Below are positions 1 to 64,000 of a stretch of 64,000 nucleotides of DNA, in pieces. The notes under the pieces are model-generated. The model had not been told where the DNA came from. It saw nothing but the letters and a program-made list of their open reading frames with translations, and made no database searches. Position 1 is the first letter of the stretch. Each line of letters opens with the position of its first letter. Origin of the DNA: Ridgeia piscesae (lineage: Eukaryota; Annelida; Polychaeta; Sabellida; Siboglinidae); contig JAODUO010000627.1 in NCBI GenBank assembly GCA_025642075.2, positions 136,501 through 200,500 of the forward strand. Reading direction: 5' to 3'. The translations under genes were made by a program, and so were the position numbers.

Positions 1-757
1 CAACGGTCCAACACGTAGCAACGTCCAACACGTAGCAATCAGTCCAACAGCGTAGCAACGTCCAACACGTAGCAACGTCCAACACGTAGCAACGTCCAAC
101 ACGTAGCAACGGTCCAACACGTAGCAACGTCCAACAGCGTAAGCAACGGTCCAACACGTAGCAACGTCCAACAGTAGCAACGTCCAACTAGCAGTCAACG
201 TAGCAACAGTCCAACACGTAGCACGTCCAACACGTAGCAACGGTCCAACACGTAGCAACGGTCCAACACGTAGCAACGGTCCAACACGTAGCAACAGTCC
301 AACACGTAGCAACAGTCCAACACGTAGCAACGGTCCAACACGTAGCAACGTCCAACACGTAGCAACGGTCCAACACGTAGCAACAGTCCAACACGTAGCA
401 ACGGTCCAACACGTAGCAACGGTCCAACACGTAGCAACGGTCCAACACGTAGCAACTGTCCATCACGTAGCAACGGTCCAACACGTAGCAACGGTCCAAC
501 ACATAGCAACAGTCCAACACGTAGCAACAGTCCAACAAGTAGCAACAGTCCAACACGTAGCTATGGTCCAATACACTGCAACGGTCCAACACATAGCAAC
601 GGTCCAACACGTAGCAACGGTCCAACACGTAGCAACAGTCCAACACGTAGCAACGTTCCAACAGATAGCAACGGTCCAACATGTAGCAACGGCCCAACAC
701 GTAGCAACGGTCCACCACGTAGCAACAGTCCAACACGTAGCAATGGTCCAAGTCTGC
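1..757. repeat. 18-bp minisatellite, about 42 copies
   Basis: Tandem copies of an 18-bp unit reading approximately GGTCCAACACGTAGCAAC, with point variants (GGTCC/AGTCC) and occasional 1-bp deletions mainly before position 240. The array starts at or before the window edge. Because 18 is a multiple of three, several frames stay open; these are repeat artefacts rather than proteins. It appears to lie in an intron of the minus-strand VPS37A gene, downstream of the exon at 1262-1344. Confidence 0.95.
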
Positions 758-1261
758 CTACACCACAACCACAGCAGTCAAGAATCATTCGGCTGTTAGT
801 TTAGATGCCAACTTGCCAAAATGACAGAAAGTTACCACTTAATATACTATGTCTTATATTTGGACTGTCACACCATTTTCTGTAATTAAGAAAGTATTCA
901 GTTTGGGTGAAATCGCCTAAGAATTGACTCACATTTGTGTGTACTATGCCTACTATGGTGTTATGTACTGTAATTTGTACTATGGTGTTATTAATTAAAA
1001 GTTTGGAATAAATCTCCCTCTTATACTTGCATATGTCTTTCTTAAATCAAAACACTGCATTTGCTAAAGTTCCATGATAACATTGATTTTTTTAATTGAC
1101 ACAAATACTTGTGTCAATATTTTCATACTTGGTCAATATCTAAAAACCTTCTGCCAGACCTGTCTTTAATTCCTTGTGTCTAAGCGTCACGTGTCCACAG
1201 CGTATCAGACAACAAGGATCAGGAAAAGGGAGAAATGGTTGGTTGGAAAACAGGAAATTAC
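758..1261. other. intronic AT-rich sequence, nothing recognised
   Basis: Unique-looking AT-rich sequence between the 18-bp minisatellite and the last visible VPS37A exon. I looked for the next VPS37A exon on the minus strand (the conserved Mod(r) helical region) and did not find it here, so it should lie left of the window. Confidence 0.5.
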
Positions 1262-4200
1262 CTCATATTGTGCAGTTGCGGGAACTCTGCGGCAACATTG
1301 AGTCCATAGAGGGCACTGTGGGTGCTGTCTGACGGCCCCGCCATCTAGACAAACATTCAACCAATCACCAGTCACTGTCGAGACACATCTGACCTGGTAC
1401 AGCAACAACAGGTGTAAAAGTGGTCAGGTCTATTATGTACACAAGCCAAAAATACCTGTCTACCGGTAGGTCATGTCTGATCAATGTTGTCATTTTAAAA
1501 ACAATCCCAAACTACCAAAATCCATGCACCTATGAACTCATAAGATCAATAATCAATCTGAGTTCAGATGATTTTGTTTCTTTCATAAATCTGCTTTAAC
1601 TTCTGCAATAATTCTAAAAATAAATACGATATTTCAACTAACAATCTGTGAAATTCGAGAAGATACAAAACTTTATTTGATACTTTTGCAACTTTTTACC
1701 AGTCGTTTTGTCAAGTCATGTTACACAGACAACTGTTTACATATAGTTGCAAATACAAGTAGTTGCCCAGAACCACTGAGGCAGTTACTGTAGCTACTTT
1801 TGGGCAGTTTCTAGTAAATTCATATGACTGTTTAATTTCTGTAGTTTTCTTGATAGTTGATGTGGTTTTTAATGTTAATACTTTGTAATGTCATTAAATG
1901 TGTCCTGAAAAGCAGTGCTGGAAAAGCAAATAAATCATGCCATGAACTCAGGAAGTGGGAATTAGTAGGTTGTCCCTAAAATGATATGTGCCTGGAAGTT
2001 ACCCTTAAAGCTGCCCACCGTTCTGACTCTTTGATGTCGACATGTGTAATGTGTCAATTGTTTAACTAGTATGCCCAGTCAGTTTAATTTAAGAATGCTT
2101 GTTTTTTTAATCGTCAAAAAAGAATTGTCGTTATACTGGGTATAACTGGCAAAACAATCAGCGTCCTGCATTTTTTGCAAGATCGGCATCCTGTGGCACA
2201 ATAACAACTCACATGTGCCTTTGTACACCATGCAGAAGATTCAAAAGTGCTTCTACTATGATGGCACGTATTAAGTGCATTATTGCAATGAGCGAGTAGT
2301 CGGGGGCTAATTCAAAGATGATGCGAGGGACAAAACAATACGTAACATTGGTTGGAGGGACTTTGGCAGTACGCTCCCGTTGATCGTGCAAGAAACTTGG
2401 TAACTGTAGGGGAGCATCCGTTATTTCGTGCAACATAACGTCAAATGCGGGAGAATTATACTGGTTATCACAATTATTAAAACAGTGTTTTGTGACTCAC
2501 AATTTAATAATATTACTGAACATTGTTTATTTCCATTATATTTTATGCAAAATAATTTTGATTTTTATACGACAACCAAAGATGGTGATGAATTTATTCA
2601 ATATAAAAATGTAAACACTAACAGAAAGTACTAGTTGGCCCTTACAGCTGATGTACTCCACTCCAAATGTAAGGATTACACATAAAATAAGAACAACTTG
2701 TACGATAAGTTGCGAACACTAGGAGATAAAAACAATTGAGGTATTTTCATGACATATAGGGTGTTTGCACCTAAGAGACCAGAAAAACTGGTGTCCAAAA
2801 CAGACATCCAAAATAGATAGTAGACTGGTAACCTGGACTGACAGAAGAATTACCTGGCTAGGCTTCGTGAAGCCCTGGTAACCTGAAGGAACACCTGTAA
2901 CTGGGAAGTCTGCCAGGCGTGACGGCGAAGCATATCTGCTGACAGGGCTGTAAACAAAGTTACAAGAACATGCAGTTGAATAGAAACTGCGGTTTTTTTT
3001 TACAGAAGAATTGTATGGCTTTTGGTTATCATAACATCTTATTATAATATGAAAGGCTATGTGTGTGACCAGTCATTGACAAGTCATTGCATTTCAATAT
3101 AAGCTTGTAATGTAATTGTAAAGAAGTATATAAGACACCCGAGATGAAAAGCATCTAGAAAGAAAACATTAAACATACATAATTAATAATGTCACAATAT
3201 CATATATGTCGCATTGGTTCTATAAATCATACAGAAAGCTTACAAGACATTTGAGATGCAAAAATGTGTAAAAATGTGATTCCTATAAATGTACACCCAT
3301 CCAATCACTTCATTGTTTGCTTCACAAAACAGTTTCAATGTATGTCTCTGTGACCAAGTCCAGTCACAGTCAAATATTTACGGCATAACTTTATGCAAAG
3401 ACCCATCCACCTGTCATTTGGACGGGTAAAAACAGTTGTGGACGGGTAGAAATATGGATGGACGGGTGATGGACGGGCAACAAAAATGAAGGAGCAAAAA
3501 AGGTTCTGGAAGACCTTTTTTTAGATATTGTCAGGTTATGCCTTAGAAGTTAATTTAAATGGTGTCATATGTGTGTGTTTGTAATCCATTTCAGGTCATC
3601 AGACACATCTTAGTTTGTAAACTGGCTTAACAGTTAACATCCATGTGTCCACCAAAACATGTGTGACTGGCAATAACTGGATCCTGCATAAAGCCCTGAT
3701 TTACAGTCATCTTCTGTTTACAAGAAGTTACTGGGTATGAGGGTAAACATTGCACATAGTTAGTATCAGGGCAGAAATCAAACAGGTGTGTTTTGTGCAG
3801 TCTACAATACAGAACACACATGACACATGCCGGCTGATGGCAATGCACATATACAGCAAAGCCGTCTCAGAAGAGACATGATTGACAAGCAATTTATATG
3901 AGAAATGGCTACTCATATTTATATAATATTTAAGTAGAATGTTTCACCTTCTGTCAAAACTGAGCTTTGAATCCAGTGTGACATTGGTAGAAATTAAACT
4001 GTAATTGTTGAATCATCAGACAATCTTGTTGGCTTTGGAGATCCTCGTCACAGTGTCAGATGGTGTTAAAATGGGGTGTATGCTAATTAGGGAAAGTGTG
4101 TTTAATAGAATGAATATCGTTCCTCTGTGAGATTGATTCAAGTTTTATATAAAATTACTTTATTACTATGCACAATGCATAGCAGAACAGTGAAAAGAAG

Positions 4201-6978
4201 ATGTGTACCTGAATTCCGTGTCCTGAAAAAGTGTTGGAAGTAATAGAGGGTACTCACACAGTGTGTTGAGCGTGTAAGACAGGTGATATCCTGCGAAACT
4301 CTTCTACAATCTCCCTGATCACTTTACCAAGGTCCGAATGAACCATGAACTACAAACAATTCACAGCAAATAGTTCATAATCTGTCCAACTTGTAAACAG
4401 GTTTTGGGCAACTTGGCACACATGGTTTATTAAAACAATGCACACATCTGCAGAAATCATCAACCAATTTACTTTGAGTACTAACCTGCAAACGTTTGAA
4501 TACTTTATGTTACGATACATATAGGTATGTTATTCATCTCCATTTCTTGTCATTTTTAATTTGGTCAGAAAAAAATAATCTAATGATTTCAGCAAAAGTA
4601 AGCAACATAACTGCTTGTATAAAGTAGTACATCATCATAAATAAAACATAAATGAATATACTTATATAACACCAAATCACATTACAACTATTCAATATGC
4701 TCTCCATTAAAAATAATAAGTTAAGTACACTGTAATTAGATAAACATAAAAACAAACATTATTTTTAAATTATCACCATTCCATAAAGAAGCCTATTTAA
4801 ATGGCTTAAAACCAGTTTTGATAAATAACATCTGTCTACTTGCTGGGGCACATTAACATACAGTAACATCATATGACAGAAACATACATTGTTTACTCCT
4901 GGACATCCCGTAACATGCATGTGGTCATTGACCCAGGGGTGGGTGAGAGGGGGTGTCACTGTCACTGTCGGCTTCTCCTGGGGAAAGTCGGGGGATAATG
5001 TTCTGTAAACAGCAACAAACAGTATTCTAATATTAACAGGACTGAAGAAGATTGTCCAGAGCAGTTCAAAAAATATCCAAAAACACTTCTATGCACTATG
5101 ATAATAATGTAATAACTATTATAAAGTTGCTTCTTTTTAATCTAAATCCTTGGAAACTGTATTCAATGGAGTGTTAGACCAATAAGCAGTGCTACATATA
5201 CACTGTCACTGTCAGCAGAATGGTGGATAAGCCAGCAAGTTAAGGTGGATAAGCAAAGTTGACAGAACCTATTCGATAGGTTTCCATGAGATTAAGGGAA
5301 ATGTCATGTATTGGCTGACATAAAATAGCATATAAGACATACTGATCAACCGATATAGCTAAGATGTGCAATAGTAGTGTCTTGTGGAAGTAGAGGGAAT
5401 CAGACAATCTGTGTCCAACATACTATAGAGTATATATGACTATACCTTACCTTGGGATACCTTAGGATGGTTCTGATCGTAGGAATCTGTGTTCCTCTGT
5501 GATCAGCTCTTCGTTTTCATAATTTATTAATATAAGATCGCGTGTTCCGGTTCTGTTGTTAGTTATTCTTAACGGTGCTTCAAAGTCATACACAATATCC
5601 TGGTTATACCAGAATTTGTCTAGTCGTGTTTTTAATGATTTAGCTGTTACCGACTGTATCAGGGATTCTATTCCATGGTTCGGTAATTCAATTGGAAATA
5701 AAACATTCTTAGGCTTAGTTTGGCTCTTTGTATGAATAATTTTAGAGAATGTTCCCTGTTTCCTGTTCTTTGTGATATTTCATTGTTTCTCAAAAGATTT
5801 GGTAATGATTTCTGGTTATAAATGTTGTGTATTATTTTGTAGACTACCATGGCGTAGTCTAGGTATAATCTAACCATTGTTTTGTAGAGTGGCAAAACAG
5901 TATGTTTATCTAGAATTTGGATGGAAGGTTCTTCTAATTATTTTAGTCATTTTAGTTGCCTTATTTACCACTTGGCTTATATGTTCGTCAAATGTAAGTT
6001 GGAGTCAAAAGTTACCCCTAGGTCTTTTTGTTTATCAGGTGTGTCTATTGTTTTTGTAACATTGTTCATTGTCGTATAATATTGATTTTCACCTAAATTC
6101 TTTTTTTTCAATGTCCATATGTGTACATTCGTCTGGGTGAAGTTTGAGCATCCAATTTTCACTCAATGTTTCTATGACGGTTATATCCTGTTGTACTATA
6201 TTTTGGTCATCCCTATTCATTATGAGTCTAAATGTTTTGATGTCATCAGCAAATCGGATTGTGTATACAGTGTACTTACATGTGGAGTGAAATGGTTGTG
6301 GCATTGATTGTACATTTGACCAAGTATTCAACATCTCTCTGTATTTCTGAAACACTAAAACCAATGCACATGATGCAATAACAACAGCAGTAGGCACTAG
6401 CTATCAGTTTAATATATGATTGGTGCTCAGCTTTGGCCAGTTTTGGACTTGTAAATAGGCAGAGTTGGGAAGATTTATGCTACTGCAGTTGGTAAACAAA
6501 TAACTGTACATCGTTAATGACAAATTCACTCAATGGCAATGATTTTACTTACAAGTGCAACATGTTATGATCAATGTCATTTATGAATATGATGGGTGGT
6601 AATTAAGTATTTTTGAAGACACGTACGTAACTGTAAGTAGCTAGATTCTAACTTAATCTAAGAGCTAAAGCGTAAACGGCTCTCATTCATTTGTGTTGCT
6701 TAATCAAATGTGACACTATTAGCAAAGCCAAAGCACATATGTGGATAGTGACAATCATATACACACACGACACACAATTCGGGTAACATGACTCACGTCA
6801 TGAGATGTCAATAATGTACGAGTCAAGTTCTGTCAGTGTCAGTCACTGTCACACAGTCACAGGTCTTTCGTTTTACTCACTTTTGGTTAAATATTTTCAA
6901 TTGCTGAATTTGCGCTTCCCTCTGGGCTTGTAAAGCAGTTGGAGGCGGAAGATTACTTTCCGCTGAACGTCCTGGCAT
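1262..6978 (-). CDS. VPS37A: VPS37A, ESCRT-I subunit (five exons visible, 3' partial)
   Basis: ESCRT-I component acting in endosomal sorting of ubiquitinated cargo. Minus-strand coding exons: 6881-6978 (ATG at 6978; MPGRSAESNLPPPTALQ...), 4888-5002 (LSPDFPQEKPTVTVTPP), 4258-4349 (FMVHSDLGKVIREIVEEF), 2854-2935 (YASPSRLADFPV..., Pro/Ser-rich) and 1262-1344 (ends AAEFPQLHNM). All have AG/GT borders (donors GTGAGT, GTATGT, GTGAGT, GTAATT, GTAATT) and the phases 2, 0, 2, 0, 2 join without a break. The series follows the order of human VPS37A: N-terminal glutamine-rich start, UEV-like FPQEKP and HSDLGK blocks, then a proline-rich linker and an FPEL-like block. The C-terminal Mod(r) domain is outside the window. 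The segment matching human residues between the first exon and FPQEKP was not found; the flanking phases would allow either a 3n-length missed exon or direct splicing. It is head-to-head with CNOT7. Confidence 0.85.
1345..2853. other. VPS37A intron, nothing further recognised
   Basis: AT-rich intronic sequence between the two left-most visible exons. No second gene, RNA gene or complete transposon was recognised on either strand. Confidence 0.5.
3384..3698 (+). mobile_element. hAT-like MITE, copy A
   Basis: A 315-bp element with short terminal inverted repeats: it begins CATAACTTTATG and ends CATAAAGCCCTG. It is flanked by 8-bp near-identical target duplications, ATTTACGG (3376-3383) and ATTTACAG (3699-3706). 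Internally it carries degenerate GGACGGGTA repeats. Related copies are at 8999-9277, 20947-21218, 60120-60418 and, degraded, near 31689. There is no coding capacity. The 8-bp duplication and the CAGGG-type end fit the hAT superfamily. It sits in a VPS37A intron. Confidence 0.85.
5480..6400 (-). mobile_element. degenerate non-LTR retrotransposon fragment (reverse transcriptase C-terminal half)
   Basis: On the minus strand, broken frames encode reverse-transcriptase motifs. A FADDIKTF block (catalytic F/YADD) is followed by an LQ-type helix around 6090-6290, then KDLGVTFDSNLHL around 5980-6030, then LYKTMVRLYLDYA near 5860-5890, in the order typical of CR1/jockey-like LINEs. The frames are interrupted by stops and shifts, so it is a dead fragment. 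It lies in the intron between the first and second visible VPS37A exons. Confidence 0.75.
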
Positions 6979-8825
6979 CCATGAAAACATATTTTAAAAC
7001 CACATTAATCAGTAAAAAGGAAATATACTCCAACAGTTTATAGACACAGAGACGATCTAAAACAGGAAATGTGTTGAACGCAATCGATCCTTGTGCACGT
7101 GACGTCATACAATTTTGCGTACATTCGAGCAATGTCCCGGAAGCCAAATCAGCAAGTGCTTCTTGCCCGCAAGAAAAGGCGTTTTATGTTTTATAAATTC
7201 GTAGAATTGGTCGTGTAAGCAGGTAACTAGTGTCTTTACATATATGTAGCGGTAGTTAAATGTGACATTAATTACTTGACATTTGAACGAGGGTTGATGA
7301 CAAAGAATCTGATTGAAATATAACTTCAAATTCTAAAATAGTTCTTTCTCTAAACAAGAAGGCAAGAACTGAACGACGATCTGGTCTGAAGCCTAATAAT
7401 ATTCCCAGGCGAAGTCGGGTACCACAACAACTGTTCTGCAATTGCGTAAAATTCGAACCCACCTCAATTTCTGTGTTATGGCAGTCTGCCTACATTTGAT
7501 ACCTCATTTCGTTATTTCAACAATGGCCTCCGTAATTCAATCGTTCAACATCATCCCTCACATTTTTTTTGTTTTAAAAAAGGCCTTCGTTTATAGATAA
7601 TACGTGTTAGTGCAATTTTTAGACCGAAAAGACAGTTCAGTCAGCAACTCTGCAAAACAAACTTGCTAATGCTCATTCCAAATGCACAGTGCTGTAATGC
7701 ATGGCTGCTGTACTTGAGTTGCAGCTGGCACAGATCGGTGTGCTATTTGAGTCTCCAAATGTGTCTAAGGCGCAATATTGGTAAAATATAAATATACCTG
7801 GGAATGTAATGATTGAATTAACGCAGTGAAGTATAAAAAAGAAACAACTGTACAGACATAACAGCAAAATTGAGGTGGGTCTGGATTCTACATAAATTCT
7901 AACCCTTCTTGTTATTGTTGAAGTGAAAAAATGTGAATAGAACTGAATACCCTTCGACACATTTGTTGAATCCGGATCCATCTCGATTTCATCACCATCA
8001 TGTTACTGTTGTTACAGGAATTTTAGGCCAGTGCTTATCGTTTTCTAAGTCTGAACTGTTGCTGTGTAACTGAATCTTGTTTCCAGTCTTGAGTGCTGTT
8101 TTGGTCATGTTTTATGGGAGGATGAAGCAGTCTAAAGCCCATTGTTTGTCAAATATTTTATAGTTATTTAAAGCAGGGCCATTATAACAAACTTTTGCAT
8201 AGATTTGAATATCTCAGTGCATTAGTTGTGTCATTCAACATAAACCTTGAGGGCTCCATATTTAAGTTATGAAAAAACATTGCATTTTGGCGCCTTTTTA
8301 AAGCCCAAAGAGATACCCAACTTACATTAGTCTGTGCTACTGCAGTGTTTGTTGTGCACAATGTAAGTTGGTGCAAATCAGATCACTGTCTGATCTTCAA
8401 ACATGTGCTAAGACACAATGTTTCCATATAAATATGCATGAGATGACCATGTATGATGAAACTAATTTACTGAGATATCAAATTTAGATAATAATGTAGT
8501 TATAATGACTGATCCAGGTTCAACAAAAGTACCCCTAATTAGTTACTTCGTCCCTCCTGGGGCATGGGCCTTCAAAAATAGCTCTCCAAAGTGTTCTGGA
8601 GGTCATTTTGCCACATGTTTTGGGATGGCCTCTTTTTACCTCCATTGTTTGTTCCACGCCAAAGCAGACAGAGCTTGCCTGAACATTTATAGGTGATGTT
8701 GGTTTCAGGAGAAAACTAGTATCAACTATTACCCTGAAATAGGTCATGCCTTCTTTTAAATACAGTGTATATTATAATTAAGTCCAGACACATGCTGTCG
8801 TTACAGTTGTTGTTTTTTGTTTCAG
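6979..8825. promoter_or_regulatory. divergent promoter region between VPS37A and CNOT7
   Basis: No coding exon is visible between the VPS37A ATG (6978, minus) and the CNOT7 coding exon. The CNOT7 exon is preceded by a pyrimidine-rich acceptor ending at 8825, so at least one upstream non-coding CNOT7 exon should exist within this interval; its position could not be fixed. The arrangement implies a shared or neighbouring bidirectional promoter. Confidence 0.55.
7096..7107. promoter_or_regulatory. overlapping E-box and CRE (CACGTGACGTCA)
   Basis: The palindrome CACGTG overlaps a perfect cAMP-response element TGACGTCA, about 120 bp upstream of the VPS37A start codon. Perfect CREs are a common feature of housekeeping and bidirectional promoters. 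Function is inferred from the motif and position only. Confidence 0.4.
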
Positions 8826-8859
8826 CCACAACTGAGGACGTCACCAGAAGTGACTTGCC

Positions 8860-10218
8860 ATGCCTGGGGCAACGTCCGTGCCCGAGTATGGCATTCAGGA
8901 CATCTGGTGCTCCAACATGGAGCAGGAATTTAAGAAGATACGACACATTGTCCTCAAGTACCCATATGTCGCTATGGTACGTGGTTGAGGCTGATGCTCA
9001 TAGCTTTATGTAGAGACCCGTCCACCCGTCATTTGGACGGGTATAACTATAAGTGAATATGGACAAGTAGAAATATGGGTGGATGGGTAAAATAATAAAG
9101 GAGCAAAAAAGGTCTTCCAAAACAAATATTGTTAGTTATGCCTTGAAAGTGAGTGAAAATTATGTCACATGTGTGATTGTAGTCCATTTCAGGTCAACAT
9201 TTCAAAGTTAACATCCATGTGTCCACCAAAACATGTGTGACGTGACTGGCAATAATTTTATCCTGCATAAAGCCCTGCTGATGCTTGTGGAGTGTAAAAT
9301 GTGAGTTCACAACAAAACCTCCACAAATGATGCTCATAATTCAGAATGGACAAACCATTGTCAGACCAAACTATCACCTGAGAATTTTCCATCATTATCA
9401 TCAGTATGAGTCTTCAATATCACATTTTTTGGCCACTTCTGGAGTCAAATAACACAGTTTGATTTCCTGCCTAATATTATGTGTCATCTTTTGAGTTGTC
9501 CCCTACTATTCCCCTGTATTTTTATTTGCAAAATGTTAACGAAGACATGCTTTTGTCTTTTAATAATAATAATAATAAAATACTAGTGCCTGATAAAAAT
9601 TGCAATAAATAAAAAACGACATACTAAAAATAAATGTGTAAAATATACCTGAAATACAGTTTCTTAAACATTTTAAGTTTTTTTATAGATAGGAAAACAA
9701 ATTAAAATAAAAGTACTTTACATATATTTAAATGCAATCAAATGAAACACAAAGTCACATTTTTCACATTACTAGTTTCCTCAGAAAGTGGTGTTAAAGT
9801 GGGTAAATCTAGCTAAATCACCGACACCATGAACGGGTCCATCTTGGTCCATGCAACCGATCAAAACCTAGCTTCTATCTGCACTTTGGAAAAGTATTAG
9901 GTCATAAAGTCGTCTGCTGGTTCAGCTTCATAACAGAGAGCCAACCAGTTCGCTAAAAGTGCCTTACGTCGGTTTACAACGAAATCGTGACAGCAATATG
10001 CCACACTGTTCCTCATACGCTTGTAGCAATAGTTCAGTGAAAGACAGTATCAGTAAGCTGTCTTTTTGTAACCCTTTGAATCGACCAGAACTGAAACAGT
10101 AGTCCAGTTGATTCGTTGGGACAGTCACAGACACAGTGCGAATGCCAGACGACCTGGTTGGATTGACCCAACCATGAAAATGACCTCCACCACCCGCCAA
10201 ACAGCTTCTCACCTATCT

Positions 10219-10254
<36 letters not shown>

Positions 10255-13200
10255 CTACGTTATAAAATAAAATCACTTCCATTCCTCTAACAAAGAAAAT
10301 TCACGAAATAAATGCGCAGATCTTGACGGGAACTTCGTCGGCCGCTCTGCGGTACCGTAAAATCGCTATATAAGTTGTTTTACACAAAATGTTGTTAGAC
10401 AGCATGTTTGTGCGCGTGAATATTTATAAACTTTACTTACTGCATTCGCACGCGTGAAATAGTTTAATTACTTATAAATAATATAATGATAATTAATTAT
10501 TATCATTGCTATGATTTGCAGGAAATAATAAGTTTTATTATAACATAATGATATTTTATTTATATAGTGCCACATCCATAATTTTCTTAAAAATACAATA
10601 AGAAGAAAACTACCCACAGATAATATTTTAGAATAAATAATGAAAATAGATGTGTAATTAACGAAAGTGACCTATCAGTATTCAAAAGAACAAATACAAA
10701 TTCCATAACAACAATAGTGATAAATTTATGTAAAGGTAACTAAAATGGTAAAATAATTACAATGTAAGAATATTTTTCATTCAGCACATCCACACGCACA
10801 CACATTGTGCATAAGAAAATATTATTGAAGCTATTTTTTTCTACTTATGAATGATATTTTCACCACCAGATAAGTAATAATAAAGATTTTTGGACAAGAC
10901 ACTTTATTAATTATCGGGACAATAAATCACTGAAATTTAAACAAAATATGAATATATGGGAAATAATATTATATAGTGGTAGAAAAAGAAGGTTTTTGGT
11001 GCATTTAAAACTAATAATGTTATTGTTTTAGTTATTATTGTTAAAACATTGCTTATGTAATATAACATTGCATGCTCGCAGTACACTTTATATTTATAGA
11101 AACATTGATAAAATAAACAATGTGAGTTATGTGACATCATTGAACAACATGTAATTTCGATACCTCCAATTTTAGATAATTATGCAGACACATGTAATTT
11201 TAATATTTATTTTTAAATATTACCTGTGGGTAGCATTCTTCTTATTGCATATATTTTAATAACAGTATGTTGTGAAGCACCACAAACAATTGTGGATTTG
11301 GCGCTATATAAAATAAACTATTAAAATTATATATTTTTATATTAAATTGTTACTTTTTATCAACTCTATTAAACCCATTTCACCAAAGCGTTGTCTTTGT
11401 TTGCTGTTTAACATTTTCTGCAGATCATAGTGATGCTGCTAATTATTACAATATTATTTGTAATTAATTAAACTAATTGGCGCGTGCGAATGCAGTAAGG
11501 TTTATAAATATTCGCGTGCACAAACACGCCATCTAGCAGTATTTTTTGTAAAGCTAACTTATAATAGCGAGTTTATGGTAGTCGAAGTTGTCGAGTTGCC
11601 ATCCGTCGAGATTTGTGCGTTTCTTTTGTGAATTTTTTTCGTTAGAGGAATACAAGTGATTTTTTGTAATGTATTATATGTATGTAAGAAATGTGAGAAG
11701 TTTGGTGGCTGTTGGCGGTCGTTTTTGTGGTTAGGTCAGAAAGTAACAGCTAATAATACGCATGCACAGTTCACGCCGACCAAGAAGACTTAACTATGTC
11801 ATTTTGTTTCTAAAATGGCATAGTCTATAGACTTTCTATGGCTATGCATTCTAAATTTGTTCCTGGTAAACCACTGATGTTAAAAATATGATTGTTGTTG
11901 GAAGTTGTTACTTTTTATTAACTCTGTTAACCCCATATGATCAAAACATTGACTTTTGTTACCCTTTAATGGTATGCAATATTATGTATTTATAATTTAA
12001 TATATAAATTTACCATTTTTTTAGCAGTTATTGTAGTGTCTATGAATAAAAAATAGTTGTGTTCTTCAATGCTATAACTACAGCTACATTGATTACAGGA
12101 CACAGAGTTCCCCGGTGTCGTTGCACGGCCAATTGGAGAGTTTCGTAGTACGACAGACTTTCAGTACCAGCTACTGCGCTGTAACGTTGACCTGTTGAAG
12201 ATCATCCAGATTGGTTTCACTTTCTCTGATGAGAATGGTAAACTGGCCCGCCCTGTCTCCACATGGCAGTTCAACTTTCGCTTCAGTCTAGGGTAAGAAC
12301 ATGTATCATAATTATCACTTTGTCTAATATCTCAGATTAAGTTGACCCACAGTTAACATTCAAAATGAAATTTGTCCAAGTGAGAAATCAACAACAACAT
12401 GACTGCCCCAGGTATATAATAAAACCGGCTTATTATCGTTCAGAAAACTGTGGGAGTTGTTTGATTGTAATGTCACTTGGTGCTGTAGCACAGTGAGTAA
12501 AGCTTTGGACTTTCAACTGAGAGAACCCAGGTTCGAATCCTGCAGTTGGATGAGTTCACTCAGATGTATGAACAACTACCTGGCGATAGACAGTGGTGGA
12601 TATTTGTGTTTGAGTAGTCTTCACACATTAATTGCTGCCAGGCTCGATGTTTCCCAGGGAAGCTGAGACAGTATTCGATTGAACTTGTCTGCCAGGGAGT
12701 ATATTGTAAAGGGCTTTGATGAGTTATAATATCTAGATATGGCACTACATGTACCAGGTAAATAAGAAACGATTTTGCCAGCATCTTTCGAGAGACACTA
12801 ACAATTATTTGTACCACCTGTAACATGGTAACCCAAGCTATTATTAATATTATTTGTAAATCCTAGTTTATGATTACTGGACACTGTCACACTATTCAAA
12901 GAAGTCAACTTGGTATGTTTAGTTTAGCAGGGATTGCATTGTGGAGAATATGTTAGATGTCTCATTTTGCATGTGAGAGGATTCAGTATTTCTAGTAGTG
13001 AATACGTATGTTTCAGGAATGACATGTACGCACAAGATTCCATCAACATGCTTACAAAATGTGGAATTCAGTTTCATCGACATGAGGAAGATGGGATTGA
13101 AGTGAATGACTTCGCCGAGCTGCTGATGACTTCTGGGATCGTTCTCAGCGAAAACGTCAAGTGGATTTCATTCCATAGGTTAGCTTGGAGGTCTACAATT

Positions 13201-16200
13201 GGATGTTTGACTTATAAATATATTTTATTTTATCTTCCTTGTCACTAACTTGGCCGGGTTATTAAAAAATTTCCTTTAATGAAGTTGCAGTTAATTATGT
13301 TGTTGTGCTACACTGTGGTGTAGGGTCAAAGGTGCAATGACAACGAGGTGCTTTTGAGGTATCGGACAAAACATGTTTTTCTTTTGCATGATATGACTCA
13401 GCAATTATATACAACTGCATGAACTACTTGTCTACATATATTTATGTGAATTGTTAGTACTCCGGGTTTTATGCAGTATTTGTGGATTTATTGTCACTTA
13501 CTCCCTTTTGTCATTTATTATGTGCAATGACTGGACATTTTTGTTATAAAACACATAATGCCATTGAACATTTCACTTACTTCCTTTTGTCATTGTAAAA
13601 TTCAGTTCCATTGTCACTTGCACCTTTCTGCCTTGTCATTTCTAGCAAATCTACCAACTAAACATATGAATTGGTGGAACATGGTCCAGAATGTGTGACT
13701 GTGATGTTAACTCAATTTTGCAAAAAATATCCCTTGCACTCTTTTGCCACTGCATGGCAGTAGACTTCAGTTAATCTGTTTTAATTTAAGTCTGTTTTTT
13801 ATTTTATAATCTGTTAATTTTTTTTTTCTTTTTTCCGGACCAGTTTTGCTCAAAAAGTTCTTTCCTGAAAAAACCAGTTGTTGTGACATTTGCTATCTAA
13901 GATGACAATAATTAGACGTCCGATGAGTGATGGATGGTGTTAAATTTGCAGTGGTTATGACTTTGGCTACATGCTCAAGTTACTGACATGTGTGAGACTA
14001 CCTCCCGAGGAGCAGGACTTCTTTGAGCTCCTCAAGATCTTCTTCCCAAACATCTACGACGTCAAGTACCTCATGAAGAGTTGTAAGAACCTCAAGGGGG
14101 GACTACAGGAGGTCGCTGACCAGCTGGAGGTCAGTGCCACTCCCAAGAGGTCACAGAGTAACCTCGATTAGTGGCAGCATTTTATTACGCCACCAGTTCG
14201 GGCAACCAGGAAAAATAATTTTAAATGAAAACCTTATATTGGAAAAATATGCTTAGAGTAAAGTTAACAATTTTGACAGAAACATCAGGCACCAGTTAAG
14301 AATTTATATGACAGGTTAAAACTATTTAAATCAGAAAAATTTATAAATTACTTGTATGTTATAGAAAAATAGTAAGTTGTCATTTGCTCTTACAAACTGT
14401 GACGGACACTGTTACAACTGTGCATATGTTTTGGTAGCGTGGTCCGTAAGTTCAATGCAGCAAGTACATTATAACAAGAAGGAGCAGACTAGCAGGTTTA
14501 TACTGAATGGTCTGAGTGCATCAACCACTGTTTTGATTCAGATAAAGCGAGTGGGTCCCCAACACCAGGCCGGCAGTGACAGTCTACTCACAGGCTGCAC
14601 TTTCTTCAAGATGAGAGAGGTGAGTCACGTAGGTGCTCTCAGTGAGGTGAGTCACGTAGATGTTCTCAGTGAGGTGAGTCACGTAGATGCTCTCAGTGAG
14701 GTGAGTCACGTAGATGTTCTCAGTGAGGTGAGTCACGTAGATGCTCTCAGTGGGGTGAATCACGTAGATGTTCTCAGTGAGGTGAGTCACGTAGATGCTC
14801 TCAGTGAGGTGAGTCACGTAGATGCTCTCAGTGAGGTGAGTCACGTAGATGCTCTCAGTGGGGTGAGTCACGTAGATGCTCTCAGTGAGGTGAGTCACGT
14901 AGATGCTCTCAGTGGGGTGAGTCACGTAGATGCTCTCAGTGGGGTGAGTCACGTAGGTGCTCTCAGTGAGGTGAGTCACGTAGGTGCTCTCAGTGAGGTG
15001 AGTCACGTAGGTGCTCTCAGTGAGGTGAGTCACGTAGGTGCTCTCAGTGAGGTGAGTCACGTAGATGCTCTCAGTGAGGTGAGTCACGTAGATGCTCTCA
15101 GTGAGGTGAGTCACGTAGGTGCTCTCAGTGAGGTGAGTCACGTAGATGCTCTCAGTGAGGTGAGTCACGTAGATGCTCTCAGTGAGGTGAGTCACGTAGA
15201 TGCTCTCAGTGAGGTGAGTCACGTAGATGCTCTCAGTGGGTGAGTCACGTAGATGCTCTCAGTGAGGGTCCGAGTACTCTAGATGTAGTCAGTGGCAGTG
15301 GGTGAGTACGTAGATGTTCTCAGTGAGGTGAGTCACGTAGGTGCTCTCAGTGGGGTGAGTCACGTAGATGCTCTCAGTGGGGTGAGTCACGTAGATGCTC
15401 TCAGTGGGGTGAGTCACGTAGGTGCTCTCAGTGAGGTGAGTCACGATGCTCATGAGGTGAGTCAATGCTTCAGTGAGGTGAGTCACGTAGATGCTCTCAG
15501 TGGGGTGAGTCACGTAGATGTTCTCAGTGGGGTGAGTCACGTAGATGCTCTCAGTGAGGTGAGTCACGTAGATGCTCTCAGTGAGGTGAGTCACGTAGAT
15601 GCTCTCAGTGGGGTGAGTCACGTAGATGTTCTCAGTGGGGTGAGTCACGTAGATGTTCTCAGTGAGGTGAGTCACGTAGGTGCTCTCAGTGAGGTGAGTC
15701 ACGTAGATGCTCTCAGTGAGGTGAGTCACGTAGATGCTCTCAGTGGGGTGAGTCACGTAGATGTTCTCAGTGGGGTGAGTCACGTAGATGCTCTCAGTGA
15801 GGTGAGTCACGTAGATGCTCTCAGTGGGGTGAGTCACGTAGATGCTCTCAGTGGGGTGAGTCACGTAGATGTTCTCAGTGAGGTGAGTCACGTAGGTGCT
15901 CTCAGTGAGGTGAGTCACATAGGTGCTCTCAGTGAGGTGAGTCACATAGATGCTCTCAGTGAGGTGAGTCACGTAGATGCTCTCAGTGAGGTGAGTCACA
16001 TAGATGCTCTCAGTGGGGTGAGTCACGTAGATGTTCTCAGTGGGGTGAGTCACGTAGATGTTCTCAGTGAGGTGAGTCACGTAGGTGCTCTCAGTGAGGT
16101 GAGTCACGTAGATGTTCTCAGTGAGGTGAGTCACGTAGGTGCTCTCAGTGAGGTGAGTCACATAGATGCTCTCAGTGGGGTGAGTCACGTAGATGCTCTC

Positions 16201-16835
16201 AGTGGGGTGAGTCACGTAGATGCTCTCAGTGGGGTGAGTCACGTAGATGCTCTCAATCAGGGGTGCTAAAGTATTGCAAACACAGTCTAACCCTTATTAT
16301 GGTCACGTTGATAATACAGACACCTCGCAATTAGGGTCACCCATGGGACATTAATTTCTGTAAGTATAGCAAATGGTTCTTGCTAATGTGGTCACCTCAT
16401 TATTAAGGTCAGCAGTCCAGTACTGAGCATGATAATGAACTTCCGCTGTACATGCGTTTTGCGACACAGCAATTTCAGAATGAAAGGCATCTCGTATCAA
16501 CGTTTCAATGGTAAATTCTTAACTTGAAAAGTCGTAGAAATGTTGACATATGGAATGTTATTGTTGCTGGACCAGATGAACCCTGACTCAGATGCTTCCT
16601 TCTGCAGATGTTCTTTGAGGACAACATTGATGACAACAAGTACTGTGGACACTTGTACGGCCTCGGGGTGCCATTCACACAGAACGGCAACAGCACCGCG
16701 CCAGCCAGCAACAGCAGCAGTAACACCAGCAGCACGACGACAACAACAACCAACTACGACAACCACGCTTACCCAGGGACAATCAACTCCCACGCAACGA
16801 ATAACGGCGATGTGACAACTGTCACCTCTAGTTGA
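8860..16835 (+). CDS. CNOT7: CCR4-NOT deadenylase subunit CNOT7/8 (CAF1/POP2), complete
   Basis: Catalytic 3'-5' poly(A) exonuclease of the CCR4-NOT complex. Six coding exons: 8860-8976, 12099-12292, 13017-13178, 13952-14129, 14542-14619 and 16608-16835 (stop included). All borders are GT-AG and phases match, giving 318 residues. The DEDD nuclease residues fall at the human positions: D40 and E42 in DTEFPG, D161 in SGYDFGY, H225 and D230 in GPQHQAGSDSLLTG. The conserved MYAQDS, VKYLMKSCKNLKGGL and KYCGHLYGLG blocks are present. The C-terminal tail after YGLG is Asn/Ser/Thr-rich and longer than in vertebrates (285-292 residues). The start is ATG 8860 in an exon whose acceptor is at 8825. CNOT7 and CNOT8 are vertebrate paralogues, so this is the co-orthologue. 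Intron 1 contains a MITE and a foldback element, intron 2 a SINE, and intron 5 starts directly as a minisatellite. Confidence 0.97.
8999..9277 (+). mobile_element. hAT-like MITE, copy B (CNOT7 intron 1)
   Basis: A 279-bp copy of the same family, beginning CATAGCTTTATG and ending CATAAAGCCCTG, with perfect 8-bp target duplications CTGATGCT at 8991-8998 and 9278-9285. The insertion is only 14 nt after the exon 1 splice donor of CNOT7 (8976/8977). Confidence 0.9.
10164..11738. mobile_element. foldback-type element with long inverted arms (CNOT7 intron 1)
   Basis: The left end (TGACCCAACCATGAAAATG) and the reverse complement of the right end (TGACCTAACCACAAAAACG) align. The similarity continues inward over several hundred bases: CTTCTCAC, CTTACATACATATA, TTCCTCTAAC, GAATATTTATAAAC, CTGCATTCGCACGCG and CTACCCACAG occur in the same order in both arms. 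The result is an imperfect palindrome of about 1.57 kb with arms of roughly 475-570 bp. No transposase ORF is present. Target duplications were not identified. Confidence 0.8.
10225..10254. repeat. (TA)n microsatellite
   Basis: About 14 TA dinucleotides, inside the left arm of the foldback element; the right arm has only a short equivalent. Confidence 0.9.
12478..12770 (+). mobile_element. tRNA-derived SINE (CNOT7 intron 2)
   Basis: A tRNA-like head with an A-box-like TAGCACAGTGAG (12486-12497) and a perfect B box GGTTCGAATCC (12530-12540), followed by an unrelated body. The spacing is that of an RNA polymerase III promoter. The tail boundary is uncertain. It is not an intact tRNA gene because no complete cloverleaf with acceptor stem is apparent. 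Confidence 0.65.
14620..16257 (+). repeat. 27-bp minisatellite made of repeated splice-donor units (CNOT7 intron 5)
   Basis: The array begins at the first base of CNOT7 intron 5. The exon ends AGAGAG at 14619 and the unit reads GTGAGTCACGTAG, then A/G TGCT, then CTCAGTGAG, after which GTGAGT starts again. About 60 units follow, with two brief irregular patches near 15231-15300 and 15440-15475. Almost every unit recreates a G(A/G)G|GTGAGT donor and a TGAGTCA AP-1 consensus. The unit length is a multiple of three and contains no stop in the CNOT7 frame, so the frame stays open until a 1-bp deletion near 15238. Confidence 0.97.
16284..16420. mobile_element. possible DNA-transposon end remnant
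   Basis: A stretch starting CAGTCTAACCCTTATTATGG followed by repeated GGTCAC motifs resembles the subterminal region of pogo/Tigger-like elements. The partner terminus was not located, so this is tentative. Confidence 0.3.
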
Positions 16836-18074
16836 TTGTCTTGTCGTATTACTAGACCGTGTTTGTTACATCTTCTGGCACAAGGGATGTGGTCTCGTAA
16901 GCTTGTAAAGACACGAAAAACGTGTAGCTTTTTATATCTGTTCAAACTATCAGCCTTAGTATATTTAACTTTTTGTCTTGATTGCGTAAGCTCTTCCACT
17001 CTCTGATGGAGAAACTCTCAATAACAGCTCCCCCTGGACACACATGTGGGAGTTAATCGCCATGGTTGTGAACACTGCCTGGTTCTGTCCACGGAAGTGG
17101 CAACTTAGGTTAGTACTACTTGAATTCACCAGGTGGTGCTAATCTGTCTTTGGAAAATGGTGGCCAACACACTATGCCCACAAATGTAATTCGATGGTTT
17201 TCGGGAGTAACGAGACAACCTGTGAACAAACAGTTAATTTGGAGGCAGCATTTACGTTAAATGTGACTTGTCTTTGTTATCGGTTCATTATTTCTGCATT
17301 CTTCAGGTCGAGTTCTTTGTGTTTGGAGACTGGGCAAGATGGTAGAGTTGTCATTGGGTCAAACAGATCCACACACATAAACAGCTTCATACACATACAT
17401 GTGTACCTGTATGCATGTATGTATACAGGCAGAGTATATTATATATACCGAGTCAAGTAGTAGTGTTAACGTTGTCCTGGTACTTAGTCAATAACAGCCA
17501 TGTAAATGTTTACAACGCCATCTTTTCTTGACAACTGGATACAAGATCATTATAAAAATGAGACATACTTTTTGCTGCACATATCAGTTCTCATACAGCA
17601 GTGTTATTTATGGGTGGTCCTGTATTCACTCTTGAAGCAGCATTCGTTTCTGTGTAGTTCTCAAGTGATGCTGTTAGTAAGACAGGACTGGATGAACAAA
17701 ATAGAGTTCCAGATGTAAAGTTGTTTGTGCAGATGATATGGATTCCATGTGTGACTTGTCTGTATCTGGTGACATGTTCAGACTCCCAGCAACACAGCTA
17801 GTTGACATCAAGTGTAGTGTAATGTTGATGTAGAGATGCATCTTAGTTGTATTACAGTTGTAACTGCATTGTAATTACGCCTGCTATGACATTTTATAAA
17901 AAAAACCTTTGTGAAAATGTATCTTTTGTGTACGCTTTATTATGCACAGGTGAATTAAACTGAACAAGTCCTGGTTACCATTTGTAGTGGTCATTCTTAC
18001 TCAGAAATACTGTTCATGATTCGATCATTGGAAATTCAGTCTTACTTAGTGAACACTCTTACTTGAGTCTGCCA
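16836..18074 (+). other. CNOT7 3' UTR and convergent intergenic region
   Basis: No coding exon recognised on either strand. An ATTAAA at 17954-17959 could be the CNOT7 polyadenylation signal. It lies past the minus-strand AATAAA that probably serves the converging TMEM223-like gene, so the 3' UTRs may overlap. Confidence 0.4.
17936..17941 (-). terminator. candidate polyadenylation signal AATAAA for the TMEM223-like gene
   Basis: AATAAA on the minus strand, about 135 nt after the stop codon of the TMEM223-like ORF. Confidence 0.45.
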
Positions 18075-18734
18075 CTATTTCTTCCACGTTGTTCCGTCTG
18101 TCACTCCCAGCATGATGTTATAATGCAGAGGACTATTAAAGTCCTTCTCCACCAGTAGGTACGGCCGTCCCCTGATCACAAAGTTGCCTCCCATCAACCC
18201 CATTCCCATATTCGAGGCTTTTTTTGACTGCACATCCTTCGATGTGAACACGATCTTAACCTTCGACAGTCGCCAGTTGTAGTAAAACCCAGTAAACGTC
18301 TTATTTGTGTCATTGTAGTAGATGGCCACCATGATCCGGCTAAGCAATGTGTACATCGCAGCGAGAATTCCACCTCCCAACGTCGCGATAAACGTTGCTT
18401 GGAGCAGCGGTGAGTCAAGGTCACTGAACATGACTGCTACTTCCGATTTGTAAACAGCGAAGTTCCACGCTGCATTGGCAGCCGCAGGGATAACAGTGAA
18501 GGCGCTCAGCATGTACGTCCAGTACATGGTCCGCTCCATGTTGCTGCGATATATGAGCAAGTTGTCGCTGGTGGGTTGGGCAGGTTTACGGGGTTTCGTC
18601 GATAAACATGCCACCTGGGTGATGACGGGCAACGCTTGGGCTGTTGGTTGTAATCGTTGAAACCTTGGATGGTTTTGGTTATTCCTGGTGTTGATGGCCC
18701 AAGTTGACACGCATCGTACCTTGGTGCAGAGCAT
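18075..18734 (-). CDS. TMEM223-like mitochondrial inner-membrane protein
   Basis: Single-exon coding region of 219 residues. The N-terminal ~50 residues are basic and hydroxylated with few acids, as in a mitochondrial presequence. A DNLLIYRSNMERTM block at residues 58-71 is followed by two membrane segments (about 71-90 and 109-140). A C-terminal domain ends in VIRGRPYLLVEKDF and LGVTDGTTW. This order and the R-G-R...K motif fit the TMEM70/TMEM186/TMEM223 family, best TMEM223, a complex IV assembly factor. ATG 18734 is chosen because it directly follows a good acceptor (CATTTCAG), implying a 5' UTR intron; the frame is also open 29 codons further upstream. TMEM186 is the alternative. Confidence 0.65.
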   Translation of the reverse strand: MLCTKVRCVSTWAINTRNNQNHPRFQRLQPTAQALPVITQVACLSTKPRKPAQPTSDNLLIYRSNMERTMYWTYMLSAFTVIPAAANAAWNFAVYKSEVAVMFSDLDSPLLQATFIATLGGGILAAMYTLLSRIMVAIYYNDTNKTFTGFYYNWRLSKVKIVFTSKDVQSKKASNMGMGLMGGNFVIRGRPYLLVEKDFNSPLHYNIMLGVTDGTTWKK

Positions 18735-18994
18735 CTGAAATGGAGATGTGACAGAATTGTTAGTTTCATAAATATAATATCCAGTGCAATATTTATTACA
18801 CAGCTGGTTTTGCAAAATCAATATTGTTAACTGGTAAGATTATTCAATAATTTAGCCAATGCTTTTTACATTTAAATGCCGTGTTAGTTTACATAAACCA
18901 CACAACATGTCACAGTTGACATTAGGTTCAATTTATCGGCAAGAAATGAATACTGAACTGAGAAGAGATACAACCCCAAACACACAGTCAGATG

Positions 18995-19490
18995 GGCAAA
19001 GGGATATAAGAGCAAAGAGTACAAAGGAGAGCAACCAAAATGATACTAAAACTCAGGAATAACAGTTATGAAATGCGTCTAAAAGAATGTGGTTTAACAA
19101 CACTAGACACCAGAAGATTGAGAGGAGATCAGATTGAGGTGTTTAAAATATTGAATGGATATGAAAATATTGACAGAAATATTTTTTTCACAGTCACGGA
19201 AGAGAGAAGGACTAGAGGACATGGAGTTACATTAGCAAAGAAGCAGTGTAGACTAGATATTAGAAAATTCTCATTTTCACAAAGAACAGTAAACGAATGG
19301 AACAGATTATCAGCTGATTGTGTAGGTGCTAGTAGTGTTAATATATTTTAAAATAAAATCGACATATACCTAAGAAGGGCGGGGTATACTTAGATAGGTT
19401 GGACTCTCGATAAGCCAAAGGGCTTCCTAGTCCACCTGCCATCTAGAGTTGAATCTCTAGGTGGCAATCTTGTTAAATCTTGTTAAAACA
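18995..19490 (+). mobile_element. 5'-truncated CR1-like LINE: reverse transcriptase C-terminus and 3' tail
   Basis: Encodes a typical end-of-ORF2 block (RRATKMI, LTTLDTRRLRGD, FKILNGYENID, DIRKFSFSQRTVNEWNRL) with one stop near 19349. An untranslated tail follows, containing CTAGTCCACCTGCCATCTAG and GGTGGCAATCTTG and ending in ATCTTGTTA-type repeats. The same tail recurs at 52232-52447 (plus) and 61000-61100 (minus), which defines a family. Confidence 0.85.
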
Positions 19491-20061
19491 TAATCTCTGC
19501 TGAATCGAGTGGAGCACCTCAGCTTCTCCCTGGTACAAGTCATATTACTGATGCATACTTAGTTACAAATCAAATACTACAGGAAACCAAACAGTATTGA
19601 AATATCTGCTGGAGTACATGATTGTATAAGGGCATATTCATTTAACAGGATGAATATGGTATATTGAACACATTTTGGGATTAAGTAAACCACTAGGCGT
19701 ACCCGAAATATCAATGAAGGGGCCACGCCTCTCTCGAGCCGAGACATTGATGGCGCCACCCGCCACCAGGGGATTGTAGCATTGACAAGCATCCTGGGTA
19801 GCTCAAGGTGACAGCAGTCGAACTGTGTAACAAGGTTGTGAAACAGTAAACGCATGTTTATGCCATTCTTCTACAAATGTTCTTAAAATGTCTACTATAA
19901 ATAATTAAAAGTAACCTACATACATTAGTGGGTCCAGATTCTACACAAGTCTCAAGACAAAACACACATTTGTTTTTTGGCCCACACTAGAATTAGCCTA
20001 TTGGCCATACTGGATAATAGGAGAATTCTAGTTTGGGCCGTGTTAATACTAAAATAAAGTA

Positions 20062-20820
20062 CAGTAAAACCTGTCATAGGTGACTGCCCGACTTGCCCAG
20101 GAAAACAGGTCACCCAACACAGGTGGTTGCTTATAACAAGTTGCACACAAACTCATTTCAGCATAATTATGAATGTGTTCACACATGTGTGTGTAATCTA
20201 CACAGACAGGCAGGGACATTGTACTAGTATAATGAAAAAATGTATGATCGTCATGACAAGATAAGGTATAGACACATTTGGATACATGTTAATAATGTAT
20301 TATGTTTATCATTGTTAATATCAGATTTATTTTGTCCACTTAAAATTCGTCGAGCATTGTTCACCTAAAATCATCACTGTCTAAAAAACGCATTTATGGT
20401 TGTCTGCCTAAAGCAACTTGCTTTTCTGCATTGTTCAGTTTCAAGCAATTCTTCTGCCTGGCAAATTGAAGTAATGAACTGTGAGTGATTTGTGAACAAG
20501 CTGAAGTCACACATTGCCCGTATATGTTCAGCTGCCTGCTGAAATGTGAGCGGCACCGGTGCCGGCTGTGATGGCACCTCATCCTCATGCACTTTGATAT
20601 ACCAATCAAATAAATTGACCAATCGGTTAAATCAACGATACAGGTATTTAATAGTGAACTTGAAACTGACAACGATACAATCATACATGTTCCAGTTGCT
20701 GCTAGCAGGTGAAAACAATGGTTGCATGAACAATTTGTGGGGTCGCTGGGAGTCGTACATGACAGGTACATTTTAATCAGAAGTGACATGACAGATGTCG
20801 CCAAAGACAGGTTTTTACTG
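20062..20820 (-). mobile_element. pogo/Tigger-like DNA transposon, internally deleted
   Basis: Terminal inverted repeats CAGTAAAACCTGTC (left) and GACAGGTTTTTACTG (right) lie between TA target duplications (20060-20061, 20821-20822). On the minus strand, 20374-20622 encodes the C-terminal end of a pogo/Tigger transposase, with PLTFQQAAEHIRAM and a final RQTTINAFFRQ (family consensus KQTTITDFF). The DDE catalytic domain is absent, leaving a 759-bp non-autonomous derivative. Confidence 0.8.
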
Positions 20821-20946
20821 TAAAGATGACAAAAACTACGTTGGTTGTCTACTAATAATACTACGCTGCGGAGTACGGTCTATCTATCTATGGTTATGCA
20901 TGCCATAGCACTGGTGCATTTACGTAGGCTACCAGGGTCAGAGCTG

Positions 20947-21218
20947 CAGGGCTTTACGCATGACAACATGTTTGCTAGTCACACGTTTTGGTGCACACAT
21001 GGATGTTAACTGTTAAGCCAATTTACAAACTTTAAAATGTGTCTGATGACCTTAAATGGACTACAGATACGTGAACACCATTTACACTCAATTCTATGTT
21101 CTAATGCATAACTGACAATATCTGTGGTTTTGGAACACCTTTTTTTGCTCCTTCAATTTTTTACCCGTCCACAACGGTTTTTACCCGTCCAAATGACGGG
21201 TCTCTACATAAAGCTACT
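20947..21218 (-). mobile_element. hAT-like MITE, copy C (inverted)
   Basis: Begins CAGGGCTTTACGCATG and ends near CATAAAGCTA, the reverse-complement orientation of copies A, B and D, with internal ACCCGTCC repeats. Flanks CAGAGCTG and CAGACTAC are only half alike, so no clean target duplication is claimed. Confidence 0.8.
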
Positions 21219-22682
21219 CAGACTACAGGTAGACTTCATGGTCTGACACATATAAATGTAGTATCTTAATAATTGTGTCATTTGATATGCAGTGCTGTGA
21301 TGTATCTACAGTGTAATGACGCATTGTTAGGCATGGGCGCCAATGGGAAAATCTACAGTGCTCTACTACAACGAAATTCCTACTGTCTATAGTTTACGTG
21401 TTACGTAACAACTATTGTAGTCTCACAAATCGCAATATTTACATTGCGTATATAATATATATATATATATATATACTGTGTATATATATGAATAATATAC
21501 ATATATATATATATATTAATTTGTAACTGTTACCGTAACTTTTGGTTATACAAACGGTGTAAGTTAATCTACTAAGTCCAAGGCCCTTGTTCCGACTTCT
21601 CTATTATCGCTCGGAAAAGTTACAGAAGATAAATGATTATTTACCTTGTAGACAGAATGTTTTCGTTGTGCTACTCAGATAGCCAGATAATTTATAAACA
21701 CTGCATAGCCATTAATGTTCCCTGCCAAATAGTTTTATTAAAGTGCATTACAGCTTTGTTCGGAAATTTCAGAAAGTCAGAAAATGATCCGCGATGACCT
21801 AGTGTTGCCATCTATCGGATTGTTGTTTATTTACCGTTTCTTTAGTCTCGATTGACCAGCCTCCGTTAGATGGCAGCACGTTTCAGTACCTCAACTTTGC
21901 CTTGCCCCCAGATTAGGCTAGATAATAAAAATAATTGGCTCACAGATCGAATTTGAAATAACCAATTAAATAAGGATATATTTTTTATCAGATATATTAT
22001 TTAAAAACTATTCAAAATTAAACTATATCCACACAAACATAATATAAATAGAGATTTGCTGTCCGAAAATGCTCAGTTTAATAGACATATAGGTCCTATT
22101 GTTGAACTTTCGATGACCCCTGGCTACAGGGTACACGACTTTTTTGTACATCTGTCACCAGAATCATGACGTTTTGGTGGTAAATTATTATGATGTGCGT
22201 CATTTTTATTAATTGCACACACTAAATATTTCGACTGTTTTTGTGAGCTGTGAGCTGCCAGATTTTCGTTTCCTCCCGTATCATGCGCACTCACAGGTAT
22301 ACTCATGCACACACCATACACATAAATATATAAACACGTGTGCACGTCTAGATGCACGCGCGTACGCACGTACGCACGCAAACACACAGCGCGTGGCTAA
22401 TGGGAGACCAAAGAGACTGCGTAGAAATGTAGAAGAAATTAATACACCACTATCAATATTTGTGTTTATACTCGTCACTAATAACATGTATGATGGTGCG
22501 GCATAGTTCAACATATCAAAACAATTGTTCATTTTGTGATAAAAGCACCAAATTTGGCAGATGTGTTGATAGATATATTAGGAACAAAACTCGATATTGG
22601 GTCATCGCAATTCGCATCCTGGTGGCCGTGGCAGCCATTTTTCAAAGTGGCCGCCGGCAGTTGGTCAAAACTTCCTATACCA
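21219..22682. other. AT-rich intergenic sequence with (TA)n near 21450-21516
   Basis: No gene recognised. It contains two short imperfect TA tracts at about 21448-21476 and 21480-21516, and a small alternating CA/CG-rich patch around 22310-22390. Confidence 0.5.
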
Positions 22683-24823
22683 ATAATAAATAATAATAAA
22701 ATACAATATTTATATAGCGCCATAATCACACGGTGCTTTATGGCGCTTTACAGTACAATAATAATAATAATAAATCTACAGAGAAATTAAAACATTACAA
22801 TATTCAGTTAAATAATTTAAAAGCTAAACAACAAATAGTCATAAATTGAATTAAACAGTAAAAATATAATTATATATAATGATAATAAAACTAAAAGGTA
22901 TAGGTGCAATAAATAATAAAATAATATATTACATAAGAACTATCAAAATAAACAAATATATGTATACTTAGGTGGGATTAAAACTAGTAAGATTGCGGAT
23001 AAAATGTACATTCATGGCATTAAAATAAATGAACAAGTAGGAATAAATATCGTGTGCTATTAAAACGGTTGATATGTCGATTTGGTATCTATGTATTGCT
23101 GCTGGAACAGAAATGTGTTTAGTTGCCTTTGAAATTTGATGCAGCTATCACTATTTCTGATGTTAACAGGCAAACTGTTCCATAGAGTCGCCGCTGCTTT
23201 CGTAAAAGTTCTGTCAACATACGTTATAGTTCGCGTTCGTGGCACGGTCAACAGGATGGTTGACTCGATCTGACCGTAAAGAGCGTCGGCGATTGGTGGT
23301 GTATCGCACGATAGGTGTGTGACAAGATCTTATATTTGGCGGTGGACTGGAAGCCAGTGAAGTTCTTTCAGAACAGGAGTGATCTGGGAGCGGCGACCAG
23401 TTCTTGTGATGACACGCCCGCAAGCATTCTGAAGACGTTGCATCTTCGCAAGATGATTCTCTGGTAAACCGTACAGTAGCGAATTACTGTAATCTAATCT
23501 TGAGGTTACCAAGGCATGTACAAGTGTCTTTGTTGCATCCAGGGTGAGATACCGTCGGATTCTCCCAATATTCCTCAGGTGGTAGTATCCTGTTCGACAT
23601 ACCGAATGTATACGCTGACTCATATTCAGGTGTTGATCGTAGATAACCCCAAGATCACGGACGGAAGATGATTGTAGTTGTTGTTGTTCCCCGACGGTAT
23701 AATGGTAATGTTAGAAAGTGATTTAAGTCCGTGCTTGGATGTGAACAAGTACACTTCCGTTTTCTCGTCATTCAACTTGAGCATTTCTCGTCAGCCAAGT
23801 ACGAACGTCTCTGATGCAATCATTCAACCGGGTAACTGCTGCTATGCGTTCTTCATGGTCACTATTCATGAAAGAGACGTGTGTCAGCGGCATAAAAGTG
23901 CACGTCTAATTTATGATGCCTTATAATGTTTCCGAGTGGTCGTGTGTAAAGTGAGTAAAGTTTTGGGTCGAGCACCGATCCCCGTGGAACGCCATATCCC
24001 AGTGTTACACCAGCCGAAGCATTTTCACCAATGATGACTTGTTGGCATCGCTGGCACAAATACGATGCCATCCATAACAGTGCATCGCCAGAAATGCCAT
24101 GTGTTTCTTTCAATCTCTCGAGGAGGATGGCGTGATCTATCGTGTCGAATGCTGCTGACAAATCTAACAAAACAAGCGCTGCAACACGTCCACTCTCCAG
24201 TGCCTGGACGATGTCATGTTGTATCTTGATTAAAGCTTTTTCGGTTGAGTGTTGTTTTCTGTAGGCAGACTGCAAACGGTCGTGGAGATTGTTTTCTAGC
24301 AGATGTTGCTCGATTCGAGTATTAACAACTTTCTCCATTATCTTCGAGATGAATGGCAGGTTTGACACTGGTCGGTAGTTGCTTAGTAACTCTGGATCAA
24401 GAGATGGTTTCTTCAGGCGAGGTTTAATGTGGGCATGCTTAAGCTCTGCAGGCACTTGGGATGTTTCAAAAGATCTATTCACAATAGCCACTATTAATGG
24501 TGCTAGTTCATGAGCACATGATTTCAGTAGCCAAGTTGGAATGGGGTCCAGTTTGCAAGACTTATCAGGCGAAGATTTTATGATGCCTATGATTTCTTCA
24601 TTTGTCATCTGGACAAAGGTATCTAGTCACTTGAACGCCATCATCTGATGGTGTCGTAAGATACGAGGTATCGTCAGGACACAGAGGGTCGCGGATCATC
24701 GACACTTTTGCAGTGAAAAAGTCTGAAAAGTCACTGGCGAGTTGAGCATCTGACGTGTGCATAGGCAATGGGCATCCTTTGATGTTTCCCATCAAGGTGT
24801 TTACCGTTCGAAACACCGCCTTA
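22683..24823 (-). mobile_element. CR1/L2-like LINE, 3' half (reverse transcriptase and tail)
   Basis: Minus-strand reverse transcriptase in several shifted frames. The main block at 23862-24608 carries NYRPVSNLPFISKIMEKVV, the motif A segment DLSAAFDTIDHA and the motif B segment GVPRGSVLDP. Motif C is FYAADT, where the usual YADD has lost its first catalytic aspartate. C-terminal blocks follow at 23330-23623 (SRLDYSNSLLYGLPE, LKELHWLPVHRQI) and 23060-23251 (TLWNSLPVNIRNSDS). The 3' end is a GGCGCTATATAAATATT motif plus a TTATTATT-rich tail near 22683. The 5' half continues at 27942-29421 beyond the inserted transposon. Confidence 0.9.
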
Positions 24824-24830
24824 GTGTCAT
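24824..24830. repeat. target-site duplication GTGTCAT (left)
   Basis: A 7-bp direct repeat abutting the left TIR; identical to 27935-27941. Confidence 0.85.
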
Positions 24831-25694
24831 CACGGACTTATATGCACTGGACTGCTGTCTCCGGGTTCAAGGCCGCTAGAGTAGCGCAGCAAGGTCAACC
24901 TAGCACAAGATGTATAAGTTACTTCCGGTTGTCTGCTGGTTGCCGGCAATTTCGCAGTTGACCGCAGGAAAACATCGTTTTAATAAGACATTTGGATAAA
25001 CTCTTCCATGACATGTATGTTTAATAAAATCCTAGCAAAAACATTGTTTGAATAGTTGTTTTGTGTGAAGTATTAACGACGTTAACGGTTAAAATGCGTT
25101 GCAGCGAAAACGTCATCGACCCAACTTGGCAACTACGAAGTACTACTACCACTAGTCCGTGTTGCAATTTATTAGTAAATGAAACCGTGGCTGCTTCGGT
25201 GGTTGGGGCAAACCCAGACTAGGGAAGGAAACAATTCATCAGTTTTAATCAAAATGAATGACTTGGGATTTAGTTACAGCCACGAGATGGACTTTAGGAC
25301 CAGGGCCAACAGTATACAGATGGTCCCGAGACAACCCAGCCCCTCCACACCCCATGATCGTTACGGAAAATATAGTAGGCAGCCCTGCTGTAGGCACTTC
25401 AACAAAATTACCACAGGATAGTTGCTTAAATGAAAGGTAATACGTTACAGATCACATAACTATTAATTTTATTACGATACCTTTATTAGATCCAAAATTA
25501 TTGCAATTTAAAGACGAAACAATTGTGCTAAATTTGTGTATCTCTTATAATGGTAAAATAAGCTCATTTTGTTTCTGTTGATAAATATTCGAATAAGTGA
25601 CTTTAAAATGGCATAACGTTGTAATTTATAGAACTATTAAAATATTGTTTGCAACATTTTGAAATACATTGTATGGAGTAATACATTTTCAATA

Positions 25695-25807
25695 AATATA
25701 TATTAACTAGTCATGTAATACTAAATTAGTTAATAGGTGATAATTAGCAGATAATATATATTAACTAGTCATGTAATAATAAATTAGTTAATAGGTGATT
25801 ATTAGCA
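25695..25807. repeat. tandem duplication, about 55 bp twice
   Basis: 25695-25750 and 25754-25807 are nearly identical, sharing TTAACTAGTCATGTAATA and TTAGTTAATAGGTGA. It lies inside the TIR transposon. Confidence 0.85.
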
Positions 25808-27873
25808 GGCAACCTTGACACACAGAAACTTTTTTTTTGTAAAATGCCACAATGTCCATGAATATGTTTATAATATTATATAAACATGAAATTTGTAAAA
25901 CCACCTTACTTATGTAATAAAAAATCATTAATAATAAATTGATTAATAAATCAATATATACTTAGCAGCCGTACTTTGTATATACACATGAATAAACGGC
26001 CATACTGTCCATAATTATTAAGACATGTCCACATTAATTACGGTAGTAAATATACATTAGCCAGAAATTTCACATTAACACCAACTTAATTAATAAGTTA
26101 ATATTGGCTAATGTTAGCATGTTAACTCGGCAAATGGCTATGTTTTGATGAAAGCCTGCAGTAAATAATTATGAAGTAAATATAATTTATGCAATGTTTA
26201 GAACCATATGAAACATTATGATTAACCATCAATAAATACATGTCATTAAATAATAACTTTATTAATAAATATTATCTAAATAACAAACTCAACAGATTAA
26301 TGCTTGACAATGAAGCACAGTTGTCATACTTCACTTGTTTATGAGTGACCGTGTGTTTACAGGTTGGACAAATACTGCAGACTCAGAAGAGACCAGTAAT
26401 ACATTTTTACCGTTTCATAATATTCTGCATTTCGACATGATCTTGATGAAGTAATGTTTATAAATGTTCACAGTGTTTCGTCACCGACTCCAACATCTCG
26501 TGTGCCAAATGCTGCTTTCTGGGTTACCATCCATAGGGATAAAGTGCACGATGAAGAAGCTGCTCACATTACTCCACCTCACAATACTGTCTTTTTGCAA
26601 TATTCACAATATTCTGCAAGATCTACACAGGAATGTTCATAATCCAGTGTGTCCTGTGTCGTACAGAAACCATCTAATTCCAGTGCCCTCTAATTAAGTT
26701 GTAAAGTGATGTCTATATTATCCAATGTGTATTATGTGTCACATTCAGCGAGATAAATTGTGTAAAATTATTTAGTGTATGCAGATGATGCCTATGATAT
26801 ATTGACGACTTTGTAGGCTATGTACCTTCACAGTTAACTGACAGATAGTTTTGTTCAAGCAATGCAATAATGCTGTGTTCTTGTCTATTAAAACTGCAGT
26901 GTACATGTCATGTTCACAGGAACTGTATCTTTAGACAGCATAGATATGTTGCTGTGTCATCTTCAGCCAGATGAAGCTTGTAATAATGCATACACGTAAT
27001 GTGTGTAACTTTCAGGTGCGAGATTTATGAAATAAAACAATTCAAAGTGCATGTAATAACTACAATAATGAATCAAACACATTATGTCAGAATTATTGTA
27101 TATCCATGCCAAGCATTTAAATACATAAACTAGAAATAACAAATACACAATTCTTAGTAATGCTTACATTTCTAGAAGTAAAATGCATTATTATTAATTA
27201 TAATTAGGAATAGTTGTAGTGGTATTTTATTCACAATAAAACAGGATCAGAATAAATAAATTGCACATGAACAATCATCAAAATATAAATAACACAAATC
27301 AATAATAAATACAAGCGAATGGCAGTCAACATTGAAAACAGTTATCAATGCCTAACTGGGCTTGGGCCAAGGCATAGCCATAGGCCAAGCAAGGGCAGGT
27401 ATAAACTGACACTGACAGCATAGAATGACAGATCGGTTAAATGATCGGCTGCTGTTAAACTGGCTTGAGATTAACAAATTATTATAAGTATTTAAACATT
27501 ACATATAATTCCAATATATGAATTTACACCCATAGCAAGACTGGTTAAAACTTGCGTCACTTGCCCAAGAAAAAACTGTGGTCTTAGCCTTGCCTTCGGT
27601 ATTGTTTACGCCATTAGGCCGGCACCCCGATGCATATTATAAGTCATGTACGACGAAAATAGAATTAAATAACCCATTTAGAACTACACTGGAGATAGCC
27701 ATAACATTTACCAAACTAGGTACAGTCATCGTTTAGGAAAATTCTCACTATTATTGAATTAAACAGTTTTATTCACCACAAGAATCCTCTCGATGTTTGG
27801 CATCTCCATCGCAGTGGCTAGTAGACCGGAAGTGGGGAGTACATCTTGTGCGCTCGTGACCTTTGCAGCCAAC

Positions 27874-27905
27874 TCCGCCGCTCGCGAAGCGCCGCGAGCG
27901 GCGGA
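27874..27905. repeat. subterminal GC-rich hairpin of the TIR transposon
   Basis: TCCGCCGCTCGCG at 27874-27886 pairs perfectly with CGCGAGCGGCGGA at 27893-27905 around a 6-nt loop, in an otherwise AT-rich element. The 3' arm overlaps the inner edge of the right TIR. Confidence 0.85.
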
Positions 27906-27934
27906 GACAGCAGTCCAGTGCATATAAGTCCGTG

Positions 27935-27941
27935 GTGTCAT
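27935..27941. repeat. target-site duplication GTGTCAT (right)
   Basis: The second copy of the 7-bp target duplication. Confidence 0.85.
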
Positions 27942-29421
27942 GGCGACTCTGTCTGATTTGTTTCTCACAGTACTAGTAGATTTGGCGGCACGTAGTGACT
28001 TGTTGACAACTACACAAAAGTCACGGTAGATTTGGTGATGTACCTCCAGTTTTGTTAAGCGCCAGCGACGTTCTAGCTGCCGTCGTTTGCGTTTAGCACC
28101 ACGAAGAGTGTCCGTGTACCATGGGGCGTGTGGTCGGAGCGTTATTGTTCGATGTAACAGTGGTGCCTGAGAATTGATGATATCATTCAACGAGCGAATA
28201 TAGTTTGTTATTAAGTCATGGAGAGGTGCTTCAATGTCACATAGGTTTATTCCTGACAAATGCATTCTTTGAATGTTGTAGTATCGATTGCACGTAATTT
28301 TCGAAATTCAACAATCACTCGATTTGTGCGTGGTTTTGACAAGCGAGCAGACAACGATATTGCGTAGTGATCACCACTGATGTTTCCAGACGTATCACAT
28401 AACACTGGATCAGTCACTTCTAGTTTCTGTATGGTATCATTGGAATCTTCATTTGTTATTACGAGATCCAGCGTATGACCTTTTATGTGCGTTGGTTCAT
28501 TGACATGTTGCTTGAGTCCGCAGGTGGAGAGCGAATCTTTGAACCTATGAGCGTCTGTGTTGGTGTCCGAGTCGAGATGAAAGTTGACATCCCCGACGAT
28601 GATGCTGTCTGCGCATTCAACTGCAACATGCTCAATAAAAGATGACCATTCTTGAAAGAAAACGCTTGTTTTTAATCCGTTCTGAGTTGATGTTGGCGAA
28701 CGGTACACGATAATAAAATGAATTGTTGCACCGTGATGTTCAACACGGCAGTTTCTATAATCAAAGTGTGACACAGCAGTGTCAGTGGGGGATGTTGATA
28801 CAGTTGTTACTGACAGTCCTGTTTTAAACATGATTCCCACGCCGCCACCGATTCTCCCAGTATTTCGTGGAACGTAATAAAATTCATATCCAGTGGGGAC
28901 CATCTCACTGATGCAGACTGCGTCAATGTCACTGCGAAGCCGTGTCTCTGTTTGGCACATAATGCCGTAGTCGTGAGACGTGACATAGTCCGAAATTGAA
29001 AGAGTTTTGTTTTTCAAAGAACGAGTATTCAGGCAGCACACGTTGATGTGGCTCGACTCCAAATACAAAGACGGTGTAGTTACTCTCGTAATATGTATTA
29101 AGTTGCCCCTGCCAGTGGTTGTATGTCGACGTGTACTTGTAGTCAGGATCTCATTTATTGGCGAGGATGTGTGCGTGTCAATTGTTGTGTGCTTGGTGAT
29201 TGATCGATGACAGACCACTGTGGATATTCGTTGTTGTTGTTGTTGTTGTTGTCGTCGTTGATTACGCCCCCCCCTCGGCAGCCGAGCTTGGTGGGAAGTC
29301 TAGAAGCAATGCCAAGTTCACGTAACAATGTCCATGTGGTGGCATTCAAGCGTGACTTATTGGAATGTCTGCATTCGACCAGTTGACAGGCAGTGTAGAA
29401 CAATTGGTCTTGTGTTGTCAT
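27942..29421 (-). mobile_element. CR1/L2-like LINE, 5' half (endonuclease domain)
   Basis: An apurinic-like endonuclease is encoded on the minus strand in a 323-codon uninterrupted frame at 28247-29218. It has NVCCLNTRSLKNK, the QTETRL site, a RIGGGVGIMF block, IIVYRSP, IVGDVNFHLD and the catalytic SGDHYAI. The linker to the reverse transcriptase follows at 27942-28265 in another frame (APWYTDTLRGAKRKRRQLER). The N-terminal lead at 29155-29421 carries a RLPTKLGCRGGG motif and an asparagine run from a GTT repeat. The element is interrupted at the target duplication and continues at 22683-24823. Confidence 0.9.
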
Positions 29422-30652
29422 TATTTACCGGATACAGCGAATTGAGGCTGCCACTGAAGTGTGACGGCCAGTCTGCCAGCAAGCAGGGTGTGCAGTGTGG
29501 ACTATGGTTCCAGGTGTCGTCAAGCTTGACTGATCACCAATGTAGCAAAGCAATGTCTTAAAATCCATAACAATTCACATATATGGCGTACTTGTATGAA
29601 ATTGTCGGACGAATTGTAGAGCAGGTATTTCACAAATCACACCTCATAAAAATTATAAATGCACGACGGTCACAACTTATAGAAAATCACAATAATGTCC
29701 AGAGCTTGCAAGGTGCAACCATACAGGTGCAACCGTCAATGTCGAGGAGCCACATGCAATAGTGGACACAATTGAGATCCTTATAACCCTGAGAAACATA
29801 TAAATAAATTATATGGCATTTTCTAAAGTAATTGGACATTTCGTTATATTACATTTAGAGGCATCTAAACAGCAAGTATCGGCCTGACTGTGATAACTTC
29901 TACAATAATGAATAATACTTTATGATGCATATGTACAATGATAAGTGGCATGATCCTTCTTGAATTCAAACTCATTGTCATTTCTATCCAGGTATGCTCC
30001 CATACACAGAAGCAGTGTACAAGTTATTTAAACATTCTTGGAAGCAACTGTAACAAGCACTTTGGATAAAGCACCAAGGGTTAGGATTTTCACGTTTTTG
30101 AGACGTGAAAGTTTATTTGGGTTGTTTAGTTTCAATTTCATTACTTATAAGTATGTAGTTATTGGTTCAGCAAGTTACTCGATATATTATTATGAAACCC
30201 GAAAGAATGACATAGGATCCAATCCACTTATTTTTAAATAATAATATGTTTTACATCTACTGGGCTGGTTGATAGGAATTTAAGAAGTACTATCTTTACA
30301 AAAACGAACCGTGTTAATTTTTAGTTTGATCATGCTTCCAGGCAGTGTCAGTAGATAGCAAAACTTAGCCAATCATAATTACATAAAACTAAATTGTGAA
30401 ACAATCACATCTGCAGCAGTAAAACAACTAACTTTACATTGTTTTTTCTACAGCAGATGTTGCAGTTGCACAATTAATATAATTAAGTAAATGTTTACTT
30501 TTTTAAAGGCAAAATGTGTTTTTATTGCTTTGTTGCTGTAATTTATCAGTTTTGTCTGCACACACAGTGCACTGGCATAAAGACACATACATAAATGTAA
30601 AATAGTACATTGGAAGGTTGGAACTGAGACAAATAAATGTTGTGTTTTTCAG
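29422..30652. other. intergenic or intronic sequence, no gene recognised
   Basis: I searched for a first exon of the SRD5A3-like gene here and did not find one. No repeat family recognised. Confidence 0.4.
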
Positions 30653-31688
30653 GTGGTTTTACCATTTCTATCTGGTCGGCGTGATTGTGAACAGCTGCGT
30701 GTGTAACCATGTGACAGTGGCCTATGTCTACATGGCCCAACCACCTGCCATTATTGAAGGACCTGTCAAGCTTCTTCAGTCCTCACATCATGCCAACATA
30801 GGTGTACATTCGATTTAGCAAAATATTGTTATTATCAATATGTATACATTTATTTATTAGTATTATTGTTACATTATTGTTATTCTTTGACATTTACTAA
30901 ATTAGTTATTACTGCTTTCAATACATTCATTTATTAAATTATTTATTACTATTAATCATACGTATACATTTATGTGTAAGTAAAGTATGGGACCACAAAA
31001 GGTCACCACATATTAACTGTCTGCTATTCCCACTTTGTTCTGTGACTTAGAGTTAGTGTTCATCAATCAAACACATCTAGTAGATGTGTATTAGGAATTT
31101 ACACTAACACTGCAGAGAAAGTATCTACAGATGCCAAGCACCACTTACGTAAGGCATCTACGGCATTGTCTTCTACGCCTCCTCTGGAGCAGCTCTCCGA
31201 GGCACCTGGCTTAAATGGACAGACTCGTAAGTACTCGCAAACATTCTGCATCGTTCATTAGGAATGTGGTCATGTGATATAACATTGGGTGATTTCAGCC
31301 ACACGCTGCTCATGTTACATGCAATGTTTGGGATGTAGATTTGCCACAGGCAGTTTGCTTGGATGCATTGATATACTTTTCTAAGCAAAAGAATACTTGA
31401 CCATAGATTCACAGAAACTCACACACCCATACCAGTCGTATTTTGTAGAGTTGTACATTTTAACAAGATTTGCAGATTTCCCCAAGGATGGGTTTCATTA
31501 CAGGTGTACATGTGGCTGACTTCTTCAAGTGGCAGTGCATTCTGGGTATGGCGATGTTTCGAGCTGGCAGCAGTACAACATACACGTCATGTTTGCCAGA
31601 CTTCGTCAGAATAAAGCTGGTAAATCTCTCTCCACCTTTCGTTGTCTACCTCTCCCAATCCTCCCTCTCTTCCCATCCTTTCCCCAGA

Positions 31689-31906
31689 GCTATATACAAA
31701 GACCAGCTCATATTTGGATGGGTAAAGCCTGTTTGGGGCGGGTGGAACTGTCAATGGATTGGTAAAAATAGGTAGCTAAAAAGGGTCTTCAAAAATCACA
31801 CATTTGGTCAATTATGCTCTGAAATGGGTTTCACACGTGTGTGTGAGTTAACATGCATGTGTCTACCACAACATTTGTGACTGGCAAAGTTATTATCCTG
31901 CCTAGA
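31689..31906 (+). mobile_element. degraded copy of the hAT-like MITE
   Basis: Contains the family's internal order: a GGATGGGTA-like repeat, AAAAAGGGTCTTC, TTATGCTCTGAAATGGG, GTTAACATGCATGTGTC and GTGACTGGCAA. The ends have decayed and no target duplication is visible. Confidence 0.55.
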
Positions 31907-31909
31907 GGT

Positions 31910-32394
31910 CTGCCTCACCCTCCCTGTTGGTCACACTCTGTCCATGCCTTGTCCACTCTGTCTTCCTGCTCCTCCCTCTCTCTCCCACGGGTCACTCTAT
32001 TCCTCTCTCCAACCCAACTCTTGCAAACTCAATCCATCTTCCGCTCCTACCACTGTCTTTCTCCTGCAATATCACCCTCCCTTCATTCCCTCCCACTGAA
32101 TGTCACTGGCTCTCTCCCTCCACCCCTCCTTCTCCCGCTCTCCCGCTCTCTCTCTCTCATCCCTTCTCGTTCACTCGCCTCTCTCTCCTACTCCTTCGTC
32201 CCGCCTCTCATTCCCTCCCCCTTTCCCACTCCATCCATCCACCCCTTCACCCCCCCTCTCTCTCTCTCTCTCACTCACTCTCTCTTTATCCCCCCGTTCC
32301 TCCCTCCCTCCCTCCCTCCCTCCCTCCCTCCCTCCCTCCCTCCCTCCCTCCCTCCCTCCCTCCCTCCCTCCCTCCCTCCCTCCCTCCCTCCCCT

Positions 32395-32427
<33 letters not shown>

Positions 32428-32480
32428 CCTCCCCCTCTCTCTCCCTCCCTCTGGAGTGTCACACTCATCCCTCCTTCCGA
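31910..32480. repeat. polypyrimidine tract with (CTCC)n and (TGCC)n
   Basis: About 570 bases almost free of purines on the plus strand. It contains about 25 CTCC units at 32298-32393, then CTGC repeats to about 32426, flanked by CTCTCT runs. It lies within the SRD5A3-like locus. Long proline/serine or Gly/Arg/Glu frames through it are artefacts. Confidence 0.9.
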
Positions 32481-33678
32481 TTCCTCCTCCCTCCATTTCA
32501 TTTAGTACGTATAATGACAACTTTGTAACGTTACTTATTTATACTTGTGAAATAATCCATATTTATGTCAACTACATAAAGATAATTACGAAGCTGATCA
32601 CAAAACCAATATTGATGGTTAACCATCAATAACTACACTTTGTTTCAATAAACCTGACCTGGATTGACTTTCTTAATGGATGACCCTTTTTAAAATATCC
32701 CTCACTGGCATGACAAACATGTCAAAATGACCACCGACTGATATTGACCCCTTTTCGAAATACTCCCCATTCCAATTCTACTACTTTCATGTTGGCAAGA
32801 TCTTATTCATATTTGGAATTAGAGTCAGAATCAGCGTTTGATTCCAATTTCTGAAATCTAAATCACCCCAGGTCTGCAATATGACTTATAATGACCACCT
32901 TTTAGTCATGTACACCCTCACAGACAGAATGTAATTTCAAAACAAACACGTGATGTTTACCTCTTCTGAATCACCTGTAAATCACACCAAAACACTGATT
33001 TGAAGGTCTAAAATTTATGTTTATATCCATTTTGTGAGCTTAATATGTTTAAAATGCTCATTAAATAATTTATTTTAAATCATTATTTATTTATATATTT
33101 ATTTATATTTATTTTAAATAAATATTTATTTATTTATATTTATTTTTAAATATTTATTTTAAGTCAATACTTATTTACTAATGTATTTATTTTACAACTG
33201 ACTAAATTGTGTAACCTTGTAACCACTGCCATAACCAGCGTGAATGTGGGGAATACGAGTCTGCGACTGTCTTTGTAATTAAAGTTTTTATGATTCTGTA
33301 CTGACCACAAGACAACGTTCTCTCCTTTGAGAAATTTAATATATATCCTGTAACGTGTGTTTGCACAGGTGGACGGACTAATAAATGATTCCCAAGAATG
33401 TGATTTCAGGGTCTAACATATGGGTGTTTGCACAGGTGGACGATCTGACTTGAAGCACCACATCCCCGGGGGGGGGGCTGGTTCGAGGTTGTGTCCTGTC
33501 CACCTCATGGAACTGGTCATCTACTCCGCCCTCCTGGCCGTGTCCAGTCTGACACACCGCGCCTTCTGGACGGTCATTCTCTCAATCTTTGTCAGTCAGA
33601 TTCACCCATCGGTGGTACCACGAACACTTTGAGAAGTACACCCATCGCCGGACGGCCGTCATTCCATTTGTTTTCTGA

Positions 33679-34280
33679 TGATTACGACAGGATGAGGCGA
33701 CTGTTTAGAAAACCACACTTGCCGTCAAGATTAGTCGTATTAAAATCGTCTCTACGTTTTGTAACTCGGTTTGTTTTGTCCACCCTACATTGCCTCAAAT
33801 CAGTGACCTGTATAATTCGCGAGTAGGAGTTAAAACTAATCTACTGACCAACGGGAGTAGCACTAGTAGCCTTATTATTTTGCTCATCCTTCATTTGTGG
33901 ACTATGGTGAACATTCAAACACCGTTTGTGGTGAACGTGCAAACACCGTGAAACAAACAAATTGCTGCAAGGAAACTTTAATACGCTTATGTGGCTATGG
34001 CAGGCGACAATCAAAGCAATATACTAAATCAGAAGGGAAACTAAGGTCAACAAGTTGATAATGTTAGAATATTCGTTGATTCAACTGTGTACTCATGTAT
34101 TGTATATAATGCTCTTTCGACTTGGCAGCCATATTTTTAGTTATTTCTTAATCAGTTATCGCTTCCCATTACCAAAGCAACTGTGTCATTACTTTTGCTG
34201 ACATCACGCGAGTTGTACCGTAGTTGGATTGTCAGACTGGCGAGCTTTCCACCACTATGTAAGTGTGCTATATGTCATTA
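33679..34280. other. intergenic sequence, nothing recognised
   Basis: No coding exon, repeat or RNA gene recognised between the SRD5A3-like remnant and the duplicated block at 34281. Confidence 0.4.
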
Positions 34281-34430
34281 GGCCTAACTTATGGGGTGCG
34301 TCAGAATCTAACCGACTGCATTTCTGCCAAAACAACCAGTATTCTATCATTAATCGAACTCCAGTGTTATAACATCCCGCAACAAGGCGTCAGGTTTTGC
34401 AAGAAATTATCGACATGTTATATAATCTAT

Positions 34431-34504
<74 letters not shown>

Positions 34505-34600
34505 GCCTAACTTATGGGGTGCGTCAGAATCTAACCAACTGCATTTCTGCCAAAACAACCAGTATTCTATCATTAATCGAACACCAGTGTTATAACATTA
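34281..34600 (+). repeat. 95-bp direct repeat flanking a (TA)n tract
   Basis: 34281-34375 (starting GCCTAACTTATGGGGTGCG) recurs at 34505-34598 with only about two or three differences. Between them lie unique sequence and a (TA)36-type microsatellite at 34432-34503. Confidence 0.9.
34432..34503. repeat. (TA)n microsatellite
   Basis: Uninterrupted alternating AT of about 72 bp, ending exactly at the second copy of the 95-bp repeat. Confidence 0.95.
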
Positions 34601-34659
34601 ACAGTACTGGTTAATACAAATAACTATTCTAATTGAATGATGATAAAATAAAGACACAC

Positions 34660-34665
34660 TTTATT
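34660..34665 (-). terminator. candidate polyadenylation signal AATAAA
   Basis: A minus-strand AATAAA about 210 nt after the stop codon of the beta-lactamase-like gene. Confidence 0.45.
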
Positions 34666-34873
34666 CCGCAACATTTTTCTTTTAGTGAACGGATAATTAC
34701 TTCCACCCTAAACAAAACGAGGAAGGATAATAAAATATTGAGAAATTCCCAGTTAAATATACAAGGGACCAACGCGTGTACAAATATGCAAGTTGCTTGT
34801 GTACATTCGCACAAACCCGCATTTTGTTTTTGCAAGCCATGAGTCCATTAAAAATTATCTTCCAGGAGTCAAT

Positions 34874-42887
<8,014 letters not shown>

Positions 42888-43040
42888 CTTCAATAACTGA
42901 CGATATGGTCAGTTACCGTGTTCAACGGCCCTGAACTGCTAGGCAGACGTTTACTCACTGTGTAAACCAGTGATTCACATTCTTTGTTGTTTGTCGAGTT
43001 GTGATCACACTTTATTTCAATGGCCTGTATGCTGCGCCGG

Positions 43041-43052
43041 CTTTTAAAATAG
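43041..43052 (-). promoter_or_regulatory. candidate TATA box of the beta-lactamase-like gene
   Basis: CTATTTTAAAAG on the minus strand, about 155 nt upstream of the ATG at 42887. No transcription start data are available. Confidence 0.3.
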
Positions 43053-43138
43053 CCTGTGACGAAACAAGTTTAGGCAGTCTGTCACGAATGTTTAGTCACT
43101 AAATAAAACTCTGGGTCACGTTGATCTGTACCTTTAGA

Positions 43139-43535
43139 TCAGAGTTGTAGATCTTTGTCGTATTTTATTTCGTCGATCGACACACGATATCGGCTTTCAG
43201 AATACCCTATAGAGTTTGTGAAGAATTTGTCAGCATTATTTGTGCCCACATGCACACGAATGTTACCCATCACCTGTCCTACTCGTTCTGTGACATCCTC
43301 AATCTTTGCCCCTGGTAGACATACCGTCACGTCACCCCCTTGTTTATTATCTTGTCCAGCTTCCTGACAATATAATCCCCGTGACCACTCGCAGTTTCCT
43401 CTCTTTTCCCTTAGCTACTGCGTCTGCATAGCTCCTGCCTTCTATCATTTGTTGCTCCTCAACAGTATTAACAGCTACCGGTTCACCACTTGTATCTCTG
43501 ACCCTCCACCCCTTATCTCTACAGTCTTGCTGCAT
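43139..43535 (-). mobile_element. LINE ORF1 fragment with SGNH/esterase-like domain
   Basis: Two adjacent minus-strand frames carry RSYADAVAKGKERKLRVVTG, then YIVRKLDKI, CLPGAKIEDVTERV and the block HVGTNNAD. These match the esterase (SGNH hydrolase) domain known from ORF1 of CR1-type LINEs. The frame shift near 43380 and missing C-terminal part show decay. Confidence 0.6.
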
Positions 43536-43747
43536 GTTGCTTTATCCCCGCTGACCCGTACTATTCAAAATTAAACTGTATTCACATAAACATAAATACA
43601 GATTCGCAATTGTTTGCGAGCATGAATTATGCAGGATTAGCCTCGATTATGCAGACTCAGTAAGGTGGCAGCAAGGATAACATTTAAAAGTTCGCCTGTT
43701 GTTCAGACGGTCTTCTCGGTGAAGTTACGCAGCCGAGCGACAATCGG

Positions 43748-43978
43748 TTAAAGGATACTACCGTTTCTGTTGAGCTTAGCCGCTCCCTGGGAGCTGCTAC
43801 CTACCTTTGCAGGGTTGCGGGACCCAAAGCTCTTAATTTTGGTACATACATTTTCCACACCTTCCCGGGCTTGTCGGATGTAGCCATCGTCGTAAATGTG
43901 TCTGCGCTCTACTTCACATGTAAACTGCGCATGGTCTTCGAAGGATCTGCCCGCTTCAGCTAAACCCTTCCACGCCTT
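43748..43978 (-). CDS. possible coding fragment, unrecognised
   Basis: A 76-codon open stretch without an ATG, beginning KAWKGLAEAGRSFEDHAQF and containing CEVERRHIYDDGYIRQARE. Its amphipathic, charged composition looks protein-like rather than random. I do not recognise a family. It may be an exon, or part of the adjacent retroelement debris. Confidence 0.25.
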   Translation of the reverse strand, partial: KAWKGLAEAGRSFEDHAQFTCEVERRHIYDDGYIRQAREGVENVCTKIKSFGSRNPAKVGSSSQGAAKLNRNGSIL

Positions 43979-45028
43979 TTATAGTCCAATTTATTTGCAA
44001 GCCACTGATGCGGAACAGTCACCTTTATAGAAAAACATGCAACACTCATAACCAGTAAAAGACCGGTTCGTCGGGTTCAATTGTTTGGCTGGTATCTTGG
44101 TAAGTGATCTACATTAGCAAGTTGCCAGTTAAGATACTCATCGAATCGTTACTGGATGGAGCTCAGTAGCGCAATGACAATACTCCAAATGTAGGATTCA
44201 GCACGTATAAATTCATTGTTGTGTATATTAATACAGTAATAAATAAAGTTACATACGATGGCTCAAAGCCCACGTATAATAATGTGTCCCAGCATTTCCT
44301 AACGCTTCTACGTTTTGCCATGAAGAAACAACTGCAATAAAACATAATAACGCTATTGAGAAATGTGGTGTTCAAGTTTTTTCTCAGAACATCATCTGGA
44401 ACAAATAAGGTGACATTTTCTAATATGTGATCAACAGTAGAGATATGATCGTAAAAAAAAGTTCATAACAACACAGGTACTTCATGGGACATGTCTCTTA
44501 TTTGACGACATCCCTACTTCCGGTATGCGTATGCTTGGGCTTTGAGTCATCAGTTGTAACTTTGTTAATTGTTGTATTGTGTGTACTTGGACGATCACCG
44601 ACTAGTTCCAAAATTAATTTACTTATTCACGGCAGCTCTTCCGTTTAACAACATACTATAATATGTTGTTTGCGCATCACGCAATACGTTTTACGAAACG
44701 CACACATGAATGCGACCGTTAGTATCTTAACTGAGCCCACTGAGACGGATATTAAGTGACGTACGTCCGCAAGTTACTAATTTGGTCAGTGTGAACGCAT
44801 GAGGAGTTTCGAATTGAAAGAGTTCATGTAGGCAGTCGTGGTTTAAATGTAAGGTAAAATAGTGTCGTTTCAAATGGACCATAAAAGTGTGATTGCTGAT
44901 ATATTTTTTAATGCTTTCGCATATGCTTTTTTATACAAAATACGAGGTATTTGTTTTGCGAATCGTCTTGTTAGTATTTTATGTATTTAACTTACATGTC
45001 TAGTGATGAAAACGCGTCCTAATTACTG
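43979..45028. other. intergenic sequence, no gene recognised
   Basis: Nothing supported on either strand apart from a short GAGCTCAGTAGCGC motif near 44160, which resembles GAGCTCAGTGGCGC near 48670 and may mark a degraded dispersed repeat. Confidence 0.35.
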
Positions 45029-45236
45029 GTGCTCGTTGGTGAAAACGGGTCTGCATCGGAAAAGAACATGACAGTAGACAGCGTAATCTTCACCCCGGAG
45101 TACGACTGTGGAACCGATTACAATTTAGCTCTCATCAGACTCAAGAGTGAGCTCGAGTACAACCAAGAGGTTTGTCTGTCTCACGCGCCAAGGTCGTCCG
45201 CTTCACTTTGCACCACGACGGGCTGTGTCAGTGCAG
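45029..45236 (+). pseudogene. trypsin-like serine protease exon, isolated
   Basis: Encodes LVGENGSASEKN, VIFTPEYDCG, DYNLALIRLKSEL and VCLSHAP, the segment around the catalytic aspartate of S1 proteases, and ends at a usable donor (GCAG|GTCATT, 45236/45237). The position of the catalytic Asp (family NDIALL or DYDLAL) is occupied by Asn. A stop lies just upstream in frame without a clear AG acceptor, and no other protease exon was found nearby. A pseudogene or relic exon is likely. Confidence 0.5.
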
Positions 45237-45302
45237 GTCATTCATTATCTTACGATTGTGGACATAACGAATGAATCCCTTTCGATATACAACTAACTCC
45301 AT

Positions 45303-45385
45303 TTGTGTGTGCGTGCGCGCGCGCGAGTGTGCGCGCGTGTGTGTGCGTCTGTGTCTGTTTGTGTGTACGTGTGTGCTTGTGTCTA
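45303..45385. repeat. alternating GT/GC low-complexity tract
   Basis: TGTG and GCGCGC runs just downstream of the protease-like exon. Confidence 0.85.
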
Positions 45386-45639
45386 AACATAATTAACCAA
45401 ATTACCATCAAGTGTTTCATGACTCAGGTGGCAAACGAACTAAGAAGCAATGAAAGAAAATCCAAAGTCCAGCAATTGGAAAATAAAGGGCTGACTATTA
45501 CCATAGCATTTGCTTTTTAGTGGACACTCACCAAAACAGTTTTACTCTGGTTGGTGCTACATATCTGAGGATCAACCGACATAGCAAGTTGTGTACATAA
45601 ATGCAATTTTGTCTCCAGCAGTTAACATGTTTGGCATAG

Positions 45640-47392
45640 CGTGACTGGGATGGACCAGGAGTTTGACAGTCAGACTGGGATGGACCATAAGTTGGACAAT
45701 TAGATTGGGAAGGACCATGAGCTGGGCAGTTAAATTGAGATGGACCATGAGTTAGACTGGGATGGACCAAGAGTTTGACAGTTAGATTGGAATAAACCAT
45801 GAATTGGACAGTTAGACTGGGAAGGACCAGGAGTTTGATTGTTGGATTTTGATGGACCATGAGTTGAACAATTAGTTAGATTGGGATGAACCATGAGTTG
45901 GACAGTTAGACTGGGATGGACCATGAGTCGGACAATTAGATTGGGAAGGACCATGAGCTGGGCAGTTAAATTGAGATGGACCATGAGTTGGACAGTTAGA
46001 CTGGGATGAACCATGAGTTGGACAATGAGATTGGGATGGACCATGAGTTGGACAATTAGATTGGGATGAACCATGAGTTGGACACTTAGATTGAGATGGA
46101 CCATGAGTTGGACAATTAGATTGGGATGGACCAGGAGTTGGACAGTTAGATTGGGATGAACCATGAGTTGGACAGTTAGACTGGGATGGACCATGAGTCG
46201 GACAATTAGATTGGGAAGGACCATGAGCTGGGCAGTTAAATTGAGATGGACCATGAGTTGGACAGTTAGACTGGGATGAACCATGAGTTGGACAATGAGA
46301 TTGGGATGGACCATGAGTTGGACAATTAGATTGGGAAGGACCATGAGCTGGGCAGTTAAATTGAGATGGACCATGAGTTGGACAGTTAGACTGGGATGGA
46401 CCAAGAGTTTGACAGTTAGATTGGAATAAACCATGAATTGGACAGTTAGACTGGGAAGGACCAGGAGTTTGATTGTTAGATTTTGATGGACCATGAGTTG
46501 AACAATTAGATTGGGATGGACCAGGAGTTGGACAGTTAGACTGGGATGAACCATGAGTTGGACACTTAGATTGAGATGGACCATGAGTTGGACAATTAGA
46601 TTGGGATGGACCAGGAGTTGGACAGTTAGATTGGGATGAACCATGAGTTGGACAGTTAGACTGGGATGGACCATGAGTTGGACAATTAGATTGGGAAGGA
46701 CCATGAGCTGGGCAGTTAAATTGAGATGGACCATGAGTTGGACAGTTAGACTGGGATGAACCATGAGTTGGACAATGAGATTGGGATGGACCATGAGTTG
46801 GACAATTAGATTGGGAAGGACCATGAGCTGGGCAGTTAAATTGAGATGGACCATGAGTTGGACAGTTAGACTGGGATGAACCATGAGTTGGACAATGAGA
46901 TTGGGATGGACCAGGAGTTGGAGAGTTAGACTGGGGTGGACCATGAGTTGGACAGTTAGATTGGAATGGACCATGAGTTGGACAGTTAGACTGGGATGGA
47001 CCATGAGTTGGACAATTATATTGGAATGGACCATGAGTTGGACAGTTAGACTGGGATGAACCATGAGTTGGACAGTTAGACTGGGATGGACCAGGAGTTT
47101 GACATTTAGATTTAGATGGACCATGAGTTGGACAGTTAGATTGAGATGGACCATAAATTGCACAGTTAGACTGGGATGGACCAGGAGTTGGACAATTAGA
47201 TTTGGATGGACCATGAGTTGGACAGTTAGACTGGGATGGACCAGGAGTTAGACAATTAGATTTGGATGGACCACGAGTTGGACAGTTATATTGAGATGGA
47301 CCATGAGTTGCACAGTTAGATTGGGACGGACCAGGAGTTGGACAGTTAGATTGGAATGGACCATGGGTTGGGCAGTTAGACGGGGCTGTGAT
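45640..47392. repeat. 30-bp minisatellite with higher-order organisation
   Basis: About 58 copies of a 30-bp unit of the form CCATGAGTTG + GACAGTTAGA + CTGGGATGGA. Distinct monomer types (for example GACAATTAGATTGGGAAGGA, GGCAGTTAAATTGAGATGGA, GACAATGAGATTGGGATGGA) recur in a fixed order, giving a roughly 120-bp higher-order unit around 45930, 46200, 46680 and 46800. Long minus-strand frames through it (HGPSQSNCPT-type) are artefacts of a unit length divisible by three. Confidence 0.95.
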
Positions 47393-47399
47393 AAATATA

Positions 47400-47985
<586 letters not shown>

Positions 47986-48765
47986 CAGTCTTTCTGGATG
48001 TTTGTCATCATTTAGGTTCACTTGTTCTCATCGATGTTCTACAACGTGTTTAGTATGTATGAAACAACACTCAAAATACAAAACATTATTTACACATTTA
48101 TTATCTGTGAATGAATATTTATCGAGACGTTGTGAGTGAGATTGTTTCCAGACAAAAAGACAGCTGTATGTGGCCTTTATTTTCAGGAGCTCTGCGACCG
48201 AAGTCATAGTAGGCATAGTAGTGAAGTTGTAAATGTGGCCAGTAAAAGCTTGAATAGAGACGATGAAGAAGACGACGACAACAACAAAGAAGAATACGTC
48301 CAAGATCCACACACTAACACGTCCACCTACTGGACGCTATACATTCGTCGCCAATGTAAATGACCAGGTGTTGAGCATAAACACAATAAAGTGCACACTC
48401 GCGCGCGTACCCACTTTTTTCTTTCTTATAACGTTTCCTCTCTATTCCAAATATTATATTTCCTTTTTTCGCTTTAATAGACGGAAATCTCCTGTCGGTT
48501 TCGTCCAAATGTGTAACTCCGGCTTACAGATACAATATTGTAATAACACATGCACGGCCGGTATTCACATTTATGATTAACACAGCAGTAGTAATATTAA
48601 TTGTAATAACAATAGTAACATATCCAATATCGAGAGTAATAATAATAATAAGCCAATATCCTCGAAGATCGAGCTCAGTGGCGCGACAAAAGCAAGGGAT
48701 TAAGCAATCTCGTAATCGTATAACAATGCGCGAGCCGTCGACGGATGGATGAAAGTGCTAGGAAT
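47986..48765. other. intergenic sequence, nothing recognised
   Basis: No supported gene. A GAGCTCAGTGGCGC motif occurs near 48668. Confidence 0.35.
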
Positions 48766-50040
48766 CTAAGGAGGATAGGCAGCTTTAAGGAGGTAGATTT
48801 TTAAATGCCGACGGAATGAAACTATATTTCCTTCTAATTTAAAACTGATAGGAAGCGAATTCCACACAGTTGGTGCGGCAACACACAGGGAGTTCGGCTT
48901 CCAGCTTTCATTTTCACCCGAGAACTGGTTGATTGTATCTGTCTGGAATTTCTTGCTGGCGAGCATCAAGTTCCGATATACTAGTTGTGTTGATGAGACG
49001 GCTATATAGGTTCATATGCAGTGCAATCTCATGACTCAGCTCAGCACCTATCGTTTTAGTTCACCACCTTTCATGACATGGGCGCAGCACAAAACGCAAT
49101 CTGCCATTTACAGGTGTCTCATACTATACAAAGAAATTTAGATTTGTGTCTCATACTATAAATGAGACTACTGATGCAATTAAAAACAAAACATACACTC
49201 ACAGCTTGCATGGCTTTATCATTGATATAAAAACATGTTTGCTAAACAAATACAGTGATATATGTACTCTAACAAATTGTTTCATATTTCAACTAAATTA
49301 ATAAATACAATATATGTTAATGTTCATTAGCCCATCTCCACACCACATCACACTTTCTTACGTAAAGCTAACACTTTACTTCCAAATAGATGTTAGAATT
49401 AGACATCTTGTATACTAAGGACCATAATACTTCATACCATGAAATTATGGTGGCTCCTATGACAGCGACATTCTTGTCTTAATAGGAGCTACCGACCCCA
49501 GTTTGTAAATGTTATATGACTGTGGGTTTTTATTTTGGTACAAAAAGAATTACCATAAGTGCACACATTTGTATGTATTGTAGGCCTACCGTATAGATTT
49601 ATAATAGTATGTGAACATGATATGATATGTGTGTATGTATGCTTGTATAAATGTACTAACGAAATTGATGTACTTTCAACAAAGTCTATACCTACTTGGG
49701 GTCAATAAATATTATGTTTATGGTTATAGTTATTGTACAAATTTTGAAAAGGATGCGATAGTGCACAGGGAACCAATGCAATGATTTCAGAAGCGGCACT
49801 GACCTACAAAAGAACGAGGAGAACGCGTGACTACTCTTGCCAAACAATGTTGAACACGTTGAAGTTTTGCTATATCCTTGTTTGCAGTATTGCAAAGGAG
49901 AGAATTGTAGTAGTCAAGTATGTTGCTTACTAGAGCTGTTGCAATGGTTTTGGCTACGGAGAGTGAGATATTGATGTCGTACGCTACAATCCATGTCAGA
50001 ATGGCGTGCAGAGACCTGACCTACTCGTCCCGTTTTCAAA
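48766..50040 (-). mobile_element. degenerate LINE, reverse-transcriptase C-terminal region, interrupted
   Basis: Minus-strand frames at about 49690-50010 encode TIATALVSNILDYYNSLL, DIAKLQRVQHCLARVV and LLKSLHWFPVHYRILFK. 48766-48969 encodes TVWNSLPISFKLEGNI and FRRHLKIYLL, the usual end of the same ORF. The roughly 700 bp between them does not fit and may be an insertion. Confidence 0.75.
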
Positions 50041-50125
50041 CGTGAAATGCGTGCACATTCTTCATCAGCGCATCTGTCATTGACAGGAAGTCCCTCCAGT
50101 AGTCCGCCACGTCACTGACCTCTGA

Positions 50126-50970
50126 TTAGGTGAAGATGTTGATGATGATGCTCTCGATGTCAGCATCCTCCGCAACGCGGGGTTCTGGGGAGAGATTCGT
50201 ACTTCTCAGAATCGTGAGCCTCCCCTTCATCAGCTGACTCATGAGCGCCTCATACAGAAGCCTCAAGCAACGCAGCCCCCTCTTGTAATGTTTGTCTTTC
50301 AGCGCAATATCAACGGAGCCCCCGGCAATAACTCCTCCCGCCACGACTACCTCTCCTAGCTCACTCCCCTTGTAGCGCTTGTATATAGCGCTCATCATCA
50401 CACATTGTGTATGGAAGGGGCCAAGAAAGAGCACAATGTCACGGTATTGGTCTGAGTTCCCCGCCTTTAGCAGGGTAATGAGGACGTACACGGGATGATC
50501 TCCCACTAAGAAGGCGAAGGGCATGCTCTTAGTGGCGATGATGGTAGTCAGCTTGTCCATGATGTCCTTCACAACCGACTTGTTGGGCGGTTGACTGTAA
50601 GACATATGGATATAAGCCTAGCTCTTCCCCTGCTCCATATTCAAGCCAGCGTGAAACCCGTTATAGGAAGGCATAGACTGCTCGGCTGCATTAGGGCGGT
50701 CACCTTTCATGTCCGCGCGAGCAAGGGCATGAATAATGCTCCGCTTGCCCTGAAGCTCTGTACTTGACGAGAACGTAGCGGGCATAGGGCGTGTGGGAGG
50801 CTCACCGCATTGGATGGTTCTGTATGGCGTAACTGCCTGCATCTCAGGCGCCTGCTAAGTCAGTGCCTGCGACACAGTCTTGGCGTCTTTGATGCGCGGA
50901 TGCTCATCCTGGATGTTTGCCTCGTACTCCTGAACAAGATGCTCTAGTTGCTGCAGAAACATCCAGTTAC
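50126..50970 (-). pseudogene. uncharacterised conserved (transposon-associated?) ORF with two TAG stops
   Basis: One minus-strand frame runs from about 50970 to 50126, broken by in-frame TAG codons near 50847 and at 50618-50620. It contains ELQGKRSIIHALARADMKGD, MPFAFLVGDHPVYVLITLLK, FLGPFHTQCVMMSAIYKRY and KHYKRGLRCLRLLYEALMSQ. I recall similar multi-copy proteins of unknown function in marine invertebrates (DUF6589-like), which suggests a mobile origin, but I cannot name the family. Both stops could come from CAG by C-to-T change. Confidence 0.5.
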
Positions 50971-51559
50971 AGCTGTGTGCAATTAATTAACCTGAAACGT
51001 AAGTATGCTTCATTAAAACAAATCAGGGTTCTCGCTCTCTTTATATTAGTTGGGTTCAGGACTTCGATTCCTTAGCCATTATATATACCTTGAAGATGAC
51101 CCTTGAATTACCTTGACCTAACCACGTGACGTTGATTTTATTCGATCTGTCACCTTTATATATTGCATCGATTTTAGCCAAAATAATGTGTCTTGGTCAA
51201 CGTACCCAGAAAAAGCGTCTCACATGTGCTCTGGTTCAAAGGTTAAGTTTTCTTTCTACCAGATGGCGGCCGTCTTGGATATATATGGATCAAAATTATG
51301 TCATAACGTGAAACTGATGTCAGAATCGGAATCCTCGTCGTCGATGTTCATATATTGGTGTGTCATTTCTCACCATCACCTCCGTCTTCGAATTTCTGTA
51401 CCATTTGTTGAAATTCATGTGGTATATTAGCGCATGTGAGTATGTCGTCGGCGAAGCGAAGATGACTAAGATATTCGCCGTCTTTTTTCAAGACTGGTTT
51501 CCCAAGTCAGTCGTCGGAATATGCTTTCGAGTGCTGACGTAAAGGTTTGGGCGTTATGG
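50971..51559. other. intergenic sequence, nothing recognised
   Basis: No supported feature between the decayed ORF and the 3' end of the RTE-like element. Confidence 0.35.
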
Positions 51560-53720
51560 TATCTCCCGATCGTACTCCTCTCCTTATGTTGATTTTGTTG
51601 CTTTCTTTGTGCAGATGGACTGTGATTCAGCTGTTAGTGTAGATTTCCTTCAAGAGTTCGATGTACACATCTTCTGTCCCCTATTCTTGAAGCGAGGTTA
51701 GTACTGTTGGAGTTTGCATCGAGTAGAAGGATTTCTCGTAGTTGACGAATGCAATGCAGAGTGGGATATTATATTCTCTGCACCTCTCCTGCAGTTGGTT
51801 TACGACGTGGATATGGTTTGTCGTTGAGTATCTGCATATGAATCTAGCTTGCTCTCGTGGCTGGTTTTCGTCGAGTGTCTTCTCTAGTCTTTTCGCTAGT
51901 ACTTTCGTGCATACGTTATAGATGTTTGATAGTAGACATAGCGGTTTGTAATTATTGAGGTCTTTCTTATTTCCCTTCTTGAAGATTATCACCATTTTAG
52001 CGTTCTTCCACGCGGTGGGTATTCGTCTTTATAATAAGCATTTTTGTGTACAGCTTAGCAAGGGTTTTCGAGATGGTATCGCCTCCTGCTTTCAAATTTT
52101 AGATGTTTATAATTTATGTTCGTTGCTTTGTGTTATGTTATCTCTAGTACCTCTTTTGGGTCAGTGTGGATTACGGTACTCTGTTCAATGTTGTATAGCT
52201 CGGTGTAGAATTCCTCTATTCGTTCTATAATCTTATCACAAAGAACAATAAATGAATGAAACAGATTATCAGCTGATTGTGTTGTGTGAATATGTTTAAA
52301 AATGAAATCGACAAAGAAGGGCGAGGTACATTGAGATAGAAAGGTTGGACCCTCGATAAACCAATGGTTTCCTTGTCCACCTGCCATTTAGAGTCGATTA
52401 ACTAGGTGGCAATCTTGTTACAATCTTGTTAAATCTTGTTCACGTATTTCTCTACCCTCTTTATCCAGGAGTGTGATCAGTCTGTCTTGGCTTATCTTCT
52501 GCGTTCTTCGGACTTTCTTCAGGCTCTTTGATGCCATGATCGTTTCTCATATGATCTCTTGGTTGTATTTCCTTATTTGTATTGTCCTCTCTTGCATTTT
52601 TAAGGTTTATTTTCTGCGTACTCCATTCGTTGTTTATTGCCGCCATTTCAGCCATTTCCCGTCGTTTCGTCATCAGGACTCATGTTGGTGATGATATTAT
52701 CGATTTCGGTGGCTTGTTAATTGCCTTAGCGCTACCATTGACGCGCTTTGTTGTATCATGTATGTGATGGTTTCGCTCAAAGTGTCGATGTTATCTGGTT
52801 CTTGTAGTGTCTCGAATCGGTTTCTCAATTCGAGTTGGAATTCGATCATCTGTGATCCTATTCGTGTGGCATCTACTCTTGGTGGCCTCGTGGTCATAAT
52901 TCTTTTGCGTTCCACGTCTACGTTCAGTTTGATGTTGCTCATAACCAGCCTGTGGCCACTTCCAATGTTGACTGTTGCGTCTGCCCTGTGTATTTGGACA
53001 TAGTAAATTTCGGTCTTCTTTACACCGTTTGGACTTTTCCACGTCCACCTCCTCCCTGCTTTCTTCTGGAACATGGTATTCATGATTCTGTACTTTCTTG
53101 ATGTTGCCCATTCTGCCAAGGTGTCGTCTGTTTCGTTTCTCAATCCGAGTCCAAAACTGCCCGTTGTCATTTCCATAGGGTTTGTTCTTTTCCCTATTTG
53201 AGCATTATCGTGTAGTGGTTTGGTTTCCCAAAAGTCTCATCGACGTCGTTGTAGAAGCTATTTATGTCTTCTTCTCAGTAAGATGTTGTTGTTGTATATA
53301 TTTGCACTGTCGTTAGTTTGTATCTCTTTGTTGTGCAAGTCTTTCCATTAAGTTGCTGTTTATGAGAAAGCCTACTCCTGCTTGGTCGTTGTTTGCTTTA
53401 GAATGAAAGGTATAGTAATACTGGTGGCCGCTTTGTAAGGTAGTGAAACATTCCTCTGGGCTTCTCACTTCGGAGATCCCGAACCACACCAACCTGGTTT
53501 CTCTAAGTTCTTCTTCGAATTGTTGTATGTGTTCATATCTTAGTAGAGTTCTGACCGTGTATGTCGCTATCTTTAGTCTACTTGTATTCTTTACGCGGCT
53601 CTTTCTGACCGAGAGATTCTTAGCACCCCCTGCACGTAGTCCTAGTTGACCAGAGCCGCCTCCTTGGTCATGGACTCTTTCGGTGTCGCTGGGGACTGGG
53701 GGCCATGACTTTGAATAGTG
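51560..53720 (-). mobile_element. RTE-type LINE (endonuclease and partial reverse transcriptase)
   Basis: The minus strand encodes an endonuclease N-terminus (RLKIATYTVRTLLRYEHI, QYYYTFHSKANNDQAG) around 53380-53600. It continues at 52697-53176 with TGSFGLGLRNE, GRRWTWKSPNG and HRLVMSNIKLNVDVERKR. A linker follows (IERIEEFYTELYN, 52133-52250), then reverse transcriptase (MVIIFKKGNKKDLNNYKPLC, ENQPREQARFICRYSTTNH) at 51681-51995. Frameshifts and stops are present. An insertion of a CR1-like tail at 52232-52447 splits the linker. Confidence 0.85.
52232..52447 (+). mobile_element. 5'-truncated CR1-like LINE tail nested in the RTE element
   Basis: Begins within the ORF2 end (AAAGAACAATAAATGAATG, matching the SQRTVNEWN-coding region at 19280-19310) and carries the same untranslated tail (TTGTCCACCTGCCATTTAG, GGTGGCAATCTTG) with terminal ATCTTGTT repeats. 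RTE linker sequence resumes on both sides. Confidence 0.85.
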
Positions 53721-53917
53721 CTTTGCATCCTGGTGTTATTAGCCTACCCTTCCACGCTTGCCAGTGCGGGTTGGAAGGAGTAGTCGATATAGTGTTAACG
53801 AAATTGCCCAGGTTTCGACACGGTGACTGCATTAGTACCGAACCACCGACTTGCCGGCACCGCGGTATTCGAAACCTGGTCCCTCTAGTAGGGACATCCG
53901 CAATCTAACCACTCACC

Positions 53918-53922
<5 letters not shown>

Positions 53923-53989
<67 letters not shown>
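53923..53989. repeat. (TA)n microsatellite
   Basis: About 33 TA dinucleotides. Confidence 0.95.
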
Positions 53990-53991
<2 letters not shown>

Positions 53992-53994
53992 CAC

Positions 53995-54160
53995 TGACCG
54001 AATAGTTTTGTACTTTTATACTTAAGTAGTTTTTTGGGGAGCGGTACTTTTACTTAAGTAGTTTTTTCGGGGATACTTTTACTTAAGTAGTTTTTTGGGA
54101 GGTTACTTCTACTTTTACTTAGTTACTTTTTTGGAGTACTTGTTACAGCACTGAGTAGAG
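53995..54160. repeat. short tandem repeat of ACTTTTACTTAAGTAG type
   Basis: Four imperfect copies of a 33-36 bp unit containing TACTTTTACTTAAGTAG and a T/G run. The motif is reminiscent of internal sequence of hAT-derived elements; termini were not identified. Confidence 0.6.
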
Positions 54161-54580
54161 TGTATAGGAAGTTAACTCAGAGGCCACAATAGTCAAAGAT
54201 CATCAGAGCAATTATAAATAGGACGCGCAGTAGTCAAAACCAGAACGACAGACCGCCATACTGCATGGTAAAGCAATGGCAAACAAATGCGTTTTGTTGT
54301 TATCTCAATATAATCGTTCTAAAATCCAAACCGCACATTAATTGATATTAACGTTAAACATATGTGCGTTGTCAGGGAAATTTCCCGATTTTCTTCCCAA
54401 AACGAAAGACTGTAATGCTGATTTAGAAACGAGATTGTCGTTAATGAGGTGACTGCACAAATTAAGTGAGGAAACATAAATTTACCTCTAACTGCTCATG
54501 ATAACCGCCTAAATAGAGTTAGTTATCCCCAAGTGGTCAGGCCGTTCTATCTATGTGTTCAGCAGCCCCATTATAATAAT

Positions 54581-54582
<2 letters not shown>

Positions 54583-54626
<44 letters not shown>
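54583..54626. repeat. (TA)n microsatellite
   Basis: About 20 TA dinucleotides followed by a short T run. Confidence 0.95.
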
Positions 54627-54633
<7 letters not shown>

Positions 54634-54784
54634 TAAGCAATAAATGTACTGCAGAATAAGATGATGCAAGATGGCGGATTTTCGTTTGCTTTATCCTTCA
54701 CGGGTAAACTAAGTGGATGGTTTTCCCCACGGCTGTAGGTATAGACGAATTTAGACCATGCAATAGGCGAGGGGATTTGCTTAA

Positions 54785-54965
54785 GTGTATATTCCCAAAG
54801 GGAAAATATCTATAGGAAGACCGACGAGACGGTGGGGAGACAAACTAGACGACTATTGGATGGGTATACCATTTGGCAGAAAATTGTGCAAGATAGACAG
54901 ATGTGGAAGCAGCATGCTGAAGCCTTCGCCCAACAACGGGAGCATAAATACATCTATGCATTGCA
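54785..54965 (+). mobile_element. LINE ORF2 C-terminal tail fragment
   Basis: Plus-strand frames encode GRPTRRWGDKLDDYW, then in a shifted frame TIWQKIVQDRQMWKQHAEAF. This is the GRP-RW-DDL...DR-W-EAF signature that ends many LINE/endonuclease-reverse-transcriptase proteins. Confidence 0.6.
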
Positions 54966-55216
54966 ACGTTATTTTTGTTCGAGTTTAATGACTTTTGGTT
55001 CTCGTTTTAGGTCATTTTCAAAATTTATCTTGTCATGGTTAGCGCTTCACCGTTGTATATTGGCAACTTTACTAACAATTCTTATTTTAAGCAAAACCAC
55101 AAGTATATCTCAATACGAATGATCTGCATCGCCGATCGATATCCTAGAACTGATGAGGTTAGTCATGGCTGCCGCCGACTTTTTCTTTACTACTTTTTCT
55201 CGCACAACTTTCTCTA

Positions 55217-55620
55217 TCAATAGTCTGAGTCTCCAACTCCTTTTATCGGTTGCTGCTGTTCTCTATTCTTCTCCCACTCTTTCCAGATCTCCCATCGCAT
55301 TCTCGGTCTTCCTGGCCTTCTTTTCCCCTTCACTTTCTGGGCATCTGATCTCTTTGCCGGTTTTTCATCTCCCATTCTTTTCACATGAACGACCCATTTC
55401 AACCTAGAGCGTACACTTGTCTTCACTCTGCAGCCTCCACTCTCAGTTCATCGATTCTTCTTTTACCCGCTCTCTCTGCTCCCGCGATTCTTATTTCCAG
55501 TTGTTTTTGCAAACCTAGCTGCACCTTCTCCTGTTGTTTCTCTGTTAGTGCTGTCGTCTCTAAGCCATACATGTATAAAATAAAAATTAATATAGGGTAG
55601 AGCCTAATGTTTATAGTCAT
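55217..55620 (-). mobile_element. LINE reverse-transcriptase C-terminal fragment
   Basis: Minus-strand blocks YMYGLETTALTEKQQEKVQ, RIAGAERAGKRRIDELR, VRSRLKWVVHVKRMGDEK and RRPGRPRMRWE match the post-catalytic region of RTE/jockey-like reverse transcriptases. The order is preserved but split between two frames. Confidence 0.75.
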
Positions 55621-55981
55621 CCATCTCCGAAATCTCCAATATAAAATTATTATTATTATGTAATAATCTCCAGCGAAAAACGTTAATCCTGGTGGCGCTA
55701 CCTGACGGTATATATTTTTTTACCGGAAGTTTTCTGTAGGAAGGTATTTAATCTGATGCTGACTTATAGTTCACGATTTTACTGTGTTTTAGATCATCTA
55801 TTTGGATATTGAGCTCCTAGTGCAGCTGCAATAAGCAATCCCGGGTATGTGTGTATTGTTGTAATAACGTTGTCGTCTGTGAATTTGTGTGTTCGCTAAT
55901 TAGCGCCACTTTGTTCCACGTGCGCTCGCGTCGTTTATTAGTATTAGTATTACTCTATCTGTATATAATTAAGTATGTTTG

Positions 55982-55985
<4 letters not shown>

Positions 55986-56057
<72 letters not shown>

Positions 56058-56061
56058 CATT

Positions 56062-56099
<38 letters not shown>
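55986..56099. repeat. (TA)n microsatellite, interrupted
   Basis: Two TA tracts separated by a short TACATTTGTA centre, about 114 bp in all. Confidence 0.95.
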
Positions 56100-56102
<3 letters not shown>

Positions 56103-56397
56103 CCAGATCGGCAGATGATAAGTAGAAGCAAGACGGCTAAACCAAGGGCAAAAATCTGCTATTTTTCAAAGGTGTCAAAGCAAAGCCAAAGGACAGTTGA
56201 AGTGAGACAGATTGGAAGAAAATATGAAGTTTTAAACAAAGTTAAATTAATTTATTTTCAGTTTCTGTCTGTAGATGTAAACATATTATTCTTATTGTAT
56301 AATATGTCATAAATAAAGTCTGTTGACTGTGAATTTATGTCATTAAGCCCGCTTAAACATGATCATTTGTGTATCAGAAAAAATAGCTCATCCACTT

Positions 56398-57985
56398 TTC
56401 ATGACATCAGTGGACTAACTGACACTGACACATCAGGGGACTAACTGACACTGACACATCAGGGGACTAACTGACACTGACACATCATGGGACTAACTGA
56501 CACCGACACGTCAGGGGACACATTAGGGGACTAACTGACACTGACACCTGGGATTAACTGACACTGACACATCAGGGGACTAACTGACACTGACACCTGG
56601 GATTAACTGACACTGACACATCAGGGGACTAACTGACACTGACACCTGGGATTAACTGACACTGACACATCAGGGGACTAACTGACACTGACACCTGGGA
56701 TTAACTGACACCGACACGTCAGGGGACTAACTGACACCGATACATTAACAACTAACTGACACTGACACATCAGGGGACTAACTGACGCTGACACATCAGG
56801 GGACTAACTGACGCTGACACATCAGGGGACTAACTGACACTGACACATCAGTGGACTAACTGATGCTGACACATCAGTGGACTAACTGACGCTGACACAC
56901 CAGGGGACTGACACTGACACATCAGGGGACTAACTGACACTGACACATCAGGGGAAACTAACTGACACTGACACATCAGGGGACCAACTGACACTGACAC
57001 ATCAGGGGACTAACTGACACTGTCACCTGGGATTAACTGACACCGACACATCAGGGGACTAACTGACACTGACACTGACACCTGGGATTAACTGACACCG
57101 ACACGTCAGGGGACTAACTGACACCGATACATTAGGGGACTAACTGACACTGACACATCAGGGGACTAACTGACGCTGACACATCAGGGGACTAACTGAC
57201 AGCTGACACATCAGTGGGACTAACTGACACTGACACATCAGGGGACTAACTGATGCTGACACATCAGGGGACTAACTGACACTGACACATCAGGGGACTA
57301 ACTGACGCTGACACATCAGGGGACTAACTGACGCTGACACATCAGGGGACTAACTGACACTGACACATCAGGGGACTAACTGACACTGACACACCAGGGG
57401 ACTAACTGACGCTGACACATCAGGGGACTAACTGACACTGACACATCAGGGGACTAACTGACACTGACACATCAGGGGACTAACTGACACTGACACATCA
57501 GGGGACTAACTGACGCTGACACACCAGGGGACTAACTGACACACCAGGGGACTGACACTGACACATCAGGGGACTAACTGACACTGACACATCAGGGGAC
57601 TAACTGACGCTGACACATCAGGGGACTAACTGACGCTGACACATCAGGGGACTAACTGACACTGACACATCAGGGGACTAACTGACACTGACACATCAGG
57701 GGACTAACTGACGCTGACACACCAGGGGACTAACTGACACTGACACATCAGGGGACTAACTGACACTGACACATCAGGGGACTAACTGACGCTGACACAT
57801 CAGGGGACTAACTGACACTGACACATCAGGGGACTAACTGACACGACACATCAGGGGACTAACTGACACCGACACATCAGGGGACTAACTGACACCGACA
57901 CATCAGGGGACTAACTGACACCGACACGTCAGGGGACTAACTGACACCGACACGTCAGGGGACTAACTGCACACGTCAGGGGACT
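56398..57985. repeat. 26-bp minisatellite, about 61 copies
   Basis: The unit reads GGGGACTAAC + TGACACTGAC + ACATCA, with variants CTGACGCTGAC, CACCGACACG and a shortened CACCTGGGATTAAC form enriched at the left end and around 57030-57100. It lies immediately upstream of the MCMDC2 start region. Confidence 0.95.
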
Positions 57986-58259
57986 AACTGACACTGAATT
58001 AACATGGCAAGCCACTGTATGGTTAATGTTTCAGACTTTACCGGAAATGGCAGTTGCAGAATTTAAATTTGATATCACTATATGGTGATATACAATACGA
58101 AACTACACATTTGCAATTTCCTGTAAGCTACAGCTGGAGACAACCAGCCGACAGCTCACACCAATTGAACATTTTACAGGTTTACATGTTCACACACTTA
58201 TCAAATTTCCAGAGTTGTACCCTTGAACGAGAAACACAAACAGCCAGTTCTGTCGAGAG

Positions 58260-60877
58260 ATGAATGAAGAAGATCGTTTGGAACTACTGAAAGTGGCACT
58301 GGAATATATTGACCAGACGGGCACCTTCTTCACAATCCAAGAAATGTGCCGACAGTACCAATGTCAACAACTGCAGGTTACAATAACCTTTCCAGTTGTA
58401 CCCTCGGCCACTCCCTGTACCCTCGGCCACTCCCCATACACTTGGCCACTCCCCATACCCATGGCCACTCCCCGTACCCTCGGCCACTCCCCGTACCCTC
58501 GGCCACTCCCCCTACCCTCGGCCACTCCCCTACCCTTGGCCACTCCCCATACCCTCACCCACCCCCCTACCATCGGCCACTCCCCGTACCCTCGGCCACA
58601 CCCCATACCCTCAGCCACTCCCCGTACCCTCGGCCTCCCCCTGTACCCTTGGCCACTCCCTGTACCCTCGGCCACTCCCTATACCCTCGGCCACTCCCCG
58701 TACCCTCAGCCACTCCCCGTACCCTCGGCCACTCCCCGTACCCTCGGCCATTCCCCGTACCCTCGGCCACTCCCCGTACCCTCGGCCATTCACCGTACCC
58801 TCGGCCACTCCCCGTACCCTTGGCCACCCCCCATACCATCGGCCACTCCCCGTATCCTTGGCCACACCCCATACCCTCAGCCACTCCCCGTACCCTCGGC
58901 CACTCCCTGTACCCTCGGCCTCCCCCTGTACCCTCGGCCACTCCCTGTACCCTCGGCCACTCCCTGTACCCTTGGCCATTCCCTGTACCCTAGGCCACTC
59001 CCTGTACCCTCGGCCACTCCCTGTACCCTAGGCCACTCACTGTACCCTCGGCCACTCCCTGTACCCTAGGCCACTCCCTGTACCCTAGGCCATTCCCTGT
59101 ACCCTCGGCCACTCCCTGTACCTGTAGTAATAATTGTATTACTCAGCTGGAAATGGCTGAGTCATTTTCTGTTATGATAACAGTAATTTATTTGTGTATT
59201 TCAGCAATTTTGTGTGATTGCATATCTAGTTGAAGAGCAATTATCTAAGTCATTTCACCACTAGCTGTTCACAATTTGGATACATCTATGTATCTAAGTA
59301 AGTTAGCAGGCTGCACATCTACTACATGTATTAGGAATGTTGTGTTTAAGGTGATGTCAAGATTTCTTTGTCTTGCAGGATAGAGTATTTTATTTCAAGG
59401 TTCCTATTGAACCAGTGGATTTGCTAGATCTTGATGGTATGTAATTTCCTCCGCTGTTTGTTTATGTGATCACACACTTATACACCAGTACATATGCATG
59501 CCTAGATAGTAGATGAAGTGTGTAATATCCCATATAGTATGTTGGACTAATTAAGAACTGCTCCCAGTAAAGGGTAAAGTGTAATACATGTGGAGGTGGC
59601 TATTTGTTACCCCTCGACCTACAAATGCATGTAAAATGCCTGATGTCAATCTTGTCAAAAGTACCTTCAATCTAACTGAATCTAATCACGTATAATCTAA
59701 CTTATCCCTAAACCTAATACTAACCCTAAAACTAACCCTAAACTAATAATAATAATAAGTAATAAATAATAACACTAAAACTAACCCTAAACTAATAATA
59801 ATTGATATATAACAGTATCTTGTCTATGCCATATCTCAACCAATAAAACCATTCAAATTCACATTACACTTTACAGAAATATAGGCATTACCTTAAAGTT
59901 AAAAAATAGAGATGTAGTTGTAAAATAAATTGACCAATATAAATTGTTCAGTATAAATACATAATATTACCTGGTACACTTAATAATGCTAAAATACTCA
60001 TACTGATAAGAGTTAATTATATTACACATTAAGTATAAATAAATAATAAAATAGCTGATAAATAGCAGTGAAAATGTTTATTTGCAAGTGGTGTCAGTAA
60101 TGACTAAGTTTAATAACATCATAGCTTTATGTAGAGACCCGTTCACCCATCATTTGGACGGGTAAACAAGAATATGGACTAGTAGAAATATGGGTGGACT
60201 GTTAAAAAAATGAAGGACCAAAAAAAGGTCTTCCAAAACCATAGATATTGTTAGTTATCCCTTGAAAGTGAGTGAAAATGGTGTCACATGTGTGTTTGTA
60301 GTCCATTTCAGGTCATCAGACACATTTAAAAGTTTGTAAACTGGCTTAACAGTTAACATCCATGTGTCCACCAATTTAACATGTGACTGGCAATAATTTT
60401 ATCATGCATAAAGCCCTGAATAACATGTACATAACCTACCGGTAGATATTTTATATCATTTTAAATGCTATGTCCAAATTTGCCTTCATGGTAGGCAGAA
60501 ATCAAACCAACAACTACTAGTAAGTGTGTAACAATGTAGACATGTACATGTTATACAGTGTAGAACTTTACATTAAGATAAGTATGCACTATTAAGTAGG
60601 TCAATAATTTAGTTTATAATTGCATATACCCTGTGTTATATAAGAGATTTATTATTGCATCATCTCGTTTTCAAATAAGAATCGGGCAAAATGCAGACAT
60701 TGCATCAACATACGTTCACAAAAATCTGCTCTATGATTTATAAAAAAGTCAGTCAATTAGCTGTGTAATTTGCTGGTGTCATGTTCATTTAACTTTATGT
60801 ATTCTGTTCCTTATCTAGCTGTCCTTGGTAATTTGGTTTTGAATCGGCCGACAGCGGCAAGCAAGGTCTTTCAGGAG
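58260..60877 (+). CDS. MCMDC2: MCMDC2, first three coding exons (3' partial)
   Basis: MCM-domain-containing protein 2, a meiotic homologous-recombination factor related to MCM helicases. Exons: 58260-58376 (MNEEDRLELLKVALEYIDQT...), 59379-59436 (DRVFYFKVPIEPVDLLDL) and 60819-60877 (VLGNLVLNRPTASKVFQE). The borders are GT-AG with phases 0, 1, 0. The sequence parallels human MCMDC2: EAALIYLDRSGG, YRFKILINPSDVVELD, LGNHILHQPLKAAEVFQ. The MCM core would lie beyond 64000. Intron 1 begins with an 18-bp minisatellite 20 nt after the donor; intron 2 carries a hAT-like MITE. A TTTCAG at 58028-58033 may be a 5' UTR acceptor. Confidence 0.8.
58396..59122. repeat. 18-bp minisatellite, about 40 copies (MCMDC2 intron 1)
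   Basis: The unit is CCGTACCCTCGGCCACTC or CTGTACCCTCGGCCACTC, starting about 20 nt downstream of the exon 1 donor. The unit length is divisible by three, so all plus frames and several minus frames are open over 200 codons. It is a repeat artefact, but the MCMDC2 frame also reads through the donor into the array. Confidence 0.95.
60120..60418 (+). mobile_element. hAT-like MITE, copy D (MCMDC2 intron 2)
   Basis: A 299-bp element beginning CATAGCTTTATG and ending CATAAAGCCCTG, with perfect 8-bp target duplications AATAACAT at 60112-60119 and 60419-60426. Confidence 0.9.
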
Positions 60878-60999
60878 GTGCGTAGCAGACCTATTTTACC
60901 ATTTGAAGGAAGCATATATTATGTCTCCTGGTCATAGTCAGCCTTGTGTGATTAATTAAATATTCTGGTCAAATCTGGGGTGATGAAAGTTTGTATTAA

Positions 61000-61100
61000 C
61001 AAGATTTAAGGATTTAATCAGATTGCCACCTCTAGATGGCAGGTGTGGGCAAGGACGCCCTTTGGGTTATTGGGAAGTGTTTCCTGCCCTTCTGAAGTAT
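61000..61100 (-). mobile_element. CR1-like LINE 3' tail fragment
   Basis: The reverse complement contains CAGAAGGGCAGG, ACCTGCCATCTAGAG, GGTGGCAATC and a terminal AAATCTTG repeat, matching the tail at 19370-19490. Confidence 0.75.
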
Positions 61101-61119
61101 ATGTAGATTAGACCACTTT

Positions 61120-61395
61120 GGCCTGGGGTGCAGTGGTCTAGTAATTAGGGTGCTGCCCTGTCATTCAGAGGGTTGAGGGTTCAACCCCGGGTGTCGCCAG
61201 GGGGCGTACTGGTCCTGGGACAGGTACAGCTGCTGTGTTAAACCTTGGGCAGTTTCATTTGCCTTGTGGTTCATGTGTCTTGGAAGAGACCATATTAGCT
61301 GGTAGTCCTTTTTACCTGGCCTGTAGCAGGGGAAGCAAAAGATCCCATGCAGGGAAATGGGAAACACCTACCCGCGGCGGAGTCACTCATTGGTT
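61120..61395 (+). mobile_element. tRNA-derived SINE
   Basis: The tRNA-like head has an A-box-like TGGTCTAGTAATTAGG (61134-61149) and a perfect B box GGTTCAACCCC (61178-61188), then a body of about 200 bp. It lies in the MCMDC2 intron, directly after the CR1-like tail. It is a different family from the SINE at 12478. Confidence 0.7.
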
Positions 61396-61484
61396 GGTTT
61401 ATTTTAAATAAAAATGTCAACTTAAATCCTTGTACATACGTGATTGCATTTGAAATCACAAACATGTCATCACGTATTTAACAT

Positions 61485-64000
61485 AACATGAACTTTACTA
61501 CAACATGAACTTGGCCACAGTGTGAACTTGGCAACAGTGTGAACTTGGCCACAGCGTGAACTTGGCCACAGTGTGAACTTTGTCACTGTGTGAACTTGGC
61601 CACACTGTGAACTTGGCCACTGTGTGAACTTGGCCACTGTGTGAACTTGGCCACTGTGTGAACTTGGCCACAGTGTGAACTTGGCAACAGTGTGAACTTG
61701 GCCACAGCGTGAACTTGGCCACTGTGTGAACTTGGCCACAGTGTGAACTTGGCAACAGTGTGAACTTGGCCACTGTGTGAACTTGGCCACAGTGTGAACT
61801 TGGCCACAGCGTGAACTTGGCCACAGTGTGAACTTGGCCACAGTGTGAACTTGGCAACAGTGTGAACTTGGCCACTGTGTGAACTTGGCCACAGTGTGAA
61901 CTTGGCAACAGTGTGAACTTGGCCACAGTGTGAACTTGGCCACAGTGTGAACTTGGCCACAGTGTGAACTTGGCAACAGTGTGAACTTGGCCACTGTGTG
62001 AACTTGGCCACAGTGTGAACTTGGCAACAGTGTGAACTTGGCCACAGTGTGAACTTGGCCACAGTGTGAACTTGGCCACAGCGTGAACTTGGCCACTGTG
62101 TGAACTTGGCCACAGTGTGAACTTGGCCACTGTGTGAACTTGGCCACAGTGTGAACTTGGCAACAGCGTGAACTTGGCCACTGTGTGAACTTGGCCACAG
62201 CGTGAACTTGGCCACTGTGTGAACTTGGCCACTGTGTGAACTTGGCAACAGTGTGAACTTGGCAACAGTGTGAACTTGGCCACAGCGTGAACTTGGCCAC
62301 TGTGTGAACTTGGCCACAGTGTGAACTTGGCCACAGTGTGAACTTGGCCACAGCGTGAACTTGGCCACTGTGTGAACTTGGCCACAGTGTGAACTTGGCA
62401 ACAGTGTGAACTTGGCCACAGCGTGAACTTGGCCACTGTGTGAACTTGGCCACAGTGTGAACTTGGCCACTGTGTGAACTTGGCAACTGTGTGAACTTGG
62501 CCACAGTATGAACTTGGCCACTGTGTGAACTTGGCAACTGTGTGAACTTGGCAACAGTGTGAACTTGGCCACAGTATGAACTTGGCCACAGTGTGAACTT
62601 GGCCACAGTGTGAACTTGGCCACTGTGTGAACTTGGCAACTGTGTGAACTTGGCAACAGTGTGAACTTGGCAACAGTGTGAACTTGGCCACTGTGTGAAC
62701 TTGGCCACTGTGTGAACTTGGCCACAGTGTGAACTTGGCAACAGTGTGAACTTGGCCACAGTGTGAACTTGGCCACAGTGTGAACTTGGCCACTGTGTGA
62801 ACTTGGCAACTGTGTGAACTTGGCAACAGTGTGAACTTGGCAACAGTGTGAACTTGGCAACAGTGTGAACTTGGCCACTGTGTGAACTTGGCCACAGTGT
62901 GAACTTGGCAACAGTGTGAACTTGGCCACTGTGTGAACTTGGCAACAGTGTGAACTTGGCAACAGTGTGAACTTGGCAACAGTGTGAACTTGGCAACAGT
63001 GTGAACTTGGCAACAGTGTGAACTTGGCAACAGTGTGAACTTGGCCACTGTGTGAACTTGGCCACTGTGTGAACTTGGCAACAGTGTGAACTTGGCAACA
63101 GTGTGAACTTGGCAACAGTGTGAACTTGGCCACTGTGTGAACTTGGCCACAGTGTGAACTTGGCAACAGTGTGAACTTGGCCACAGTGTGAACTTGGCCA
63201 CAGTGTGAACTTGGCAACAGTGTGAACTTGGCAACAGTGTGAACTTGGCAACAGTGTGAACTTGGCCACAGTGTGAACTTGGCCACTGTGTGAACTTGGC
63301 AACAGTGTGAACTTGGCAACAGTGTGAACTTGGCAACAGTGTGAACTTGGCCACAGTGTGAACTTGGCCACTGTGTGAACTTGGCAACAGTGTGAACTTG
63401 GCAACAGTGTGAACTTGGCCACAGTGTGAACTTGGCCACAGTGTGAACTTGGCCACAGTATGAACTTGGCCACTGTGTGAACTTGGCCACTGTGTGAACT
63501 TGGCAACAGTGTGAACTTGGCCACAGCGTGAACTTGGCCACAGTATGAACTTGGCAACAGTGTGAACTTGGCCACAGTGTGAACTTGGCCACTGTGTGAA
63601 CTTGGCAACAGTGTGAACTTGGCCACAGCGTGAACTTGGCCACAGTATGAACTTGGCCACTGTGTGAACTTGGCCACTGTGTGAACTTGGCAACAGTGTG
63701 AACTTGGCAACAGTGTGAACTTGGCCACAGTATGAACTTGGCCACAGTATGAACTTGGCCACTGTGTGAACTTGGCCACAGCGTGAACTTGGCCACAGTG
63801 TGAACTTGGCCACTGTGTGAACTTGGCCACTGTGTGAACTTGGCCACTGTGTGAACTTGGCCACTGTGTGAACTTGGCAACAGTGTGAACTTGGCCACTG
63901 TGTGAACTTGGCCACAGTGTGAACTTTGTCACTGTGTGAACTTGGCCACAGTGTGAACTTGGCCACTGTGTGAACTTGGCAACAGTGTGAACTTTGTCAC
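61485..64000. repeat. 17-bp minisatellite, about 148 copies, running off the window
   Basis: The unit reads GTGAACTTGGCCACAGT, with recurrent variants at few positions: CCACAG, CAACAG, CCACTG, CAACTG, plus GCGTG and GTATG forms. The minus strand has no stop in any frame because the 17-mer has none in any of its three phases. The three overlapping ~800-codon frames are therefore artefacts. Confidence 0.97.

Follow-up and report, generated by a model that had tools for sequence, protein, structure and literature searches.

A minisatellite of tandem 5' splice donors at the start of CNOT7 intron 5 in the vent tubeworm Ridgeia piscesae

The deep-sea vent tubeworm Ridgeia piscesae carries a gene for CNOT7, a deadenylase of the mRNA-decay machinery, on the plus strand of the 64,000-nucleotide stretch of DNA analysed here (the window). 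Its exons were located by tblastn with human CNOT7 and joined into a gene as follows.

8860..8976, plus strand: CNOT7 coding exon 1
12099..12292, plus strand: CNOT7 coding exon 2
13017..13178, plus strand: CNOT7 coding exon 3
13952..14129, plus strand: CNOT7 coding exon 4
14542..14619, plus strand: CNOT7 coding exon 5 (78 nt, last residues MRE, phase 0)
16608..16835, plus strand: last CNOT7 coding exon, including the stop codon

The six joined exons encode 318 amino acids, and a protein search found this product to be 100% identical, over its full length, to 'hypothetical protein NP493_629g01031 [Ridgeia piscesae]'; among the best 120 of 6,035 matches, the next ones share 65-77% identity with Ridgeia CNOT7. 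The CAF1 domain extends over the whole protein (PF04857 is listed for P0001, and human CNOT7, 4gmj_B, gave an E value of 1.6e-133). The catalytic residues D40, E42, D161, H225 and D230 are invariant in alignment A1, comprising 23 of the 243 fetched proteins. A structure model of P0001 based on 23 sequences was set aside, as its mean pLDDT was 42 and residue 243 fell in a low-confidence helix (235-248). An end of exon 5 at 14619 agrees with the joined gene and its annotated product, and the array described below begins at 14620, at the border, as had been proposed in the initial annotation. Intron 5 thus occupies 14620-16607 (1,988 nt, phase 0). According to the available part of the 2023 Ridgeia genome paper, gene prediction combined homology, ab initio methods and RNA-seq; the annotated protein matches the product expected from the first donor, yet its basis may be homology rather than RNA.

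Most of intron 5 (82%) consists of a tandem array, the parts of which are listed here.

14620..16257, plus strand: the array, 60 tandem units with the consensus GTGAGTCACGTAGATGCTCTCAGTGAG and 59 GTGAGT donors (TRF, unit split and recount)
14620..14625, plus strand: native 5' splice site GTGAGT, belonging to the first unit of the array (unit split and joined gene)
14620..15239, plus strand: units 1-23, open in the frame of exon 5; donors 1-23 are usable without a stop
15241..15243, plus strand: TGA, the first in-frame stop on read-through from exon 5, due to the 26-nt unit 23
15267..15301, plus strand: degenerate stretch that breaks up the array
16234..16266, plus strand: last unit into the unique flank, reading VSHVDALNQGC and compared below with the tails of P0121 and P0122
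16258..16607, plus strand: unique rest of intron 5, including the 3' splice site (TTCTGCAG)

TRF reported the repeat at 14617-16255, with a period of 27, 60.9 copies and 93% matches, and a split into units from 14620 gave 60 tandem units, 54 of them exactly 27 nt long, and two (units 30 and 31) of 21 nt each; both the number and the order of units are as given by one assembly. The hexamer GTGAGT is kept in 59 of the 60 units, the sole exception being unit 6 (14755) with GTGAAT, and the original estimate of about 60 tandem donors therefore holds. Within the 54 full units, 22 of the 27 columns are invariant and the remaining five vary by transitions only.

Near-identical arrays of 27-mers are hard to assemble, and the published 2023 Ridgeia assembly is described, in the part of the paper available, as Illumina-based with a contig N50 of 10.42 kb. 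The copy number, the order of units or even the whole array might then be largely an assembly product. We judge this improbable, as the window contains no N in 64,000 bases, a poor fit to such an N50, which suggests a long-read source. Moreover, no four-unit word of variants occurs twice in the 54 full units, unlike what copied blocks would give, and several units have changes or lengths of their own. No block duplication within the array was apparent from identical neighbouring variants either (12 against 9.3, P = 0.20).

The extended motif GGTGAGT is found 63 times in the window, including 59 occurrences in the array, against 8.86 in shuffled sequences (n = 100, sd 2.58, largest 17). The trinucleotide preceding the GT is GAG in 38 of the 60 units and GGG in 20, which bears out the description of G(A/G)G before nearly every donor, except that two of the 60 have TGG. 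The donors had also been called equally strong, and this is not quite so: the duplex with the U1 5' end was calculated at -10.8 kcal/mol for GAG donors and -10.4 kcal/mol for GGG donors. Later donors are nevertheless about equal to the first in U1 pairing, and the four other donors of the gene reach only -5.5 to -8.9 kcal/mol. Selection on the donors was considered and is not supported, since varying columns amount to one of six in the hexamer and four of 21 in the rest of the unit; the hexamer is kept no better than its surroundings, as would be expected without such selection.

Sixty strong U1 sites per 1.6 kb could in principle serve as a reservoir of U1 snRNP, titrate it, or shield the transcript against early cleavage and polyadenylation. 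On the other hand, a single gene has few nascent copies relative to cellular U1, and in a local fold model the array donors are mostly paired, the first (0.0007) being not clearly freer than the mean (0.0005); the other four CNOT7 donors gave 0.0014-0.039. We regard a role of this kind as very unlikely. The same low standing is given to a cluster of bZIP sites of the AP-1 type acting at the DNA level. The donor followed by CA spells TGAGTCA, the AP-1 site, of which the array contains 58 and the window as a whole 71, compared with 12.67 in shuffled sequences; however, the donor plus two further bases is enough to create this motif, and no independent sign of an enhancer accompanies it. Both the U1 and the bZIP site counts are thus consequences of the donor sequence itself. 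Nor was a special RNA structure detected when eight consensus units (-80.7 kcal/mol) were compared with arrays of shuffled units (-77.2 kcal/mol on average, sd 19.3), 116 of 300 of which were as low or lower.

Because the 27-nt unit is a multiple of three and the intron is in phase 0, occasional slips from one donor to another would add blocks of nine residues and keep the frame. Indeed, 58 of the 60 donors are in register with exon 5, and to this extent their description as in-phase is correct; stop-free use, however, is confined to donors 1-23, each step adding a nonapeptide of the VSHVDALSE type (22 inserts at most). Use of donor 24 or 25 would shift the frame; the 35 donors from 26 to 60 are again in register and lie behind stops. 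The openness of the units is no sign of selection, since, of 20,000 shuffled units in which GTGAGT was preserved, 69% are likewise open. Inserts would enter after residue 243, within a run conserved across the 23 aligned homologues, and for this reason they would probably be harmful to the enzyme.

The open frame running from exon 5 through unit 23 raises the question of whether intron 5 might be retained, or the transcript polyadenylated inside it, giving a CNOT7 cut after residue 243 and extended by a tail of 23 nonapeptide units that ends at 15241-15243. A human CNOT7 isoform of 244 amino acids terminates at the corresponding place. No such protein (about 450 amino acids, inside the length limits) was present among the best 120 of 6,035 matches, though, and a literature search for the human isoform gave no paper with 'CNOT7v2'; we consider this outcome unlikely. 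It appears equally doubtful that donors 1-23 are used to produce a ladder of isoforms, that is CNOT7 with 0 to 22 nonapeptides after residue 243, set by array length or splicing factors. If true, this would constitute a lineage-specific graded series of proteins with inserts beside the catalytic core of one deadenylase gene, and the 23 stop-free in-frame donors, with near-identical U1 pairing stronger than that of the other four donors, speak in its favour. Against it stand the frequency of open frames among shuffled units, the conservation around the insertion point, and human F7, which employs its first donor only according to the available part of PMC6627357. Furthermore, words of the array were absent from all 144 proteins fetched (the best 120 of 6,035, plus 24 with a best E of 1.7e-3), a weak piece of evidence given that the protein database may miss worm transcripts.

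The initial annotation also suggested that the exon-intron border itself had seeded the expansion. If such an array were placed in the intron at random, its first base would fall no more than about 3 nt from the donor in roughly 1% of cases, a rough and post hoc estimate. The period-27 match is unbroken from 14617, three bases within exon 5, and the last eight bases of the exon agree weakly, at six of eight positions, with the last eight of the unit. A query of exon 5 plus the array led to two short open reading frames, P0121 (85 aa, contig of 64,300 bases) and P0122 (81 aa, contig of 1,296,228 bases). In each, 25 of the 26 residues of exon 5 are identical to those of Ridgeia, which makes them the best two of 232 other proteins compared, and the exon-5 word TGCTFF is found in three of 243 fetched proteins, namely Ridgeia, P0121 and P0122. 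Past the border, their tails read VGHMVALNSEHC (P0121) and VGHMYAFKQGW (P0122), a single unit-like copy from the donor and then non-repeat sequence. Compared with the last Ridgeia unit and its flank, these tails ranked first and second of 24 (scores 19 and 15, next 9), in a comparison made at the amino-acid level only and by searches biased to tails resembling the query.

Controls of this similarity were mixed. Shuffled gapped alignments gave P = 0.10 for P0121 and 0.04 for P0122; against the first array units, P0121 scored 12, the same as P0146, and P0122 scored 6. The nucleotide ceiling was 23/30 for P0122 and 21/30 for P0121, the latter value being shared by the apparently unrelated P0150. 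Similarity at the end of intron 4 was tried as a second sign of kinship and discarded, since it added nothing clear: P0122 had the highest local score among 97 (20, against 18 for the next) with a negative ungapped score, and P0121 lay outside the best ten. Seeding at the border, whereby near relatives would have a single copy and the array would have expanded in the Ridgeia lineage, is moderately supported by these comparisons. A scan of contigs with P0122 yielded two loci, L001 and L002, titled prokaryote MAGs, which we take for protist contamination, and 37 nt of the array gave no matches in viral contigs.

Human F7 holds 5-8 repeats in its intron 7. The primary paper on them is that of Borensztajn et al. 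2006, and a minisatellite of an interferon-induced transcript (12-bp unit, gene 6-16/IFI6) is reportedly the subject of Turri et al. 1995, whose title carries the idea of a repeated donor. A close parallel is the VNTR in intron 18 of human ABCA7. The available part of its description (PMC5954066) reports a 25-bp unit, the first two bases of which are the exon-18 donor GT, and a polymorphic length of 298-10,678 bp, or about 12-427 units. Two effects are seen in RNA: an isoform that keeps one unit, which is insensitive to VNTR length, and skipping of exon 19, which rises strongly with that length (PMC5954066). In human F7, the 37-bp tandem repeats are highly homologous, the donor lies in the first, and only the most upstream donor is normally used, by oriented scanning, as stated in the portion of PMC6627357 available. 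For human CBS, the accessible text of PMC2630376 gives a 31-bp VNTR, c.1444_1467+7(16_21), with 16-21 units. A more loosely related C. elegans study, as far as its available part goes, ties intronic minisatellites to alternative splicing.

As far as these partial sources describe them, the likeness to CNOT7 is considerable. In ABCA7 too, a minisatellite lies directly behind an exon and starts with its donor, the unit being 25 bp in place of 27; the CNOT7 array is likewise an intronic minisatellite, with unit 1 at the native donor GT and the donor repeated in later units. F7 shares the position of the donor in the first of several tandem repeats, and CBS a unit across the exon-intron border that repeats the donor. 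The differences are also clear from the same texts. The CNOT7 unit preserves the frame, whereas those of ABCA7 (25 bp) and F7 (37 bp, not a multiple of three) do not divide by three and the former shifts it; by its name, the CBS unit combines 24 exonic and 7 intronic bases, whereas the CNOT7 repeat is intronic except for a few exon bases at most. Use of the first donor in CNOT7 is proposed by comparison with F7, for which it is reported. The exon following the array holds the stop codon, unlike that in ABCA7, and length control through skipping of the next exon is for this reason not directly open to CNOT7. The ABCA7 VNTR, as described, is of similar size or larger, which disproves the impression in the initial annotation that a donor-seeded minisatellite of such size was undescribed; the kind of array is already known from ABCA7, F7 and CBS, and that of CNOT7 is a striking fresh example, not the largest.

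The reading we consider probable is that of an intronic minisatellite seeded at the donor, akin to those of ABCA7 and F7, grown in a nearly neutral manner and spliced mainly from its first donor. The 5' splice site of exon 5, together with roughly 20 nt from the beginning of intron 5, would have been duplicated in tandem, as the units and the two probable relatives suggest, and slippage or unequal exchange may then have spread the unit to some 60 copies. Coding selection would bar the array from exon 5, hence its halt at the border. The donor adjacent to the exon would be the one mainly spliced, as in F7 and ABCA7 and consistently with the annotated protein, and the next one or few donors may be taken occasionally. 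Preference for the first donor, despite near-equal strength of the others, is postulated by analogy with mammals, and F7 and ABCA7 argue against the use of a large number of donors. CNOT7 output is probably little affected.

A probably donor-seeded array in Ridgeia CNOT7 extends the ABCA7 and F7 pattern to an invertebrate, and to a gene central to mRNA decay. With near-identical donors spaced 27 nt apart, 23 of them in frame, the array offers a ready-made scale on which to measure the choice of 5' splice site; counting the junctions of each donor would separate scanning from the exon, nearness to the 3' site and near-random choice, and the first 23 donors are free of confounding by frameshift and decay.

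Minisatellites are dense in this window, seven long arrays covering 9,503 of its 64,000 bases (14.8%), as chosen from 38 TRF rows with shorter and overlapping ones excluded, and this abundance favours the nearly neutral reading. In the six long arrays other than that of CNOT7, the motif GT(A/G)AGT occurs nowhere on the plus strand and once on the minus strand, at 58398-59122. The array at 58398 begins 21 nt past a GT that follows the open frame of a putative exon.

The 58 copies of TGAGTCA, the AP-1 (bZIP) site, that lie within the CNOT7 array (14621-16241) are a by-product of GTGAGTCA. Together with six others, this array belongs to a set of seven long tandem arrays which make up 14.8% of the window:

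1-751, tandem array, period 18
14617-16255, CNOT7 array
45646-47380, tandem array, period 30
47406-47975, tandem array, period 4
56404-57997, tandem array, period 26
58398-59122, 19-bp tandem array
61506-63994, tandem array, period 17, about 146 copies

Across the 17-bp array (61498-63996), minus-strand frames stay open for up to 832 codons.

In the region 58261-59122, the 19-bp array begins 21 nt downstream of a possible donor, CTGCAG|GTTACA (GT at 58377), at which an open frame, MNEEDRLELLKVALEYIDQTGTFFTIQEMCRQYQCQQLQ, would terminate. Since this frame gave no match in a Pfam search, and a PDB match at no better than E 0.94, the exon preceding the donor is regarded as putative. The array is perhaps a second one adjoining a donor.

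Other coding pieces were found on the minus strand:

18078-18839, minus, ORF downstream of CNOT7, TMEM70/TMEM186/TMEM223 family match (E 3.3e-6)
23865-24626, minus, reverse transcriptase ORF (RVT_1, E 3e-20), probably a piece of a non-LTR retrotransposon
34877-35404, minus, DUF3471 match, score just short of the DUF3471 cut-off
40673-41038, minus, Beta-lactamase match (E 2.4e-20)

The last two pieces (34877-41038) perhaps form a single serine-hydrolase-like gene.

A separate observation concerns L001 and L002, two loci from the contig scan with the short ORF P0122, which encode a CNOT7 relative. As their records are titled as Synechococcus and Euryarchaeota MAGs, eukaryotic contamination of these records is probable.
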